Origin: Calditrichota bacterium | GTDB lineage: Bacteria; Zhuqueibacterota; Zhuqueibacteria; Zhuqueibacterales; Geothermadaptataceae | Assembly (NCBI GenBank): GCA_008501765.1 | Contig: QQUE01000002.1 | Location: forward strand, 308,336 to 372,335 | DNA: 64,000 nt | Direction: 5' to 3' | Part shown: piece after piece, positions 1-64,000 of the stretch | Layout of the letters: each line of letters starts with the position of its first letter | Position numbering within the stretch: position 1 is the first letter of the stretch | The notes under the pieces: generated by a model | What the model was told of the DNA's origin: nothing | Database searches by the model: none | The model's input: only the letters and a program-made list of their open reading frames with translations | Program-made: the position numbers and the translations under genes

Positions 1-1
1 T

Positions 2-499
2 GATCGCTTCGAGAAATCCTATCTCGCACGCTTCCCGGGCTACTACACCTCCGGTGACGGCGGTTATCGCGACGAGGAGGGTTTTGTTTTTATAATGGGT
101 CGGACAGACGATGTCATAAATGTAGCCGGACATCGGCTTTCGACGGGTGAAATGGAGGAATTACTTACTTTGCATGACGCTGTTGCAGAATGCGCGGTCA
201 TCGGCGTAAGTGACGTATTGCGTGGGCAGGTGCCGGTTGGTCTTGTGGTTCTCAAAGATGGAGTTGATATGGAGGAGCAGAAACTGATTGGTGAGTTGAT
301 TGCGATTGTGAAGGAGAAGATCGGTGCCTTTGCCTACTTGCGTAAAATCATGATCGTAGAACGGTTGCCAAAAACAAGATCGGGCAAAATTCTACGCAAC
401 GTGATGCGCAAAATTGCCGATGGCCAGGAATATACCACCCCATCGACGATTGATGACCCGGCGACACTAAACGAGATTTCTGGTATTCTCAACAAATAA
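2..499 (+). CDS. Propionyl-CoA/acetyl-CoA synthetase, C-terminal part (5' end outside window)
   Basis: This is the last 165 or so codons of an AMP-forming acyl-CoA synthetase; the frame is open from base 2. Visible motifs are YYTSGDGGYRDEEG (the adenylate-binding TGD region), GRTDDVINVAGHRLSTGEME (the A8 hinge) and LPKTRSGKILR with the A10 catalytic lysine. The wording STGEMEE, GQVPVGLVVL and the tail STIDDP resembles PrpE/ACSS3 propionyl-CoA synthetases more than Acs, but acetate or another short-chain acid cannot be excluded. It activates a free acid to acyl-CoA in the cytoplasm. The neighbouring CrbS-like sensor and DUF294 protein fit an acetate/propionate utilisation locus. Only the N-terminal part is missing; the 3' end is intact. 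Confidence 0.9.
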   Translation, partial: DRFEKSYLARFPGYYTSGDGGYRDEEGFVFIMGRTDDVINVAGHRLSTGEMEELLTLHDAVAECAVIGVSDVLRGQVPVGLVVLKDGVDMEEQKLIGELIAIVKEKIGAFAYLRKIMIVERLPKTRSGKILRNVMRKIADGQEYTTPSTIDDPATLNEISGILNK

Positions 500-545
500 A
501 TTTCATTCTGAATACACGATAAAATAAATAAAATAAAATTGTGCT

Positions 546-669
546 AAAAACAGGTTTGGATGGTTTATGCAATCGAGTCGAACCGGAGTGGGAAAGCCCA
601 GAGAAAATTTCGCTTTGAAACCGGCGATGCCACATTTCTGGCGAACTGCATAAACCCCGCCTGTTTTTT
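546..669. repeat. Intergenic element with inverted ends
   Basis: An arm reading AAAAACAGG..GGTTTATGCA (546-571) is matched by its reverse complement at 647-669 (TGCATAAACC..CCTGTTTTT), with about 75 bases between. The end motif AACAGGCGGG..TATGCA recurs in diverged form near 14830 and 8750. It could be a dispersed palindromic repeat or a structured RNA. It fills most of the gap between the synthetase gene and the small membrane protein gene. Confidence 0.45.
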
Positions 670-710
670 TCAAAATGAAATATTTTAAAAAGCCCCACAA
701 TACATAAGGA

Positions 711-911
711 ATGAAAATGAAGTATCGCATGAATAGAAAACAATCAATAATTTTCACTGTAATCTACCTGGCTCTCACGCTTGCGGTCCGGTTTATTCTC
801 GAGCCCTATTTATTGGGATATTATCTCATTTCAGTAGGTATCGGCCTGTATTTTATTCTCATACTTTGGGCATTATGGCATAAAAAAGTTCTTAATTTCA
901 GTAAAAACTAG
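711..911 (+). CDS. Small two-helix membrane protein, unknown
   Basis: A protein of 64 to 66 residues with two hydrophobic segments (roughly residues 11-30 and 35-57) and basic ends. AAGGA at 706-710 abuts the first ATG, so the ATG at 717, six bases downstream, is the better-spaced start. I do not recognise a family. Small proteins of this shape (DUF4212-like) are often found beside ActP/SSS symporters, and an SSS-kinase lies nearby, but the sequence here is too short to assign. It is on the same strand as, and upstream of, the cNMP/CBS/DUF294 gene. Confidence 0.55.
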   Translation: MKMKYRMNRKQSIIFTVIYLALTLAVRFILEPYLLGYYLISVGIGLYFILILWALWHKKVLNFSKN

Positions 912-1159
912 CTCAAATTTTTAAAATATTTACCAGTTCAAATCATAAGAGAACGACCGAATATCAAACACCCAAAGTTATTTTAGAATCGCTCACTGAA
1001 AGAAATTTATCTTTAAATTCCTTCCGTTTACAAATCCTTCCAATTTCGTCCATGAATTCTTGCAATTATTAAAATAAAAATATACCTTTTCTGCATAAAG
1101 AATTAGATTTTTACTATATATAAAAAACTACTTCCCGTCTTTAAATGCGGATTGAGTAA
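912..1159. other. AT-rich intergenic gap
   Basis: I see no gene here. The stretch is very AT-rich and probably holds the promoter of the cNMP/CBS/DUF294 gene, but I cannot pick out convincing -35/-10 boxes. Confidence 0.4.
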
Positions 1160-3064
1160 ATGCTTAAAAATAATACACGTAACTTATTGGGGAATATCGC
1201 GCCCTTCAGTTTTCTCACGAGTGAACAGTTAAATGAGCTTACCAGCCATATATCAGTAAAACGAGAACCGGCGGACAAACTGCTTTTTACCCAGGGTAAA
1301 TCCGAGATTAAAAATTTATACATTATCGAAACCGGTGCCCTGGAAGTTTTCTACGAGAATGAAAACGATAAAAAATTGCATGACGTTCTTGGTGAGGGAG
1401 ACACCTTTGGCGGTATTTCAATTTTATGCAATAACAGCTATGCCATTCGAACTGTTCGCACGATCGAACGGACAACGTTTCTCCTGGTACCGAAAGAGAA
1501 ATTCATTAAAATCGCCAATGCAAATGTGTCTTTTTCCGATTTTTTCGCACAGGCATTTGGAAAACGCATGTCGAATAAATCCTATTGGGCTGCCATTTCA
1601 AAATTGGCCGACGAAAATCAGAGCAATTCATTGTCGATTTACAATCAGCAAGTTGAGCTCATCTGTGATAAAAATTATGCCAAATGTTATGTTCATGAAA
1701 GCATTCAGGGGGCTGCCGAAAAACTGAATGAACGAAAGGACAGTTCCATTTTTGTCTGTGATACCAATAATTCTGTGATCGGTATTGTGACAGACAGGGA
1801 TTTCCGTGAAAAAGTTGTTGCCACCGCACTCGATGTAAAACATCCTGCGACGCGAATTATGTCGAGTCCGCTGTACACGATCCCGCAGGACGCACTCATT
1901 TTCGAAGCCATTTTGTTGATGATCGAAAAAAATGTGAAACATCTTGCGGTGATCGATGATGCAGGTCATGTTATCGGCGTGACGAACAATGAAAGACTGC
2001 TGCTCTCGCAAGGCCATTCCCCCGTTTCATTGATCCGTGAAGTTCGCCAGGCAACCTCAGTGAAAGAAATCAGCACCTGCCAGAAACGGTTGCCATTTAT
2101 CGTCAAAGGGCTTCTCAATGACAACGCGAGAACCCAAAATATCAACAGGCTAATTACCTCTGTCTCGGACAATATTCTCGAAAAACTCCTCGAATTGGCC
2201 TTAAAGGATATGCCACCACCTCCCGTGCATTTTGCATTCGTTATTCTTGGGAGCGAGGGACGAAAGGAACAGACGCTGAAAACCGACCAGGATAATGCCA
2301 TTATTTTTGAGGATGTGCCGGAAAAACAGCTGCGGTCGGTACAGAATTATTTCCTGAAACTGGCGGAAAAGGTTTGTGGCGGGTTGGACGAATGCGGTTA
2401 CCAGTATTGCAATGGCGATATCATGGCGCAAAATCCCAAGTGGTGTCAGCCCCTTGGCACCTGGAAAAAATATTTCAGAAATTGGATTTTAACGCCGGAA
2501 CCCAGGGCGGTCATGCATTCGACTATTTTTTTTGATATTCGCAGTACAGCCGGAAATTTGAATTTGACAAACCATTTGAAAAATTATCTTCAAGACCTGT
2601 TGAAAGAGCAAGAGGCCGGATTGTTTTTTTATCATCTTGCGCAGAATTGCCTGAAAATGCGACCACCAATCGGATTCTTCAGAAACATTGTTGTGGAATC
2701 GAAAGGCGATCATCGCCACTCCTTTGATTTAAAAAAAGCCATGACCCCCATCGTTGACTTCTCCCGGATCTATGCGCTGGAAAATGCAGTCGAAGAAACG
2801 AATACAATCGAACGTCTTGAAAAATTATGCGATCTCGCTGTAATTTCTCAAGTCCAATTTGAAGAAATATCGCAGGCGTACAACTATTTGATGCACACGC
2901 GTCTCTCCCGCCACACTGCAGCAATTATTCACGAGGGGACGAAAGCGGATAATTATGTTAACCCCAAAAAACTCAATAAAATAGAAGAAAAAATTTTGAA
3001 GGAAATCTTTGCGCTGACTGCGGATTTACAAACAAAACTCAGCGTGCATTTTACCGGCATTTAA
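1160..3064 (+). CDS. cNMP-binding / CBS-pair / DUF294 nucleotidyltransferase protein
   Basis: A 634-residue cytoplasmic signalling protein. Residues about 10-130 form a cyclic-nucleotide-binding-like domain (LLFTQGKSE, GEGDTFGGISIL). Residues about 170-290 hold a CBS pair (VIGIVTDRDFREKVV, HVIGVTNNERLL). From about residue 295 there is a DUF294 nucleotidyltransferase-like domain with the signature GSEGRKEQTLKTDQDNA at residues 362-378, followed by the helical DUF294 C-terminal domain. In other bacteria this architecture sits next to acs/actP genes and DEDDh exonuclease genes, as it does here. It is related to GlnD-type uridylyltransferases, but its target is unknown. It converges on the minus-strand sensor operon, 23 bases away. 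Confidence 0.9.
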   Translation: MLKNNTRNLLGNIAPFSFLTSEQLNELTSHISVKREPADKLLFTQGKSEIKNLYIIETGALEVFYENENDKKLHDVLGEGDTFGGISILCNNSYAIRTVRTIERTTFLLVPKEKFIKIANANVSFSDFFAQAFGKRMSNKSYWAAISKLADENQSNSLSIYNQQVELICDKNYAKCYVHESIQGAAEKLNERKDSSIFVCDTNNSVIGIVTDRDFREKVVATALDVKHPATRIMSSPLYTIPQDALIFEAILLMIEKNVKHLAVIDDAGHVIGVTNNERLLLSQGHSPVSLIREVRQATSVKEISTCQKRLPFIVKGLLNDNARTQNINRLITSVSDNILEKLLELALKDMPPPPVHFAFVILGSEGRKEQTLKTDQDNAIIFEDVPEKQLRSVQNYFLKLAEKVCGGLDECGYQYCNGDIMAQNPKWCQPLGTWKKYFRNWILTPEPRAVMHSTIFFDIRSTAGNLNLTNHLKNYLQDLLKEQEAGLFFYHLAQNCLKMRPPIGFFRNIVVESKGDHRHSFDLKKAMTPIVDFSRIYALENAVEETNTIERLEKLCDLAVISQVQFEEISQAYNYLMHTRLSRHTAAIIHEGTKADNYVNPKKLNKIEEKILKEIFALTADLQTKLSVHFTGI

Positions 3065-3087
3065 CCGGTGAAATCACAGCAAACACC

Positions 3088-5226
3088 TTAATATTTCAAC
3101 TTGTTGTAGAAATTTTTCGCTGAAGCCTCACGCGCCTGTTTTAACGTTTTGATCCCGCCTTTTTCCAATAACGGAATGATATTTAGAAAGACTTCCGCTG
3201 TTGCCAATGCATCGCCCAGCGCACTGTGCCGCGCCATATTTTGTACATCAAAACGTTTGCAAAGCGCATCCAGATTATGGTGTTTCTGATTGGTGTGAAT
3301 TATCGAGGAAAGCAGCAAAGTATCGAGAATCGGATTTTCAAATTTAATTCCGCACTCTTCTTCCTTTAACTGCAAAAATTTCATGTCAAATGCAGCGTTG
3401 TGGGCTACCAGAATTGTTCCTCTGGCAAACTTCTCAAAACGGGGCAAAACCTCTTTTGCCTCCGGTTTTCCGGTCAGCAAATCCGGTGTGATTCCATGAA
3501 TCTGAATGGATTCTGCGGAAAGCTCACATCCCGGATCGATAAGCTGATCAAATGTTTCTGATGCCAATAAACGCCCGTTTACAATTCGCACTGCCCCGAT
3601 TGAAACCATTTCATCCCCGCCCGCAGGATCGAGTCCGGTGGTTTCAGTATCAAATACTGTGTAAGTTAAAGCTGTCAAAGGCAGGTCATCGGTTTCGACT
3701 GATTGTCCCGCCTGATGGAAGAGGTCAAAATCATAAAACTGAGGTGGCGCGTTAAAAATATCCACCGGTTCACGATCTGGCGGTAGAACGGGTTCTTCAC
3801 AAACCGGCAGCAAAAGATGCAGGCCGCTCTCGCCATTTTCCTGATTTTCCTGCAGCCAAAATACGGCGTGATGGTCTGTCAACACGTCCTCGAGTGTGCG
3901 GTTTATTGCGCTGCTCTGCCCAATCAATTGTTCCGAATTCCAATTTTCAACTTGAACTTTACCTAATCTTGAACCCGTCCAGGTCATTTGTAAATTTACA
4001 AATTCATTTTTGCGCGTCGGTACGATGCGAATCGATTCAACTTCAGCTAAATTTTTTATTTTATCCAACAAAAACAAGATTGCCATAGCCAAAGAATGCA
4101 GGTCCGCCGCTACCCAGACTGCGGAGGATTCAGCGTCAAACTCGATGGAAAGCGTTGATTGCTCTTCGGCCATGCGCCGGACAATTTGCAAGACATCCGT
4201 GAGTAAAATATCATCCAATGGCCAGGGCGATTTCAATTTTAACAGCTCGCTCCCTGTATTTTTTTCGATTTGCGCACTCAAAGCATGCACATCTTTTAAG
4301 ATTACCGCGTGCAATTCATCGCGTTTTTGGCTTGCCATTTTCGGGAATTGCTGAATGGTTTCGATGGCTGACCGAATATTGGCAGTGATTCCCCGGCACC
4401 CCTCGCTCAAATGCGTGATGAGTTGTAATTGCTGTCCGTGCGACTGAACTTGTTCTGAAATATCCCGAATGAGGAGAATATATCCCTGCATATCTGTCGC
4501 GTGTGTAAATATCGGTATGGTGCGAATTCGCACAGTGCGGCCGTCGCCAACCACGTAAATAAATACCGATGAGGTATTTTTGGCATTCTTATAAATTTTG
4601 GCTTTGATATCCATCAATGTGTGCGAAATAATTTTACTATCCAAAATCCCCAAAATCGAGCGCCCCAAACCCAATCCATCGCCTTGGCTGTCTGCCAGAA
4701 ATATTCTCGCCTGTTTGTTATAGAGCAATATAAGTCCTGCGAGATTACATATAATGACACCCGATTCTAACTGACTGATGAGGGAGGCAAGAATCGTTTT
4801 TTCTTTTTCGTGCTGCTGATTTGTCTGCTCAATTTTCTCCGAGATATTCGCTTGCATCTGTTGAAATGTTGTTGCCGCCTGATTTATTACTTTTATCAAA
4901 TCATTTATCGGATCACTGCCACGCGGGTGCAACCGGTGTTTAACATTGCCGGAGGCGATCAGCTGCATTTCTTCTTTTATTTCGTGAAGGGGGAGCAGAT
5001 AATTTGAGAGAAATGAATGCGTCAACGCTATGAGAAAAGCAATGATAATAAGACCTGTCAAAATTAACACAGCCAAATTGCTGTGTGCAATTGCGAAGAG
5101 AACATCTCTTTGCTGATCGGAGATTCTGTTTAAAACGAAGAGAAATCCAACTCCAAATAACAGGAGAATTATGACCGAGGGCAGGGTTGCAAGAAACTGC
5201 AGATAAAATCGCTTCGCTGTTTTCAT
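3088..5226 (-). CDS. Membrane PAS/HAMP sensor fused to DEDDh 3'-5' exonuclease (DnaQ-like)
   Basis: A 712-residue protein with two transmembrane helices (about 12-31 and 52-72), a HAMP-like linker (LLPLHEIKEEMQLIASGNV), a coiled coil, a PAS domain (about 155-280), a helical kinase-like region without an obvious catalytic core, and a C-terminal exonuclease (about 520-690). The exonuclease motifs are complete: FDTETTGLD (Exo I), NAAFDMKFL (Exo II) and HSALGDALAT (Exo III, DEDDh type). DEDDh domains remove 3' nucleotides from DNA or RNA; here the domain would be held at the membrane under sensory control. Its start overlaps the response regulator stop by four bases (ATGA), so the two are translationally coupled. 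The true substrate is unknown. Confidence 0.88.
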   Translation of the reverse strand: MKTAKRFYLQFLATLPSVIILLLFGVGFLFVLNRISDQQRDVLFAIAHSNLAVLILTGLIIIAFLIALTHSFLSNYLLPLHEIKEEMQLIASGNVKHRLHPRGSDPINDLIKVINQAATTFQQMQANISEKIEQTNQQHEKEKTILASLISQLESGVIICNLAGLILLYNKQARIFLADSQGDGLGLGRSILGILDSKIISHTLMDIKAKIYKNAKNTSSVFIYVVGDGRTVRIRTIPIFTHATDMQGYILLIRDISEQVQSHGQQLQLITHLSEGCRGITANIRSAIETIQQFPKMASQKRDELHAVILKDVHALSAQIEKNTGSELLKLKSPWPLDDILLTDVLQIVRRMAEEQSTLSIEFDAESSAVWVAADLHSLAMAILFLLDKIKNLAEVESIRIVPTRKNEFVNLQMTWTGSRLGKVQVENWNSEQLIGQSSAINRTLEDVLTDHHAVFWLQENQENGESGLHLLLPVCEEPVLPPDREPVDIFNAPPQFYDFDLFHQAGQSVETDDLPLTALTYTVFDTETTGLDPAGGDEMVSIGAVRIVNGRLLASETFDQLIDPGCELSAESIQIHGITPDLLTGKPEAKEVLPRFEKFARGTILVAHNAAFDMKFLQLKEEECGIKFENPILDTLLLSSIIHTNQKHHNLDALCKRFDVQNMARHSALGDALATAEVFLNIIPLLEKGGIKTLKQAREASAKNFYNKLKY

Positions 5227-5591
5227 TTTTCCAGCATATTTTGAACTGTTTCCACCAGATTTTTCGTCGAAAATGGTTTCGTAATGTAGGCGTCAGCGCC
5301 GATTGCCAGTCCTTTTTCGATATCCTGTTTGCGCCCTTTTGCCGTAAGTAATATTATTTTCATCGCCGCAAGTTCCGGGGTTGATCGCACGTATTGGCAG
5401 ATTTCGAAGCCATTTTTATTGGGCAACATCACGTCCAGCAGAACGAGGTCTGGCATGAACTCATGAATAATTTGCATGGCTTCTTCCCCCGTCCTGGCAA
5501 CTTTCAAGGCGAATCCTTTTTGTTCCATAAGAAACTCAAGTGAAATGACGATACTTGGTTCATCATCCACGATTAGAATTTTTTTTGACAT
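5223..5591 (-). CDS. Receiver-only response regulator
   Basis: A 122-residue CheY-like receiver with no output domain. Key residues are visible: the acidic pair in VDDEPS, the phospho-acceptor Asp in LVLLDVMLPNKNG (about residue 53), the Thr in LLTAKG and the Lys in ITKPFS. The start ATG is preceded by GGAG at good spacing. The gene lies between an SSS-histidine kinase and the PAS-exonuclease gene, so it is probably phosphorylated by that kinase and acts by protein contact. CrbR, the usual partner of CrbS, carries a LuxR-type DNA-binding domain that is absent here. Confidence 0.92.
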   Translation of the reverse strand: MSKKILIVDDEPSIVISLEFLMEQKGFALKVARTGEEAMQIIHEFMPDLVLLDVMLPNKNGFEICQYVRSTPELAAMKIILLTAKGRKQDIEKGLAIGADAYITKPFSTKNLVETVQNMLEK

Positions 5592-5660
5592 CTTTGCTCC
5601 AAAGATTTATTTACGGCATCATTTTTTTTGCATTATAGTTTAAGGGGGTCGCCAGTGTCA

Positions 5661-8423
5661 TCAGTTTGATGCAACTGTTTTATCTTCCTGCCGGTTTATT
5701 GGCAAAGTGAATGAAAAAGTCGATCCTTTTTCAGGAGCACTTTTCACCCAAAGCGTTCCCTGATGAAATTCGATGATCTTCTGCGTAATGGTCAGACCGA
5801 GACCGCTGCCGGCCGGTTTTCCCAAATCAGGATCGTTAATTTGGCGGAATTTTTCGAAAATTACCTGCTGATCTTTTTTATTGATTCCAATCCCGTTATC
5901 GGTGACATCAATTTGCAAATGCTCTTTTTTCACCTTTATTTTTACGACGACTTTACCCGCACCCACTTTTGAGAATTTTATCCCGTTTGATATTAAGTTG
6001 AGCATTACTTGCATGAGTCGGTCACGGTCGGCGGGCACGCGCGGTACATGCAGTGGCAGATCGGTTTTGCAAATCACTTTACGTTCTTCCGCGAGCTGGC
6101 TGCATGCCTCAAATGCCTCAGTCACGACTTTATCCATCTGGACATCGGTCAATTCTAATTCCATGGTTTTCGATTCAACTTTTTGCAAATCGAGAACCTG
6201 ATTTATCAGACGGGTAAGCCGCTCGCTTTCTTTTATGATAATGTTTAAAAAATTATGTTTTTGATCTGAGCGCAGATCAGGATTGTCGTGCAGAATTTCA
6301 GCAAAGGCCCGTACAGAGGTAAGCGGTGTGCGCAATTCGTGGGTAACTGTGGCGACGAAATCATCTTTTAATCTGTCCAGTTCCCGGAGCCGCGTATTGG
6401 CTTTCATCAAATCGGCTGTGGCCTTTTCCAATTCCTGAGATTTCTTTTCCAAAACTTTCTTTTGCGAAATGGCCTGTTGTGTTTCGTTGAGAATATTCAT
6501 CATTTCTTCAACCGAAAACGGCTCCTCTTTCACCACAGAGGCGATGACAACCCGCGCCGAAGCGGCGCCGATTGCGCCTGTTAAAAGTTGCTCTGTGTAC
6601 GAAATAAAATCCTGATCGACTTCATTATGCTTTTCCCAGTCGGTTTTGTGATCCTGTGCATATTGAAAAAATGCCTTTTTTGTGCTCTGCTCACCGATAA
6701 AACGCGTCAGTAAAGATTCGAGCACCTCGATGGAAGAAGTCCCGCGCCAAAGCTGATAGCGCCCATCATTGGCTGAATGCCAGGGAGCTTTGACAAACAT
6801 CGCTGCCTGGCTGTGTTCAAGAACCGAGGCCCGACTTGAAAAAGAAACGATTACATAGAGGCCAATATTGAAAAGCAGGCTCCAAAACAAGCTGCTGGAA
6901 ATTGGATCCATACCCTCGAGGCCGAGAAACTGATACGGCCGCAGGAGAGAAATCCCAAACAACCCTTCGGTCAATATGGAGTCTGGTAACAGGCCAGCCT
7001 CGGCTGCAAAAGGTGTGGGCAGCGTAAATGCCCAAACGAGCGATCCTGCGATGAGCCCGGCCAGAGCTCCATTGCGTGTCCCTCCGCGCCAAAATATTCC
7101 CCCGATAATTGCCGGTGCAAACTGAGCCGCTGCGGTAAATGAAATCAGCCCGATTGAGACCAGGGTATAATATTCTGCAATCACCCGAAAATAAAAATAA
7201 GCCCAGAGCACGAGTACAATTATGCTGCCACGGCGGATCATCAGCAAAATCCAGGTCAAATCGTTAATTCGCGAAATGTGCATGGATTTCACGCGCAACA
7301 AAATTGGCATAACTATATTGTTGCTCACCATAATACTCAGCGAAATTGTGGCAACAATAACCATGCTCGTTGCGGCTGAAAGCCCGCCGATAAACACGAA
7401 AAGTGCGATCCAGCGGTGTCCCTCTGTCAACGGCAGCGCGAGAACAAAAGTATCGGCATCCACTGTATTGCCCGGGAAATGCAACAGTCCCGCCACTGCT
7501 ATTGGCAAGACGAACAGATTGATTAAAAATAAATATAACGGGAACAGCCAGATAGCTTTTTCGATATGTTTTTCGTTGGTATTTTCTACGACAGCCATGT
7601 GAAATTGCCGCGGCAAAAACATCACAGCGAGCAGAGAAAGAAGGGTGATCCACACCCATTCATCCCAATTTACCCCAGACGCTTGATTGATGGTGAAAAA
7701 TCTTTCAAAATCCGGCAAGCGGCGAGCTTGTGAAAAAATATCACCCAAACCGCCGTAAAGAAAATATGTGACAAACAGCCCGACAAATAAAAATGCCACC
7801 AATTTAATAATCGATTCAAAAGCTATCGCGGCGACGAGTCCTTCGTGTCGCTCACTGGCATCGAGATGGCGTGTGCCGAACAATATGGCAAAAGTGGCCA
7901 GCAAAATGGAGATATAAAATGCCGTATCTTCAAAAAAACTATTGGAAGAATTGGCCGTTGCCACTGAATTATTCATAAACGTTGTCAGAATTGAATAACT
8001 GCTGGAAATTGCTTTCAACTGCAATGAGATATAAGGGATAATCCCAACGACCGCTATAATGGCAACCAGCCCTCCTAAAAATGTACTTTTTCCGTAACGG
8101 GAGGAAATAAAATCTGCAATCGAGGTGATATGTTGCTGCTTGGAAATCCGGATAATTTTCCTGATCACCAGCAGCCACAAGGGAGCGATTATTGTCGGTC
8201 CGATATAAACAGGCAGAAATCCCCAGCCGGTACTGGCGGCGCGGCCAACACTGCCATAGAAAGTCCAGGCGGTACAGTAAACCGCCAGAGAAAGTGCATA
8301 AATGTAGGGATTGTTGATGATGCTTTTGTCATTGTCGGCGCGCCAATCTGCATAATAGGCAATGGCAAATAGAATTCCCAAGTAGAGAAGCGATATAATG
8401 AATACAAGCCAGTTGGGAAGCAT
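5661..8423 (-). CDS. SSS transporter-STAC-histidine kinase (CrbS-like)
   Basis: A 920-residue fusion. Residues about 1-540 form a sodium:solute symporter (SLC5) module with about 13 hydrophobic helices. Residues about 560-640 match a STAC domain (RFIGEQSTKKAF, TGAIGAASARVVIASVV). A coiled linker leads to a HisKA domain with the phospho-acceptor His in THELRTPLTSVRAF (about residue 694). The HATPase follows (NLISNGIKFSK, DNGIGINKKD, GSGLGLTI). This layout is that of CrbS, which senses acetate or related solutes and controls acs in gamma-proteobacteria; CbrA has a similar layout. The start is supported by GGGAG. It probably forms an operon with the small protein upstream and the receiver downstream. 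Confidence 0.92.
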   Translation of the reverse strand: MLPNWLVFIISLLYLGILFAIAYYADWRADNDKSIINNPYIYALSLAVYCTAWTFYGSVGRAASTGWGFLPVYIGPTIIAPLWLLVIRKIIRISKQQHITSIADFISSRYGKSTFLGGLVAIIAVVGIIPYISLQLKAISSSYSILTTFMNNSVATANSSNSFFEDTAFYISILLATFAILFGTRHLDASERHEGLVAAIAFESIIKLVAFLFVGLFVTYFLYGGLGDIFSQARRLPDFERFFTINQASGVNWDEWVWITLLSLLAVMFLPRQFHMAVVENTNEKHIEKAIWLFPLYLFLINLFVLPIAVAGLLHFPGNTVDADTFVLALPLTEGHRWIALFVFIGGLSAATSMVIVATISLSIMVSNNIVMPILLRVKSMHISRINDLTWILLMIRRGSIIVLVLWAYFYFRVIAEYYTLVSIGLISFTAAAQFAPAIIGGIFWRGGTRNGALAGLIAGSLVWAFTLPTPFAAEAGLLPDSILTEGLFGISLLRPYQFLGLEGMDPISSSLFWSLLFNIGLYVIVSFSSRASVLEHSQAAMFVKAPWHSANDGRYQLWRGTSSIEVLESLLTRFIGEQSTKKAFFQYAQDHKTDWEKHNEVDQDFISYTEQLLTGAIGAASARVVIASVVKEEPFSVEEMMNILNETQQAISQKKVLEKKSQELEKATADLMKANTRLRELDRLKDDFVATVTHELRTPLTSVRAFAEILHDNPDLRSDQKHNFLNIIIKESERLTRLINQVLDLQKVESKTMELELTDVQMDKVVTEAFEACSQLAEERKVICKTDLPLHVPRVPADRDRLMQVMLNLISNGIKFSKVGAGKVVVKIKVKKEHLQIDVTDNGIGINKKDQQVIFEKFRQINDPDLGKPAGSGLGLTITQKIIEFHQGTLWVKSAPEKGSTFSFTLPINRQEDKTVASN

Positions 8424-8660
8424 TTATTCTCCCGGCTTTTCTGTGCTTTTCGGCATCCGTGCGAGGCTGGGGCGTTCGATGACAATGAAGAGAAATATTA
8501 TAATCAAGAGCCATGCGGTGAATATGTAATAAAACAGGAGTGGGATTCCTGCTATTACGGCATCTCTATTAAAAATAGATAATAAGGGGTAGTTGAATAA
8601 TACGATGGCAAAGAGAAATAAGCCGACCAATTTTTGTAATCGCCGTGTACGAAAATTCAT
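8424..8660 (-). CDS. Small membrane protein upstream of SSS-kinase
   Basis: A 78-residue protein with two hydrophobic helices (about 10-27 and 35-61) and a polar tail rich in Pro, Lys and Glu. Its stop codon directly abuts the start of the SSS-kinase gene. It is probably a small accessory subunit or partner of the transporter module, by analogy with small proteins next to SSS transporters. I do not recognise a named family. It is the first gene of this minus-strand operon. Confidence 0.7.
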   Translation of the reverse strand: MNFRTRRLQKLVGLFLFAIVLFNYPLLSIFNRDAVIAGIPLLFYYIFTAWLLIIIFLFIVIERPSLARMPKSTEKPGE

Positions 8661-8950
8661 CAGAAACCAACTATTTGAAATGAATTGTAGACAAATCCTG
8701 AATATTATAGTTAGTTTAATTCATTTCCGCAAGTAATTAAATCGATGCCTTTAAGCGGGCGAGTAGACCGATGCGCACAAAATCTTGGCACTTTTAGTCT
8801 CAGATCGAGGGCGCTCTGCAAGGAAAATACGCTAAGATTTATGCTGATTTCTCCGAAAATTTTCTGGCTGGTGCCACCCAGCAGAAATGCAATTCTAAAT
8901 TTTGTCACCGGGTATTAACCCGGCGACATTGGATTAAAGGCAGGTTCAAA
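8661..8950. other. Intergenic gap with repeat-like tract
   Basis: No gene is seen. The stretch 8750-8890 carries a diverged version of the end motif found at 546-669 and 14829-14960, around a GAAAATTTTC core. A hairpin GTCACCGGGT / ACCCGGCGAC lies at 8904-8926, just downstream of the giant repeat gene. It lacks a clear U-tract, so its role as a terminator is doubtful. Confidence 0.35.
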
Positions 8951-11900
8951 CTATCGCAGCAGGTTCAACTTTCTCGTTTGTTCCCAGCGTTGGCGATTTG
9001 AGGTTTTAACATCCATTTTGTAAATATAAACTCCGCTGGCAGCAACACGGCCAAATAGATTGATGCCATTCCATCGTGCCCGATGAATTCCGGCAGCTTG
9101 AAAATCATCGACCAAAGTGATAATTTCCTGGCCGAGAACATTAAAAATCCGCAGCGTCACTTGTGCATTTTCCGGAAGTGCATATTCTATCACAGTTTCG
9201 GCATTAAACGGGTTGGGATAATTTTGACCAAGGGCAAAATCGGTCGCAACTAAAACATCGGGAAAATGGTTTTCCTTGATTTCAGTGATCACATTGTCCG
9301 TCTCCCGATCGGCAATGAGAAAATCAGCAACGGCGCCACGGGGGCCATCACAAATGAGCTCAAAATTACTGGAATCACTGCCAAGGAATCGGTGAATATC
9401 GATCGCCAGACGGCCAAACTGTGGCAGGCGATAGACGGTACCGGCGCCGTAATTTTTATTTATATCTGTCAGCAAATGGACCGGCTGGTCATTGATCACC
9501 AAAGTTATGCGCTCAACACCCAAATTTTCAATGCGCATGTAGCGATCTTGCGGCGGAAGTTTGAAACTATAGAAAAGAGTTTCACCTTGCGGCGCCAGTT
9601 GCAGATAAATGGGATCAACTTCCTCAAAACAGCCAGCCATGTTTTTAACTTTGAAAGTAAATGAGCTGGGTTTATTCATGTCGATGGGCATGCTGGTGAA
9701 ATTAATTCTCTTATCGCCCGGTTGAAAATCATCAAACTCTACGATGCGATTATTAATGCTGACCATTTTCACCCAGTCAAGACCGCTTTCATCATCCCAA
9801 ACCCTGCCTGAAATTTCAGGCAGGTTGTCGAAATTTATTTCCGCCAGTGGTGGTGTTTTATCGAAAAACACAACAATCGAATCCATGCTGGCAGTATTTA
9901 TACCCGTGCCCGAAGCAATTTCACATTTCGCCACAATTGGTAACCAGCCCGGCCGCATTGCAGTTCGAATTGTGAATTCCCCGACGGGTGCAACCCGGGA
10001 TTGACCGTTTACCGTATACCGCAGTTGAGTTGACGCATTTGATCCAATTACTTCAGAAAAAATAATCACATCCACTGAATCGTAATGACAAATCATGCTG
10101 CTGTCTATTGGAGATAATATGGCGATGTTGCACGCCGATTCCTGCTGAAACACTGTTGCCGTATCTGCGGCTTGTGTGATATTTCCATCGCCGTCTGTAA
10201 AAAGTGCGTGTACGCCAATAAAATTAGCCCCGGGAAATAGCGGCACCCACGCCTGCACGATATCCCCGAGGATATTTGTCGGCCGCCCATTTATTTTTGT
10301 GTTCACGGAAACGAAATCTCCTCCACCCCGCCAGCCCAACTTTGCCTTCACCAGGATACTGTCTGCACTAAAAATCTCACCGCTTTCAGGGGAAAGGAGA
10401 TTTACAAATCCTTTAAATCCCTCGTCACAGCGGAAAACAGTAACCGTGTCCGCGCTTTGGGTTATTTGCCCTTCCGCATCGGTGAAAATGCAGTGAATTC
10501 CAAATAGATTCCGATCCATAGGCAGTGCCACAGGATAATTAATGGTGTCCCCGGAAACAGCAACTGGCACCCCGTTAATCGTGCATTGCACTTTGACCGG
10601 CTCCACTGCACCGGTCCAGTTTATAACAGCTTTAAGTTTGACACTATCTTTACAAAAAGTTGCTCCGTCGAATGGGGAAAAAATCGCAACACTGCCGCGG
10701 AAAACTTCGCCTTCGCAACCGAAAACAGTCGTTGTATCGGCTGCCTGTGTTATATTGCCAATCGCGTCGGTAAACTGGCAAAACACGCCCAAAAATGTCG
10801 ATTTCCCATTTTGCCTGGCGATCGTTGCAAATACGGTATCATTTTTTACAACTGCCGGAATGCCATTGATTGTGCAGTTATTTACAACGTTTCCCAGGCC
10901 ACCGTCCGAGCGTGCAATGGCAACAACTTGCAGACTATCTTCACAGATAACTTGGCCACTTTTAGGGTAAAGAATTGAGACTTCGCCTTGAAAAGAGCCT
11001 GAATTGCAGCCAAAAAAGAACGATGTATCCGCTGCTTGTGTTATTTGCCCATCTGTTTCTGTAAAAATGCAATGCACAGCAACGAAATTTTGATCGGGAA
11101 AAACCGGTATTGTAGCACGAATTGTATCTGCCACCCAGATAGCTGTTTGGCCATTAATTGTGCATTCGGCAGTAACCGGCTCTCTGCCTCCCGTAAATTT
11201 TGCAAGTGCGACAACCTGAATTGAATCTGAACAAATCTCACTTTGTGTATCAGGCGATAGCAAAACGGCAAAACTGAGAAATTCTTTCTCCTCACAGGCA
11301 AAAACGGTCAGAGTGTCTGCTGCTTGAATAATATTGCCGTCTGCATCGGTAAAAACAGAATGCAATCCAATAAATGTGGAGTTAGGCAACAACGGAATTG
11401 CCGCGCGCAGGCTGTCATTTTCCATTTTGAGCGGAATGCCATTGATTGTGCCAGTTGCAGAAATCGGGCGGGTTCCACCATCAAACACCACGGAAGCAAT
11501 CACATTAATGCTATCACCGCACACTGAGTCGCCGGCTGCCGGAGAGTGAATTGTCACTGCGGACTTAAAATTATCACATTTTTGCACCGTGGAGACATCG
11601 GAGCAAAAAGATTGTTTGCCGCCTGCATCAGTAAATGCCGCGTAGGCTGCGATCAGGGTCGACTCCCAGCTCAAAGGTATTTTTGCCCGCAACGTGTCAC
11701 CGGTAATTAGTGCCGGCACCCCATTTATTGCCCCTTCAACCTGAAAAGGAGCGACGCCACCCGAGACTTCGACAACAGCCACAACTTCAATGCTGTCCAG
11801 ACAGATGGAGGCATCATCGTAGGGCCAGATTATTTCTATTTGGCTCTGCAGCGCCTCACATTTTTCAATATACAACGTATCTACGAAATGGGTTAAATTG

Positions 11901-13150
11901 CCCGCTGCATCGCTGATTTGGCTGTATACTCCGATGAATGTTGTATCTGCCAATATAGGCACCTGAGCTCGAATTGTGTCGCCGGAGACGATTGCGGGGA
12001 AATCGTTGATTGTGGCATGAAATGAGTAAGGCGCCAACCCACCCTGCACGTTATGAACTGCGGTGACAAGCACGCTGTCACCACAGATTACTTCCCGGTT
12101 TTCAGGGGTTAAAATAGTAAAATCAGCTTCCAAGGGCGGACAAATTTGGACTGAAACAGTGTCTGCACTCTGGTGGATATTTCCAAGGGAATCGGTAAAA
12201 ATGCAGTGCACACCGATGAAGGTTTCATCCGATACTATCGGGACAGTGGCTCGCAATGTATCGCCCGAGAAAACAATTTCGCTGCCATTTATAGTGCATT
12301 CTTTAGTTACCGGTCCCACGCCACCGGAAGATTGAACAAGAACCAAAACCTCAACATTTTCACCGCAAACCAAGCTCTGGGGCAGCGGCGACAGAATAGC
12401 GACGGAACTGGTTAGCGGATCGCAGTTATTGACAAAGATAATATCCGTTGCTTCGGCTTCATTGCCTTCAGCGTCGGTAAAAATACAAGTTGTGCCAATG
12501 AGCGGAACTGCACCGTTCATCACAATCCTTGCGCGTAAAGTATCACCATCTACCCGGGCCGGGAATCCGTTAATGTAACATTCTGTGATAATTTCAGGTA
12601 CGCCGCCGCTGGCAAAACCAACAACAACCACATCGACGCTGTCATCACAGATAAACGCATTCTCCTGCGGTGAAATAATTTTTGCCGAACCTGTTAATGG
12701 TCCACATTTTTCTACCACAACCGTATCTGCGCACTGACTGACATTTCCAGCATCATCAGTAAAAATGCAATGAATTCCAATGAGATTTTCACCAGCGAGC
12801 AATGGGATAAATGATTTCAGCGTATCCTGTTGTAAAAGTACACTCTTGCCATTTATCGTGCATTGTGCAGAGTAAGGAGCAATGCCACCCTGGACAAACG
12901 ATTTTACGACAACTTTAATGCTGTCAGCGCATGTCAAAGTTCTGTTTTCAGGCGAGAGAATCTGTAACGAACATTCAAATGCAGATAAGTTTGCAGGCTG
13001 GAGGCGCATAATTTCACTTGAATCAGCGCTGGTAATTTTATTGGTTTCCTTCTCTTTTTCTGCCTGTAAATTGGTTACCGGGAAAAGAAAAAATAAGAGA
13101 GGAAGCATATTAAGTAGCACATATTTATCTAACATTAGCCGTTGGATCAT
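8951..13150 (-). CDS. Giant secreted repeat protein with C-terminal T9SS sorting domain
   Basis: A protein of about 1,399 residues. The start is the ATG at 13150, which has GGAG six bases upstream; the GTG at 13180 lies upstream of that site and is less likely. A signal peptide (LLNMLPLLFFLFPVTNLQA) is followed by ten clear tandem repeats of about 82-97 residues plus one diverged repeat. Each has the pattern C-x-DS..V, GG, TING, D(T/S)..A, GVHCIFTD, ADT and V-x-x-C, and probably forms an Ig-like fold. The C-terminus (ALGQNYPNPFN, FNVLGQEI, ASGVYIYKM) is a FlgD-like type IX sorting domain. It is probably exported and cell-surface attached or released; a role in adhesion is inference. It has no same-strand operon partner. 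Confidence 0.88.
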   Translation of the reverse strand: MIQRLMLDKYVLLNMLPLLFFLFPVTNLQAEKEKETNKITSADSSEIMRLQPANLSAFECSLQILSPENRTLTCADSIKVVVKSFVQGGIAPYSAQCTINGKSVLLQQDTLKSFIPLLAGENLIGIHCIFTDDAGNVSQCADTVVVEKCGPLTGSAKIISPQENAFICDDSVDVVVVGFASGGVPEIITECYINGFPARVDGDTLRARIVMNGAVPLIGTTCIFTDAEGNEAEATDIIFVNNCDPLTSSVAILSPLPQSLVCGENVEVLVLVQSSGGVGPVTKECTINGSEIVFSGDTLRATVPIVSDETFIGVHCIFTDSLGNIHQSADTVSVQICPPLEADFTILTPENREVICGDSVLVTAVHNVQGGLAPYSFHATINDFPAIVSGDTIRAQVPILADTTFIGVYSQISDAAGNLTHFVDTLYIEKCEALQSQIEIIWPYDDASICLDSIEVVAVVEVSGGVAPFQVEGAINGVPALITGDTLRAKIPLSWESTLIAAYAAFTDAGGKQSFCSDVSTVQKCDNFKSAVTIHSPAAGDSVCGDSINVIASVVFDGGTRPISATGTINGIPLKMENDSLRAAIPLLPNSTFIGLHSVFTDADGNIIQAADTLTVFACEEKEFLSFAVLLSPDTQSEICSDSIQVVALAKFTGGREPVTAECTINGQTAIWVADTIRATIPVFPDQNFVAVHCIFTETDGQITQAADTSFFFGCNSGSFQGEVSILYPKSGQVICEDSLQVVAIARSDGGLGNVVNNCTINGIPAVVKNDTVFATIARQNGKSTFLGVFCQFTDAIGNITQAADTTTVFGCEGEVFRGSVAIFSPFDGATFCKDSVKLKAVINWTGAVEPVKVQCTINGVPVAVSGDTINYPVALPMDRNLFGIHCIFTDAEGQITQSADTVTVFRCDEGFKGFVNLLSPESGEIFSADSILVKAKLGWRGGGDFVSVNTKINGRPTNILGDIVQAWVPLFPGANFIGVHALFTDGDGNITQAADTATVFQQESACNIAILSPIDSSMICHYDSVDVIIFSEVIGSNASTQLRYTVNGQSRVAPVGEFTIRTAMRPGWLPIVAKCEIASGTGINTASMDSIVVFFDKTPPLAEINFDNLPEISGRVWDDESGLDWVKMVSINNRIVEFDDFQPGDKRINFTSMPIDMNKPSSFTFKVKNMAGCFEEVDPIYLQLAPQGETLFYSFKLPPQDRYMRIENLGVERITLVINDQPVHLLTDINKNYGAGTVYRLPQFGRLAIDIHRFLGSDSSNFELICDGPRGAVADFLIADRETDNVITEIKENHFPDVLVATDFALGQNYPNPFNAETVIEYALPENAQVTLRIFNVLGQEIITLVDDFQAAGIHRARWNGINLFGRVAASGVYIYKMDVKTSNRQRWEQTRKLNLLR

Positions 13151-13580
13151 CAAAAACTCCATCACATTTCGCGCACGCACAAAGAATATTCATAATATTC
13201 AAATCGCATTTATCTCTATTAGTTTTCGACAGAAACAGTAAATATGTTAATTTTTCAACACAGGTTTGAACTTATTTTACCATCTTGTATTCAGAGTGGA
13301 CCCGCCTCATCGATCATTTTTCAGGATTAGGAAATTTTAAAGGAAGGAAGCTCGATTTCTCAATCTTCATAATTCACGATAAGGCTAATAATAAGAGTGA
13401 AATTTGAAATTCAATAAGCAGGAATTTTTAGCGGTGATTTAGTGTTTGCAAACGCCAAATCATTTTTTTATCAAATCGAAAAATTTGTCAATTCTTAACG
13501 GAAATAAGCCTTGAAACTAAGAATTGAAATAAATACATTGGCAAACTTTATTCGACCGAATTGAGCAAAATGAGGAAAAA
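13151..13580. other. Intergenic region between divergent genes
   Basis: This region separates the minus-strand giant protein gene from the plus-strand yggX gene and should hold both promoters. It is AT-rich. I see no gene, no strong hairpin and no clear operator. Confidence 0.4.
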
Positions 13581-13853
13581 ATGGCAAGTACAGTTTTTTG
13601 TGTAAAATTAGGCAAAGAGGGTGAAAGCCTTGCGGAGCCGCCACAGCCGGGTGAACTCGGTCAACGAATTTTTGAAAATGTCTCAAAAGAAGCGTGGCAG
13701 ATGTGGATCACCCACCAGGTGATGATCATTAATGAGTACCGAATGAATTTGGCAGACCCCAAAGCACAGCAATTTCTCGATCAGGAGATGGAAAAATACT
13801 TCTTCGGCGAGGGCTCGATGCTGCCACCGGACTTTGTTGCTGAAGAAAAGTAG
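13581..13853 (+). CDS. yggX: YggX-type Fe(II)-trafficking / oxidative protection protein
   Basis: A 90-residue cytoplasmic protein that matches YggX along its whole length. It has the N-terminal FCVKL segment with the conserved Cys, PGELGQRIFENVSKEAW, the helix THQVMIINEYRMNLADPKA, and the LDQEMEKYFFGEG end. YggX proteins are linked to iron trafficking and protection of Fe-S clusters against oxidation, mostly in proteobacteria, so its presence here may reflect transfer or a wider family distribution. AGGAAAAA precedes the ATG. It is followed by a separate ClpP gene and is probably its own unit. Confidence 0.88.
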   Translation: MASTVFCVKLGKEGESLAEPPQPGELGQRIFENVSKEAWQMWITHQVMIINEYRMNLADPKAQQFLDQEMEKYFFGEGSMLPPDFVAEEK

Positions 13854-14033
13854 GCCGGGAAATTATATCCGGATAAATCAGCACCATTTATCCCAATTCG
13901 AATATTACAAAAACTTGCCATCTGCAGGCAACTCATATTTTTGTATATTAATCACTTATTCTTTTAATTTTTAAGTCGAAATTTGACAATATATCTTTCG
14001 CGCCACTTTAGGATAAAAAACCAAGGAGTTTCT

Positions 14034-14633
14034 ATGTATTTCTTCGATGCCGAGGAAAAAGAAAACAATAACAAGGATGATATTAAAAAGAACAAATCGA
14101 TTTCTGAAAAGCTCTTTGAAGCGCGAGCCGTATTTTTATGTGGTGAGATCAATCAGAAAGTTGCCAAAGAAACGATGATGATGCTGACAGCGTTGGCCGC
14201 AGATTCAGACGATCCGATCACGATTTACCTCAATTCTCAAGGTGGTCACGTTGAATCGGGTGATACAATTCATGATATGATTCGTTTTATCAAACCACGG
14301 GTGCGCATCGTTGGAACCGGGTGGGTTGCCAGCGCCGGAACGCATATATATTTATCCGTGCCGAAAAAGGACCGTTTGAGTTTGCCAAACACGCGATTTC
14401 TGATTCACCAACCGATGGGCGGTGTTGGGGGACAGGCCACGGATATCGATATTGAAGCTCAGGAAATCGTCAAAATGCGGCAGCGGTTGAACGAAATTAT
14501 CGCCAAAGAGACCGGACAACCACTGGAAAAAGTGAAAAAGGATACGGACAGAAATTACTGGATGTCTGCTGAAGAAGCAATTGAGTATGGAATTGCCGGT
14601 AAGATTATCAATTCAATTGCTGATTTAAAATAA
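14034..14633 (+). CDS. clpP: ClpP-family serine protease
   Basis: A 199-residue S14 peptidase. The start at 14034 has AAGGAG nine bases upstream; an upstream in-frame codon at 13983 has no such site. The catalytic residues are visible: Ser in VASAGTH (about 98), His in FLIHQPMGG (about 123) and Asp in KKDTDRNYW (about 171). The family signature YLNSQGGHVESGD and GQATDIDIEAQEI are also present. The Ser loop reads WVASAGTHIYLS rather than the usual ASMGAFLL, and there is an acidic/lysine-rich N-terminus, so it may be a second, specialised ClpP rather than the main housekeeping one. No clpX lies nearby. A terminator follows. Confidence 0.9.
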   Translation: MYFFDAEEKENNNKDDIKKNKSISEKLFEARAVFLCGEINQKVAKETMMMLTALAADSDDPITIYLNSQGGHVESGDTIHDMIRFIKPRVRIVGTGWVASAGTHIYLSVPKKDRLSLPNTRFLIHQPMGGVGGQATDIDIEAQEIVKMRQRLNEIIAKETGQPLEKVKKDTDRNYWMSAEEAIEYGIAGKIINSIADLK

Positions 14634-14655
14634 GATAATTTTACATTCGTTTTAC

Positions 14656-14688
14656 GCCGCTTTTGAACTTTTAAAGGCGGCTTTTTTT
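14656..14688 (+). terminator. Intrinsic terminator after clpP
   Basis: A hairpin GCCGCTTTT / AAAGGCGGC is followed by a run of seven T, 22 bases after the clpP stop codon. Confidence 0.8.
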
Positions 14689-15111
14689 ATGCTATTTCCA
14701 TCAGGGGCCATGCAAAGGGCGAATTTTTTCCTCTTATTTAATCATATCGCACCGAAAAGGGCTTCCATTCTCCTTTTTTTCAAGTTTCGTTCTTCTTTAC
14801 TTGAACTTTAAGTTCATTTTGCAGTTATTGAAGCTGCTGTTAACAGGCGGGTCTATACGCATTTTTCGGAGGGCTTTCACCCCTGATATTTTGCGCCTCC
14901 AGCCATAAACTCTCACAGCCTTTCAACCCGCGCTGTCGACAAGAAAATTTTCCGACACCCCGCGCTTGCAGAATAATCAAAAAAAATACTTCACCATCTT
15001 TAAAATTATGTAACTGCCACCGGATAAACGGAAAACTGTACGATAAATAGAGCATCGAGTGAGAAACAAATCGACAATCGCAGTATTAATTTGAATAATA
15101 TAGAGGATTAA
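14689..15111. repeat. Intergenic tract with repeat-like palindrome
   Basis: No gene is seen. The part 14829-14960 begins AACAGGCGGGTCTATACGCA, close to the inverted end of the 546-669 element. It contains the arms GCGCTGTCG / CGACA..CGC around GAAAATTTTC. It is best read as a degenerate member of a dispersed repeat family. Confidence 0.4.
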
Positions 15112-15618
15112 ATGCAACATATTGATAATGATACGATTGAACAGATATGGGAATCAATGAATTACCTCACCATCGATGAGAGTATGATTCTGGTGAATCA
15201 GATGACGAAGGAGCACCCGCTCATTGTCGCTTACCTGATGACCGCTGGTGAGGACATGCTTTCAAAGGATGAACGTGAACTTTTGATATATTTGGGGATG
15301 GTTGTTTGGAAAATAATGACGCAACTTTCGGGGCCGTTACCCGCCGTAACCAATGAAACTCTGGAAGCTGCTGAAGACCGCAATATTCAAATGCTCGAAT
15401 ACCTCGAAGGTGAGCCGGAAGAAGAGTTCCTTAACACCGTCGGTGTCTTGATCGAAAATTATAACCAATCCGAGATTTTACGCTACGTCGTTGAAGCAAT
15501 AATCGAAGATGATGATGATTCTGTTTATATTGGCGATGAAGCGAAAGGAACAATGTTACTGTGCATTAAAACAGTAATCGATTCCTTTGATACAATCGAA
15601 GCTGAAAAGGTTGCCTGA
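15112..15618 (+). CDS. Acidic helical protein, unknown
   Basis: A 168-residue, strongly acidic protein with no signal peptide or membrane helix. It is mostly helical by composition and has an acidic stretch EDDDDSVY near residue 125. GAGG seven bases before the ATG supports the start. I do not recognise a family. The gene is intact, of normal codon use, and stands alone between clpP and an esterase gene on the same strand. Confidence 0.75.
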   Translation: MQHIDNDTIEQIWESMNYLTIDESMILVNQMTKEHPLIVAYLMTAGEDMLSKDERELLIYLGMVVWKIMTQLSGPLPAVTNETLEAAEDRNIQMLEYLEGEPEEEFLNTVGVLIENYNQSEILRYVVEAIIEDDDDSVYIGDEAKGTMLLCIKTVIDSFDTIEAEKVA

Positions 15619-15737
15619 TAATTTTTCTACTTTTCGGCTAATTGTGCAATCCATTTTGAAAAGATTTTTTGATAAAAATTATGCAGGAATTAACGCCAGC
15701 GACACTTTACCCTCTTTAAAATTACAAGTTTCGTTTT

Positions 15738-16598
15738 ATGGATCGAACCAGGCTGTTTTTCATTCTCCTTTTTCTTTCTTCTTTTCTTTTTCCCAACTGC
15801 GAAAAATTAGAAAATTTTGCCAAGGGACAAAAACGCCTCGAATATGTTCGCTCTCGGGAAATGCAACTGCTCATTCCCACATCTGTAATCCTGCCCGAAG
15901 AATATTATAAATCCCCTGATGTAGAAAATAAAAGATACCCGGTTATTATTCTTCTGCATGGTTTCGGTGGTGATCATGCACAATGGCCGAGAATTGCCGA
16001 TTTAAAAAAAATAGCCAATAACACACAGGTTATCTTCGTTTGCCCGGATGCGGGATACGATTCATGGTATTTTGATTCGCTCTTCGAATCGTCGAAATTA
16101 TACTACGAAAGGCATATAATTCAGGAAGTTATAACCCACATCGACACAAGTTATCGCACACTTGGAGCGCAGGGTCGCGCGATAACAGGCTTGAGCATGG
16201 GGGGGCACGGCGCTTTGCGATTTATTTCGTTGTATCCTGACAGCTTTGTGGCAGCGGGAAGTATGAGCGGTATTTTGGATTTGCGCGTCTTTCCGCTCAG
16301 CTGGAATATTGCCAAAAGACTCGGCCCGTTTAAGGATTTTCCGCATCGATGGAAAACGCACAGCAGTATCAATTTACTGTCACGGTTAAAAGGACAAAAA
16401 AAGGGGATAATTATTGCTTGCGGTACGGATGATTTTGCCTTGGCTGTGAATCGTGCATACCGGGATTCGGCTGCCGTACATGAAGTAGAAATCAGCTATA
16501 CCGAAGCAACCGGCGGCCACACACAGAAGTTTTGGAAAGACCATCTGTCAAATCAGGTCCAGTTCCTGAAGAAGTATTTACTCCCCTCCGCAGAATAG
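15738..16598 (+). CDS. Exported alpha/beta-hydrolase esterase (Esterase D/Ig85-type)
   Basis: A 286-residue protein with an N-terminal hydrophobic export signal ending in FPNC, a poor lipobox. The fold signature VIILLHGFGGDHAQW forms the oxyanion region. The nucleophile is in GLSMGGHGAL (Ser about 150), an Asp is likely in CGTDDFALA, and the catalytic His is in GGHTQKFWKDH. This family hydrolyses carboxyl esters; members include esterase D, feruloyl esterases and mycolyltransferases. The substrate cannot be told from sequence. It acts outside the cytoplasm. It lies about 140 bases before the symporter gene, with no sign of coupling. Confidence 0.85.
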   Translation: MDRTRLFFILLFLSSFLFPNCEKLENFAKGQKRLEYVRSREMQLLIPTSVILPEEYYKSPDVENKRYPVIILLHGFGGDHAQWPRIADLKKIANNTQVIFVCPDAGYDSWYFDSLFESSKLYYERHIIQEVITHIDTSYRTLGAQGRAITGLSMGGHGALRFISLYPDSFVAAGSMSGILDLRVFPLSWNIAKRLGPFKDFPHRWKTHSSINLLSRLKGQKKGIIIACGTDDFALAVNRAYRDSAAVHEVEISYTEATGGHTQKFWKDHLSNQVQFLKKYLLPSAE

Positions 16599-16740
16599 CC
16601 TGGCAATCGTCAGCTTGTTCGAAAGTATTTGCGATTGATGCTATAGTTATTATTTTATTCAACTTAGACAAACACATTCCTGCAAACGGTCGAACGGACT
16701 TTAATCAATTCACATTTCGCGGTGATTGAGGAGAATTTTC

Positions 16741-18039
16741 ATGAAATTGAAACTGCATTGGAAAATTATAATCGGTATGGTTTTGGGGCTGATTTACGGA
16801 ATCGTCGCTGCCATGAGCGGCTGGGGCGCCTTTACCAACGCCTGGATTGCGCCATTTGGAACAATATTTATAAACTTGTTGAAATTGATTGCCATCCCGC
16901 TGGTTCTCGGCTCATTGGTGACCGGGGTGGCTTCTTTATCAGACCTGAAAAAGCTGTCGCGTATCGGCGGGAAAACCATTGCCATTTATCTCACGACAAC
17001 GGCCATCGCTGTGACAATCGGGCTGGTGGTTGTCAACTTCGCGCGGCCTGGTGATAATATTCCTGAAGAAATGCGTGATAAGCTGCAACAGACTTACCAG
17101 CAGGATGTTGAGCTCAAGGCATCCACGGCTGAAGCGGTGAAAGAACGCGGGCCATTGCAGCCGCTGGTCGATATGGTTCCCAGCAACTTTTTCGGGTCAG
17201 CTGCCAGCAACCGCAACATGCTGCAGGTCGTATTTTTTGCTATTTTTCTTGGCATCGGCATTGTCCAGCTACCGGCAAAACAAACAAAAGTTTTTCTGGG
17301 GTTTTTTGAAGGGCTTAATGATGTTATCATAAAAATTGTTGATAATATTATGCTTATGGCGCCCTACGGTGTGTTTGCTCTCATCGCGGATACCATCAAC
17401 GCCATTGCGAAAGACAATATTTCGCAGGTCATCGAGCTTTTGAGTGCGCTTGGTTTTTATTGTATCGTCGTGATTTTCGGGCTGCTAATTCAAACATTGG
17501 TGACATATCCCAGCCTGTTGAAAATATTTTCCAAAATGTCGGTGATCGACTTTTTCAAGGGCATCGCTCCAGCTCAGTTGCTCGCCTTTTCGACAAGCTC
17601 CAGCGGTGCGACCCTACCAGTCACGATGGAGCGCTGCGAACAGAATCTCGGGGTTTCCGAAGAGGTTTCGTCTTTTGTTTTGCCGCTGGGGGCAACGATA
17701 AACATGGATGGCACCGCACTTTACCAGGCTGTCGCAGCCGTTTTTATCTCCCAGGCTCTCGGCATGAGTTTAGGCATTGGCGACCAATTGACGATTATTC
17801 TGACGGCTGTTCTCGCCTCCATCGGCACGGCGGCTGTTCCGGGAGCCGGAATAATTATGCTGGTCATCATTCTTGAAGCGATCCATGTGCCCAGTGCGGG
17901 AATCGCACTCATCCTTGGCGTTGACCGAATTCTCGACATGATGCGCACTGTGACAAACATAACTGGTGATTCATCGGTAGCGGTTTCTGTGGCTGCAACG
18001 GAAGGCCAATTGGGGGAAGTAAATTTGGAAATTGATTAA
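16741..18039 (+). CDS. Dicarboxylate/amino acid:cation symporter (DAACS, GltP-like)
   Basis: A 432-residue inner-membrane transporter with about eight hydrophobic segments and the two re-entrant loops of the family. The signatures STSSSGATLPVTMERC, PLGATINMDGTA and NITGDSSVAVSVAA are visible. DAACS proteins take up C4-dicarboxylates, glutamate or aspartate with Na+ or H+. The start is the ATG at 16741, preceded by GAGGAG; a TTG at 16726 overlaps that ribosome-binding site and is not used. It is a single-gene unit. Confidence 0.92.
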   Translation: MKLKLHWKIIIGMVLGLIYGIVAAMSGWGAFTNAWIAPFGTIFINLLKLIAIPLVLGSLVTGVASLSDLKKLSRIGGKTIAIYLTTTAIAVTIGLVVVNFARPGDNIPEEMRDKLQQTYQQDVELKASTAEAVKERGPLQPLVDMVPSNFFGSAASNRNMLQVVFFAIFLGIGIVQLPAKQTKVFLGFFEGLNDVIIKIVDNIMLMAPYGVFALIADTINAIAKDNISQVIELLSALGFYCIVVIFGLLIQTLVTYPSLLKIFSKMSVIDFFKGIAPAQLLAFSTSSSGATLPVTMERCEQNLGVSEEVSSFVLPLGATINMDGTALYQAVAAVFISQALGMSLGIGDQLTIILTAVLASIGTAAVPGAGIIMLVIILEAIHVPSAGIALILGVDRILDMMRTVTNITGDSSVAVSVAATEGQLGEVNLEID

Positions 18040-18078
18040 TAGATGTGAAAACACGGGTTCGATCTCAAAAGTGCTTAC

Positions 18079-18253
18079 ATTTAGCCTGAAAAACTCTTAT
18101 GCCACCAAGGCTCAAAATTCTAAAAAACAATATTTAAGCACGGTACTGTAAAATTGTTAATATGAAACTTTATTTTAAAATCATCAATAAGACAATATAT
18201 TGTTTATTTCTCTTTTAGAGCCTTTGTGGCAAAACCAGATGAATTAATCAAGT
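18079..18253. repeat. Degenerate palindromic repeat (MITE-like)
   Basis: The inverted repeat TGCCACCAAGGCTC (18100-18113) / GAGCCTTTGTGGCA (18218-18231) matches at 13 of 14 bases. It is flanked by TTAGCCTGAAAAACTC and, on the other side, CCAGATGAATTAATC. The layout recalls the intact element at 36127-36322. It sits between the convergent symporter and histidine kinase genes. Confidence 0.55.
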
Positions 18254-18290
18254 TAGAATCCGTGTTTATTTTCCTGAGCTCTCAAAAACA

Positions 18291-19475
18291 TCAAAGCTGA
18301 ATCCGAAAGGTCGCCCCCTCACCCGGCTGCGATTCTTTTAGGCTCAATTTTCCATCATGATATTCTTCAACGATGCGTTTTGCTAAATTTAAACCCAAAC
18401 CCCAGCCCCTTTTTTTGGTACTGAAACCCGGCCGAAAAATATTTTTCCTCGTTTTTGAATCCATGCCTTTACCATCGTCAATCACGTCGATGATGACAGG
18501 ATACTTCCCCTCTGCAGGTTTCGCAACAATGGTAACATTCCCCTTTTTATTGCCAATGGCATCGAGCGCATTTTTCACCAGATTCTCCAACACCCACTGA
18601 AATAAATTGGCATTGAGCGGCACTTTTTCGATGATGGTCGACTCGGTGTGCAATTCAACTTTTTTCTGCATCTGCGGCAAGCGGCGGTTGTAATAGTGCA
18701 CGACCTCGGCAATGATTTCATCGATGTTTTCCGGTTTTATGTCCGGCTGCGATCCGATCTGAGAGAAACGATGTGCCGCCGTTTCAAGTCGCTGAATATC
18801 CTGCCCGATCTCATCGAGAATTTTTATTTTATCTGGGTGTTCCTCACATTTATCTTTCAGCAAAGCCGACCAGCCCATCAAAGAGGATATCGGTGTCCCG
18901 AGCTGGTGCGCGGTTTCTTTGGCCATACCAACCCAGATAAATTGCTGCTCACTACGGCGAATACTGTTGAAGCCGAAAAATCCGATTAAAATAAAAAGGG
19001 TGACCGCGCCCAGCTCGAAATATGGCAACCACTGCAATTCCTGTACAGATTTTGAATCCCCGTAAATCAAATATCCCAAAATATAATCTTCATATTTCAA
19101 TGGCAGCGGATCGATCTCACTTTTCATGGCGTCAGCAATTTTTTTAACACGAGCCATGTTTTCAGGGGACTGATCGTCACTGGAAATGGCCAACCCTTTC
19201 CAGCCGTTGGGCACACCGTTTTGATCCGTTAATATTATCGGGAAATTGGTGCGTTTAATGATTTCCTCAAAAATGAAATTAAGATTTTCATCGTTGGGCG
19301 AGGATACAGCCTGTTCGTAAAATTGCACATAAAATTCAAGAATACCCCGGGCTTCCTGCCGCAAATCGTCCACGAGTTTTTGTGTATAAAACAGGGCGCC
19401 CACGACAAGCAGAAGTGCGGCAATAAACAGGAAAGATTTGAATTGCGCTCGAAGCTGATAAAGTTTTGTTTTCAT
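18291..19475 (-). CDS. Membrane sensor histidine kinase, orphan
   Basis: A 394-residue protein with a transmembrane helix at about 14-32, an extracytoplasmic sensor segment, a second helix at about 147-166, then a kinase core. The H-box is unusual: AKETAHQLGTPISSLMGW, with His about 185 and LGTP in place of LRTP. The ATPase motifs are LVKNALDAIGNKKG, DDGKGMDSKTRKN and GWGLGLNLAKRIVEEYH. No response regulator lies nearby, so its partner is elsewhere. Its start overlaps the stop of the gene upstream by one base, so it is the last gene of the rpsU-led run. Confidence 0.9.
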   Translation of the reverse strand: MKTKLYQLRAQFKSFLFIAALLLVVGALFYTQKLVDDLRQEARGILEFYVQFYEQAVSSPNDENLNFIFEEIIKRTNFPIILTDQNGVPNGWKGLAISSDDQSPENMARVKKIADAMKSEIDPLPLKYEDYILGYLIYGDSKSVQELQWLPYFELGAVTLFILIGFFGFNSIRRSEQQFIWVGMAKETAHQLGTPISSLMGWSALLKDKCEEHPDKIKILDEIGQDIQRLETAAHRFSQIGSQPDIKPENIDEIIAEVVHYYNRRLPQMQKKVELHTESTIIEKVPLNANLFQWVLENLVKNALDAIGNKKGNVTIVAKPAEGKYPVIIDVIDDGKGMDSKTRKNIFRPGFSTKKRGWGLGLNLAKRIVEEYHDGKLSLKESQPGEGATFRIQL

Positions 19476-19933
19476 TAAATTTTATTCTTTCGCTTTTGCC
19501 ACAGAATAATCAAAACAGCAATCGACAACCATAGTGGGAGAAAATATAAAGTTTCATGCGGCCAGATATATCCAAATTCATAAATATCCCATGAAAATGG
19601 AAAGAAGATTGTGTAACCACCATGCACATGTTTTTGCCATAAATCGATAAACAAATGAAGCGCGCTTCCGGCCATTAAAAGCATAAAAACCTGATTACGC
19701 TGTCCTGCGACAAACAGTCCCGACAAGCCGAGAGCAAGCAGCACAATGCCGACCGGCGTGTGCATTGGCATCACATACCAAAATAAATCAGGGAAAAGAA
19801 TATAAAACGGGCGCGTTGCCAAATCGGGCAGGCAAACTCCGATGACAAAGAGGCCAAACCAGGCCCGGTGATTAAAACTGGGAAAAAATAAGTAGCCAGT
19901 CGCGATGTGTGAAATTAAATCAGGCATGGTCAT
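19475..19933 (-). CDS. Membrane protein, YdjM/DUF457-like predicted metal-dependent hydrolase
   Basis: A 152-residue protein with four or five hydrophobic helices. It opens with PDLISHIATGYLFF, contains CLPDLATR and MHTPVG, and has SALHLFIDLWQKHVHGG. The spaced His and Asp residues at helix ends are those of the DUF457/YdjM family, in which a membrane metal site is predicted but the reaction is not established. It overlaps the upstream gene by 14 bases and the downstream kinase by one. Confidence 0.7.
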   Translation of the reverse strand: MTMPDLISHIATGYLFFPSFNHRAWFGLFVIGVCLPDLATRPFYILFPDLFWYVMPMHTPVGIVLLALGLSGLFVAGQRNQVFMLLMAGSALHLFIDLWQKHVHGGYTIFFPFSWDIYEFGYIWPHETLYFLPLWLSIAVLIILWQKRKNKI

Positions 19934-20348
19934 TTACCTGCATGGCATTTTTGCCCCAAGATAAAACATCGATGCCGATAAAAAAGAGCAACAGAACGGC
20001 AACGATGGAAATCACTATTGTCCAACGGCGTCCTTTGTAAATGACAACTTTATTTGCACGAACTGTTGTATCCGCTAAAACAACGCCATCAAGGCTTACA
20101 TTTTGTCCCCTCGAGGCCGCATCCACCCGCCCGCGGACCCAAATTCGATGACTTCCTTCATGCACGCGGAATTTGTCGTGAGCAATGCTGTCGATTCGCG
20201 TCTCGACGTAAATAGTAACGGAATTGCCGATAAATTTTTGTGGATTGAGATTAATCGCTGCTATCGATGTCGCTGGCGGATCCGAAGCGGCGAAGAAGCC
20301 CAGAGCCGTCAACCCGGCCACACTGAAAATTATCCGCCACCATGCCAT
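19920..20348 (-). CDS. Membrane-anchored OB-fold-like protein, unknown
   Basis: A 142-residue protein with an N-terminal hydrophobic helix, a beta-rich middle part (KFIGNSVTIYVETRIDSI, RIWVRGRVDAASRG) and a C-terminal transmembrane helix at about 108-128. The middle resembles small OB-fold domains that follow a lipid or membrane anchor, but I cannot name the family. Start and stop overlap those of the neighbours (TAATG with the phosphatase gene), so it is translationally coupled. Confidence 0.65.
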   Translation of the reverse strand: MAWWRIIFSVAGLTALGFFAASDPPATSIAAINLNPQKFIGNSVTIYVETRIDSIAHDKFRVHEGSHRIWVRGRVDAASRGQNVSLDGVVLADTTVRANKVVIYKGRRWTIVISIVAVLLLFFIGIDVLSWGKNAMQVNDHA

Positions 20349-21169
20349 TAAATTTCATCCGTTGCCGGAAAAAGTTCGCTCAATTCGTATATTAAAAAAT
20401 CATGTATAAATTTATTGGAGCCAACGATATTTCCTGTTTCCCAAAAATTTTCATCCGCATGAAATCCGGTCACGTGTCCGCCCGCCTCAATAATCAGCAA
20501 AACACCGGCGGCGATATCCCATTCTTTCAAATCCAGCTCCCAGAACCCGTCGAAACGCCCGGCTGCCACATAGGCCAAATCCAGCGCCGCCGATCCGATA
20601 CGCCGAATACCACTTGTCCGCTCAAAAAATCGCTTGAAACTTTCGAGATAGGGATCAATTTTGTCCTTGCAGCGGAAAGGAAAACCTGTGGCCAGCAAAC
20701 ACTGGCCTAATATTTCATTACTTGATACATTGATTTTGCTGCCGTTGAGAAAGGCGCCGCCACCTTTCGTTGCTGTAAATAATTCCGGGCGCATGGGATC
20801 AAAAACGACGCCCACAACCGGTTCATTGTTCAACATCACAGCAATAGAAACGGCAAACGCCCGCACATCATGCAGATAATTTGTCGTGCCGTCAAGGGGA
20901 TCGATTATCCATTTGTAGGGGGCCTCGCCGCCGAGTGCGCCGCCTTCTTCAGCCAATATTTGATGGTCAGGAAATTTTTCAAGAACAAAATCGATAATTA
21001 CACGTTCGGCTGCGCGGTCAACTCGGGTGGCAAAATCAAACTCACCTTTTTGGTTGATCTCATAATATTTCACCCGCGAAAGATGAGTTTGCAGGACTTC
21101 GCCACCAAGCTGAGCCGCATGGATGGCCACTGTTAGCAAATCATCGAGGGAGTGTATTTCTTCTGCCAT
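20348..21169 (-). CDS. Inositol monophosphatase family protein (SuhB-like)
   Basis: A 273-residue cytoplasmic Mg2+-dependent phosphatase. The metal-site motifs are all there: LAEEGG (Glu), WIIDPLDGTTNYLHD (DPLDGT, about residue 91) and LKEWDIAAGVLLIIEAGG (WDIAAG). The family removes phosphate from myo-inositol 1-phosphate or related sugar phosphates. SuhB of E. coli also acts in rRNA transcription, which would fit an rpsU-led cluster, but this is only context. It lies 80 bases after mutS2. Confidence 0.92.
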   Translation of the reverse strand: MAEEIHSLDDLLTVAIHAAQLGGEVLQTHLSRVKYYEINQKGEFDFATRVDRAAERVIIDFVLEKFPDHQILAEEGGALGGEAPYKWIIDPLDGTTNYLHDVRAFAVSIAVMLNNEPVVGVVFDPMRPELFTATKGGGAFLNGSKINVSSNEILGQCLLATGFPFRCKDKIDPYLESFKRFFERTSGIRRIGSAALDLAYVAAGRFDGFWELDLKEWDIAAGVLLIIEAGGHVTGFHADENFWETGNIVGSNKFIHDFLIYELSELFPATDEI

Positions 21170-21249
21170 GATATATTTTTCGACCTATTAAAATTTGAAG
21201 CGTTTTTAACAAGTAAATTTGGTTGGCATAAATATTTATATGAAAAAAA

Positions 21250-23649
21250 TCACTGAAACCGGACACACGTAACACCGACATCGCCCTGGCCAAGCGCAGC
21301 CGGGCCAAAATCACGGACATTGGGGTGGCTCTGTAGAAATTCGGCGAGGGCTTTTCGCAAGGCCCCCGTGCCCTTTCCATGCACAAGCCGCACTTCATCC
21401 CATGCCTGAACAATCGCTTCGCTGATAAACCGATCCGCCTCGCTGATGGCTTCGTCCGCACGTTTACCGCGCAAATCCAGCTCTTGCATGACCGGTTTTG
21501 GATTTTGATAGTGTGCGGTGACCCGTTGCTTCTTTTGCTTTTTCTTCGAAAATTCAAGTTCTGTAACTGCAACTTTCAATCGCATGCTGCCTGCTTGAAT
21601 TACAACTCTGTTTTCAGAATCCGCTTTTTCAAGAATAGAGACAACAATCTGTTGCGATTTCCACAAAGCGGTCTGGCCCGGAGAAATTTCATCTATTTTA
21701 ATATGTTTTGCCTGTTTCCCGGTTTTCTCTTTTTGCAGGCCCGCCTTTTTTATGGCGAGCACCGATCTCTGTTCATTTAATTGCTTTTTCGCCTCGCGGA
21801 TCGCTTCTGAGGAAGCCTGATTTTCTTTAATTAATCGAATGGTCGATTCGATAGTGGCGTTCGTTTGTTGCAGCAATTCTTCCGATTCGGCAATTGCTTT
21901 TGCCTGCAAAGTACGCTTGTTTTTCTTCAGCTCATCGGCCCGTTCAGCGTATAGCTTCATCATGCCTTGCAGGCGTGTTTCATCCAACTGATTTTTGTGC
22001 AACAATGTTTCCTGGGCATGCAATTTATTTTCAAGATCGGCGATGAGTTTTTCAACACGCCCCTTTTCTGAACCCACAAGCGCGCGAGCCTGATCAATGA
22101 CATCAGGTTTTAATCCAACGCGTGTTGCGATCTCAAACGCATAACTCGAGCCTGGAACCCCAAGCCGAAACCGGTAAGTTGGCTGCAGCGTGTCAATATC
22201 AAAAACCATACTGCCATTTTCAACATCGGCGGTATCGTGGGCAAATTCCTTCAAAGCGCCGTGGTGGGTCGTAACAATGGACAGCACGCCGCGTTTTGTC
22301 AAGGCGAGCAGCGAGGCCAGGGCCAGAGCTGTTCCTTCATCGGGGTCTGTGCCGGAGCCCATTTCATCGATGAGGATGAGATCGCTTTTTTGGGCATCCG
22401 CCAACATTGTGCGCAACCGCAGCATGTGGGAAGTGAAGGTGGAAAGATCGTCTTCAATCGATTGTTCATCGCCAATATCGACGAACATCCTGCCAATGAT
22501 TCCTATTTCAGAATCTGCGCTCGCGGGAATATGCAATCCGAGCCGCGTCATCAGCACGGCCAGGCCGACCGTTTTCATCGCCACAGTTTTTCCGCCGGAG
22601 TTCGGGCCGGTGATGACCAACGTTTTAAATGAGCGCCCCAAAGCAAGGGATAGTGGAATGACTGCATCCTGTTTTTTCATTTTTTCTAATAAAAGCGGAT
22701 GGCGGGCAAATTCGAGCTTTATTTCGCCAGATTCACTCATCCGGCACGCATTACAGAGAAAATCCCGTGAATAAAGAGCGGAGGCCCGAATTTCATCCAA
22801 TAAAATCAGGCAGTCATAGTTTACACGCAGCGCGTCGAGATGAACACGCACAATTTCGCATATTTGTGCAATAATTCTTTCGATTTCAGCACGTTCATTC
22901 GCTTCAAACTGGCGCACCGAATTATTGAGTTCAACTATTTCGACAGGTTCGATAAAAAATGTCTGTCCCGTAGCCGATTGATCGTGCACAATTCCTTTGA
23001 TTTTACGGCGGTATTCATCCTTGACCATGAGAACGTGCCGTCCTTCGCGCATCGATATCAGTTGATCGCGCAGCATATCTTTTGCGCTGCTGCTCTTGAG
23101 AATATTTTCCAATTTCTGCCGGACGCGCTGTTGGGCTGCGTTTATTTCCCGGCGTATTTTTTTTAATTCAGGGCTGGCGGAATCAAGCACTTCAAATGTA
23201 GCGGGATCGATAGATTTTTGAATTGCGTTCTCAAGCTCTTGAACCGGCTGCAGATTGTGGGCAATTTCCCAGAGATGTGGACATTTTTCACGCTGAGAAC
23301 GTAAAAAACCTAAAACAATCCGACCATTTCGGGCTAATTTACCCAGGCCAATGAGTTTTTCAATAGCAACGGTTGCCCCTTCAACCCGCAAAACTTCAAA
23401 TACACTACCCAGGTCTTCGAAATATTCCAGGTTGAGATCTTCGCCGGAATCGAGGAGGTTGCGCAGGTCAGTTACGCGTGCAAGCGCCTGCTGGATTGAT
23501 TCGATATCGTCTAAAAATTCAAGTTTTAATAAGTTTTGCGATGCCATTGAGGTGACAGCGCGGGTGGAAATTGAGTGGAGAACTTTGGGGAGTTCAAGCG
23601 CCAGTGCTGCTTTGTGGAGGTTTTCTATTTTGTCGCTGTGCTCTTCCAT
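21250..23649 (-). CDS. mutS2: MutS2 with C-terminal Smr nuclease domain
   Basis: A 799-residue ABC-type ATPase/nuclease. Walker A is GPNSGGKTVAMKTVG (about residue 350), followed by DIGDEQSIEDDLSTFTSHM and Walker B LILIDEMGSGTDPDEG. A long coiled coil precedes the Smr domain at about 715-799, with LDLRGKRADEA and VHGKGTGALRKAL. MutS2 suppresses recombination and, in Firmicutes, also acts on collided ribosomes. Its place in an operon with rpsU suits a ribosome-linked role. The gene overlaps cvpA by 25 bases. Confidence 0.95.
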   Translation of the reverse strand: MEEHSDKIENLHKAALALELPKVLHSISTRAVTSMASQNLLKLEFLDDIESIQQALARVTDLRNLLDSGEDLNLEYFEDLGSVFEVLRVEGATVAIEKLIGLGKLARNGRIVLGFLRSQREKCPHLWEIAHNLQPVQELENAIQKSIDPATFEVLDSASPELKKIRREINAAQQRVRQKLENILKSSSAKDMLRDQLISMREGRHVLMVKDEYRRKIKGIVHDQSATGQTFFIEPVEIVELNNSVRQFEANERAEIERIIAQICEIVRVHLDALRVNYDCLILLDEIRASALYSRDFLCNACRMSESGEIKLEFARHPLLLEKMKKQDAVIPLSLALGRSFKTLVITGPNSGGKTVAMKTVGLAVLMTRLGLHIPASADSEIGIIGRMFVDIGDEQSIEDDLSTFTSHMLRLRTMLADAQKSDLILIDEMGSGTDPDEGTALALASLLALTKRGVLSIVTTHHGALKEFAHDTADVENGSMVFDIDTLQPTYRFRLGVPGSSYAFEIATRVGLKPDVIDQARALVGSEKGRVEKLIADLENKLHAQETLLHKNQLDETRLQGMMKLYAERADELKKNKRTLQAKAIAESEELLQQTNATIESTIRLIKENQASSEAIREAKKQLNEQRSVLAIKKAGLQKEKTGKQAKHIKIDEISPGQTALWKSQQIVVSILEKADSENRVVIQAGSMRLKVAVTELEFSKKKQKKQRVTAHYQNPKPVMQELDLRGKRADEAISEADRFISEAIVQAWDEVRLVHGKGTGALRKALAEFLQSHPNVRDFGPAALGQGDVGVTCVRFQ

Positions 23650-24263
23650 TTTATCGCTTCGCTCGAATTCAATTCCAGTAAGAGTCCAATATAATTGTCG
23701 TCAAATTCCCCAACTCCGACCTCTTTCGTAGCGGCCTCAAGACATTGAATAAATGTCAAACTACCGTTAATTTTTTTGGTGATAAAATCATAAATTCCAA
23801 TGCCCGCAGATTCGATATGTGAGCGAACTTTAGCACCATCCATCTGCGCTTGTAGTGTACCGCCGAGAGGCAGCAACGCCATGGATATGCTCAACATGCA
23901 TGCAATCAAAACGGAACTTAATACGCCGAAAAGCAAGCCACCGCCATTTTCCAAAAACGCGGGGATTTTCATTTTAGCACGCTTGTGCGCCCATCTATAG
24001 AAAAAATGGTAAAAATATACCACAATCAAAAATACGGTAATGAGAGAAATCAGGATTGCAGTCGAACCGGAAACCAGGCTGATAGACGCAAAAATCGGAG
24101 CGACAATTTCAAGTGATTCCATCGACAAAAAAATGCCGATAAAGAGACCAATAAATCCCACTATTTGCATTAGCAGTTTTTGCCGCCATCCCCAAATAGC
24201 AAATGCCAAAATCAGGGCAATGAAACCAATATCAAGAAAGTTCACATCCATCACATATCCCAT
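23625..24263 (-). CDS. cvpA: CvpA-family membrane protein
   Basis: A protein of about 210 residues with four hydrophobic helices, the CvpA opening NFLDIGFIALILAFAIWGWR, and a polar C-terminal tail. CvpA proteins are small inner-membrane proteins of unclear mechanism, linked to colicin V secretion and envelope stress resistance. The start is taken at 24263 (MGYVMDVN) or 24251; the longer reading from 24329 lacks a CvpA-like start. It overlaps mutS2, a pairing common across bacteria. Confidence 0.85.
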   Translation of the reverse strand: MGYVMDVNFLDIGFIALILAFAIWGWRQKLLMQIVGFIGLFIGIFLSMESLEIVAPIFASISLVSGSTAILISLITVFLIVVYFYHFFYRWAHKRAKMKIPAFLENGGGLLFGVLSSVLIACMLSISMALLPLGGTLQAQMDGAKVRSHIESAGIGIYDFITKKINGSLTFIQCLEAATKEVGVGEFDDNYIGLLLELNSSEAIKWKSTATK

Positions 24264-24432
24264 CACACTTAAATGACGCCAATCAATATCGGCCAAAACC
24301 AGGCAACCGGAACGCACACAGTTTTGCATCTGGCTTATATTTTCGGAACAAAATTAATCGTGCCCAGCCAAGAAAAACAAAAATAATTTCAGCACAAAAT
24401 AAGAAATTTCTGCTGTAGTTTCCACAAAAAAA

Positions 24433-24876
24433 TTAGCCGAGCTTTGCACGCACGATTTGTTGAATTACTTTCCCGTCCGCGAGACCTTTTGTTTTAGCCA
24501 TCACACCTTTCATCACTTTGCCGAAATCAGCTGCCCCGTGCGCCCCGACTTCGTCAATAACTTCAACGACTATGGCTTCGACCTCGGCCTCGCTCAACTG
24601 CTTCGGTAAATATGCCTGAATTATCGCTAGCTCCGCCTCTTCCACGGCGAACAGATCCTCACGCTCGCCTTTTTTATACATTTCCATGGCGTCTTTGCGC
24701 TTTTTCGCAGCATTATTTAAAACTTTTAAAACGCCAGCGTCATCCAGTTCATCACCGCTCTCAATTTGTTCATTTTTAATTTGAGCACGTATTTGCCGGA
24801 TGGTGTTCAGTTTTTGTTTTTCGCCACTTTTCATGGCCTCTTTCATATCGTGCATTAACTTTTCGGCCAAATTCAT
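24433..24876 (-). CDS. yqeY: YqeY/GatB C-terminal-like protein
   Basis: A 147-residue cytoplasmic protein matching YqeY over its length: the helical start LAEKLMHDMKEAMKSGEKQK, KKRKDAMEMYKKGER, IIQAYLPKQLSE, and DFGKVMKGVMAKTKGLADG near the end. The fold is that of the GatB tail, which binds tRNA in amidotransferases. The function of stand-alone YqeY is not established. It lies between rpsU and cvpA, the usual order. Confidence 0.93.
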   Translation of the reverse strand: MNLAEKLMHDMKEAMKSGEKQKLNTIRQIRAQIKNEQIESGDELDDAGVLKVLNNAAKKRKDAMEMYKKGEREDLFAVEEAELAIIQAYLPKQLSEAEVEAIVVEVIDEVGAHGAADFGKVMKGVMAKTKGLADGKVIQQIVRAKLG

Positions 24877-24923
24877 TATTAGCTCACTTTATAGTAATTT
24901 TTACTTATTTAAAAACAGGTAGA

Positions 24924-24958
24924 TAGCAAAAAGCGCCCGAATTTTTCGGACGCTTTAA
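24924..24958 (-). terminator. Intrinsic terminator between rpsU and yqeY
   Basis: The stem AAAGCGTCCGAA / TTCGGGCGCTTT is followed by a T-tract on the minus strand. It lies 28 bases after the rpsU stop and before yqeY, so read-through probably sets the level of the downstream genes. Confidence 0.8.
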
Positions 24959-24985
24959 AATTGCGAATAAAAACCAATTGAGAGG

Positions 24986-25186
24986 TTACCTTCTTGCTTG
25001 CTGCGCCATAAGCTTACGCATTTTGCGTTTTGCTTCTTTCATTTTGCGTTTGCGGCGTTCACTCGGTTTCTCAAAATATTGATGTTTTCTGATGTCCGAA
25101 ATGACGCCTGCTCTTTCGCAAGTTTTTGAAAATCTCTTAAGAGCGCGGTCAAAAGGTTCGTTATCTCTTACGATAACACCTGGCAT
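24986..25186 (-). CDS. rpsU: 30S ribosomal protein S21
   Basis: A 66-residue basic protein with VIVRDNEPFDRALKRFSKTC, the helix-rich RKHQYFEKPSERRKRK and a Lys/Arg-rich tail. It is a standard-length S21, which binds near the anti-Shine-Dalgarno end of 16S rRNA. GGGAG precedes the ATG. It heads the minus-strand run rpsU-yqeY-cvpA-mutS2-suhB-like. Confidence 0.97.
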   Translation of the reverse strand: MPGVIVRDNEPFDRALKRFSKTCERAGVISDIRKHQYFEKPSERRKRKMKEAKRKMRKLMAQQARR

Positions 25187-25444
25187 AGGCTCTCACTCCC
25201 TTCATAATTTGATGAAATTTTGAGATCAGACAATATAAGCAACTTTTAATGCTTTTTGCAAGATTTTTCTTTGTCGATTGATATCAATTTCTAAAAGGTT
25301 TGCTGAATTAAAACACACCAAAACCGCATAAAAAAAGTGGATGCTGAACGAATTCCAATTTAAACTTGACTATTTCCCGGCTATTCCATTTTTTAATTCG
25401 GAAGAAAAGTACATTAAAATATCCAAATCATAGTGGAGAATCGT

Positions 25445-26185
25445 ATGCCTGCAGTATCAATTGCTCGAGGGAAACCCGCAGATTACGGACAATTAATAGT
25501 AAAGCGGCGCTTTGAACTGACCGCAAATTTAGTAGATTTAAGTGGCAAAAATATTCTGGATTTTGGTTGTGGCAATGGGGCGCAAACTGTAGAATTCGCC
25601 GGTTCCGGTTGCCAGATTTCAGCGCTTGATATCGATGCGGGTGATTTGGAAATCTTTAACCGCTACCTGACTGAACATAATATCAGCACTATTTCAACCT
25701 CCGAATACGATGGAAGATACCTGCCTTTTGCGGATGCACGTTTTGATATTGTTGTAAGTTATGAAGTTCTGGAGCATGTTCGTGATGAAAACCAAACCTT
25801 GCAGGAAATTTATCGAACCTTAAAGCCCGGGGGGAAAATTGTCTTTTCGGTTCCAAATAAAGGATGGGTATTCGAGACCCACGGCGCTCATTTGCCATTT
25901 CTACCCTGGAATAGAATTCCGTTTTTCTCCTGGTTGCCTCATTTTGTGCACAAACGATTTGCCAAAGCACGAATTTACCGTAAAAAGGATATCGTCAAAC
26001 TTTTGATAAATAATGGATTTGTAATCCAAAGTGTTCAATACATTACCGCCCCGATGGATGTGGTTAAAAACCAGCGCGTACAAAGTTTTCTGCGCACATA
26101 TATTTTTAAAAACAATTCAACAATGTTCTCGATTTTAGCGACTGCCATTTTAATTCATGCGAAAAAACCGGATCAGGAAAATTAA
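25445..26185 (+). CDS. Class I SAM-dependent methyltransferase
   Basis: A 246-residue soluble methyltransferase (Methyltransf_11/UbiE-like). Motif I is ILDFGCGNGAQTVEFA, the acidic ribose-binding residue is in ISALDIDAGD, and the post-motifs are FDIVVSYEVLEHVRD and LKPGGKIVFSVPNKGW. The start is the ATG at 25445 with GGAG six bases before it; the GTG at 25433 overlaps that site. The PFLPWNRIPFFSWLP segment after motif III is like that of lipid- or sugar-modifying methyltransferases. Substrate unknown. It stands alone, divergent from rpsU. Confidence 0.88.
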   Translation: MPAVSIARGKPADYGQLIVKRRFELTANLVDLSGKNILDFGCGNGAQTVEFAGSGCQISALDIDAGDLEIFNRYLTEHNISTISTSEYDGRYLPFADARFDIVVSYEVLEHVRDENQTLQEIYRTLKPGGKIVFSVPNKGWVFETHGAHLPFLPWNRIPFFSWLPHFVHKRFAKARIYRKKDIVKLLINNGFVIQSVQYITAPMDVVKNQRVQSFLRTYIFKNNSTMFSILATAILIHAKKPDQEN

Positions 26186-26277
26186 CCATCACCCCTTACC
26201 GGACTACATTGCCACCAATTGCAGATTTGCCCAAGCCATTTCTTCTTCAAAAAAGGCGCTTTGACGAAAGTCTCAAA

Positions 26278-27075
26278 TTAATCTATGATAAAATCAAAAT
26301 AAGTATTTGGAAATGGTTCATCATTGAGCGTGAAATGCCACCACTCTTTCGAGTAATTCTTGAATCCATGTTTTTCCATGAGTGTTTTCAACAACAGCCG
26401 GTACGCACGTTGTTGTGCTGGCACATGTTCAGAGGCCGTCCACGACATGCTATCGAAACAGTCGTAGCCGGTGCCCATATCCAGGCTATTATCCTTAAAT
26501 CTTTTCGCTGCTGGAAGCGTGCATTCACACAATTCAGCTCCTGCGATATATTCATCCTGCAGCGGCACGGGCAATGGCACAATTGTTAAATCCACTGTGC
26601 TGCCGCGGCTGTGACTCGATTTTTCTGCGATATAGCCATCGCGGAAAAGGTATTGTTTTTCTACCGTCGGATAAAACTCCCGTTTCATGCTGGTATCTGC
26701 CAAGTTTTTAGCCCAGGCTACGAAATGATTAACAGCGCGTTGCGGCCGATAGGCATCGTAGATTTTTAGCGACAAATTAAACCGCAGCACTTCTTTTTGC
26801 ACTTTTTTTAGCGCTTGCGCTGCTTCATTCGTCAGAAAACATTTTGGCGATTTATAGCCGGCAATCGGTTTGCCGATGAAATTATGGGATCCGTAATACC
26901 GCACATCCAAAATGATTGAGGGGATCGAATCCTTTACATTTATAAATCCAGACGAAACTTTCGTTTGCGCTGCAACCGGGATTTGCAGGCCCAAAATCAT
27001 GAAAAGCAAAAGCGCTGTGATATTATTACAAATTCCTTTTAAAAAAATAATTACACAGTGTTGATATTTTTCCAT
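26278..27075 (-). CDS. Exported D-Ala-D-Ala dipeptidase (VanX/DdpX family)
   Basis: A 265-residue protein. A signal peptide (about 1-36, ending VAAQ) is followed by the M15D zinc dipeptidase fold. The zinc and catalytic motifs are present: SSHSRGSTVDLTI (SxHxxGxxxD) and KEWWHF (ExxWH), plus YDAYRPQRAVNHFV. VanX-like enzymes cleave D-Ala-D-Ala; the exported members act in cell-wall peptide salvage rather than vancomycin resistance. No vanH/vanA genes lie nearby. GGAG precedes the start. Confidence 0.9.
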   Translation of the reverse strand: MEKYQHCVIIFLKGICNNITALLLFMILGLQIPVAAQTKVSSGFINVKDSIPSIILDVRYYGSHNFIGKPIAGYKSPKCFLTNEAAQALKKVQKEVLRFNLSLKIYDAYRPQRAVNHFVAWAKNLADTSMKREFYPTVEKQYLFRDGYIAEKSSHSRGSTVDLTIVPLPVPLQDEYIAGAELCECTLPAAKRFKDNSLDMGTGYDCFDSMSWTASEHVPAQQRAYRLLLKTLMEKHGFKNYSKEWWHFTLNDEPFPNTYFDFIID

Positions 27076-27287
27076 ATGATAAACTCCTCATTTAGAATGA
27101 AGTATCCGCAGGCAATCACACAAATAAAAACATGCAAAAAGATGCACTTGCCACCGCATTTCATCATTTCATCCCAGGGAAACGGGATTCAGCCCATTTT
27201 GTGATTCGCTTTGCACCAAACTTGAGTAAAATGGAGTCGAACAATAGTTGGAAACTAATAACAATTTAATAAAATTTGGAGATGAAA

Positions 27288-28079
27288 ATGAAATATATTT
27301 CTTTGGGGATTATCCTGTTATTGCCAATACTTGCGAGTTGCAAAAAAGTGGAAATGGAAAGTCAATTTAGAGAGAATGAAATACTGATTGATGGTAAAAA
27401 TGACGATTGGGCCGGGCAGTACACTTTTTTGGAAAAAGAGAAAATATCAATCGGGATTTTAAACGACAAAACCCACTTGTATCTCAGCATCGGAACAAAT
27501 GACCGCTTATTGATTCGAAAAATTATGGGACAAGGATTTGTTCTGTGGTTCGATGCGCAAGCCGGGAAAAACAAAAAATACGGTATCCGTTTTCCATTAG
27601 GCAGACAAAATCCCGGGATGGATTTTGCTGGAGAAAGAGGAGCCCGGATGCCAGACGACCGCCAATTAGAAGCGATAAAAACCGGAAATGAGTTGGAAAT
27701 CATTGGCAAAGATGAGGAAATATTGCGCAAAGTCATCCTCGGATCAACCACAGATTTCGAGGTAAAACTCAATCTTGATTACGGAATGCTGCAATATGAA
27801 TTAAAAATACCATTACAAAAAGAAGACGAGTTTGCAATCGGAATCGGCACCGAGGCCGGGAAGAAAATTGGTGTTGGTTTTATGACGCAAGAAATGGATC
27901 GAGAAAAAATGCGTTCTGGAATGCCCGGCGGTATGGGAGGGCGCGGCGGCGGCATGAAAGGCGGTGGCGGTCGCATGGGTGGTGGCCGGCCTGGTGGCGG
28001 CATGCCCGGAGGGCTGAGCCAGGAAATGATGCAGCCGCTCAAAATTTGGGCAACGGTTCAACTCGCAGCTCAGGACTAA
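27288..28079 (+). CDS. Lipoprotein with CBM9/DOMON-like domain and Gly/Met-rich tail
   Basis: A 263-residue lipoprotein. The lipobox ILASC gives an N-terminal Cys at about 18. Residues about 35-190 look like a CBM9/DOMON-type beta sandwich (DGKNDDWAG, ISIGILNDKTHLYLSIGTND, FAIGIGTEAG). The last 60 residues hold a low-complexity Gly/Met/Arg tail (GGRGGGMKGGG, GGRPGGGMPGG). The start is the ATG at 27288, six bases after TGGAG; the TTG at 27276 lies on that site. It is probably anchored at the cell surface or periplasm; the ligand is unknown. Confidence 0.78.
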   Translation: MKYISLGIILLLPILASCKKVEMESQFRENEILIDGKNDDWAGQYTFLEKEKISIGILNDKTHLYLSIGTNDRLLIRKIMGQGFVLWFDAQAGKNKKYGIRFPLGRQNPGMDFAGERGARMPDDRQLEAIKTGNELEIIGKDEEILRKVILGSTTDFEVKLNLDYGMLQYELKIPLQKEDEFAIGIGTEAGKKIGVGFMTQEMDREKMRSGMPGGMGGRGGGMKGGGGRMGGGRPGGGMPGGLSQEMMQPLKIWATVQLAAQD

Positions 28080-28246
28080 TTTTTAAACCGGTAAAATCCC
28101 GCACGCCACATTTAGAAACACGCGCTAATAAAAGGGTGGAATCATACACGACAGAACTTTTAATCGATGATTTCACCTTTTTTTTTGTAGATTTCTTCCT
28201 ATCTTTGCTCCAGTCATTTTGAATATTCTGCAGCATTGGAAATGTA

Positions 28247-28618
28247 ATGAACCTGCGAATTCACCCGAAAATTTTCTCTATTTGTAAACTTCCGGCGCAT
28301 GAACCGGTTCCGGATTGGTTAAGCCGGCAAAATTTTTCATCAATTACACGAACGACGGATGAACTTTCCATCGTTTGTGAAATAAATTCAGTGCCATCGG
28401 CTGTTGAAAAAGAAAGCGGTTGGCGGCTCATTTCGGTGGTTGAAAATCTCGACTTTGCGATGACAGGCATTCTTTCATCAATTTCTACCCCGCTGGCCGA
28501 GGCAAAAATAAGTATTTTCGTCATCTCAACATTCGATACTGATTATTTTTTAATCAAACAGGAAAACCTGCAACGGGCAATTGCCGTGCTGGAAAATGCG
28601 GACTTCAAATTTGTCTAA
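28247..28618 (+). CDS. ACT-domain amino-acid-binding protein
   Basis: A 123-residue cytoplasmic protein of the stand-alone tandem-ACT type (COG3603-like). It shows LSIVCEINSVPS, WRLISVVENLDFAMTGILSS and SISTPLAEAKISIFVISTFDTDYFLI, a typical C-terminal ACT strand-helix pair, ending VLENADFKFV. Such proteins bind amino acids as regulators. No biosynthetic partner is adjacent. Confidence 0.82.
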   Translation: MNLRIHPKIFSICKLPAHEPVPDWLSRQNFSSITRTTDELSIVCEINSVPSAVEKESGWRLISVVENLDFAMTGILSSISTPLAEAKISIFVISTFDTDYFLIKQENLQRAIAVLENADFKFV

Positions 28619-28669
28619 TTGCTGAGCTCATTTAAATAAAGTAAAATTATTAAATGACGCGACATATTA

Positions 28670-28798
28670 GTGCAATTTCCTGATGTCGAACTCGCGTTAA
28701 AAGAAATCGACAAAGTACGTGAAAGCAAGCAGTCAAGCCCCCCCCTTCGAATATACATTGGATTTGAATTTACTCAAAACCATTTCCGCGTAGATTGA
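28670..28798 (+). CDS. Possible 42-residue ORF (GTG start), uncertain
   Basis: An open frame from a GTG reads with plausible residue composition (VELALKEIDKVRESKQ, LRIYIGFEFTQNHF). There is no clear ribosome-binding site. It may be chance or the remnant of a longer gene. It shares TCGAACTC(G/A)CGTTAAAA with the sequence near 48671. Confidence 0.2.
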   Translation: MQFPDVELALKEIDKVRESKQSSPPLRIYIGFEFTQNHFRVD

Positions 28799-28836
28799 TA
28801 ATTTTCGCAATTCTTATCTAATTATACAGGCCAAAA

Positions 28837-31110
28837 ATGCTAGAAAAAAGTATTAAATGCTGCATCGTCCTTTTTTCATTTTTAGCTGGCACATCGGGAT
28901 TAAGTCAAACCCATCTGCCGCCAACACTTGAAAAAGCGCAGGCACATTTATCGCACGGAGAATGGCAAGAAGCTCACATAATCTTCCAGGATTTAATCGA
29001 AATTGATAATAAAAATGTATCCGCATTTGCAGGTTTGGCTGAGATTGCTGTCCTACAAAAAAACTGGAAAAATGCCAAAAAACAGTGTGAGAATATCTTA
29101 AAAATCGACCCGGAAAACTTGGCAGCCCACTATTACGACGGCATCGCGTTTCGTGAAACCGGTAAATTTAAAGGGCCATTTCTGCGGGATATCGATTTAA
29201 GTAAATCCATCAAATCTTTGCACTATTTAACAGAAAACGCTCCCAAATTTCAGGATTGTTTTTATCAGCTTGCTTTGACCTATCATGAAAAAAAGAATCA
29301 CAGGAAAGCCATCGAATTGGCACACAAACAGGTCGAATTGGATCCCGATAACATCCCGGTGCAAGTCGACCTGTTTCGACTCTATCGCGTATTTTTACGG
29401 CACAGCGCTAAAAATGAAATTAACTCCTGGCTCAACGAGCAATCGTGGGAGCACGCTAATTATTTTTTTGGCGAACATTTGAGAAGGCTCGCTGACTATT
29501 CACAGGCACAAACAATTTTTACCAATCTTTTGGAGACCCGAAAGATTTTACGCCCGCAGCCAATTCTACTTTCGATGGCAAAAATAAATTATGCGACTCA
29601 GAATCCGGCCGAAGCTGAAATTTTGATCAACCGCGCAATCGATAAAATTGAAATTCCTTTGGATGCCCACCTGCTTTTTAGTGAGTTTAAATATATTTTT
29701 TCGCAACCGGAATTGGATGAATTTGCTCTTCTTGACAGCGCGGCGAGTTACCGGAATTTTTTCCACGCTTTTTGGCGAAAGCGCAATCCGACACCGGCGG
29801 CTGCCATTAATCCGAGATTGACGGAACATTTTCGCCGCTTTCTATTGGCTGAAGATGTGTACGAATTTGATGGGCTGCGATCGTGGCACAATAATCCTGA
29901 TAAATTAAAACGCTTAAATTTTCCGCCGGGTTATCATCTCAACAATGAATTCAACGACAAAGGCTTGATTTATCTTCGGCACGGTGAGCCTGCCGATCGG
30001 ATTTTTACAGTTGCCGAGTCCGTCCCGACAAATGAATCCTGGAAATACCGCACTCTTGCGGGAGACCAAAACATATTTTTCCATTTTTTCGCCGCTCCAA
30101 AAAATAATTGGCGCCTTGGTTCTGTCATTGAACATAAACAAATGCTCGATGATTTAGCCCACTGGGATCCGGTTTATTATAAAATGGCCCAGAGTTCACA
30201 ACTGGAACAATTGGCGCTGGAAAATGAATTGGTGGTGCAGTTAAATTACTCCGTTGACCGTGGTTTTAAAACCGATCGTCATACTTTTCCAAAATCTGTC
30301 AAAGCGCTCGACACACCGTTTTCAAGCGCGACGTTTCGTGGTGAAAATGGAAAAACACGCTTCGATATTTTTGTTGGCGTTCCAGCGACACGACTATTCT
30401 CGTCGGGAGGAGAAACGCAATTAGAGAACAACATTGAACTTGGATTCGCTGTGCATGATTCCAGCTGGCAGCCGTTGCATAATGAATTAAAATCACAAAA
30501 ATTAACCGCCGATTCATCCCAATTAACTGCGGATAAATTGTCACTTTTCCTCTACTCGCAAGAAATTTCACCGCAAGCCATCCATGCCGCTTTTCACATC
30601 AAACCGGAAGCGAGCGATTATTTGGGCGGCGCCATGTTTGATGCAAATATTCCTGAATACTCACTGAACGAGCTCGACATGAGCGATATTATTCTTGCCG
30701 ACGGCATCCGGCCTGCGACAATTCCTTCAGATTTCACCCGATATGAATTGGATGTTTTTCCCAATCCTGCCGGTGCATTTAGATCAGACCAGCCCGTGCA
30801 TATCTATTTTGAGATTTACAATTTAAAATTGGATAGCGATGGTAAAAGTCGATATGCCATCGAGTATAATTTGGAATTACTGAAAAAGAAAAAGTCCTTC
30901 ACGAAAAAAATGTTCGGATTTTTGCAGCGAAATCAAAAAGAGTCAATCACGCTGCGCAATTCACGCGAAAACAACGGTGACTTTAATCCTGAATATGTGG
31001 GATTGGATATTAAAAATATGGCGCGGGGAGAATACCGGTTACGCATTCTCGTTCACGATAAAAACACGGATTTATCTGTAATGCGGGAGAAAGACCTCGT
31101 TATTAATTAA
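28837..31110 (+). CDS. TPR protein with GWxTD domain
   Basis: A 757-residue exported protein. A signal peptide (about 1-24) precedes TPR repeats over about 30-280 (EWQEAHIIFQDLIEID, NWKNAKKQCENILKIDP, NHRKAIELAHKQVELDP). A GWxTD domain follows at about 330-440, with the signature NEFNDKGLIYLRHGEPADRI. The C-terminal part is beta-rich. GWxTD proteins are typical of FCB and Acidobacteria-type genomes and are thought to act in the envelope; the biochemical role is not known. The gene is followed by a bidirectional terminator. Confidence 0.85.
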   Translation: MLEKSIKCCIVLFSFLAGTSGLSQTHLPPTLEKAQAHLSHGEWQEAHIIFQDLIEIDNKNVSAFAGLAEIAVLQKNWKNAKKQCENILKIDPENLAAHYYDGIAFRETGKFKGPFLRDIDLSKSIKSLHYLTENAPKFQDCFYQLALTYHEKKNHRKAIELAHKQVELDPDNIPVQVDLFRLYRVFLRHSAKNEINSWLNEQSWEHANYFFGEHLRRLADYSQAQTIFTNLLETRKILRPQPILLSMAKINYATQNPAEAEILINRAIDKIEIPLDAHLLFSEFKYIFSQPELDEFALLDSAASYRNFFHAFWRKRNPTPAAAINPRLTEHFRRFLLAEDVYEFDGLRSWHNNPDKLKRLNFPPGYHLNNEFNDKGLIYLRHGEPADRIFTVAESVPTNESWKYRTLAGDQNIFFHFFAAPKNNWRLGSVIEHKQMLDDLAHWDPVYYKMAQSSQLEQLALENELVVQLNYSVDRGFKTDRHTFPKSVKALDTPFSSATFRGENGKTRFDIFVGVPATRLFSSGGETQLENNIELGFAVHDSSWQPLHNELKSQKLTADSSQLTADKLSLFLYSQEISPQAIHAAFHIKPEASDYLGGAMFDANIPEYSLNELDMSDIILADGIRPATIPSDFTRYELDVFPNPAGAFRSDQPVHIYFEIYNLKLDSDGKSRYAIEYNLELLKKKKSFTKKMFGFLQRNQKESITLRNSRENNGDFNPEYVGLDIKNMARGEYRLRILVHDKNTDLSVMREKDLVIN

Positions 31111-31136
31111 TGGCACTGCACGGAACGGCAGTGCCA
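31111..31136. terminator. Bidirectional terminator
   Basis: A perfect nine-base-pair stem TGGCACTGC / GCAGTGCCA with an eight-base loop lies between the convergent TPR-GWxTD and S9 peptidase genes. Confidence 0.7.
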
Positions 31137-31156
31137 TTCAAATATTTAAAGCTGCC

Positions 31157-33241
31157 TCATTCAGGCAAGGAAAGTCCATACTTCTCACTAATATCCAGCG
31201 GCGGCATCGGGCCATCGAGGGCTTTGGCATCTTTCACGTACCAATCGTACCAATCGAGAATGCGGTATAAAACATCAATTTGTCCCGGCTGTTTTCTGTT
31301 TCCATGAGGCTCCCCAGGGTAGCGCACCAGACGCACTGCCGGATGATCATTCATTTTCATGCGGCGGTAAAGCTCGAGACTTTGCGAAGGATGCACACGA
31401 GTGTCCGCTGTTCCGCCATAAATCAAAGTTGCTGTTTTGCTTTGATGTGCATAATAAATCGGACTGCGCTTCAAGCTTTGCTCCCACATTTTCTCCAATT
31501 TTTCGCCGGAATGCACGTACAATTCCTCATACGGAATATCGGTCGTGCTGCGTTTGCTAATCAAATCACTGATGCCAACAAACATGCAAACGGCATTTAC
31601 ATATTTCGTATAATAGGTCGCAAACCAGGCTGAGGCATAACCGCCATAAGAACCGCCGCCCAAACCAACACGTTCGCGATCGGCAATTCCCTGCTCAACG
31701 AGATAATCGATTCCTTCTGCAATATCGTCGAACTCTTTGCCGGCGGCATCGTGATATCCTGCAGCGGCAAATTTGACCCCATATCCGGTGCTTGCGCGAT
31801 AATTGGGATAGAAAACAGCATAGCCTTTACCTGCGAGAATTTGGGCCGGGCGGGAATAATTTGTCAGCCAACCGTTGGCAAATCGAGCTTCCGGGCCCCC
31901 GTGAATAATGAGAACAAGCGGATAACGCATCCCTTTGGTATAGTCAACCGGATAGACGAGCAGGCCTTCAACCTCCCAGCCATCACTGGTTTTGTACGTG
32001 ATAACTTCCTGCTGTCCCAGTTCAAAGCCATTGAGTTGTGGATTTGAGTTGGTAAGTTTTTCCAGTTTTTTTCCGGTTTTCCAGGCAAAAAGTTCATCCG
32101 GAAAAGTTGCAGAACTTGCTGTAAAAGCAAACGTTTTATTGTCCCTGGAAACGCTGGGAGCGTTAAACAGAGCGCCACTTTTTTCCGAATGCAATAAAAC
32201 TTTTGGCGCCCCGGTTTTGATCGATTGTGTCGACAGCGTTGCTTCAACACCTTCCTGGGCATACAAAAAAAGTGTATTGTTGTCTTTCCAATTCACCCAA
32301 TTGACATGCCCGCGAAAATCTGGCGCAGTTAAATTTTTCTCAGCGCCGTCGCTAAGGGAATAGACAAAAGCCTGACTCACGGCATGGTCATTTTTTGTCA
32401 AAGCAGCGGCCAATGCGAGATTTTTCCCGTCGGGGCTGAAACAGTAATTTCCAAATTTGCGTGATTCTGTGACAATTGGTGTCAGGACTTTTGTAGCTAA
32501 ATCCAGTTTAAAAATCTGCTGGAATGCATATCTGTGGTCAATCAGATTTTTTTCTGAGGATGCTAACGCAACTGTATTGCCGTTTGGCGAAAACTCAAAT
32601 GACCAGACTGTCCGGTCCTCGGTTAATTGCTCGACTTCGCTGGTTTTTATATTGAACATGTAGAGGTTTGCATGGCGCAGATTTTCCTCATAATAAATAA
32701 AACCAAAGCCTTTTTTGCTCAGAGCCTGCTCACGTTTCGATTTTGGCTCAGTGGCTATATAAGCTAGTTTTTCACCTCCCGGATGCCATTTGTAACTGCT
32801 TACTGAATATTCAAAATCGGTTATCGGACTTGCCTCCCCGCCATCGAGAGGAATCAAATAAATCTGTGTAAAACGGCTGCCATCCCGGCGGGACAAAAAA
32901 CTGACACCGCTGCCATCCGGTTTCCAGGCAATTCCGCGAATCGAAACTTTTCCGGTGATAAACGGTTTTGCCTTCTTTGTTTTTAAATCATAAATCCATA
33001 ATTCTCTATATGCATAACCCGGTTTTTCACCCGCCAACCGCGGCACCGACACGGTGTAAGCGATTGAATTGCCATCGGGACTTATCGTCGCGCCCGATAC
33101 GTTTTTCAAATTAAGATAAGCTTCGGGTGTGAGTACATTTTGTGCAATTAAAGCCTGGCTTAAGACAAAAATCCAAATCGACAAGACACCTGACCTGAGA
33201 TATCGAACTGTTAAATTCGTATTTCTTGAATTCAATCGCAT
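31157..33241 (-). CDS. Exported S9 prolyl oligopeptidase-family peptidase
   Basis: A 694-residue serine peptidase with a signal peptide (about 15-34). A beta-propeller built from WD-like TolB blades (SPDGNSIAYTVSVPR, WHPGGEKLAYIATEP) is followed by the catalytic alpha/beta-hydrolase domain. The nucleophile is in GLGGGSYGGYASAWF (Ser about 528), Asp is likely in GGTADTRVHPSQS, and His is in YPGEPHGN. Family members release dipeptides or acylated residues from peptides. GGAGG precedes the ATG. It acts in the periplasm or outside. Confidence 0.93.
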   Translation of the reverse strand: MRLNSRNTNLTVRYLRSGVLSIWIFVLSQALIAQNVLTPEAYLNLKNVSGATISPDGNSIAYTVSVPRLAGEKPGYAYRELWIYDLKTKKAKPFITGKVSIRGIAWKPDGSGVSFLSRRDGSRFTQIYLIPLDGGEASPITDFEYSVSSYKWHPGGEKLAYIATEPKSKREQALSKKGFGFIYYEENLRHANLYMFNIKTSEVEQLTEDRTVWSFEFSPNGNTVALASSEKNLIDHRYAFQQIFKLDLATKVLTPIVTESRKFGNYCFSPDGKNLALAAALTKNDHAVSQAFVYSLSDGAEKNLTAPDFRGHVNWVNWKDNNTLFLYAQEGVEATLSTQSIKTGAPKVLLHSEKSGALFNAPSVSRDNKTFAFTASSATFPDELFAWKTGKKLEKLTNSNPQLNGFELGQQEVITYKTSDGWEVEGLLVYPVDYTKGMRYPLVLIIHGGPEARFANGWLTNYSRPAQILAGKGYAVFYPNYRASTGYGVKFAAAGYHDAAGKEFDDIAEGIDYLVEQGIADRERVGLGGGSYGGYASAWFATYYTKYVNAVCMFVGISDLISKRSTTDIPYEELYVHSGEKLEKMWEQSLKRSPIYYAHQSKTATLIYGGTADTRVHPSQSLELYRRMKMNDHPAVRLVRYPGEPHGNRKQPGQIDVLYRILDWYDWYVKDAKALDGPMPPLDISEKYGLSLPE

Positions 33242-33520
33242 TTAATCCTCCGGGCTGTTAACCCAATTTAAGTTTTAAATTTTTGGAAATTCCAAGTCTG
33301 AATTGGCATTAATACATAATGACTTTTAACTCAAAAGTAAAGCCTTTTTGAACCAGTACAGGGATAAAATTTCGATTCACCAAAAATGGCATCCAATTTT
33401 ACGCCAAAATTAAAGTTGGAGTAAAAAGTTGCAGGAAAGATGGATGAGGGCAAGTTGATTGCGGAATTGAAAGCAAGAGAAATCGTATTGGTTTTATAAT
33501 TAACTGACAGGAAAATCGTA
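33242..33520. other. Intergenic gap
   Basis: I see no complete gene. A 19-codon frame at about 33439-33498 (MDEGKLIAELKAREI) is preceded by AGGAAAG and looks like the first residues of an ECF sigma factor, but it ends at once. It is too short to call. Confidence 0.3.
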
Positions 33521-35212
33521 TCAAATCGAATCGGGAATTTTGTGGCTTTTGTTTATATGCAATATCTTTTGCAAATCCACTTTAAATTGTCGGCGGTCCT
33601 GTGTTTGCAAACCAAATTTCCGGCCGGGAAAATCGGTTAGTTGCGGATAGATAATTGTCGAAATGCCTGCATTTAGTGCCCGCTTTCGCGCCACGATAAA
33701 TTTTTGACGGTACGTTTCCGTGTTCAATTTTATTTTTGGTGCAGATATTTCTTGTGGTGGTGCGACATCCAGCCCGGCGGACCTTTGAAATTGATCGATT
33801 AAATCATCAACGCCATTCACTGCACTAATTGAAGAGTAATTTATTTTTTCCTTTGCCGCTGAAGGTTTTATAATTGACGGTTGAATATATTGTACTTGCA
33901 TTTGCTGCCACTGCTGCTTTTTGATGCAATACTGCAGTGATTTTTTGGAAACTCGCGAATCGCTGCACACACGTTCATCGCAAGAAATGAGGGAGGCAAA
34001 AGAAGCATGCGATTCATATTGCGATAAACAATTTCCGATCGTGCGAGATTTCTCGGCTTCAATATTTTGCCAAACAAGAATCCCAATTTTATCGCACCAA
34101 TAGAACCAGCGGTCGGAAGGCATGCAACCGGAATTAACAATGAGATTAAATCCCATCTTTTTCGCACTTTCGATTTCTGTCCGTACGGCTCGATCGGAGG
34201 GCGCCGTAATTTTTCCATCCGGCCAGTACCCAAAATCCACCACACCCAATTGTAATAATTTTTCCCCATTCAGAAAAACCTGCTGGTCATTTCCAGTGTC
34301 CGGGACAATGCGGTAATCCTTGGCTCCGAAATAACTCCAAACGGAATCGATTGGCACACGATTTTTAAGCAATTTTAGCTGGACTTTATAAAGATGTGGA
34401 TTTTCCGGACTCCAGGGAATTAATTTCGGAATATTAATGTGCATTGCTTTTTCAGGATTGCCCTGCAATCGCGCTACAGGCGTTTTCGCAGCCCAGATTA
34501 TCGTTTCAACAGAAATATTATTTGCCAATCCAACGGCGTCAATTTTTACCTGTATTTGCTTCTTTTTTAAATTGCTTCTAAACTGCACATTAGACATATA
34601 AACGGACGGCACAGGTTCAAGCCACACTGTATTAACAATTCCATGACTGGAAAAATTGTCGGTAGCAGCACCGGAAAACTCACACGTATTCGCTTTTACC
34701 CCAACGATAAGTTCATTTAATCCAACTTTCAAATTACCCGTAATTTCCACCGAGAGCCGTGTATCACAGCTTTCAAATTCGCCCATTTCTACACCATTAA
34801 GAAAAAGAATGCTTTCACCGATAATCCGGTCAAAATGCAGAAATATCCGCGAGCCATCCCAGTTTTGTGGAATCTGAAAATTTCGGCGATACCACATACA
34901 GCATTGGGAATCCATAATGCCTGATAAATTGGCTTCTATGGGAAACGGGATCAAAATTTGGCGGGATAAATTTCTTTCCACAGGGGGAGATTTCAGGTCG
35001 GAGGTGAATTCAAACTGCCATGTACCGTTTAAATTTTTCCACTCCTCACGGACAAACTGCGGCCTCGGATATTCACCATGCACATTTTCAGGATTCACAT
35101 ATTGCGACCATTTCGACAGGAGGCTTGCATTGGCAGGGCGCCAATCAGAAACAGAGTAATAGCTTAAGATTATACCGGTTATAAAAATCAGGGCCAGACG
35201 TGTATTTGTCAT
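33521..35212 (-). CDS. Glycoside hydrolase family 2-like protein, probably inactive
   Basis: A 563-residue exported protein. The signal peptide is followed by the GH2 sugar-binding domain (YPRPQFVREEWKNLNGTW, MWYRRNFQIP, NGVEMGEF), an Ig-like domain and the start of the TIM barrel (KKMGFNLIVNSGCMPSDRWFYWCDKIGILVWQ). In related GH2 enzymes the barrel then carries an Asn-Glu acid/base motif; here the equivalent stretch reads CDERVCSDSRVSKKSLQYC and lacks it. The barrel end is recognisable (STIIYPQLTDFPG). I therefore read it as a decayed or repurposed GH2 protein that may still bind sugar. Confidence 0.72.
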   Translation of the reverse strand: MTNTRLALIFITGIILSYYSVSDWRPANASLLSKWSQYVNPENVHGEYPRPQFVREEWKNLNGTWQFEFTSDLKSPPVERNLSRQILIPFPIEANLSGIMDSQCCMWYRRNFQIPQNWDGSRIFLHFDRIIGESILFLNGVEMGEFESCDTRLSVEITGNLKVGLNELIVGVKANTCEFSGAATDNFSSHGIVNTVWLEPVPSVYMSNVQFRSNLKKKQIQVKIDAVGLANNISVETIIWAAKTPVARLQGNPEKAMHINIPKLIPWSPENPHLYKVQLKLLKNRVPIDSVWSYFGAKDYRIVPDTGNDQQVFLNGEKLLQLGVVDFGYWPDGKITAPSDRAVRTEIESAKKMGFNLIVNSGCMPSDRWFYWCDKIGILVWQNIEAEKSRTIGNCLSQYESHASFASLISCDERVCSDSRVSKKSLQYCIKKQQWQQMQVQYIQPSIIKPSAAKEKINYSSISAVNGVDDLIDQFQRSAGLDVAPPQEISAPKIKLNTETYRQKFIVARKRALNAGISTIIYPQLTDFPGRKFGLQTQDRRQFKVDLQKILHINKSHKIPDSI

Positions 35213-35504
35213 GTTCAGCTTTACCAGAAACAGGTGCGATTGTGTAAATGTTTATCACATTATACGTCCTTGTTTTGGAGAATTAATTTTGACTCCCCAG
35301 CCCTGGAGATTCATAGAACAAATAAAAGACCAAGAGATATTCATTGTTCTTTTCATTATTAGAATCAATACCTGATATTGCGTACAAGTGGAGAAAAAAA
35401 ATACCTACATTAATACTTTTTTAGATTCGGTGTGCCAAAAACATGGTACCAGAAAAAACCATAACCACTTGCAATCCATTGAAAGGAATTATCAAGAGAA
35501 TAAT
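35213..35504. other. AT-rich gap upstream of GH2-like gene
   Basis: No gene is seen between the GH2-like gene and the structured RNA. It probably contains the promoter of the GH2-like gene. Confidence 0.35.
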
Positions 35505-35685
35505 AAAGAAGAAGCCCTGTGGGCCTAACTCCGCAGGGCTTCTGTAGAATTCAGATACCCCGGTATCCTTCCGGGGGCAGGATGATATCCCGTCCTAGTC
35601 TCAGCGAGCCCTTTTTATGGTTACCTACCTTCCCTGGCGGGCGGCCCGATTGAGCTAAATCCTGTCGAGAGTATCGCCTTTAGTT
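35505..35685 (-). ncRNA. Structured non-coding RNA of about 180 nt, own promoter and terminator
   Basis: On the minus strand a good sigma-70-like promoter (TTGTTA at 35715-35720, 17-base spacer, TAATAT at 35692-35697) leads into a GC-rich tract in an AT-rich gap. Nested pairings are visible: GATAC/GTATC (35671-35675 with 35554-35558), CAGGAT/ATCCTG (35659-35664 with 35578-35583) and UAGCUCA/UGAGACUA (35651-35657 with 35596-35603). There is also a side hairpin CCCGG/CCGGG (35559-35576) and a terminal ten-pair hairpin GAAGCCCTG/CAGGGCTTC (35510-35543). No open frame fits. Size and shape (closing stem, bubble with side hairpin, long arm) leave 6S RNA or another housekeeping RNA as possibilities; I could not match it to a family. 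Confidence 0.6.
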
Positions 35686-35691
35686 ATATGA

Positions 35692-35720
35692 ATATTAATT
35701 ATTTAGCATTGTTGTAACAA
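35692..35720 (-). promoter_or_regulatory. Promoter of the structured RNA
   Basis: TTGTTA and TAATAT are spaced by 17 bases on the minus strand, placing the start of transcription near 35685. Confidence 0.5.
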
Positions 35721-35798
35721 ACGGAATTTCACGGAAAAGAAAAAAACAAATTCAAATTTTTGAAGTTTCTCATTTGCTTTCCCTGCCTGAATATATTT

Positions 35799-36440
35799 GC
35801 TATTGTTTTACAAACTCGCCGGTTAATTGCTCCTCCACATCACCTTCAGTCTCCGCCCACTGCAGCACAAGCTTGCCACTATCGAACAAATATGTAAATT
35901 TCGAAGAGCCGCCGGAATTAAAAATGAGAGTCAGTACATTTCCTGATGTGCTCCAAGTACCCGTTTCCATTTCTCGCACTTCAAAATTATAATTGCTCTC
36001 AAATGTCCGATCACTTTTCAGGTTAAGTTCCTAGAACGCTCCGAGTGCTTGCAGCATGGTTTCAGAGAAAACAACAGTTTGATCTGTAATTATCGTTAAT
36101 TTTGTCAACACCCAATTTCCATTTAACCTGCTTTATTCATAAATATTTTTTAAAATATTCTTAACCTGTTGATAATTAGATATTTGAGATAAGATGAGAA
36201 GAAAAAATAAGTTATCTATTAAAATTAGCTCTCACAAAGCCACGGGGTACACAAAGTTATGTTTTATAAGTATTTAAATATTTTTTTGTGGACTTAGTGC
36301 CCTTGTGTGCGAATTATTCAGGTTAAATCCGTGTCAGCAGATTTGGTCGGATTTTTACTGTCATCACAATTTGAGAACAAAATCACAGTGATCAACAAAG
36401 GAAGCAATCGAAAAACAAAACTTTTTAAGTTCAACATTTT
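35799..36440 (-). pseudogene. Lipocalin-like lipoprotein gene broken by an insertion and a stop codon
   Basis: GGGAGG and an ATG at 36440 open a frame with a lipoprotein signal (LLPLLITVILFSNC) ending SADTDL. The frame is then broken by the 196-bp element at 36127-36322. Removing the element and one TTAA copy restores TDLNGNWVLTKLT and a frame that runs to 35799. One in-frame TAG remains after LQALGAF (about 36031). The tail (GTWSTSGNVLTLIFNSGG, LVLQWAETEGDVEEQL) is that of small lipocalin-like lipoproteins of FCB bacteria. The gene is dead on two counts. Confidence 0.7.
36127..36322. mobile_element. 196-bp MITE-like element with TTAA target duplication
   Basis: The element starts CCTGCTTTATTC and ends GAATTATTCAGG, imperfect terminal inverted repeats. 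It is flanked by TTAA on both sides (36123-36126 and 36323-36326). Inside, CTCACAAAGCCACGGGGTAC and GTGGACTTAGTGCCCTTGTG form a second, diverged inverted repeat. It has no coding capacity. TTAA duplication with ends in CC..GG is known for IS1380/piggyBac-type elements, so a transposase of that kind elsewhere in the genome may have moved it. Confidence 0.65.
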
Positions 36441-36797
36441 AATATCCTCCCGTTAATTTCAGATTCTTTTTAGCAATAGATTACAACATGTTTCATAAAT
36501 CAGCATTTTATCTGCTCGTTGAATAGGGATACGAATTCTCCAGAACAATGCCAAGAGGGAGTGTTGAGTTGATGAAAACGATATTGAAGGTTGGTGAGCA
36601 AAAGAAGAGTATGAATAAATTCGAGTAAAAAATTTACGAATCCAGAATCTTATTAAAAAGTCGAACAGAAAATATATTTCATTTTGATAGAGCCCCATGA
36701 ATGATGAATTTCTTCCTCTCAACATGCCCTAATTGTAGCAATAACTTGCTAAATGTCAATCTGGTTTTTTGATAGATTCAGGCATGGTAAATAATAG

Positions 36798-36826
36798 TTG
36801 ACAAAACAGAGTTTTTCCTCTATTTT
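36798..36826 (+). promoter_or_regulatory. Promoter of argR
   Basis: TTGACA (36798-36803) and TATTTT (36821-36826) are 17 bases apart, about 50 bases before the argR translation start. The A/T-rich stretch just downstream could hold an ARG box, but no clear palindrome is seen. Confidence 0.55.
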
Positions 36827-36875
36827 TATTCATAATCCTGTAATTTTACAGTCAGCCACAATTGGAGGAAAAACC

Positions 36876-37337
36876 ATCAACAAGCAAACGAGACACAGAC
36901 ATATCCGTGAGCTGATTTTAGGTCAAAAAATTTCAAGCCAGGAAGAATTAAGCAACGAGCTTAAAAACATCGATATCGATGTGACACAAGCGACGCTGTC
37001 GCGGGACTTACATGAACTCAGAATTGTCAGAATGCCCCTCGACAACGGATTTCGTTATGTCTTGCCGCAGACTGCAAGCGGAAAGCAATTAAAGAAAGTT
37101 GTGCAGCACGAAATCATTCAGATTCTTCACAATGAAAACTGTATAATTATAAAAACACTGCTGGGTCGTGCAGCTGGAGTTGCCATCTTCCTCGACACTC
37201 TAAAACACCCATATATTCTGGGCACAATTGCAGGGGATGACACTGTTATGGTTATCCCATCCAGCGTGCAACACACCAGCGATCTAGCGGACTATCTATT
37301 TTCTTTTGATTCAGAAAACACGAACGATGAAGCCTGA
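36876..37337 (+). CDS. argR: Arginine repressor ArgR, apparent AUC start
   Basis: A repressor of about 153 residues. The N-terminal winged helix is complete (NKQTRHRHIRELI, SQEELSNELKNI, TQATLSRDLHELRIVRMP), and the C-terminal arginine-binding, hexamer-forming domain ends GTIAGDDTVMVIPSS. The reading frame has no ATG or GTG near the domain start. GGAGG at 36864-36868 is spaced seven bases from ATC at 36876, exactly where other ArgR proteins begin. The only in-frame upstream candidate, TTG at 36798, is the -35 box. ArgR controls arginine genes when arginine is bound; no arg genes are in the window. Confidence 0.9.
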   Translation: MNKQTRHRHIRELILGQKISSQEELSNELKNIDIDVTQATLSRDLHELRIVRMPLDNGFRYVLPQTASGKQLKKVVQHEIIQILHNENCIIIKTLLGRAAGVAIFLDTLKHPYILGTIAGDDTVMVIPSSVQHTSDLADYLFSFDSENTNDEA

Positions 37338-37340
37338 TCA

Positions 37341-37367
37341 AACGCGGAGCAAAAAATTGCTCCGCGT
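37341..37367. terminator. Bidirectional terminator argR/amidohydrolase
   Basis: The stem AACGCGGAGCAA / TTGCTCCGCGTT has a short A-rich loop and lies between the two convergent genes. Confidence 0.75.
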
Positions 37368-37370
37368 TGT

Positions 37371-39059
37371 TCAATTCTGAAAGACAATCTCGCCACCAAG
37401 TACAGTCAATTCTACTTGAATATTAAATAATTCATCATCCGCACAATTCATCAAATCTTTATTTAACACGGTAAAATCTGCCAATTTCCCCTTCTCCAAC
37501 GTGCCCTTAATATTTTCTTCAAATCCGGCATACGCCGCCCAACTCGTCAACATTTTTAGCGATTCCTCACGAGATAAACGCAGCTCCGGATGCCAGTCAG
37601 CATTTGAGAAGCCGGTTGTGTCCTTGCGTACGCTGGCCGCATAAAATTCGATCATCGGATTGCCTTCTTCAACCGGGGCATCGGATCCGCCAGGAATGAT
37701 ACAGCCATTATCAATAAAAGATCGCCACGCATACCCGCGAGTCATCCTGTCTTTTCCAAGGCGGCGAACGGCAAAATGAAGGTCGCCAATCGCGTGTGAC
37801 GGCTGCATACTGGGAATTATACCCAACTTTGCAAACCGTGGAATATCCTCTGGTGCGACGATTTGTGCGTGTTCAACCCGGTGGCGCGGATCGGCAACAC
37901 GGCGATCTTCCACCGGCACCTCATGCAGCACTTTTTCATACAAATCTAAAATTAACCGGTTGCCGCGGTCACCAATGGCATGGGTTGCCACCTGAATCCC
38001 TTTTTCGGTGGCTTGCCTGATGACTGTGTATAATTCATTTTGTGGCGTCAACAACAATCCGTTGCTGTTGGCATCGGAATACGGAGCGAGAAGAGCTGCA
38101 CCACGGGATCCCAACGCACCATCCTGATAACACTTGATGCCGCGAATAGTCAAACGACTATCGTATAAGCTCACCTGTGAACCTTCTTCGAGCAATTTCG
38201 TGGCATCCAGTCCCGGCGCTGAGACATAAGAATGCAGACGTATTTTAAGCTCGTCTTTAGCATACATCTCTTTCAAAATATCGATGCGCGGCCACTTAAT
38301 TCCCATATCGTGTAATTGCGTCAGCCCATATTTAAACGAAACTTCCTGCGCCTTCAGTGCAAATTTGCGCACCATATCCGGTGTAGTGTCCGCCGGTGCA
38401 AAAATTGAAATTAAGTCAATGGCATTGTCGACAAAAATACCAGTTGCCAAACCAGATTTTTTATCTCTTTCGATATGGCCACCCTCAGGATTGGGTGTCT
38501 TTTTATCGATCCCGGCTATTTCCAGAGCCCGGGAGTTGGCAACAACCGCGTGGCCATCGGCGCGAGTCAGAATCATCGGATTTGTGGTGCTGATTTTATC
38601 CAGATCATAACGCGTTGGAAATTTCTTCTGCGGCCAATCTTCTTCAATCCAGCCGCGGCCAATTATCCATTCATCTTTTTCTTTTTGTTTTACTTCCGCT
38701 TTAATTCGGTTTAAAAAATCGTCAAGGGAAGTTGAGCCATCGAGATTAAGATAGAAGGCACGTTTGCCGATCCCGAGGAAATGGCAGTGGCTGTCGGTTA
38801 ATCCCGGTACGACTGTTTTGCCTTTGAGATCAACTTTGTTCGTTCGGTCGTCAGCGTATTTCATCGCTTCCGAGGTCGGGCCAACAAAAACAATAGTTTC
38901 GTCTTCAATTACAATTGCCTCAGCGACGCTGAAGTTTTCGTCCACCGTGTAAATAATGCCATTATAAAAAATAGAATCAGCCCCATTTTCTGTAGAAGTG
39001 CATGAAAATAGGAAACTGAAGACAACAAACAATATGCCCCATTTTTGCATAAATTTCAT
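37371..39059 (-). CDS. Amidohydrolase family lipoprotein (YtcJ-like)
   Basis: A 562-residue protein with a lipobox (FSFLFSC). The start is the ATG at 39059, which has GGAG six bases upstream; the GTG at 39071 overlaps that site. The metal-dependent amidohydrolase_3 signatures are present: GKTVVPGLTDSHCHFLGIG, LTRADGHAVVANSRALEIAG, RHRVEHAQIV and GSDAPVEEGNPM. YtcJ-like enzymes hydrolyse C-N bonds in formamides, hydantoins and similar compounds; the substrate here is unknown. Being a lipoprotein, it works in the periplasm, which is common for the FCB members. Confidence 0.88.
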   Translation of the reverse strand: MKFMQKWGILFVVFSFLFSCTSTENGADSIFYNGIIYTVDENFSVAEAIVIEDETIVFVGPTSEAMKYADDRTNKVDLKGKTVVPGLTDSHCHFLGIGKRAFYLNLDGSTSLDDFLNRIKAEVKQKEKDEWIIGRGWIEEDWPQKKFPTRYDLDKISTTNPMILTRADGHAVVANSRALEIAGIDKKTPNPEGGHIERDKKSGLATGIFVDNAIDLISIFAPADTTPDMVRKFALKAQEVSFKYGLTQLHDMGIKWPRIDILKEMYAKDELKIRLHSYVSAPGLDATKLLEEGSQVSLYDSRLTIRGIKCYQDGALGSRGAALLAPYSDANSNGLLLTPQNELYTVIRQATEKGIQVATHAIGDRGNRLILDLYEKVLHEVPVEDRRVADPRHRVEHAQIVAPEDIPRFAKLGIIPSMQPSHAIGDLHFAVRRLGKDRMTRGYAWRSFIDNGCIIPGGSDAPVEEGNPMIEFYAASVRKDTTGFSNADWHPELRLSREESLKMLTSWAAYAGFEENIKGTLEKGKLADFTVLNKDLMNCADDELFNIQVELTVLGGEIVFQN

Positions 39060-39153
39060 AAAATTCTCCACTTATTTTGAATTATCGTAACTTGACTAAA
39101 ATGTTAATTTTTAATATATATAATTTGAGAGTCTGTAAAGTTAACCTGCATTT

Positions 39154-39606
39154 ATGAGAATTCATAGCAACGCGAGCATAAATACTATGGCAAAAAATCC
39201 GGCAATAAAAAAGGAAAAAAAGACCGACGAGATGCGAATTGACAAATGGCTAAAGTCGGTGCGTATTTTTAAAAAACGCGAGGACGCTGCCAATGCTTGC
39301 AATTTGGGGCGCGTAAAAGTCAATGAGCAAACGGTAAAAGCCGGCCGGCTAATCGTCGCTGGCGACAAAATCAATGTGAAGCAAAGTAAAGATTATCGGA
39401 AATTGACTGTACTCCAAATCCCTGTCCGTGGCTTATCAGCCAAAGACGCCAAAGATTTTTATCACGAAGAAGTACCGGAAATTTCTGAGGAATCCAAACA
39501 GCTTATGCAAATGCAACAGGAAGCTGAAAAAGGGACAAAACGAAAATTTAAGGGGAGACCAACCAAGAAAGAACGCCGTGATTGGGGCAAGTTTCACGGG
39601 CTTTAA
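39154..39606 (+). CDS. S4-domain RNA-binding protein (Hsp15/HslR-like)
   Basis: Up to 150 residues; the start may be the ATG at 39187 (MAKNPAIKKE). An S4 domain (MRIDKWLKSVRIFKKREDAANACNLGRVKVN, with the key RIDKWL and GRVKVN motifs) is followed by a lysine-rich tail. HslR binds stalled 50S subunits in E. coli. The gene precedes a DMT transporter gene by 17 bases and may share a transcript with it. Confidence 0.85.
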   Translation: MRIHSNASINTMAKNPAIKKEKKTDEMRIDKWLKSVRIFKKREDAANACNLGRVKVNEQTVKAGRLIVAGDKINVKQSKDYRKLTVLQIPVRGLSAKDAKDFYHEEVPEISEESKQLMQMQQEAEKGTKRKFKGRPTKKERRDWGKFHGL

Positions 39607-39623
39607 TTTATCTGGATTCCACA

Positions 39624-40556
39624 ATGACTGATAAAAAAGTAGTGGATCAGCCTACCCTGCTCGGGCTTATTGCAATTCTTCTCTGGAGCACAACTGTTGC
39701 CCTTGTACGCAGTATTTCCGAGCAAACCGGCCCCCTGATGGCCGGAGCTGCAGTTTATCTGGTAAGTGGAATAATTTCAACCAGCTATCTAATCATTAAG
39801 CAGCCATCTTCCAAAACTTTAAAAGAGACATCTCCGCATTACTATTTTATATGCGGCGTGCTGTTTATTGTTTATACGGCGGCTCTTTTTCTCGCCCTCG
39901 GCATGGCGACAACACGGCTGCAGACGATCGAAGTTGGATTGATAAATTATTTGTGGCCGGCTTTAACAATTCTGTTCTCGCTGATAATTCTGTCGCAGCG
40001 CGCTAATTTCTGGCTCATACCAGGTACACTTATTTCGTTGTGGGGTGTTTTTTTAGTCCTCACCGTAGAAGGCCATTTTTCGTGGTCCGGATTTAGTTCT
40101 AACATTATTCAAAATCCTGGCGTCTATAGTCTCGGCCTTGTTGCCGCCATCTCATGGGCTCTTTATTCAAACCTAACACGGCGGTGGCTGCAAGAATCAG
40201 ATTCCGGTGCCGTTCCCTTGTTTATGCTTGTGACCGGGATAGTTTTGCTGATTTTTTCAATTTTCTCCCTGGAAAAATCTACCCTTAATGCGTCGGCTAT
40301 CGGGGAGATTTTGTTTCTCGGTTTTGCCACAGCTTTGGCCTATACCTTCTGGGAAATTGCCATGCAAAAAGGCGATCTGATTTTCGTCGTTGCCTGCGCT
40401 TATTTTACTCCATTTATCTCGACAATTGTCAGCTGCTTTTATCTAAATATCACCCCGGGAGTCAATTTATGGATAGGATGTCTCTTGATAACAGGTGGTT
40501 CCCTCGTTAGTTGGCGCTCGATTATTGTTGTGAAAACCACGATTAAATCAAGCTAA
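39624..40556 (+). CDS. DMT exporter, YddG-like
   Basis: A 310-residue protein with ten hydrophobic helices and two EamA halves. LIAILLWSTTVALVRSISE at the start, TIEVGLINYLWPALTILFSL, and YFTPFISTIVSCFYL near the end follow E. coli YddG, an exporter of aromatic amino acids and paraquat. Substrate identity is inferred from that resemblance only. The start is the ATG at 39624; the upstream in-frame ATG at 39582 lies within the S4 gene. Confidence 0.85.
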   Translation: MTDKKVVDQPTLLGLIAILLWSTTVALVRSISEQTGPLMAGAAVYLVSGIISTSYLIIKQPSSKTLKETSPHYYFICGVLFIVYTAALFLALGMATTRLQTIEVGLINYLWPALTILFSLIILSQRANFWLIPGTLISLWGVFLVLTVEGHFSWSGFSSNIIQNPGVYSLGLVAAISWALYSNLTRRWLQESDSGAVPLFMLVTGIVLLIFSIFSLEKSTLNASAIGEILFLGFATALAYTFWEIAMQKGDLIFVVACAYFTPFISTIVSCFYLNITPGVNLWIGCLLITGGSLVSWRSIIVVKTTIKSS

Positions 40557-40858
40557 AACTCAGCCAAACTTGAGCTATCTTTAGCCTCTTTTTCAATCCT
40601 ATCTCTTTGATTAAGCAGGATTTTCTGTGTTCTCAATTGAATAATATTATTTTTTCATGAATCCATTCCCTCATCCCGAATCAATTTAAACCAAGTATTT
40701 TCGCCATACTACCAACTTTAAACCTATGAATTTCTTCCTGCAACACATTGAGAATGTACTTGCTTTCCTCCGATAAACCATTATTTTATAGTATATAACG
40801 AGCGACAAAATAAAGTTATCCTAATCGATTACCATCACACGCTGAATGGAGGATTGAT
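40557..40858. other. Intergenic gap with possible coding relic
   Basis: No complete gene. On the minus strand, 40681-40786 holds a startless frame reading ESKYILNVLQEEIHRF, which may be a remnant. No clear promoter or terminator is seen. Confidence 0.3.
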
Positions 40859-41380
40859 ATGACAATATACAAAGGTATTTTACTGCTTGTTTGTTGTGTT
40901 TTTTTAGTAATCGCTTGTGAAAAACCTGCCGAAGAAACGCCAGCACAAAAGGTTGATCCCATCGAGAAAGGCTTGGAAATTTACACGGCTAAAAAATGTG
41001 CTTTCTGCCATGAAGACCAGGAAATGCTCGCAAGTGGCAAAGTGAAAGATATCGCCCGTCCTGTTATTGCAACAGACACCATGTTTGTACAAACCCACTT
41101 AAAGTTTGTTGAAGCTTCCCAAATGCCAACTATCAAGTTAACCGGTGAAGAACTGCACTTTGTTAGCCTTTACATCACCAGTTTACACCGCATGAAGTAT
41201 CAAACAGCAACGGAGGAAGTTGCCGACGCAGTTTGTCCGGTCTGCGCTGCCCTGGTACAAAAATCAGAGGCATTAGAGGAAGGATTAAGTTTCTCGTTTG
41301 GTGGGAATACCTATTATTTTGAATGTGCAGAATGTATGTATGTATTTCAGCAGGCACCCGTCGCGTTTAAAAATAAATAA
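40859..41380 (+). CDS. Cytochrome c-like lipoprotein fused to YHS-type domain
   Basis: A 173-residue lipoprotein with lipobox LVIAC. Residues about 35-105 carry one c-type heme site, KKCAFCHEDQE (CxxCH), and a likely axial Met in ASQMPTIKLT. Residues about 120-170 hold a second cysteine-rich module, VCPVCAALV and YYFECAECMYVF, resembling the YHS/TRASH metal-binding fold. The fusion suggests a periplasmic protein linking electron transfer to metal binding; this is inference. It is a single-gene unit with GGAGG upstream. Confidence 0.82.
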   Translation: MTIYKGILLLVCCVFLVIACEKPAEETPAQKVDPIEKGLEIYTAKKCAFCHEDQEMLASGKVKDIARPVIATDTMFVQTHLKFVEASQMPTIKLTGEELHFVSLYITSLHRMKYQTATEEVADAVCPVCAALVQKSEALEEGLSFSFGGNTYYFECAECMYVFQQAPVAFKNK

Positions 41381-41510
41381 AAACAGATTCCAGGATTACA
41401 TGCAAAAACGCCGCAAAATCGACAATTTCGGGCAGACATTCGCGGCGTACGACCGAACGTCCAATTTTCAATTTAGCACGTAAAAATTCATTTCTCAAAC
41501 GGCAGTACGG

Positions 41511-41951
41511 TTAGAAAATCTTTAATAATCGCACATCGATAATTAACGTAGCGAATGGGCCAATCTTTTTCCCGGCGCCGCGTTTTCCCCAGGCTAAATT
41601 GGGTGGAATGAACAGTTTATAACGACCGCCGACTCGCATCAACATCAAGCCTTCCCGATAACCCGCAAGTGCCTCTGCAAGCGTAAATTCCGCAGGTTCA
41701 TTTTTTTGATAGGTATCATCGATTTTTGTGCCATCGATGAGCGAAATCCGTTGATGCACCATAACTGAGTTTGCGGCAACAGGATTTGAGCCGTCACCAT
41801 CCTCGAGTACAAGGAATTGCAATCCTGAATCGGTTTCCTGTACGCCCGGTACCTGGCGATTTTTATTCAAAAATTTTTCCGAATTTTTCCGGTTAAAACC
41901 TTGCGAGCCTTTTCCCTTTGGGCTTTTTTTTGTTTTATTTTTTCGTGACAT
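41511..41951 (-). CDS. FKBP-type peptidyl-prolyl cis-trans isomerase
   Basis: A 146-residue protein with a lysine-rich N-terminus of about 35 residues and no signal peptide, so probably cytoplasmic. The FKBP domain covers about 45-145: GLQFLVLEDGDGSNP, VMVHQRISLIDGTKIDDTY, FTLAEALAGYREGLMLMRVG and IPPNLAWGKRG. Some active-site aromatics differ from human FKBP12, as is usual in bacterial members. Confidence 0.9.
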   Translation of the reverse strand: MSRKNKTKKSPKGKGSQGFNRKNSEKFLNKNRQVPGVQETDSGLQFLVLEDGDGSNPVAANSVMVHQRISLIDGTKIDDTYQKNEPAEFTLAEALAGYREGLMLMRVGGRYKLFIPPNLAWGKRGAGKKIGPFATLIIDVRLLKIF

Positions 41952-42036
41952 TGTGTTTCCATATTTATGTGCTGGTGATTCAGCTTAAAACGCATTGCAA
42001 CTTGGAATTTAACTTTTATCTTAATAATACTTAATG

Positions 42037-42280
42037 TAAGAAATTTCTACAAATTACCTACTTACCATCAGCACAACAACTACTTGAAAAATTTGGAAAT
42101 GCCCGCTCTTCGTTTCGAAACATCGGCTTGGAAATTTCAATTGTCGCACAAATATTTCCGGAAGATAAACCTTTCTGGACCTCGCTGCACAAGTATCAAA
42201 AAAAACGAGAAAACGGGTTGGGTAATCGCATTTTATTATTAAATTTAGCCGAACTTTTTTTTGCTCTCCCGGAAATTTAA
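42037..42280 (+). pseudogene. Startless coding-like fragment, unknown
   Basis: An open frame of about 80 codons without ATG, GTG or TTG at its head ends at 42280, just before the DMT gene. Residue composition is protein-like (QQLLEKFGNARSSFRN, IFPEDKPFWTSLHKYQ). It could be a gene remnant, a gene with an unusual start, or chance. The rest of the gap from 41952 holds nothing I can name. Confidence 0.25.
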
Positions 42281-42283
42281 TAC

Positions 42284-43147
42284 ATGATATTTCTAATTTC
42301 AGCTATCCTGTTTTCAACTTTTAACCACTTGCTTTTTAAAGCGTTTGCGCGATTAAAAATTGATCTTTTAACAGCAATCGTTGCCAACTATGCCGTGTGC
42401 GTCACCATTGGCTTCATCGCTTCAAACGGCACTGCATTTCAAAGCGATTTGTTCGCTCAGAACTGGTTTCCGTTTTCAGTTGTCCAGGGTGGGCTATTGG
42501 TTGTCAGCCTTTTTCTCATTGGCAAAACAACGGCAAAACATGGCGTCGCCATCACCAGTTTAGCCACCCGCCTTTCCGTGGCGATTCCGACGGTTATCGC
42601 CTTTTTTTTATACAATGATGTAGCCACCCCGGTAAAAATCATTGGAATTTGTGCCGCACTTTTGGCGCTGTACATCAGTGGTCTCGAGTCCAATTCAACC
42701 GCGAGAGAACCACACGGTGTAAAAATACTGCCGATAATTTTATTTATTTCTTTTGGCACTCACTCAGCTTTGCTAAAATATGTCGAAGCCGCTTTTCTTG
42801 GCAGCACATCCTATCACACCTACGTGATGGCTGCTTTTTTATCGGCAATGGCAATCAGCAGTTTGGTGCTCCTTTGGAGAATTTTTAGCCAAAAAAAAAG
42901 GAGCCGCTTAAAAGATGTGGGCTTCGGTTGCATCCTCGGGTTCAGTAATTATTGGGCGGTTTATTTACTTATCCGAGCGCTCAGCGTTCCCGGCTGGCAG
43001 AGCTCGGAGCTTTTTCCAACGATCAGCATTGCCGTCGTCATTTTGAGTTCTTTCGGCGCCTGGGCAATTTTCAAAGAGCGTATCCATCGGCCGATGGCAG
43101 TGGCGATTGGTATTGGCATGGGATCACTAATTCTCATAAATTTATAA
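42284..43147 (+). CDS. DMT/EamA-family transporter
   Basis: A 287-residue inner-membrane protein with ten hydrophobic helices in two EamA halves. It shows the typical second-helix pattern LTAIVANYAVCVTIGFIAS, TRLSVAIPTVIAFFLYND, and the C-terminal AWAIFKERIHRPMAVAIGIG with the conserved KERI before the last helix. The substrate is not predictable. It is followed 43 bases later by an oxidoreductase gene on the same strand, with possible co-transcription. Confidence 0.85.
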   Translation: MIFLISAILFSTFNHLLFKAFARLKIDLLTAIVANYAVCVTIGFIASNGTAFQSDLFAQNWFPFSVVQGGLLVVSLFLIGKTTAKHGVAITSLATRLSVAIPTVIAFFLYNDVATPVKIIGICAALLALYISGLESNSTAREPHGVKILPIILFISFGTHSALLKYVEAAFLGSTSYHTYVMAAFLSAMAISSLVLLWRIFSQKKRSRLKDVGFGCILGFSNYWAVYLLIRALSVPGWQSSELFPTISIAVVILSSFGAWAIFKERIHRPMAVAIGIGMGSLILINL

Positions 43148-43190
43148 CAAAGAAAATATCGAATTATAACCCTAAAATCCGGAAATTTAT

Positions 43191-44183
43191 ATGAAATCAA
43201 AATTAAAATGGGGTATCTTGAGCACGGCTGATATTGCAACAGAGCAGGTTATTCCAGCGATGATCACAAGTAATTTTTGTGAAATCCAAGCCATTGCCTC
43301 GCGCAGCGCAGAAAAAGCACAGAGGGTAGCCAAGCAATATGGGATTCCGGTATCCTATGGATCTTATAATGAACTGCTCGCAGATGAAAATGTTGAGGCT
43401 GTTTACATCGCGCTGCCAAACCATTTGCACGTGCCCTGGTCGATGAAAGCCCTGGCAGTCGGGAAACACGTTTTGGTCGAAAAGCCGGTTGGATTGAACC
43501 GAACTGAAGCTGAAAAATTGCTCGTGGCATCGCAAAAATATCCCCATCTGAAAATTATGGAAGCTTTTATGTACAGGTTCCACCCACAGTGGATTAAAAC
43601 AAAAGCGCTCGTTCAAAACGGTGCCATTGGACAAATCAAAGCGATTCAATCCGCGTTTTCATTTTTTGATGATAATTCGGAAAGCATTGTAAACAGAAAA
43701 GATTACGGCGGTGGCAGTTTAATGGATATTGGCTGCTATCCAATTTCGCTGTCGCGGTTCCTGTTTGATTCCGAACCTAAAAGTGTTTCAGCCACAATAG
43801 AATATCACCCAGAATTTAAGATCGACACAAGGACTTCCGGCATTCTGGAATTTGATCACGGATCGACTACATTTTTCAGTTCCATCCGCTCAGCAGATGA
43901 TCAAACTGCAAAAATCTGGGGTAGCGAAGGAAGCATTGAATTCGACATCCCGTTTAATCCACCGGCAAATAATCCAACAAAAATCTGGCTGACGCGTGCG
44001 GGTAACCGGGAAGAGATAAAGTTTGCACCCGCTAATCAGTACACACTGCAGGCCGATGCATTTTCCCGCGCCATTCTTGAAAATACACCGGTGCCGACGT
44101 CTTTGATAGACGCTGTTAATAATATGCATGTCATCGATAAAATTTTTGAAAGCGACGCTGCGGGCAAACGGATTATTGTATAA
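43191..44183 (+). CDS. Gfo/Idh/MocA-family NAD(P)-dependent oxidoreductase
   Basis: A 330-residue cytoplasmic enzyme. The Rossmann domain starts KWGILSTADIATEQVIPAM, and the catalytic EKPVG motif (KHVLVEKPVGLN) is at about residues 95-100. The C-terminal domain has GGGSLMDIGCYPISLSRFLF. The length and the MYRFHP motif fit the xylose dehydrogenase / dihydrodiol dehydrogenase branch. It oxidises a sugar or related polyol. A sialate O-acetylesterase gene follows, which suggests a carbohydrate context. Confidence 0.9.
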   Translation: MKSKLKWGILSTADIATEQVIPAMITSNFCEIQAIASRSAEKAQRVAKQYGIPVSYGSYNELLADENVEAVYIALPNHLHVPWSMKALAVGKHVLVEKPVGLNRTEAEKLLVASQKYPHLKIMEAFMYRFHPQWIKTKALVQNGAIGQIKAIQSAFSFFDDNSESIVNRKDYGGGSLMDIGCYPISLSRFLFDSEPKSVSATIEYHPEFKIDTRTSGILEFDHGSTTFFSSIRSADDQTAKIWGSEGSIEFDIPFNPPANNPTKIWLTRAGNREEIKFAPANQYTLQADAFSRAILENTPVPTSLIDAVNNMHVIDKIFESDAAGKRIIV

Positions 44184-44247
44184 AACTTTTGTGAACTCCT
44201 GCGACTACTTTAATGAAAATTTCAGGCCAAAACTTGAAAGGATTCCA

Positions 44248-46269
44248 ATGAAGATTTCCAGTATTTATGCTCAAATATTTAGAAAAAATACAACTCTCTC
44301 TTTTCTGCTATTGTCGCTGTTTTTCGGTTGTTATCCATCGCCTGAGCCTGCTCGAAATGTCGCTATAAACCCGCTCTTTTCCGACAATATGGTTTTGCAG
44401 CAGAATCAGGATATCCCGGTTTGGGGTACGGCTGAACCAGATGGTGAAGTGGTTGTCGAATTGCTCGGGCAACGCAAAAGTACACTGGTCGATTCCAGCG
44501 GAAAGTGGTCGGTCAAATTGCAGCCAATAACCGCCGGCGGGCCTCACGAACTTTTGGTTTCCGGTGAAAATACCACAAAATTAAAAAATGTGATGATCGG
44601 TGAAGTCTGGATCTGCTCCGGGCAGTCAAACATGGAAATGGCTTTGGCAGGAAACGGGAAAATCAATAATTATAAAGAAGAAATTGCCAATGCCAATTAT
44701 CCCAACATTCGCTTGATTCGAGCGCAGCGGGCTAAAAGTACAGTTCCACTTGACACGATAAATACCACCGGTTGGCAGGAATGCAAACCGAACACGATTC
44801 CTGATTTTTCAGCGGTCGCCTATTTTTTTGGCAGGCATTTGTACATAAATTTGAATGTGCCGATCGGTCTTATTCATTCATCCTGGGGCGGCACCCTCGC
44901 CGAAGCCTGGACAAGCGCCGAAGCACTGAAAACTTTACCTGATTTTGTTGATGCCGTTGAATCACTTGCTGCAGATACTGTAAAATTCGACGAAGCGATG
45001 CAGATTTATGAAGCTGCAATGAAAAACAGAAAGCAAAAAATCATTGAAAATGACGTCGGCTTTCGCGCTGGAAAATATATTTGGAATGCATCTCAACTGG
45101 ATTTATCCGGCTGGAAAAACATGCAGCTGCCGACAATTTGGGAGAAAGCAGGACATAAAAATTTGGACGGTGTTGTCTGGTTCAGAAAAACCATAAATAT
45201 CCCCAAATCCATGAGTGGAAAAGATTTGACATTGCATCTCGGACCGATAAATGATAACGATATAACCTGGTTCAATGGCATCAAAGTTGGCGGCCTCGAT
45301 GGCGTAAACAAGCTGAGGGAGTACCAAATTCCAGGTTCAATCGTAAAAACCGGCGCGAATGTTATTGCCGTTCGCGTTTTTGATATGGGCAATAATGGCG
45401 GGTTGTGGGGTGAAGCCGAGCAATTAAAAATAGTAGACAAATCCGGGCAAAAAATATCTCTGGCCGGCCATTGGAAGTATAAAATTGGCTTTAATTTAAA
45501 TACCTTATCCCCTGAACCGAAATCTCCCAACGATCCCAATCGCACGACCCTTTTATACAATGCGATGCTGCATCCGCTCATTCCTTTTGCCATTCGCGGG
45601 GCAATCTGGTACCAGGGCGAAAGCAATGCCAACAGAGCTTACCAGTACAGGACACTTTTCCCAACAATGATAAAAGATTGGCGCACTAAATGGAACCAGG
45701 GCGATTTCCCATTTTTATTTGTGCAACTGGCCAATTTTATGAAAATTGAATCTGAGCCCGCGGAATCCGCGTGGGCAGAGTTACGGGAAGCCCAAGCGAT
45801 GGCGCTGGAGCTGCCAAACACCGGCATGGCGGTAGCTATCGATATCGGTGACGCGCAAGATATCCATCCGAAAAACAAACAAGATGTTGGTAAAAGATTG
45901 GCTTTGAATGCGTTAGCAAAAGTGTACGACAAAGAAATAGCTTTTTCCGGCCCTATTTATAAATCCATGGAAAAAGATGGCGCTAAAATTCGAGTGCAAT
46001 TTAGCCACACAAATGGTGGTTTGAATTCCAAAGGAAACACTATTCTAAAAGGGTTTGCCATCGCTGGCGCTGATAAAAAATTTGTTTGGGCCAACGCAAA
46101 AATAAATGGCGATGAGGTTGTCGTTTGGAATGCGAAAATTAAAAATCCCGTAGCCGTGCGTTATGCCTGGGCTTCGAATCCAGTTTGTAATTTATACAAT
46201 GGCGCCGGGCTTCCCGCTTCACCATTTCGTACGGATGCGTGGGAAGGAATCACTGAAAATAATAAATAG
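44248..46269 (+). CDS. Sialate O-acetylesterase-like lipoprotein
   Basis: A 673-residue lipoprotein (lipobox SLFFGC). The start is the ATG at 44248, after GAAAGGA; the frame extends further upstream into the preceding gene. SGNH-hydrolase blocks are clear: GEVWICSGQSNMEM (Ser about 124), GAIWYQGESNANR (Asn/Glu block, about 456) and DAQDIHPKNKQDVG (Asp-His, about 538). An inserted beta-sandwich (WFRKTINIPKSMSGKDLTLH) is typical of this family. It removes O-acetyl groups from sialic acids or other sugars outside the cytoplasm. Confidence 0.92.
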   Translation: MKISSIYAQIFRKNTTLSFLLLSLFFGCYPSPEPARNVAINPLFSDNMVLQQNQDIPVWGTAEPDGEVVVELLGQRKSTLVDSSGKWSVKLQPITAGGPHELLVSGENTTKLKNVMIGEVWICSGQSNMEMALAGNGKINNYKEEIANANYPNIRLIRAQRAKSTVPLDTINTTGWQECKPNTIPDFSAVAYFFGRHLYINLNVPIGLIHSSWGGTLAEAWTSAEALKTLPDFVDAVESLAADTVKFDEAMQIYEAAMKNRKQKIIENDVGFRAGKYIWNASQLDLSGWKNMQLPTIWEKAGHKNLDGVVWFRKTINIPKSMSGKDLTLHLGPINDNDITWFNGIKVGGLDGVNKLREYQIPGSIVKTGANVIAVRVFDMGNNGGLWGEAEQLKIVDKSGQKISLAGHWKYKIGFNLNTLSPEPKSPNDPNRTTLLYNAMLHPLIPFAIRGAIWYQGESNANRAYQYRTLFPTMIKDWRTKWNQGDFPFLFVQLANFMKIESEPAESAWAELREAQAMALELPNTGMAVAIDIGDAQDIHPKNKQDVGKRLALNALAKVYDKEIAFSGPIYKSMEKDGAKIRVQFSHTNGGLNSKGNTILKGFAIAGADKKFVWANAKINGDEVVVWNAKIKNPVAVRYAWASNPVCNLYNGAGLPASPFRTDAWEGITENNK

Positions 46270-46333
46270 CGCTACAGTTGAACACAGATTGAACGAATTA
46301 AAACTGATTTGGAACCTATCCGGAATCCTGTTT

Positions 46334-46420
46334 TGTCATGCCCGAATGTTTTTAATCGGACATCCACTACTGCCTCAGACCAATAGAATGGATTCCCAAT
46401 AAACACGTTTGGGAATGACA
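46334..46420. repeat. 87-bp palindromic repeat
   Basis: The ends TGTCATGCCCGAATGT and ACGTTTGGGAATGACA belong to an imperfect 33-base inverted repeat (about 80% match) around a 21-base centre. It lies in the gap before the VOC gene and has no coding capacity. The form is that of dispersed palindromic repeats. Confidence 0.65.
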
Positions 46421-46497
46421 GTTTCGAGATTTTGACTATTCCAAATCTCAAAAAGGTCAATATTCTAAAAATTTTAACCAGGTTGGGAGTAACAAAA

Positions 46498-46896
46498 ATG
46501 AAAATCAAATTGGCGAGCATTTTCGTAGAAGATCAAATGAAAGCGCTCAAGTTCTATACGGATACTTTAGGCTTCATAAAAAAAGAAGATATCGACATCG
46601 GTGAATACAAGTGGCTCACCGTTGTTTCCCCGGAAGGCCCGAACGATCTCGAGCTGCTGCTCGAACCCAATGCGCACCCCGCTGCGAAAACTTTTCAAAA
46701 AGCAATTTTTGATGACGGCATTCCCGCAACGACCTTTTTTGTCGATGACGTACAGGCTGAGTTCAAGCAACTGCAAAAGAAGAACGTTGCTTTCAGTATG
46801 GAACCAACCGAGGCAGGATCTGTGAAAATAGCTGTTTTCAACGATACATGCGGCAATTTCATTCAGATAACACAAGTTTTACTTCATCAGGATTAA
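46498..46896 (+). CDS. VOC (glyoxalase/bleomycin-resistance) family protein
   Basis: A 132-residue soluble protein made of two beta-alpha-beta-beta-beta units: IKLASIFVEDQMKALKFYTD, KWLTVVSPEG, and TTFFVDDVQAEFKQL followed by KIAVFNDTCGNFIQI. Metal-site candidates are present but the reaction is not predictable. The start at 46498 gives the normal VOC N-terminus; a reading from 46432 overlaps repeat-adjacent DNA. The next gene starts directly at the stop (TAAATG). Confidence 0.88.
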   Translation: MKIKLASIFVEDQMKALKFYTDTLGFIKKEDIDIGEYKWLTVVSPEGPNDLELLLEPNAHPAAKTFQKAIFDDGIPATTFFVDDVQAEFKQLQKKNVAFSMEPTEAGSVKIAVFNDTCGNFIQITQVLLHQD

Positions 46897-47496
46897 ATGA
46901 TGCAATTAACAATTCGCCCCTATCACCCTGCTGATTTGAGCGTACTTTACCGAATTTGCCTGCAAACGGCTCACAGCGGAGGAGATGCAACCCACCTTTT
47001 CACCGATCCGGATTTGATCGGGCACATGTACACCGCACCCTATGTTTTTTTTGAACCTGAGCTTTGTTTCGTTTTAACCGGCGCCGAAATGCCGCTGGGT
47101 TATATTCTTGGCACGAAAAATACCGCAGCATTCTCCGATTGGTGTGAAACTGAGTGGTTCCCCGTATTGCGCAAGCGATATCCCATTCCGGAAACTGACG
47201 ACGGCTCGTTTCAAAATAGAATTCTGCAATTGATTCACCGAGGCCACCCAGTCAACAACGATTTAAAAGCCTATCCGGCGCACCTGCACATTGATTTATT
47301 GCCTGCAGCCCAAGGCCAGGGTATGGGTAGAAAACTGATCGAAGTCTTTATCAATAGATTGCGGGAATTGCAGGTTTCTGCTGTTCATCTTCAGGTCGGA
47401 AAAGGTAATCCGGGCGCGATTAAATTTTATGAAAGGCTTGGATTTCATGAAATTGTAAATTACGAAAAGTCGATCGCTTTCGGAATGTTGCTGTAA
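46897..47496 (+). CDS. GNAT acetyltransferase, OGA-HAT-like
   Basis: A 199-residue enzyme. The opening IRPYHPADLSVLYRICLQTA, the acetyl-CoA loop LPAAQGQGMGRKLIEVF (motif A, Q/RxxGxG/A) and the end GKGNPGAIKFYERLGFHEI are GNAT features. The length and the insert before motif A recall the acetyltransferase-like domain of O-GlcNAcase relatives. It directly follows the VOC gene with no gap, so the two are co-translated. Confidence 0.87.
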   Translation: MMQLTIRPYHPADLSVLYRICLQTAHSGGDATHLFTDPDLIGHMYTAPYVFFEPELCFVLTGAEMPLGYILGTKNTAAFSDWCETEWFPVLRKRYPIPETDDGSFQNRILQLIHRGHPVNNDLKAYPAHLHIDLLPAAQGQGMGRKLIEVFINRLRELQVSAVHLQVGKGNPGAIKFYERLGFHEIVNYEKSIAFGMLL

Positions 47497-47542
47497 TTTC
47501 ATTATGGCTGCAGAGGCACCGAGAAAAATTTGTGAGGAAAAA

Positions 47543-48103
47543 ATGATTACAAAAATACAGCAGATATCATGCTGCACAATTCTAGTTCTAAGTTCCTTCC
47601 TCTGTACAAAAACCGGCATCGCACAGGATTCGAAAAGTACGATAAAAATTGATCGTGAATTAATCCTTACCGCTGCACGGGAAATGATGGATTCTGTGGA
47701 TTACTGCGCATTAATCACCTTAGACAAAACCGGGCAACCCCATGTCCGTACGATGGACCCGTTCTCCCCCGAAGAAGACACAATCGTCTGGCTCGGGACC
47801 ACCAAAAATAGTCGAAAAGTAATGGAAATTAAAAACGATGCCCGCGTTTCATTGTATTACGCAGATCCCGGCGGCTCCGGTTATGTTACAATCGAAGGCA
47901 CCGCGTTTCTGATCGATGATGAAAATGAGAAATCCAAAAGATGGAAAAAGGAATGGGAAGAATTTTATCCCGACCGTGAGAAAACGTATATTCTCATCAA
48001 AATTGTGCCGAAGAAATTATCTGTCATCAGCTACAAACATGGTTTGAGTGGTGATCCTGAAACATGGGCAGCCCATACAGTGGAGTTTTCCTCCATTGAA
48101 TGA
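47543..48103 (+). CDS. Exported pyridoxamine-phosphate-oxidase-like flavin protein
   Basis: A 186-residue protein with a signal peptide (about 1-27, ending TGIAQD). The rest is a split-barrel flavin-binding fold of the general-stress/PNPOx type: MMDSVDYCALITLDKTGQPHV, RTMDPF, TIVWLGTTKNSRKV and YVTIEGTAFLIDD. Such proteins are normally cytoplasmic, so an export signal is unusual. The start at 47543 follows GAGGAAAAA. It is likely in one transcript with the GNAT gene before it. Confidence 0.82.
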   Translation: MITKIQQISCCTILVLSSFLCTKTGIAQDSKSTIKIDRELILTAAREMMDSVDYCALITLDKTGQPHVRTMDPFSPEEDTIVWLGTTKNSRKVMEIKNDARVSLYYADPGGSGYVTIEGTAFLIDDENEKSKRWKKEWEEFYPDREKTYILIKIVPKKLSVISYKHGLSGDPETWAAHTVEFSSIE

Positions 48104-48512
48104 TCTGCAAAATATAAAAAATAGACATGATTATTTTGCCCCGTTTTGGGCCGCGGGACTCATCATCCTCTGCGGAACCGGATTGGCAACGACATGGATA
48201 GATTTAGGAGCTTTTTGGAGAGGACATGTATTGAACATGACCGGCCCGGCCTGGAACTACATCTTGTTTCGAGGTCTTTTTACCTCCAAAACAGAAAATT
48301 TCTGGACACGATTTTTCTCACCGGGACGAACATTCATCATTTTTATCGCTGTTTGTTTTGGAATCGAAGGGGCACAGTATTTCAATTTATATGAATCGAC
48401 ATTTGATCCATGGGATTTTCTGGCTTACATTTCTATTCTAACTCCGTTATTTCTACTGGATTTATATCTCTCAATGGCTGGCTATCCAGATAACTCCGCA
48501 AGGATAACTTAA
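48048..48512 (+). CDS. Membrane protein, VanZ-like, unknown
   Basis: Up to 154 residues; the first 15 or so overlap the preceding gene in another frame, and a TTG near 48096 is a plausible start. Three or four hydrophobic helices are visible. The segment CFGIEGAQYFNLYESTFDPWDFLAY has the E..Q..R/D..D spacing seen in VanZ-like proteins, but the match is weak. It is the last gene of this cluster. Confidence 0.6.
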   Translation: MVILKHGQPIQWSFPPLNDLQNIKNRHDYFAPFWAAGLIILCGTGLATTWIDLGAFWRGHVLNMTGPAWNYILFRGLFTSKTENFWTRFFSPGRTFIIFIAVCFGIEGAQYFNLYESTFDPWDFLAYISILTPLFLLDLYLSMAGYPDNSARIT

Positions 48513-48575
48513 TATTTAAAGTGAGTTCAATATAAAAAGAATTGGGACAAAACGAATTAATTATAGAATATAGTC

Positions 48576-48627
48576 CGAAGGCGTCCCGCCGAGGATAACG
48601 CACGAAACGCTCGGCGAGACGCCTTCG
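48576..48627. repeat. REP-like palindrome
   Basis: CGAAGGCGTCCCGCCGAG is paired with CTCGGCGAGACGCCTTCG (17 of 18) around a 16-base loop. It is GC-rich in AT-rich surroundings. Confidence 0.7.
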
Positions 48628-48712
48628 CTCTATTTTAATTATGCTTGGTAAAGAATGTTACAGCTCACATCGAACTCACGTTAAAATAATAAATTATCCT
48701 TGCCGATTTATC

Positions 48713-48744
48713 CGGAAAACCAGATGGTAAATATCTGGTTTTCC
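48713..48744. repeat. Perfect 12-bp palindrome
   Basis: GGAAAACCAGAT and ATCTGGTTTTCC are separated by eight bases. There is no U-tract, so it is more like a repeat than a terminator. Confidence 0.6.
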
Positions 48745-48830
48745 AGTTAACCCAGCATTTTCAACTTCTTGTAAAAATATAATATTACCTATTATTGCAA
48801 AAATCAGCCTTTTCAAAAAGTCTACAAAAC

Positions 48831-49002
48831 TATGCCACCCCTCCGGGGTTTAAATATTTGGATTTTCAGTTGTTATAATCATGTCATCCCTCCGGGATTA
48901 AAAAAATTAATCTGTTTTGTTACGCTGCAAAACCCCGGAGGGGTGCAATGATTATAACTCGGTGAACTCAAAAAAACCGGAGAACCCCGGAGGGGTGGCA
49001 TA
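48831..49002. repeat. Nested CCCCGGAGGGG palindromic element
   Basis: A perfect 20-base inverted repeat, TATGCCACCCCTCCGGGGTT at 48831-48850 with its complement at 48983-49002, encloses a second pair. The inner pair reads GTTATAATCAT..CCCTCCGGG at 48872-48899 and 48930-48958. Four copies of one motif are thus arranged as two nested palindromes. Confidence 0.75.
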
Positions 49003-49087
49003 TTCACCGATTGCTGAGTTAATTGGATAACCCGACTCTCAAAGCATAAAACAGTGCAAAAGTTGAATTGAATAATTATTCCAATCA

Positions 49088-49990
49088 ATGACGAATAATT
49101 TCCGGATAATGGGCAAAATGAATATTCAAAACTCCAGAAAATGGTTCAACATGACCAAGTATAAAAAAATCCAAAGTTTTTTATTTCTTATTTTGCACAC
49201 ATATTCTGTGGGTTGTGGGCAAAGTGAAAGTACGATCGATCAGGTAAATAAAACAGCGCCAAACTCACTTAACTTTATGCAAATTAAAACCGACTCGCTT
49301 TTTAACAGCCATCAAATTATTAGCCTGTTAACCATACCGAAAACATCTTCCAAAAAATTCAATATCGAATTCGGTTTCAGCAAAACGGACTTAAAGACAA
49401 CGAGTTCCTATGCAAAAAGTAAAAATGCCCTCGCGGCTATCAATGGCGGCTTTTTTAATATGGATAGCGGCGGTAGTGTAACTTATTTTGAAGTTCAGGA
49501 TTCTGTTATCAGCAGACGGCGAAATCCCGAGCTGAAATGGGGGGTTGCGGACAGCATAATGAACGGAGCGATTGTGATCGCCAATGACTTTGAGATTACG
49601 ATCGAACCAGCCAAGGCAACGCAAATTTATGAACAATCAAAAATTGAGTCAGCTGCTTTAGTGACAGGCCCTTTGCTTTTATTGAACTCAAAAGCAGTAA
49701 AATTGCCGAATATGAAGTTTTCAAACGATCGGCATCCGCGAACCTGTCTGTGCGGAACCAACGAATCTGTGGTATTCATCACTATTGATGGAAGAAGTCA
49801 AAATGCAGCAGGAATGAGTTTAAGCGAATTACAAAAATTCTTGCTGGATATCGGTTGCGTTGATGCTATCAATTTAGATGGTGGCGGTTCAACAACCATG
49901 TGGATACTGGCGAAAGGAATTATCAATTTCCCGAGTGATAAAACAGGCGAAAGACCTGTCGCGAATGCGTTGTTGATAATTAAAAAGTGA
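49088..49990 (+). CDS. Phosphodiester glycosidase (NAGPA-domain) lipoprotein
   Basis: A protein of up to 300 residues; a start at 49151 would give a normal lipoprotein signal (FLFLILHTYSVGC). The NAGPA fold is shown by ALAAINGGFFNMDSGGSVTY, RHPRTCLCGTNESVVFITID, GMSLSELQKFLLDIGCVDAI and NLDGGGSTTMWI. The mammalian enzyme uncovers mannose-6-phosphate; bacterial members act on wall or exopolysaccharide phosphodiesters. The substrate here is unknown. It acts outside the cytoplasm, in a repeat-rich stretch. Confidence 0.87.
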   Translation: MTNNFRIMGKMNIQNSRKWFNMTKYKKIQSFLFLILHTYSVGCGQSESTIDQVNKTAPNSLNFMQIKTDSLFNSHQIISLLTIPKTSSKKFNIEFGFSKTDLKTTSSYAKSKNALAAINGGFFNMDSGGSVTYFEVQDSVISRRRNPELKWGVADSIMNGAIVIANDFEITIEPAKATQIYEQSKIESAALVTGPLLLLNSKAVKLPNMKFSNDRHPRTCLCGTNESVVFITIDGRSQNAAGMSLSELQKFLLDIGCVDAINLDGGGSTTMWILAKGIINFPSDKTGERPVANALLIIKK

Positions 49991-50103
49991 GTCATCGAAC
50001 AATTTGACCTGTTCATGACATATCCATGACAAAACCTGTTTAGATGTTGTTAGTTTTTCTTATGTTTAAATATCATTATTCTTAAGCAAACACAGGAAAA
50101 ACG

Positions 50104-51768
50104 ATGACGAGAACTGCCGGAGATAAAAACAATTTTATTCGAAGTGTGATTGCCTGCATGGTTTTTGGAATCACCATCTCTGCTTGCACAATCTCCTGCG
50201 TAGCGGGGAGCAACCAACCAACAGAACAATTCTTATTTAAAGAGTATGAGATCACTCTTGGCTCCACCGAAAGGCAATCCATTTTAACGGGATTTTTTCT
50301 TGGTGGGGCCATGGCTGATATTGCCGTCCTGCACACCGACCACAATCACCTTTGTAATCTGCGCATCTACGGATTTGACAACAACACCTGGGTACCGAAA
50401 CTCGACAAAACGTTGCACCCCGAAGTATTGTTCGTCGATGTGGCCAACATCGGTGGGCACGACCGCTTGATTACCTACGAAAACGGGTGCCTGAACTGGT
50501 TTGATCCAGAATCGATGACAGAACACGCGCTAATACCGGTTACTTCCAGCTTCAATCGTCCTCGTCGAAATGAAATTCCCAATGTAGACATGACCCATGA
50601 TGTAAACCACGATGGCCGTGACGATCTCCTCGTACCGGACGTCGATGGCTTTTGGGTATTTGTCCAGATGAATGATGGCACTTTTGCGGAACCTGTGAAA
50701 ATTGGCCCACCCCCCGAGTTCGGTAGAATCTACGGTGCCGATGGATATAAATACAATCCATGGAGCCAGAGCCGTGTCCACGAAACAGACTACAATCAGG
50801 ATGGCCGTAGCGATCTGGTATTCTGGAACAAAGATCATTTCGAGGTTCATCTTCAGTTCGAGCGTGGTTTGTTCTCTCCGGTGGCAAAGTCCTTTACCGC
50901 TGACATTGCCTTTGATTCCGACAATCTCTCCGCGCTCGCCACTGGCGATATGCAGGGGAAAGTTCTGTACGCATTCACCGATCTGAACGGGGACGGCGTG
51001 GGCGATCTGGTGGTATTCTCACTAAAAGGCGCACACATCTCAAGCAAGCATTCCGTCTACGAAGTGCATTTTGGCGCACCAAAACCAGGTGGCGGCATCG
51101 TTTTCGCGCCAGAAGCCGATGTAGTGTTCGAGTCCGATGGCAAAATCCAGCTTGGAATGGATCGGCATGATTTCGATGGCGATGGGGACGTTGACCTCAT
51201 GTTCACAACTATTGATCTTGATTTCCTTGAACATAGTTATTGGAAGAGAATCAAGGGATTTATGGGTGATGATATCTGGCTCGAGCTCGAGTTTTATAAA
51301 ATGAAAGAAGGTCGTTACCCCGACACGCCCAACACCATACGCAGGATCGCTTTGGACGGTGTTCCAAGCCATCGTGAGCCTGGGTGGGTGCCCCTTGATT
51401 TCGTGCTACGCGGCGGGAAACATGAGAGTCGGCTGCTCGAAAACAAATATCCGCGCGCTTTCAACACCACATTACGTCTCGACGACTTGACTGGCGACGG
51501 CCGGGCAGACCTGCTCATTGGAGATCATCCTTGGCACATGGCCATCTTTGCCGGCGTGACTGGGCCGACGATGTTCGCTCAGCAGCATCAGAATGTGGCT
51601 ATCGCCCCGCCCAACGACGAAGAATACACCTCACTGGTAGACCTAAACAAAGATGGCAAGTTGGATATTCTCATGCATCACCCATTCACGCTGCGAGACG
51701 CTCACGGGGCTCCGAAGCTACCACCTGGAACCGAACCACATCGGGTGACAATACTGCTCGCTCAATAA
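50104..51768 (+). CDS. FG-GAP/VCBS repeat exported protein
   Basis: A 554-residue protein with a signal sequence (ITISACTISC, a possible lipoprotein). It has six or so VCBS/FG-GAP calcium-binding repeats, each with a DxNxDGxxD loop: DVNHDGRDD, DYNQDGRSD, DLNGDGVGD, DFDGDGDVD, DLTGDGRAD and DLNKDGKLD. These form a seven-bladed integrin-like propeller. Base composition is visibly richer in G and C than the flanking DNA, a sign of transfer. It could bind sugar or protein at the surface; no enzyme motif is seen. Confidence 0.85.
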   Translation: MTRTAGDKNNFIRSVIACMVFGITISACTISCVAGSNQPTEQFLFKEYEITLGSTERQSILTGFFLGGAMADIAVLHTDHNHLCNLRIYGFDNNTWVPKLDKTLHPEVLFVDVANIGGHDRLITYENGCLNWFDPESMTEHALIPVTSSFNRPRRNEIPNVDMTHDVNHDGRDDLLVPDVDGFWVFVQMNDGTFAEPVKIGPPPEFGRIYGADGYKYNPWSQSRVHETDYNQDGRSDLVFWNKDHFEVHLQFERGLFSPVAKSFTADIAFDSDNLSALATGDMQGKVLYAFTDLNGDGVGDLVVFSLKGAHISSKHSVYEVHFGAPKPGGGIVFAPEADVVFESDGKIQLGMDRHDFDGDGDVDLMFTTIDLDFLEHSYWKRIKGFMGDDIWLELEFYKMKEGRYPDTPNTIRRIALDGVPSHREPGWVPLDFVLRGGKHESRLLENKYPRAFNTTLRLDDLTGDGRADLLIGDHPWHMAIFAGVTGPTMFAQQHQNVAIAPPNDEEYTSLVDLNKDGKLDILMHHPFTLRDAHGAPKLPPGTEPHRVTILLAQ

Positions 51769-51914
51769 CTAAATATAAAGGTTTATTTATTTATACTTAA
51801 CTCAAGTTGTTAATTTACTGGATTGAATTCGGAATTTAATCGAATTTATGAATTTACTACCACGATTTTCTGAATTTGGAAAGTTAGATTATCTCATTCT
51901 AAGGAGGCGAAGAA

Positions 51915-52202
51915 ATGGCGAAAATAAAAAAAATTGGAATTCTTACGCTGGCGAAATTGCAGGCAGTTATTATGGCAGTTGCTGGATTGATTGCGGGAAC
52001 AGTCTATTCATTCGGTGGACTTATTTATGATCTTGCTACGATTGGATTAAACGGCGGCACAGCACTGGCATTTTTAGCGTTGATTGGCATGCCGGTTCTA
52101 TTTGCAACCGCTGGCTTTTTCGCCGGCGCAATTGGGGCCGTACTTTACAACTCAACGACCCGTTGGTTTGGCGGAATTGAAATGAAATGTGAAAACGGGT
52201 GA
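51915..52202 (+). CDS. Small Gly-rich membrane protein
   Basis: A 95-residue protein with two Gly/Ala-rich transmembrane helices (about 15-40 and 45-80) after a basic start MAKIKKIGIL, ending in a short polar tail. A near-perfect AAGGAGG lies eight bases before the ATG. I know similar small proteins of unknown function but cannot name the family with confidence. Confidence 0.75.
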   Translation: MAKIKKIGILTLAKLQAVIMAVAGLIAGTVYSFGGLIYDLATIGLNGGTALAFLALIGMPVLFATAGFFAGAIGAVLYNSTTRWFGGIEMKCENG

Positions 52203-52266
52203 TGGTGACATTGCTATATTTATGCGGACAAAAAGTTAAGTTAGGCTGAATCATACGTCACCAACA

Positions 52267-52434
52267 ATGAAATTGAATATAATAGAAAAGCAAACCGGTC
52301 GCCGTTTCAGTGCTGATTTTCACGGTGAGGCTGTTCACATAACCTTGATAAGATCCTATTACTCAAATATCGCCAATCTTGATGTTCATGCAAACATGCT
52401 GCAGCGCTGGATCAAACAATTCCAGGATGATTAG
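52267..52434 (+). pseudogene. IS3-family OrfA transposase remnant
   Basis: A 55-residue frame matches the N-terminal helix-turn-helix of IS3 OrfA: RRFSADFHGEAV followed by ANLDVHANMLQRWIKQFQDD. The usual residues between the two halves are shortened and no OrfB follows, so it is a dead fragment. It is a witness of past insertion in this accessory stretch. Confidence 0.6.
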
Positions 52435-52640
52435 GAGCATGTTCTCTCCGGCAAAGGCGTGTTATTTATTTGGTGGGTTAGCGGCATACATTTGAGAAAG
52501 ATAATTGCCACATTTCTTTAAAAACGGTTGTTCTGCTTTTACTTTTATTTGTTCTTATTCGGAAATAGAGTTGTCTTCACCATCCATACTAAAAAAAACA
52601 AGCTCTGTTTTTTTGAATGGATGGGTTAGAACTGGTACTT
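52435..52640. other. Intergenic gap
   Basis: Nothing recognisable between the IS3 remnant and the minus-strand gene. Confidence 0.3.
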
Positions 52641-53009
52641 CTAACTTTCCATTTCGTGGTCTGACTTCACAACCACAACATTGTGTTCTGGATTTGTAAT
52701 TTCGTGAAACGTTTGCAACATCCTGCCAATTCCAAATGCCAGATCAGTCTCACAGACGAAAATTGTTTTATCAATTAACTTGTTAGTTTTTGGATTCTGA
52801 TACCTTTTAGCTATTTCCGCACCTTCCAAATACGATATTTTGAAATCGGTAACAAACTTGAAATAGACTATCTCTATCGAACCCTGCATTATTGATTTAT
52901 CCTGTTCTAACCGATAAAAATAATCCATTGTTTCTTCGGTATCCAGCACCCCTCGTGGATATGTTTCAATTCGTAATCCATTTTTTGAGACACTATACTC
53001 AATTGGCAT
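52641..53009 (-). CDS. Small protein, unknown
   Basis: A 122-residue protein starting MPIEYSVSKNGLRIETY. The frame is open further upstream (to 53198), but that part reads like non-coding repeat DNA. The mixed alpha/beta pattern (RGVLDTEETMDYFYRL, IDKTIFVCETDLAFGIGRML) recalls SpoIIAA/STAS-like or roadblock-like small proteins. The family is not established. It is isolated from its neighbours. Confidence 0.6.
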   Translation of the reverse strand: MPIEYSVSKNGLRIETYPRGVLDTEETMDYFYRLEQDKSIMQGSIEIVYFKFVTDFKISYLEGAEIAKRYQNPKTNKLIDKTIFVCETDLAFGIGRMLQTFHEITNPEHNVVVVKSDHEMES

Positions 53010-53202
53010 GTTCCGATTCCGAAATTTTGTATCTTTGGGCGGCCTGACGTGAGCATCTGCTGAAGGCTCGGCGAGTTCATCAAGTGACGGTGGATGCTTG
53101 GTTGAATGCACTCTTTGTGAATCCAACATGGCACGTGCATGTATTAATTCGCGAAATATACGCAGATTCATCGGAGGGTGCAAGTCTCTTCTGGGCAAAT
53201 TG

Positions 53203-53293
53203 ACGCAGAGCCACGCAGATTTTGGAATTCTGTTTTTTTAAATCTTCAAACCTTTTCTCTGAATTCTGAGATTCGGAGTGCGAATTTTTCAGA
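53203..53293. repeat. Partial copy of the TTAA-type repeat
   Basis: On the minus strand, after TTAA at 53294-53297, the end TCTGAAAAATTCGCAC matches CCTGAATAATTCGCAC of the 36127-36322 element at 14 of 16 bases. The far end contains GCGTGGCTCTGCG, like the inner arm of that element. The second TTAA end is not clear. Confidence 0.5.
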
Positions 53294-53515
53294 TTAAAAA
53301 GGAGGCACTTCAATTATAATCGGGCAGACCGGTAATTTTTCCTGAAAAACATTGATTACACAGTGCCTATAATCCCATTCGGTGCGCTCGGAGTGCAATC
53401 TCTTCGTGGATTGCTGTGCATTGCATAAAAGCTATGCACTCCAAATCTACCAATTAAGACTTGACAAAACACTAAATGTAAATGAACTGAACACGATTTA
53501 AATAAGAACACCCTA
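53294..53515. other. Gap with palindrome
   Basis: Downstream of the efflux operon. A palindrome GGAGTGCA (53390-53397) / TGCACTCC (53435-53442) with further internal pairing is the only structure. It may act as the operon terminator, but no T-tract follows. Confidence 0.35.
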
Positions 53516-54631
53516 TCAACTTATCTTTTTATATCTCCAAAACATCAAGGAATTTACACAAACACCAAGAATTACAATTGCTGTAAACTGGGATTTTATA
53601 TCGGCAAAGGTGGCGCCTTTTAAAACCACACGGCGGATGATATCCACCAAATAAGCTGTCGGATTAATAATGTTAATCTTTTGAGCCCAGACTGGCATAC
53701 TGTCAGTCGAAGTAAACAATCCACTTAAAAGCACAAAAATAATCATGAAGAATAGAGTAATAAACATCGCCTGTACCTGATTATCGGAAACAGTCGAGAT
53801 TAGAAATCCAATCCCAAGCACCGCAAGCAAGTAAACTGAAACAACACCATATAAAAGCAAAATGCTGCCTTGTATGCCAAGATTATAGAGGAAAACCGAT
53901 ACGAGCAGGCCAAGTGTTAATTGAAAGATTCCGACAATTAAAAAAGGGAAAAGTTTGCCGATGATAAATTGCAGTTTGCTGATCGGGGTAACATTGAGTT
54001 GTTCAATAGTGCCCATTTCCTTTTCACGGACAATATTCAAAGCTGAAAGCATAATGCTCATAATGGTAATCAATATGGCGAGAACTCCGGGCAACATCAG
54101 CGATTTATAATCAAGATTTGGGTTGAACCAGTTGGATGAGGTAATCTTGATGCTCCTTTGCGTTATAGTTTCCCCTTGTGCAAGAGTAACGCCCAATTCG
54201 GCTGCATAACCGGAAAGTATATTGCCTGCGTAGGATGAAGCCAATCCTGCTATGGTGCCATTGATAGCGTTTACGGTTATTGCCATTCTTGGATGGTTGT
54301 TGTTGTAAATATCTTTTTCAAACGCTTCAGGTATTTCAATAATAATATCGGTTTTTCCGCTTTCAAGGTTTTGAAATGCTTCTTTCGCAGATGTGGTAAA
54401 ATCATTCAGAATAAAATAATTTGAGGCGGTAAGTCTATTCACAATCATTTGTGAGGTCGTGGTGTGGTCTCGGTCGACGATGCCAAGCGATATGTTTTTC
54501 ATGTCGTTATTGGCAGCATAAACTAACACTATCAGCTCCACTACCGGTAACATGATAATCAGTTCCAATATGATTTTGTTTCTGAAAATTTGCAGAAATT
54601 CTTTTTTGATTAATGCTATTATTGTTCTCAT
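53516..54631 (-). CDS. ABC-2 efflux permease (YbhR-like)
   Basis: A 371-residue permease: one N-terminal helix, a large periplasmic domain (about 45-165) and five further helices. LKKEF-like start (MRTIIALIKKEFLQIFRNK), LNIVREKEMGTIEQLNVTPIS and GLFTSTDSMPVWAQKINIINP match the ABC-2 family. It pairs with the neighbouring permease to form the channel of a drug or metabolite exporter. It is the last gene of the six-gene operon. Confidence 0.92.
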   Translation of the reverse strand: MRTIIALIKKEFLQIFRNKIILELIIMLPVVELIVLVYAANNDMKNISLGIVDRDHTTTSQMIVNRLTASNYFILNDFTTSAKEAFQNLESGKTDIIIEIPEAFEKDIYNNNHPRMAITVNAINGTIAGLASSYAGNILSGYAAELGVTLAQGETITQRSIKITSSNWFNPNLDYKSLMLPGVLAILITIMSIMLSALNIVREKEMGTIEQLNVTPISKLQFIIGKLFPFLIVGIFQLTLGLLVSVFLYNLGIQGSILLLYGVVSVYLLAVLGIGFLISTVSDNQVQAMFITLFFMIIFVLLSGLFTSTDSMPVWAQKINIINPTAYLVDIIRRVVLKGATFADIKSQFTAIVILGVCVNSLMFWRYKKIS

Positions 54632-54655
54632 TATATTTTTTCTATTTACGTGAAA

Positions 54656-55762
54656 TTACGCAATTGTTTTTCTGAACCGAACAATGCTTACCCTTACGAA
54701 AATAATTATCATAACTGTGAGCATGGTCAGTTGCAACCATACATCGACAAAACCTGTTCCCTTAATCATGACCGATTTAATTGCTTCAATAAACCATTTG
54801 GCTGGAGATATCTGACAAACGATCTGCAAAGCCAGTGGCATATTTTCTATTGGATAAATAAAACCTGAAAGCAGGATGGTGGGCAGAAACAGGATTACTA
54901 TTGAAACAATCAGGGCTATTTGCTGTGTGCTCGAAAACGCCGATATCATAATGCCCAGCGAGGTTGCCGCAAACAAAAAAACCAGGCAAACAAGAAACAA
55001 TAGTAAAAAACTGCCTTTAATTGGCATGCCGAAAATAAATACACTCAAAACCAGTATAATTAACGTGTCAATAAATGATATCACCAAATAAGGCACAACT
55101 TTACCAATTATGATAGTCATGGGGCTTAAAGGCGATACAGTTATGACCCGCATCGTACCCGTTTCTTTTTCACGTGCCAATGAAACTGCTGTCATCATAC
55201 AGGCGATAAGCATTAAAATAAGCGCCAGCACGCCGGGTACAAACATATATACCCCTTTCAGCTCTTTATTGTAAAGCATTTTGACTGTTGTCTCAAACAA
55301 AGGTTTTTGTACCGGGGCTTTTACAATCTCTTTTTGGTAATCCTGAATTATTGATGATGCATAATTTGTAAGGGCTACCGCTGAGTTTAAATCTGATGCA
55401 TCGGCAATCAATTGAATTGTAACTTTATTATCGTGGTAATAGCTCTCGGCAAACCGGTTTGGAAACACCACAGCCAACTTGATTTTCCCATCTCGGAATA
55501 CTTCCTGGAGTTCCTTGTTAGTATGCAAACTCACTTCCTGAATAAAGTAACCCGATGATACCAGTTTGTTTGTTAAACCGATTGAAAGTTCGTCGTGTGC
55601 ATTATCCAAAATTGCAATCTTAGCATCCTTGATATCGTTTGTAATTGCATAACCAAACAATATTACCAGCACGACCGGCATGGCAAACAGGATTAGCAGA
55701 GCCCGTTTATCGCGCAAAATGTGCCGGAATTCTTTTTTAATAAATGAATTTAATTCGTTCAT
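54656..55762 (-). CDS. ABC-2 efflux permease (YbhS-like)
   Basis: A 368-residue permease with the same plan as its neighbour: KKEFRHILRDKRALLILFAMP, a periplasmic domain, then SLAREKETGTMRVITVSPLS, SGFIYPIENMPLALQIVCQI and PAKWFIEAIKSVMIKG. The two permeases presumably form a heterodimer with the two ATPases below. Genes are spaced by 24 and six bases. Confidence 0.92.
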   Translation of the reverse strand: MNELNSFIKKEFRHILRDKRALLILFAMPVVLVILFGYAITNDIKDAKIAILDNAHDELSIGLTNKLVSSGYFIQEVSLHTNKELQEVFRDGKIKLAVVFPNRFAESYYHDNKVTIQLIADASDLNSAVALTNYASSIIQDYQKEIVKAPVQKPLFETTVKMLYNKELKGVYMFVPGVLALILMLIACMMTAVSLAREKETGTMRVITVSPLSPMTIIIGKVVPYLVISFIDTLIILVLSVFIFGMPIKGSFLLLFLVCLVFLFAATSLGIMISAFSSTQQIALIVSIVILFLPTILLSGFIYPIENMPLALQIVCQISPAKWFIEAIKSVMIKGTGFVDVWLQLTMLTVMIIIFVRVSIVRFRKTIA

Positions 55763-55768
55763 AATTTA

Positions 55769-56503
55769 TTATTTGGTTGATGTTCCTCTTGCCAATTTGT
55801 AAAAGACTTCATCCATTGTGGCTGCCTTAAACTGTGACTTCAGGATATCCGGTGTGTCGAGGGCTTCAATTTTACCATCGACCATTATCGAAATCCGGTC
55901 GCAGTATTCGGCTTCATCCATATAGTGCGTTGTTACAAAAACAGTGGTTCCTTCATCGGCTGTTTCATAAATTAAATCCCAGAATTGACGGCGGGTAATC
56001 GGATCAACCCCACCGGTCGGCTCATCGAGAAAAACGATTTTAGGATCGTGAATTAATGCCAGCGAGAACGCCAATTTTTGCTTCCATCCCAAAGGAAGGG
56101 AATGTACAAGTTTATCAGCTTCCGAATGAAGCTGCAACCTTGTCAGTAATTGCTCGGTTTTCTCTTTAATCTGATAGTCTGATAAACCATACACCGTACT
56201 GTAAAAACTGATATTTTCACGAATAGTCAAATCTTCGTAGAGCGAGAATTTCTGGCTCATATAGCCAATGTTTTTTTTGATTTTTTCCGTATGTTTAAAA
56301 ACATCGAAACCGGCAACTTCAGCCTTGCCCGATGTCGGGTGCAGCAATCCGCACAGTATGCGAATTGCTGTGGTTTTACCAGCCCCGTTGGCTCCAAGGA
56401 AACCAAAGATTTCGCCTTTTTGTACTTCAAATGAAATGTGATCGACTGCGGTAAATGCGCCGAACGTTTTTGTTAAATTATCCGTTACAATTGTTATTTC
56501 CAT
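55769..56503 (-). CDS. ABC transporter ATPase, second half of a YbhF-type pair
   Basis: A 244-residue ATPase. Walker A is GFLGANGAGKTTAIRIL, Walker B is KIVFLDEPTGGVDP, and the H-loop is in VFVTTHYMDEAEYCD. The signature reads LPLGWKQKLA rather than LSGGQ, as in the C-terminal half of E. coli YbhF. In E. coli the two ATPase domains are one polypeptide; here they are separate genes, one base apart. Confidence 0.93.
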   Translation of the reverse strand: MEITIVTDNLTKTFGAFTAVDHISFEVQKGEIFGFLGANGAGKTTAIRILCGLLHPTSGKAEVAGFDVFKHTEKIKKNIGYMSQKFSLYEDLTIRENISFYSTVYGLSDYQIKEKTEQLLTRLQLHSEADKLVHSLPLGWKQKLAFSLALIHDPKIVFLDEPTGGVDPITRRQFWDLIYETADEGTTVFVTTHYMDEAEYCDRISIMVDGKIEALDTPDILKSQFKAATMDEVFYKLARGTSTK

Positions 56504-56504
56504 A

Positions 56505-57419
56505 TCAGGCTGTTTTCCGCATTAGTTCGATAAAACAATCTTCAATCCCGGCGCTGATTTTAGCGACTTGTATTTCCGGATGCCCATTCTCATTTAAATA
56601 ATCTGAAATTTCCTTTGCAGAAACAGATTCATTCTTCGCTGCCAGATGAACGGATTGACCAAAAAAATAACAACTATATGCCTGATCGAATCGGCGCAAT
56701 GTATTTATTAGCTTCCGTTGATGAGTGCTTTTAACAGAAAATAGCGGTTTGTTAAAGGCTTTTGTAATATTGGATGGTGTATCGATGGCCATAATCTTGC
56801 CTTCTTGCATGAGTGCAATGCGCTCGCAAAGGATTGCTTCATCCATATAAGGCGTAGAAACAAGGATGGTAATTCCTTTTCGTTTTAAATTTTTTAACAT
56901 ATTCCAAAATTCATTTCTGGAAACAGGGTCGACACCAGTGGTTGGTTCATCAAGAAATAACACCCTGGGCTGATGGACCAATGCGCAACACAAAGCCAGT
57001 TTTTGTTTCATCCCCCCGGATAGTTTCCCGGCAGGACGGTCTTTGAATGGCTCAATTTGCACCCAGATATCCTTTATCAGTTCGTAATTATCTTCAATAG
57101 TTCCCCCAAAAATGCTGGCAAAAAAATCGAGGTTTTCATAGACGGTCAAATCCATGTAAAGTGAGAAACGGCCAGGCATATAGCCGACTATTTTGCGGAT
57201 TTTCTTGTAATCTTTCTCCACGTCCAGCCCTTCAATCCTGGCGGTTCCGCTGTCGGATTTAGACAGTGTGACAAGGATATCAAACAGGGTGGATTTTCCA
57301 GCACCATCCGCACCGATCAGACCAAAAACTTCGCCTGCTTCAACATTCAGGTTAATAGTCTGTAATGCCTTTTTACTGCCGAAGGATTTTGATATATTGT
57401 TTATTTCAATTGAGTTCAT
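56505..57419 (-). CDS. ABC transporter ATPase, first half of a YbhF-type pair
   Basis: A 304-residue ATPase. Walker A is GLIGADGAGKSTLFDIL, the signature is LSGGMKQKLALCCAL, Walker B is RVLFLDEPTTGVDP, and the H-loop position is replaced (VSTPYMDEAILCE, Pro instead of His). That makes this site possibly weak in hydrolysis, so the two ATPases may be non-equivalent. The C-terminal 70 residues form a substrate-side domain typical of YbhF-like proteins. Confidence 0.93.
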   Translation of the reverse strand: MNSIEINNISKSFGSKKALQTINLNVEAGEVFGLIGADGAGKSTLFDILVTLSKSDSGTARIEGLDVEKDYKKIRKIVGYMPGRFSLYMDLTVYENLDFFASIFGGTIEDNYELIKDIWVQIEPFKDRPAGKLSGGMKQKLALCCALVHQPRVLFLDEPTTGVDPVSRNEFWNMLKNLKRKGITILVSTPYMDEAILCERIALMQEGKIMAIDTPSNITKAFNKPLFSVKSTHQRKLINTLRRFDQAYSCYFFGQSVHLAAKNESVSAKEISDYLNENGHPEIQVAKISAGIEDCFIELMRKTA

Positions 57420-57421
57420 GG

Positions 57422-58327
57422 CTATTTTGATAAGAGTTGTACTTCGCCTGGCATGCCTATTTTTATAGCACCATCGTTGGCCACCATTACTTTTACAGCA
57501 TACACCAGATTAACACGCTCGTCTTTAGTCTGAATTACTTTTGGGGCAAATTCTGCCTTGGCCGAAACCCAGGTTACTGTGCCATTGTATTCTTTGTATT
57601 TGCCATCGGGAGCATCTATAAGAACTGTGACTTGTTGACCAATTTGAACCTTTGAGATTTGGTCGCCGGAGAAATAGGCACGTAATATTATATTTTTTAT
57701 ATCTGCAATTTTGTAAAGCGGTTTACCTTGCATCGCCAATTCACTTTCCTGTGCGAACTTTGATAAAACCGTACCTTCGATCGGATTAACTATTTTACTT
57801 TTTTGGATCAGGTCTTCAAATTGGCGGATCTGCGCTTTCAGAGGTTCTATTTCGGCCAGAGTTCCCTTGGTTTGGATATTTAATGATGAATTTGTGGCAC
57901 TTATCTGTCGTTGAATTAATTGTATTTGTGCATTGATATCATCCAATTGTTTGGTGGTTGCAGCTTGCGATTTTACAAGGTTAATTATTCTGGTCTTTTC
58001 GATTTTGGCTGTGCCTAACTGTGTATTCAACACATTAATTTGCGATGCTACATCAGGAAGTTTGGTATAAAGGGCATTGATTGTTGCTTGTAGTTGGACT
58101 TTTTTAAGATATAACTGGAGTGTATCGATATAACCAACATTATCGCCGGCCTTCAGAAAGGTACCTTCTTCAATGTCGAACTTCATTATTTTACCGGAGC
58201 CTTCTGCAGATACAGTAATCTCAACAGCCTCAAAGTTGCCGTAGGCATCTGATTTAATTCTACCATCGCCACACGATGCAAGTAGCGCTACTCCGGCGGT
58301 AGCTAAAAACAAATTCATTATCTTCAT
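57422..58327 (-). CDS. Periplasmic adaptor (HlyD/YbhG-like) lipoprotein
   Basis: A 301-residue membrane-fusion protein with lipobox ALLASC. Lipoyl/barrel-sandwich halves (GSGKIMKFDIEEGTFLKAGD and IVNPIEGTVLSKFAQESE) flank a coiled-coil hairpin (about 75-170), followed by a beta barrel ending PGEVQLL. It links the inner-membrane transporter to the TolC-like channel encoded next door. Confidence 0.93.
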   Translation of the reverse strand: MKIMNLFLATAGVALLASCGDGRIKSDAYGNFEAVEITVSAEGSGKIMKFDIEEGTFLKAGDNVGYIDTLQLYLKKVQLQATINALYTKLPDVASQINVLNTQLGTAKIEKTRIINLVKSQAATTKQLDDINAQIQLIQRQISATNSSLNIQTKGTLAEIEPLKAQIRQFEDLIQKSKIVNPIEGTVLSKFAQESELAMQGKPLYKIADIKNIILRAYFSGDQISKVQIGQQVTVLIDAPDGKYKEYNGTVTWVSAKAEFAPKVIQTKDERVNLVYAVKVMVANDGAIKIGMPGEVQLLSK

Positions 58328-58332
58328 ATTCT

Positions 58333-59637
58333 TTAAATCTTTCCTTTTAATGAATTGTAATTGATGATGGATTGCATTAATTGGATTTCATGCAATTTCA
58401 ATTTCAGCTTCGCCTGGTTTTCGGCATTTAATTCTGCGATATAGTCGTTTGAGGTGCTGACACCGTTGGCAAGCTTTACAGATTCTGTTTCTTTAATGCC
58501 AGTACGTTTGGCTATAATTGACTTGTCTTTTTCAATAAGTTGCTGGTATTTGTCTATTTCGATTGCCTGCTGGATTAATTGCATTTTATTATTGCGTGCA
58601 AAATCTGCTCTTTTAGCATCAATTAAGGACTGTTGGTTGGCAACCACTTTTTTTTCATACTGCGTACTTAGCCAATTGGTTAATGGAATTGAGAGTTTTA
58701 CGCCTGCGATCCCATACCATTTAAAATCGTTGCTGAGCATATTCAGCCCGGGACGCCCATAGCCCCCATTGGCAAAAAGGTAAATTTTGGGCATGTTCCT
58801 GGTATTTATCAGTGCTGACCGGCGTTGCAACTTGACCTTTTGCATATCGAACAGTTTAAATTCCGAACGGTTCGAGGTGTTATCCTGCAGATTGGCTTCG
58901 ATGGCAGGGGGTGCAAAATAAATTTTTTCCGAAAGCTCTTTTCCCAAAAGAATTGAAAGCATGTTAATAGCGCTTTTCTTGTTCGAATTAAGTTCGATCA
59001 GTTTTTGGTCGGCTTTCATGCGCTCTGCCTGCAAAATATCCACATTACTTTTTAGTGCAATACCATTTTGCAGCATGGCTGACAGATTTGTGATATTGGT
59101 GGAAATGTCATTTTTAAGCAATTCAACCAAGCGAATGTTTTCGTTAAAAAGTAATACACTTAGATACAAGCCATTAATACGCTCTTTTATCTGGTGCTCC
59201 TCTACCTCCAATTTTGATTTTTCCACCTGCAAACTTGTGCTGTAGAGTTGTTTCCGGCGGCTAATATAGCCTCCATCGTAAATGAGCTGATTAAGGTCAA
59301 TCGCTGCTCTGTATTGGTCTTTCGAAGGCGTCTCAATGGTAAAACCCGGCATCGTAATATCAAGCTGTGTAACATCCGACTGGTAGTTGACCTGTCCATT
59401 CAGTTCAAGTTGAGGGAAATATCCTGTATTTACACTATATATGCTTGCCTTGGCAACTTGCTGGTGCAGCGTTCTTTGTCTGGAAATAGTTGAATTGTCG
59501 ATTGCTAAAGTGTGACATATCTCCAAGGATAAACTGTCAAGTTGTTGTCCCTGCGCAAAGTTCTCGAGCCCCCCAAACAATAACACTATTGCAAGGAACT
59601 GAACACAGCTCTTCACTTTTAAAATGTTCATTTTCAT
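58333..59637 (-). CDS. TolC-family outer-membrane efflux protein
   Basis: A 434-residue protein with a signal peptide (about 1-29). Two long coiled-coil helical repeats alternate with beta strands (NTGYFPQLELNGQVNYQSD, FANGGYGRPGLNML, WYGIAGVKLSIPL). It forms the outer-membrane channel of the tripartite pump. It is the first gene of the operon, with the palindrome TTAAACAATTGTTTA 69 bases before its start. Confidence 0.92.
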   Translation of the reverse strand: MKMNILKVKSCVQFLAIVLLFGGLENFAQGQQLDSLSLEICHTLAIDNSTISRQRTLHQQVAKASIYSVNTGYFPQLELNGQVNYQSDVTQLDITMPGFTIETPSKDQYRAAIDLNQLIYDGGYISRRKQLYSTSLQVEKSKLEVEEHQIKERINGLYLSVLLFNENIRLVELLKNDISTNITNLSAMLQNGIALKSNVDILQAERMKADQKLIELNSNKKSAINMLSILLGKELSEKIYFAPPAIEANLQDNTSNRSEFKLFDMQKVKLQRRSALINTRNMPKIYLFANGGYGRPGLNMLSNDFKWYGIAGVKLSIPLTNWLSTQYEKKVVANQQSLIDAKRADFARNNKMQLIQQAIEIDKYQQLIEKDKSIIAKRTGIKETESVKLANGVSTSNDYIAELNAENQAKLKLKLHEIQLMQSIINYNSLKGKI

Positions 59638-59705
59638 TCCCGAATTTCTCTATATACTGACCAGTTTTAGGTTTTTAGAAAATCAAATTAAGCAAAACAA
59701 GTGTA

Positions 59706-59721
59706 TTAAACAATTGTTTAG
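59706..59721. promoter_or_regulatory. TetR-type operator before tolC
   Basis: The palindrome TTAAACAATTGTTTAG lies between tetR and tolC. It matches the site before tetR, with the consensus TATTAAACAWTTGTTTAR. Confidence 0.65.
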
Positions 59722-59738
59722 ATGTTGTGTAAAAAATT

Positions 59739-60359
59739 TTATGCTTGAAGACCAGCAATTATAAAGTCGGCAATTGTGGACTTTCTTCGTTCCATTAAAC
59801 CACCATAATTCATTTCAGATAAATTAAATATTCCCGTAAACATCGGTTTCGCAAGAAAAGGAAATACGCATAATGCGTCAATATTCATGTATAATTCCAT
59901 AAATGATATCGGTTTCATTATGCCCAATTTGACCTCCTTGTCAATTTGCTTTTGGAATCGATTAAATATTTTTTCTACTTCTGAATTTCCTTTAAATTTA
60001 TCTGATAATCGTTCTGGATTGATCGACACTTCCGCAAAAATTAAACTTGCCAACTCGGGATTGTTAAGTAGAATTTCGATAATTTCGTTGACAAGTCCCC
60101 GTATTTTATCAAAAATTGAGCTATTATTTGCCAGAACTTCAAACAATTTACCATAAATCTGTTTAAATGCTCTTTCGAAAATAATGTCGAAAAGATTATC
60201 TTTCGAGCGGAAATAATAGTTGAGCATCGCCAGATTAATTTCGGCTTCGGCGGCAATATCACGCATGGTTGCGCCTTTGTAGCCTTTTTTTGTAAAGACT
60301 TTCATCGCAGCTTCGATAATTTTATTTTCTGTTTCCGCCCGCTGATTGTCCATAATCAA
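59739..60359 (-). CDS. TetR-family regulator (CecR/YbiH-like)
   Basis: A 206-residue repressor. The N-terminal HTH is IIEAAMKVFTKKGYKGATMRDIAAEAEINLAMLNYYFRSKDNLFDI in position (about 12-57). The ligand domain fills the rest. It heads the efflux operon, and two identical-type palindromes flank it, so it most likely represses itself and the pump until a substrate binds. Confidence 0.92.
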   Translation of the reverse strand: MIMDNQRAETENKIIEAAMKVFTKKGYKGATMRDIAAEAEINLAMLNYYFRSKDNLFDIIFERAFKQIYGKLFEVLANNSSIFDKIRGLVNEIIEILLNNPELASLIFAEVSINPERLSDKFKGNSEVEKIFNRFQKQIDKEVKLGIMKPISFMELYMNIDALCVFPFLAKPMFTGIFNLSEMNYGGLMERRKSTIADFIIAGLQA

Positions 60360-60368
60360 ACTCTTGTA

Positions 60369-60384
60369 TTAAACATTTGTTTAA
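60369..60384. promoter_or_regulatory. TetR-type operator before tetR
   Basis: The palindrome TTAAACATTTGTTTAA sits 10-25 bases before the tetR start, where bound repressor would block the promoter or initiation. Confidence 0.65.
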
Positions 60385-61094
60385 AACAAAAATATACACA
60401 CTTTTCCAATAAAGCAAGTTTTTTCTGTGATTTGAACTCTGTGGCAATTTTAAATTCAACATCCGACGGCTTTTGCTTTGCAATTAAAACTACTTTAGGA
60501 CATTTGTTTTTTTAAGGGAAAACAGGTGTGAATATTGAGAAATCTAAGCAGGGTTAACTCGTATCAAACTACGATACGCAACTCCTGATGTTGAACACGT
60601 AAAAACATTTAGGGATTCAATTACTTAGTTAGATAAATGGTTGTTACAATAAATTATATTCAAATCGATAACTCCACCAATTTTTCTCGTTACTAATATT
60701 CAATCAAATTCAAATCATAAGATTGTGAACCACAACCCCAAAAGCACCCCCCGTCATTCCCATAAAAAAACAAGCTTTCGCCCTGCTGAACAAAATGCAG
60801 GGCGAAAGCTGCGGTGTTTTACTATGCCCGAATAGCACATTTGCAGGTGTGAAAAAATTACCAGGATTTCGGGATGGCTGTAGGTGAAAGTTGATTCTGT
60901 TTTTGGAATTTATAATTTTTTTATATAAATTTTATGATTTCAATTAATAGAAAATGAAAATTTTAGCGGATTTAATTTAAAACAATTAACTAATACTGTT
61001 AAAATCAGTATTAGTTTTCCGGATTGCCAAACTATAATGTGCTTGGTTTATTGAGTGAGGTAATTTTCAGGAATCTAAAAAATGTAATTATGAT
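60385..61094. other. Long AT-rich gap
   Basis: About 700 bases with no gene I can support. CGTATC / GATACG at 60560-60578 is a small palindrome. The strong hairpin at 60773-60810 is listed separately. The stretch 60830-61094 is very AT-rich and should hold the promoter of the GNAT gene. Confidence 0.4.
60773..60810 (-). terminator. Orphan strong hairpin, terminator-like on minus strand
   Basis: A perfect 14-pair stem AGCTTTCGCCCTGC / GCAGGGCGAAAGCT with a ten-base loop is followed on the minus strand by TGTTTTTTAT. No minus-strand gene lies upstream, so it may end a small transcript from 60811-61094 or be a repeat. Confidence 0.5.
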
Positions 61095-61610
61095 ATGAAA
61101 GCACCAGTTTTTGAGTCAACACGTTTTAGACTTATTCCGTTTACCAAGTCAGAGTCAAAGATTTTTCACGAAATTAATACTGATAAATTTGTGCGGAAAT
61201 TTTTGTGGGATAATGAATCAATTACATTAAGTTTAGCTAAAGAAATGCTAATGAGAAATGAGCGGTATTTTTTAGATGATAAGTTTGGTTTGTGGAAAAT
61301 AATTTTAAATAATACTGAAATAATTGGATACGCAGGCTTGTGGTATTTTTTCAATGAACCACAGCCACAATTAATTTATGTTCTGTTAAAGGACTATACA
61401 GGTAAAGGTTATGCAACAGAAGCATCCAAAATTATAATAAATTATGCCTTTACAAAATTACAGTTTCAGTATTTAGTTGCTGCAATTGATGAACCCAATA
61501 TAACTTCCCAAAAAGTAGCGGAAAGACTTGGAATGAAATTTTTTAGAACAAAGAAAATAAACAATAATCCATTACTTTTTTATAGGATTGACAAGATCAA
61601 TACAAGATGA
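61095..61610 (+). CDS. GNAT acetyltransferase (RimJ/RimL type)
   Basis: A 171-residue enzyme: FESTRFRLIPFTKSESKIF, IIGYAGLWYFFNEPQPQLIY, the acetyl-CoA loop LKDYTGKGYATEASKIIINY, and AAIDEPNITSQKVAERLGMKF. The gene is far richer in A and T than its surroundings, a sign of recent transfer. Its stop overlaps the start of the sensor gene downstream by four bases (ATGA). Confidence 0.9.
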   Translation: MKAPVFESTRFRLIPFTKSESKIFHEINTDKFVRKFLWDNESITLSLAKEMLMRNERYFLDDKFGLWKIILNNTEIIGYAGLWYFFNEPQPQLIYVLLKDYTGKGYATEASKIIINYAFTKLQFQYLVAAIDEPNITSQKVAERLGMKFFRTKKINNNPLLFYRIDKINTR

Positions 61611-64000
61611 ATAAAATCTATAACAGATATTTTTTATATATACTCCTTGTATCCAGTCAGATTTACGCCCAACCACAAAACTTAAAATTTGAACATATCG
61701 GCCGGGAAGATGGACTGACGGCAAGTTCCGTCCTGAGCATTTTGCAGGATCATCAGGGCTTCATGTGGTTCGGCACAACCGATGGATTGTTCCGATATGA
61801 CGGCTATCGTATGACCGTCTTCAGGAATGATCCATTGGATTCAACAACTTTGGGGAATAATCATATTTGGAGCCTCCTTGAAGATTCTTATGGCACAATT
61901 TGGATTGGCACCTCCGCTGGCGGCCTGAACCGCTTTGACCGTAATAAAGAACAGTTCATTCGCTATACACATGATCCGGATGATCCAAACACCATCAGTT
62001 CTGATGTGGTTTTTGCGCTCTACCAGGATCGCAGCGGCGCTTTGTGGGTGGGCTCCTGGGAAGGGCTCAACAAGATCGATTTGGATCTGAAAAAAATTAC
62101 ACAGTTTGTCCATGATCCAGAGAATACAGCCAGCCTGAATCCCAATCGGATTCGTTCGATCTGTGAAGATAGCAGTGGTTCAATATGGCTGGGAACCGAA
62201 GGGGGCCTCAGCCGTCTCGATGTTCAGACAGGAAAATTCGAACGTTTTGTAGCGGATCCCAACAATCCACACAGTCTGAGCAGCAACGGTGTTAATTCTG
62301 TTATGACCGATATGACCGGTACTCTTTGGGTAGGATCATTGGGAGGATTGGATCGCTTTGACAGTAAAAACCAGCGTTTTACTCATTTCGCCACCGGGGG
62401 TGGAGTTGCTTCTCTTCTGCAAGACCAATCTGGGGCGTTGTGGATTGGAACGGGAAAGCATCTTTTACATTTTGAACCGGAAACCGAACGCTTCACCGAA
62501 TTTCAACATGACCCGGAAGATGCAACCAGCCTGATCAACGGTGTCATCCAAAGTGTATACGAAGATCGCAGCGGGGCGCTGTGGTTTGGTACAAACAACG
62601 CAATCAATCGGTTAGACAGAAGACGGTGGCAGTTCAAGCAAATTGGCCACAATCCCAGGGATGCGAGTAGCCTTAGTAACAACAGGATATCAGCCCTGCA
62701 TGCAGGCCTTTCCGGTACCATTTGGGTGGCAAGCTGGGGAGATCTGGGTGTAGCCATCGACAAGATAGATCCCGAAACAAAGCACGTTTCCCGCTCTCTC
62801 CCCGGATTGAAAAAAGAACACCTGCAACCCGGCGGCGGTATTACTCATCTTCATGAAGACCACTCTGGTATGCTTTGGATTTCCCAAAACGGGCTTGGAC
62901 GTTATGATCCCAAAAATGGGAAGTTCACCCGTTTTGTGCATGAATCCGGTAATCCGAACAGTTTGACCACCAATGAGATTGAATGCTCCTACGAAGACCA
63001 AAACGGAACTCTCTGGGTCGCAATCTATCACTATGGCGCCAATGGTGTCAGCGTGTTCGAACGGGAGCATGAGCGCTTTCGCTTCATCAGGTTTGAGCCA
63101 AAAATTCGTTCCAATATATCTCCGAAAAAAGGAATTACTTTTATTTCTCAAGGTAGATCTGGGAAATTGTGGTTTGCCACCAAAGGCGAAGGGATATTTC
63201 TGCTAAATCCCGGAAGCGAGGAATTCGAGCAGATAACACACGAACCTGGCAATCCAAATAGCCTGAGTCATAGCTGGGTGCGCGTAGTCCTCGAAGACCG
63301 GCAAGGTATGGTTTGGGCAGCACCGTGGTTCGGCGGATTGAACAAGTATAATCCTGAGACCGGACGCTTCACAATTTACACTGAAAGTGATGGTCTGCCC
63401 AGCAATGACATCACTAACTTGGTTGAAGATGATAATGGCAATATTTGGCTGACTACTCAGCATGCCGTATCACGATTTGATCCGCGAGCAGAAACTTTCA
63501 AAAATTTTGATCGTGACGACGGTTTGATAAATGAGAGTTATCATTCGTGGAAGTGCGCTGAAAAAAGCAAAACTGGCGAATTATTCTTTGGAGGTGAAAA
63601 CGGCATCGATTTTGTGCATCCAGACAGCATCTACGACAATCTGTACATCCCGCCGGTGGTATTTACCAGGTTTGTTCGCTACAACAGCAGCGAGGCTTCA
63701 GGGAAAGCCATTGCCGAAAAAGGGATTTCCGAAAAACATCGTTTCGATCTCAGCTATAAAGACCACACACTAACTTTTGAATTTGCTGCGCTCAACTACC
63801 GAGCACCGCATAAAAATCAATACGCCTATAAGCTGGAAGGCTTTCATGACGATTGGATTCACCTCGGCACCAAACATGAGGTGACGCTCACGAACATCGA
63901 ACCTGGTGAATACATCCTGCGTGTCAAGGGCTCTAACAACGACGGCGTCTGGAATGAGAAAGGCGCTTCTCTAATCATCAATATTAGCCCGCCATGGTGG
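61607..64000 (+). CDS. Reg_prop/Y_Y_Y two-component sensor, N-terminal part (runs off window)
   Basis: 798 codons are open to the window edge. A signal peptide (about 1-21, ending QIYAQ) is followed by some 12 two-component propeller repeats, each with the pattern GLSRLD..G.F..F and DxxGxLWVGT. They form two seven-bladed periplasmic propellers. From about residue 690 a Y_Y_Y domain begins (NQYAYKLEGFHDDWIHLG, GEYILRVKGSNNDGVWNE). A transmembrane helix and a kinase or hybrid kinase core are expected beyond 64000. Related proteins sense polysaccharide fragments. The start overlaps the GNAT stop. Confidence 0.9.
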   Translation, partial: MNKIYNRYFLYILLVSSQIYAQPQNLKFEHIGREDGLTASSVLSILQDHQGFMWFGTTDGLFRYDGYRMTVFRNDPLDSTTLGNNHIWSLLEDSYGTIWIGTSAGGLNRFDRNKEQFIRYTHDPDDPNTISSDVVFALYQDRSGALWVGSWEGLNKIDLDLKKITQFVHDPENTASLNPNRIRSICEDSSGSIWLGTEGGLSRLDVQTGKFERFVADPNNPHSLSSNGVNSVMTDMTGTLWVGSLGGLDRFDSKNQRFTHFATGGGVASLLQDQSGALWIGTGKHLLHFEPETERFTEFQHDPEDATSLINGVIQSVYEDRSGALWFGTNNAINRLDRRRWQFKQIGHNPRDASSLSNNRISALHAGLSGTIWVASWGDLGVAIDKIDPETKHVSRSLPGLKKEHLQPGGGITHLHEDHSGMLWISQNGLGRYDPKNGKFTRFVHESGNPNSLTTNEIECSYEDQNGTLWVAIYHYGANGVSVFEREHERFRFIRFEPKIRSNISPKKGITFISQGRSGKLWFATKGEGIFLLNPGSEEFEQITHEPGNPNSLSHSWVRVVLEDRQGMVWAAPWFGGLNKYNPETGRFTIYTESDGLPSNDITNLVEDDNGNIWLTTQHAVSRFDPRAETFKNFDRDDGLINESYHSWKCAEKSKTGELFFGGENGIDFVHPDSIYDNLYIPPVVFTRFVRYNSSEASGKAIAEKGISEKHRFDLSYKDHTLTFEFAALNYRAPHKNQYAYKLEGFHDDWIHLGTKHEVTLTNIEPGEYILRVKGSNNDGVWNEKGASLIINISPPWW

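Follow-up and report, generated by a model that had tools for sequence, protein, structure and literature searches.

The window, a 64,000-nucleotide stretch of contig QQUE01000002.1 from a Calditrichota bacterium (genome G000), carries on its minus strand, at about 35680 to 35505, a compact, GC-rich folded element, downstream of which lies a gene resembling glycoside hydrolase family 2. We infer the start and end positions of the corresponding RNA, which would measure about 165 nt. The features of the locus are as follows.

35683-35720, minus strand: promoter-like block, TTGTTA (35720-35715), a 17-base spacer and TAATAT (35697-35692)
35683-35688, minus strand: second -10 candidate, TATAAC, just downstream of TAATAT
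35549-35678, minus strand: putative structured RNA core of 130 nt, homologous to L002:1521-1651 in the congener G001
35675-35671 with 35558-35554, minus strand: P1 closing stem, GAUAC/GUAUC, invariant in both sequences
35664-35659 with 35583-35578, minus strand: P2, CAGGAT/ATCCTG, pairing present
35596-35657, minus strand: arm A, comprising P3 (UAGCUCA/UGAG(N)CUA; in the window copy TAGCTCA/TGAG(A)CTA, 35657-35651 with 35603-35596), P4 (CGGGC/GCUCG) and the P5 hairpin with loop AGGGA
35578-35592, minus strand: arm B, local hairpin P2b, CRGGAU/AUCCUG, with a 3-nt loop
35559-35575, minus strand: arm C, side hairpin P6 with loop AAGGAUA
35505-35543, minus strand: intrinsic terminator, AGAAGCCCUG..CAGGGCUUCU with loop GGAGUUAGG and a T-rich tail, a match in the terminator scan
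35510-35543, minus strand: the terminal hairpin itself, with the T-rich run next to it
33521-35212, minus strand: glycoside-hydrolase-family-2-like gene (Pfam PF02837/PF00703)

The nested pairings described in the first-pass annotation (GATAC/GTATC, CAGGAT/ATCCTG and TAGCTCA/TGAG(A)CTA) are all present on the minus strand, and so are its side hairpin (35575-35559) and its terminal hairpin (35543-35510), the latter followed by a T-rich run. The promoter had been called textbook, which overstates it, as TTGTTA-17-TAATAT matches the consensus at 8 of 12 positions and a promoter scan at 9/12 matches reported nothing at this block; the block is nonetheless conserved in G001, where the alignment gives CTGTTA-17-TAAAAT and TATAAT. 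Direct reading of the RNA strand shows neither AUG nor GUG nor UUG, and the RNA is present in a single copy in the genome. The stretch TTTAGCTCAATCGG at 35644-35660 resembles a tRNA D-arm, possibly by chance; ARAGORN found no tRNA.

Searching 99 relatives at the DNA level gave a single strong homologue, which belongs to the congener G001 (E 2.4e-51, 84% identity over 193 nt), with the RNA itself being 86% identical between the two. In the alignment, conservation begins at TGTTACAACA in the promoter block and ends at the terminator; beyond these limits, the upstream flank and the greater part of the gap downstream show no relation. A promoter (weak by consensus) and an intrinsic terminator are thus conserved together with the body, as expected of a stand-alone sRNA gene. 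The same genome pair shows 55% identity for the neighbouring protein against 86% for the RNA, and the true 6S RNA (see below) is somewhat more conserved than this RNA.

The two copies differ by 25 substitutions over 173 aligned positions. Scored against a cloverleaf-like structure plus terminator, these leave 4 broken pairs in the window copy where randomly placed changes would be expected to leave 9.0 (P = 0.016), in a test that leans in favour of the structure, partly derived from the G001 copy as it is, and that rests on two sequences in which most pairs are invariant and hence uninformative. Five altered pairs can still form; in one of them, located in the terminator, both partners have changed. 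In four of the five a G-U pair is involved, which would turn into a mismatch on the plus strand; this speaks for the minus strand as the RNA strand. Within P5 the changes are C.A to U-A and G.U to G-C around a conserved AGGGA loop; P2b in arm B shows G.U to A-U, and P6 shows C-G to U.G with its AAGGAUA loop identical in both species. Between the species the terminator combines a double compensatory G-C to A-U change with a U-A to U.G change and a conserved loop. P1 is invariant in both sequences and therefore provides no covariation evidence. The first-pass annotation had held that a lack of compensatory changes in homologous regions would count against the RNA; one double change of this kind is found in the G001 copy (n = 2 sequences). 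The decisive support for a structured RNA is comparative.

Compared with dinucleotide shuffles, folding energy alone gives the window copy a modest z = -2.1, and its plus strand is about equal at z = -2.0, whereas the G001 copy folds more strongly (z = -3.5, 0 of 200 shuffles). Of the named-helix combinations that were tried, the one favoured in both species is a four-armed fold, in which P1 closes the junction and three arms extend from it. The AUCCUG strand has two possible partners, and pairs either with the local CRGGAU (P2b) or with the distant CAGGAU at 35664-35659 (P2), P2b being about 2-3 kcal/mol more stable in both species when the structures are otherwise equal. In these models, two CAGGAU-type strands can therefore compete for one AUCCUG strand.

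A covariance model built from homologues, as had been proposed earlier, was obtained from the two copies (R1), and its convincing matches were those same two, in G000 and G001, among all 63 genomes of the class and the broader set of 99 relatives. Weak matches in G073 (E 0.008) and G043 (E 0.08) are both short, and four other genomes of the family gave no match. The further congener G002 is 67% complete, and its relevant contig starts inside the neighbouring gene. As far as seen in these genomes, the RNA appears restricted to one genus.

When 12 window genes were compared with the 19 kb surrounding the RNA in G001, the glycoside-hydrolase-like gene proved to be the sole shared neighbour: the gene after the RNA in G001 encodes a protein with 55% amino acid identity to that in the window, and the start codon lies about 300 nt (window) or 280 nt (G001) past the terminator. 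RNA and gene thus stand together in both genomes showing both, in differing surroundings, a linkage for which a functional connection, a leader acting in cis and joint movement would each account. In G002 the gene adjoins a kinase gene, a relative of which is found at 18291-19475 of the window; across the three genomes the gene has different neighbours each time. Its protein is strongly diverged within the genus (55% and 43% identity), and the alignment shows no obvious conserved catalytic motif. A second conserved block, (T/A)TGAATCTCCAGGGC(T/C)GGGGAGTCAA, is found at 35225-35310 of the window (minus strand) and at about 1880-1935 of L002. It consists of an imperfect inverted repeat with a TATAAT-like site after it, and judged from its sequence it may represent the operator and promoter of the glycoside-hydrolase-like gene.

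We then consider what kind of RNA this could be. An all-Rfam scan, as advised in the first-pass annotation, yielded no family: the whole window gave no match at gathering scores, riboswitch aptamers included, and either copy gave chance matches only at permissive thresholds. SRP RNA, tmRNA and RNase P RNA are each encoded elsewhere in the genome, so that these identities are rejected, in line with the earlier failure to recognize any of the three here. 6S RNA had been put forward as a candidate from size and shape. The Rfam 6S model (RF00013) matches 58 of 79 relatives and none in this genus, and a divergent 6S RNA was therefore plausible at first; the RNA is similar in length to 6S RNA, is a stand-alone gene with its own promoter and has an extended, rod-like arm. 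However, a phylum-specific model (R2), built from an alignment of 38 6S RNAs of relatives, finds one 6S RNA in each of G000, G001 and G002 at another locus (E 8e-21 to 2e-21), namely the following.

G000:C15:132005-132128: canonical 6S RNA (R2, 85.5 bits, E 8e-21)
G001:C6:15413-15536: 6S orthologue (R2)
G002:C566:2559-2682: 6S orthologue (R2)

On the RNA described here R2 gives no match, and the conserved 6S blocks of the phylum, GUGUAUUAC, GUAAAAA and GGUGCCCACCGUG, are all absent from it. In 6S RNA, long closing and apical stems flank a symmetric central bubble, which imitates an open promoter; the predicted folds of our RNA differ, with a P1 of only 5 bp and a junction bearing two extra hairpins. 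The 6S identity is thereby refuted, and we assign it next to no residual probability, as it would now require another 6S copy altered beyond recognition.

That the RNA sequesters CsrA in the manner of RsmY, RsmZ or CsrB, titrating the genome's single CsrA through GGA motifs in its loops, would agree with several of its properties: it resembles these RNAs in being a stand-alone sRNA with an intrinsic terminator at its end and GGA in hairpin loops, the window copy has 7 GGA, all conserved (8 in G001), the P5, P6 and terminator loops contain GGA or border on it, and CsrA is encoded in G000, G001 and G002. Against dinucleotide shuffles, however, GGA is not clearly enriched (P = 0.33 for the window copy, 0.04 for that of G001), most relatives have CsrA yet lack this RNA, and there is no Rfam CsrB/Rsm match. 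By sequence reading, csrA directly follows a fliW-like gene, next to a flagellar hook-associated gene (L211 1000-1764 on G000:C12), so that CsrA is probably FliW-controlled in this lineage; a study on Campylobacter (PMC4894983) describes control of CsrA by FliW and not by an sRNA. We regard a CsrA sponge as improbable. Less probable still is the view that the locus holds no RNA gene and was conserved as DNA, or that it belongs with the neighbouring gene to a small mobile cassette. Such a cassette would explain why the surroundings of the RNA-gene pair differ between G000 and G001 and why the gene adjoins different genes again in G002, but the element is single-copy, no mobile-element hallmark was seen, searches for phage, plasmid and viral-contig matches returned none, and the substitutions preserve RNA pairing, in part by G-U pairs that form on one strand only.

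Chief among the rivals is a cis-acting 5' leader of the glycoside-hydrolase-like gene, an attenuator or riboswitch-like element whose terminator would halt transcription in one fold and allow it in another, the two CAGGAU strands acting as the switch. Like attenuating leaders, the RNA precedes one and the same gene, on its strand, in two genomes with otherwise unshared surroundings, ends in an intrinsic terminator and can form mutually exclusive pairings within a few kcal/mol of each other. Unlike them, it ends 280-300 nt before the start codon across a mostly unconserved gap, and the TATAAT-like site in the second conserved block suggests, by sequence reading, that the gene likely has a separate promoter of its own. 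No pairing able to disrupt the terminator stem was seen either. Conserved complementarity between the RNA and the gene's leader does not clearly exceed controls: the best conserved match reaches 24.2, the reversed and complement controls 18.5-21.8. As this match is not kept by compensation either, base-pairing between the RNA and that leader is unsupported. Taken together, we consider a leader unlikely, albeit the strongest of the competing explanations. Slightly more doubtful yet is a speculative extension in which the RNA represents a new class in one genus of uncultured bacteria, where a two-state CAGGAU/AUCCUG switch would expose or hide the conserved loops and in this way regulate the glycoside-hydrolase-like gene linked to it, or else trans targets.

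We therefore favour, at a probability of roughly 0.6, a stand-alone non-coding RNA gene of about 165 nt with its own sigma-70-type promoter, its own intrinsic terminator and a P1-closed junction with three arms, most likely acting as a regulator in trans. The first-pass description of an unassigned, stand-alone structured RNA is thus borne out by the lack of an Rfam match, by a homologue with structure-keeping changes and by the lack of a start codon, and the sequence comparison suggests a conserved small RNA of a new sequence family that is probably transcribed. In the mechanism we propose, transcription would start from the sigma-70-type promoter and be ended by the intrinsic terminator. The RNA would then fold into the GAUAC/GUAUC-closed junction with its three arms, in which AUCCUG would pair locally or with the 5'-proximal CAGGAU. 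It would act in trans through conserved unpaired segments, these being the loops AGGGA, AAGGAUA and GGAGUUAGG together with the A-rich run preceding GGGCUCG, which may contact their targets by base-pairing with messages or by protein binding. The regulatory role in trans, though most likely, is an inference from these features. With its promoter, structured body and terminator, its intergenic position and its narrow range, the RNA resembles species- or genus-restricted trans-acting sRNAs, while differing from those known in that its sequence family has not been described before.

Small RNAs confined to a single genus are a common find in bacteria that have been studied well, and for that reason we rate the interest of this one as moderate. 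The comparison also recovered the 6S RNA of the genus, missed by Rfam RF00013, with a lineage-specific model (E about 1e-21). As 6S RNA, SRP RNA, tmRNA and RNase P RNA are all encoded elsewhere in the genome, the RNA described here is not simply filling one of those four roles. In a lineage that has received little study, it is a candidate new RNA family with clear boundaries.

Follow-up and report, generated by a model that had tools for sequence, protein, structure and literature searches.

Introduction

Initiation factor IF3 inspects start codons and hence can autoregulate infC, and in Escherichia coli the translation of pcnB is reportedly limited by an inefficient AUU start.

Quantitative data exist for AUH starts with strong Shine-Dalgarno sequences in Staphylococcus aureus: in poor medium, the AUU of cvfC1 and the AUA of ccpN and of citZ allowed about 10% of the expression obtained with AUG, and in rich medium the value for ccpN rose to as much as 30% (PMC13009471). 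The GTC start of sigR is repressed by IF3 according to a second study, where the point is also made, for sigR and infC, that conserved starts other than ATG, GTG or TTG (collectively NTG in the following) are easily missed, since gene finders assume these three (PMC5472188). In a reconstituted system, a larger amount of IF3 reduced the share of full-length product where the third-base pair was weak, AUU read by CAU being one such case (PMC10158994). A literature search, with most subscription papers outside its scope, found among the papers listed no natural argR with a non-NTG start, nothing relevant on ccmB with a CUG start and no work on start codons in Calditrichota; a bacterial case of AUC concerns an engineered mutation and not a natural argR start (PMC10303841).

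Here, an argR gene from a Calditrichota genome is compared with its homologues in related genomes. An earlier inspection of the DNA, called the sequence-only reading below, had proposed that this gene starts with AUC.

Results

The argR gene and its product

The window, i.e., the whole stretch of 64,000 nucleotides which was analysed, corresponds to positions 308336-372335 of contig C8 in a 5.9-Mb genome of 21 contigs (G000); the features of the argR region are collected in Table 1. The product was identified as ArgR by the equivalog model TIGR01529 with 133.1 bits (cut-off 130.45), and both ArgR domains, PF01316 and PF02863, exceeded their cut-offs, with argR being the sole PF01316 match in the genome. 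In a reading frame started at the upstream TTG, the PF01316 match covers residues 27-92, and the ATC codon is residue 27. The closest named relative outside the family is from a Calditrichia MAG (L016), with 53% identity over query residues 3-133, which makes a placement in Calditrichota likely.

Table 1. Features of the argR region (window coordinates).
Feature	Position	Strand	Remarks
-35 hexamer TTGACA	36798..36803	+	holds the sole upstream in-frame NTG (TTG)
-10 hexamer TATTTT	36821..36826	+	17 nt after TTGACA
ARG-box-like TCTATTTTTATTCA, candidate ArgR operator	36819..36832	.	over the -10 hexamer; AT-rich, moderate evidence
Shine-Dalgarno core GGAGG	36864..36868	+	7 nt before ATC; in 5/5 family argR
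ATC start codon of argR	36876..36878	+	ATC, ATC, ATC, ATT, ATT in the 5 argR-bearing family genomes
argR coding sequence	36876..37337	+	153 aa, stop TGA; TIGR01529, PF01316, PF02863

Divergently from argR, an 88-codon open reading frame of uncertain reality lies on the minus strand (36459-36725), and ahead of it a promoter-like TTGACA-16-TACAAT (36732-36759, minus strand; 11/12, with TG before the -10).

Start codon and Shine-Dalgarno sequence in the family

Matches to argR were obtained in 13 of the 60 genomes searched (own genome included) and in five of the seven genomes of the family; none was found in G004 and G006, both of genus g3 (E ≤ 0.001). The aligned start codon is ATC in three genomes of one genus (G000, G001, G002) and ATT in two of the sister genus (G003, G005), and none of the five has ATG there. 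In the latter two, an ATC immediately precedes the ATT, but a spacing of 6 nt and the homologous position apply only to the ATT. A named MAG (L015) has a leader identical to that of G001, and the pair was counted once. Outside the family, an ATG lies ahead of the family start position, at a distance of two codons and preceded by AGGAG in the five argR matches of family f2 (L007-L011), which begin with it, and of one codon in those of L012-L014 and L016. Protein identity among the five family members drops to 99/150, and fourfold-degenerate sites are 24-41% identical between the genes; therefore, the presence of ATC or ATT without ATG is not merely a matter of recent common descent.

The GGAGG core stands 6-7 nt upstream of the start in all five genomes. 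Among 794 starts which we predicted ourselves in 1.2 Mb of contig C8, and of which 637 are ATG, 5.3% are preceded by GGAGG at 4-10 nt, as against 0.3% of shifted controls. The anti-Shine-Dalgarno sequence of this organism is not readable, since no 16S rRNA gene was found with RF00177 in the assembly (98.9% complete); the assembly apparently lacks the rRNA operon, although the gene also escaped this search in 5 of 14 control genomes. The claims that GGAGG is well spaced to an ATC at the point where ArgR begins, that the only in-frame conventional start upstream lies inside the -35 hexamer, and that argR starts with AUC, agree with the coordinates in Table 1 and with the sister genomes.

Masking of the Shine-Dalgarno sequence by RNA structure was considered and rejected: the unpaired score of the start region, 0.60 against a mean of 0.50 for the 637 ATG genes, points to a somewhat open site, though the region's minimum free energy is on the strong side, being stronger than in 73% of these genes.

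The tRNA matches amounted to 41, and ARAGORN was run on 30 loci and three stretches, C8:1281962 and C11:136795 being left out. The CAT anticodon was found in three tRNA genes (L190, L205, L215). L215 has the GGG/CCC anticodon stem typical of initiators. Neither an AUC-reading initiator tRNA nor a tRNA-Ile(GAT) was seen among the tRNAs covered (all but two of 41), and a modified or extra initiator tRNA for AUC is thus unsupported.

Other non-NTG starts and the question of drift

We surveyed 2.39 Mb with 1,665 open reading frames (40% of the genome) for codons that stand behind AGGAG or GGAGG, mark the onset of coding and have no NTG in their vicinity, the only type of start that this approach detects. 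The survey yielded 137 places; 94 of these were ATG, TTG or GTG, and the remaining 43 were distributed over 29 codons with no excess of ATC or ATT (two each in the first 1.99 Mb; ACA occurred three times in the full survey). The thresholds of an initial 400-kb survey had missed argR itself, and the counts are from the tighter one. In a looser list of Shine-Dalgarno sequence plus codon from 1.2 Mb, 10 of 19 rows with ATT, ATC or ATA are followed by an NTG at a distance of one or two codons. An ATT at C8:594314 was rejected as a start, being judged internal by eye.

Four non-NTG starts were accepted on the basis of homologues and relatives and not of enrichment, namely those of argR (ATC), infC (ATT), ccmB (CTG) and, less surely, a GBBH-like_N (PF06155) gene (ATC). 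The infC gene (C14:163242) starts with ATT behind AGGAG or GGAG in all seven genomes of the family, and therefore AUU initiation operates there. For ccmB (C8:397959, minus strand; L176-L184), CTG is present in five of the seven genomes and TTG in the two of genus g2, in all seven cases behind GGAGG; two f2 genomes examined have ATG at the same codon, behind AGGAG. The GBBH-like_N gene (C8:404294, plus strand; L166-L169) has ATC in G000 behind AGGAG and in G001 behind AAGGAGG. In G002 the codon is apparently GTG, and in G005 it is ATG; a shorter protein would be possible from an in-frame ATG six codons on (G001) or an NTG twelve codons on (G000).

A side observation concerns the infC genes of three f2 genomes (G007, G009, G010; L103-L105), which have no NTG at normal Shine-Dalgarno spacing; TTG (G009) and ATG (G010) stand only about 1 nt after AGGAG. 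Their start may be a shared ACG, or the GTC or GCC preceding it.

We read the restriction of the third base of the argR start to C and T as selection for a weak start. With fourfold-degenerate sites as divergent as given above, an unconstrained third base should be almost randomly distributed, and ATG would be expected to predominate at an ordinary start; the argument leans on ATG being normally preferred, and five genomes are few. A somewhat unlikely alternative is that AUC and AUU are used without regulatory meaning, the strong Shine-Dalgarno sequence having freed the third base, which then drifted. The CTG of ccmB and the ATC of the GBBH-like_N gene (two of three genomes of the same genus) would fit such drift, since these genes have no obvious regulatory role, and a weak start behind a strong Shine-Dalgarno sequence therefore need not be regulatory. 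The sample could also be deceptive: for only five argR genes, five draws at a free third base would give no G in about 1 of 4 cases (0.75^5). Against drift, ATG should have returned if it were preferred as usual, and only C and T are seen despite the near-random fourfold sites; furthermore, relatives carry TTG or ATG in ccmB and ATG or GTG in the GBBH-like_N gene, whereas no such change occurred in argR within the family.

Onset of coding

Mismatches were counted in all ten pairs of the five argR genes, ungapped and anchored on the start codon. In codons 2-40 they numbered 60, 38 and 199 at codon positions 1, 2 and 3, respectively, which is a coding signature. The corresponding numbers for the 12 codons upstream were 75, 66 and 76, i.e., no coding pattern; here unequal leader lengths inflate the mismatches, and it is the even spread that is informative and not the total.

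In G000, the frame is closed by a stop at codon -27, and from there to the ATC it contains a single NTG, the TTG in the -35 hexamer (codon -26); the next ones downstream, GTG at +35 and ATG at +52, are both within the DNA-binding domain. In G002, a TAA interrupts the frame at codon -12, and the first NTG after it is at +44. In-frame TTG codons at -12 in G001, which has a stop at -25, and at -5 in G005, where it overlaps the Shine-Dalgarno sequence, are not common to the other family genomes; G003 and G005 have more NTGs at codon -28 and beyond. Of at least 497 argR loci, the 80 best were inspected. In 74 of these an NTG was present in the range from codon -6 to +4, and in another five, four from Arthrobacter and one from Brevibacterium, it lay at -8 to -11; the lone locus without one was L015, a member of the family. 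A looser window (-12 to +5) flagged none of the 80, and an NTG nearby does not prove its use. An AUH codon at the homologous start, with no usable NTG, was thus found for the family argR, most clearly in G002.

Initiation at the TTG on a transcript from an upstream promoter, which would add 26 residues to ArgR, appears very improbable. The frame is indeed open to this codon in G000, and a weaker promoter-like TTGATA-18-AATAGT lies upstream (36769-36798); against this, the TTG belongs to the -35 box, no GGAG-like sequence was seen ahead of it by eye, the stops in G001 and G002 interrupt the frame, and the 12 upstream codons have no coding pattern. Draft assemblies may contain errors, but a misread ATG is refuted by the sister genomes, since ATY is found in five separate genomes from two genera, and this explanation retains hardly any probability; that ATC and ATT are correctly called as the argR start can be stated with high confidence. 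A start at GTG +35 or ATG +52, the first conventional ones in G000, would remove most of the DNA-binding domain from ArgR and deserves practically no credence, as codons 2-40, which lie within PF01316, are constrained as coding sequence in five genomes.

Promoter and ARG-box-like sites

If the transcription start is placed according to the -10 hexamer, the argR leader would be about 40 nt long. The arrangement TTGAC[A/T], 17 nt, TATTTT is common to all five aligned leaders of the family. In the window, TTGACA-17-TATTTT has a single exact match; tolerating one mismatch raises the count to 4, against 1.15 expected, and this count was attained in 3 of 100 shuffles. A general promoter scan of 36500-37450 gave 4 sites, which is not clearly above chance (shuffles, 2.3; sd 1.5).

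The search motif for ARG boxes, TGTATWWWWATACA, goes back to argG of G000, which is preceded by a perfect palindrome; the perfect TGTATAAAAATACA is found upstream of argG in both G000 and G001, at a distance equal within one nucleotide. The argG gene of G001 has a second upstream site, TCTATTTTTATGCA, which is one base off the TCTATTTTTATTCA of argR in G000. The site at the -10 of argR differs from the motif by 2 mismatches in G000, 1 in G003 and G005, and 3 in G001 and G002. Against an ARG-box reading stand the AT-richness of the sites, the poor fit of two of the five argR leaders and the two f2 argG leaders (G007, G009), where nothing close was found (best, 5-6 mismatches); the argG leaders covered were those of G000, G001, G007 and G009, and the motif was not found in L260-L263. 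Copies with one mismatch number 22 in 1.99 Mb of the genome, 13 of them labelled within an open reading frame. One such copy, TGTATAAATATGCA (C8:583944), precedes a proB-like gene, named by eye, at a distance of about 45-55 nt from its first NTG; another, TGTATAATTATAAA (window 37140-37153, C8:345475), is inside the argR coding sequence.

Discussion

The predicted AUC or AUU start of argR, its family-wide retention and the Shine-Dalgarno sequence can be read from the genomes themselves; a low yield of ArgR, sensitivity to IF3 and a physiological use would follow by analogy with described systems. Taken together, argR is probably translated from AUC by means of a strong Shine-Dalgarno sequence, which would keep the repressor scarce and could perhaps let its synthesis vary with IF3 or the status of initiation. 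The GGAGG, 7 nt away, would direct initiation to the AUC, where the initiator tRNA would pair through a third-base mismatch, as it would with AUU in the sister genus. The strong Shine-Dalgarno sequence would compensate for the weak codon pairing while IF3 would hold initiation down; ArgR would be produced in small amounts, and its synthesis may shift with IF3 or initiation status.

A further step, which we regard as doubtful, would be that the arginine regulon of the family is wired to translation initiation, with the ArgR level following IF3 or nutrient status, as seen for ccpN, and infC and argR forming a small start-codon regulon. If this were true, arginine genes would be derepressed under stringent initiation, and the products of infC (AUU) and argR (AUC or AUU) would rise and fall together.

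Standard annotation pipelines would probably give argR either a wrong 26-residue extension or a truncated DNA-binding domain. Comparisons of sister genomes, as carried out here, can reveal more weak starts. The documented cases infC, pcnB, sigR and ccpN are joined here by a metabolic repressor that two genera have retained, and the gene fits a pattern in which regulators use a weak start behind a strong Shine-Dalgarno sequence to stay scarce.

Comparison with known systems

Two traits of genes with AUH starts are present in argR, i.e., a start retained across species (five of five) and a strong, well-spaced Shine-Dalgarno sequence. The retention is shared with infC, whose AUU, AUC or AUA is likewise kept across species. 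The sequence-only reading had gone further and suggested an autoregulation through the start codon as for infC, which is unsupported: IF3 inspects the start codon and so autoregulates, whereas the product here is ArgR, no initiation factor, which cannot do so, and the parallel therefore does not carry over. If ArgR feeds back on argR, regulation of transcription at the candidate ARG box over the -10 hexamer would be likelier than autoregulation at the start codon. The pcnB gene of E. coli resembles argR in its AUU-type start, but encodes poly(A) polymerase and not a repressor.

In Streptomyces, sigR also encodes a regulator; its start is non-canonical, with an extensive ribosome binding site, and IF3 acts there to limit the level of the protein (PMC5472188). 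The gene differs in its GTC codon and in encoding a sigma factor balanced against an anti-sigma factor. Like argR, ccpN of S. aureus and Bacillus subtilis encodes a repressor of a metabolic pathway and combines a conserved AUH start with a strong Shine-Dalgarno sequence (PMC13009471). The two are different repressors, with AUA in ccpN and AUC or AUU in argR, and initiation was measured for ccpN, while that of argR is deduced. With ccpN and sigR as precedents, a translational limitation of the repressor is the best explanation for the start of argR.
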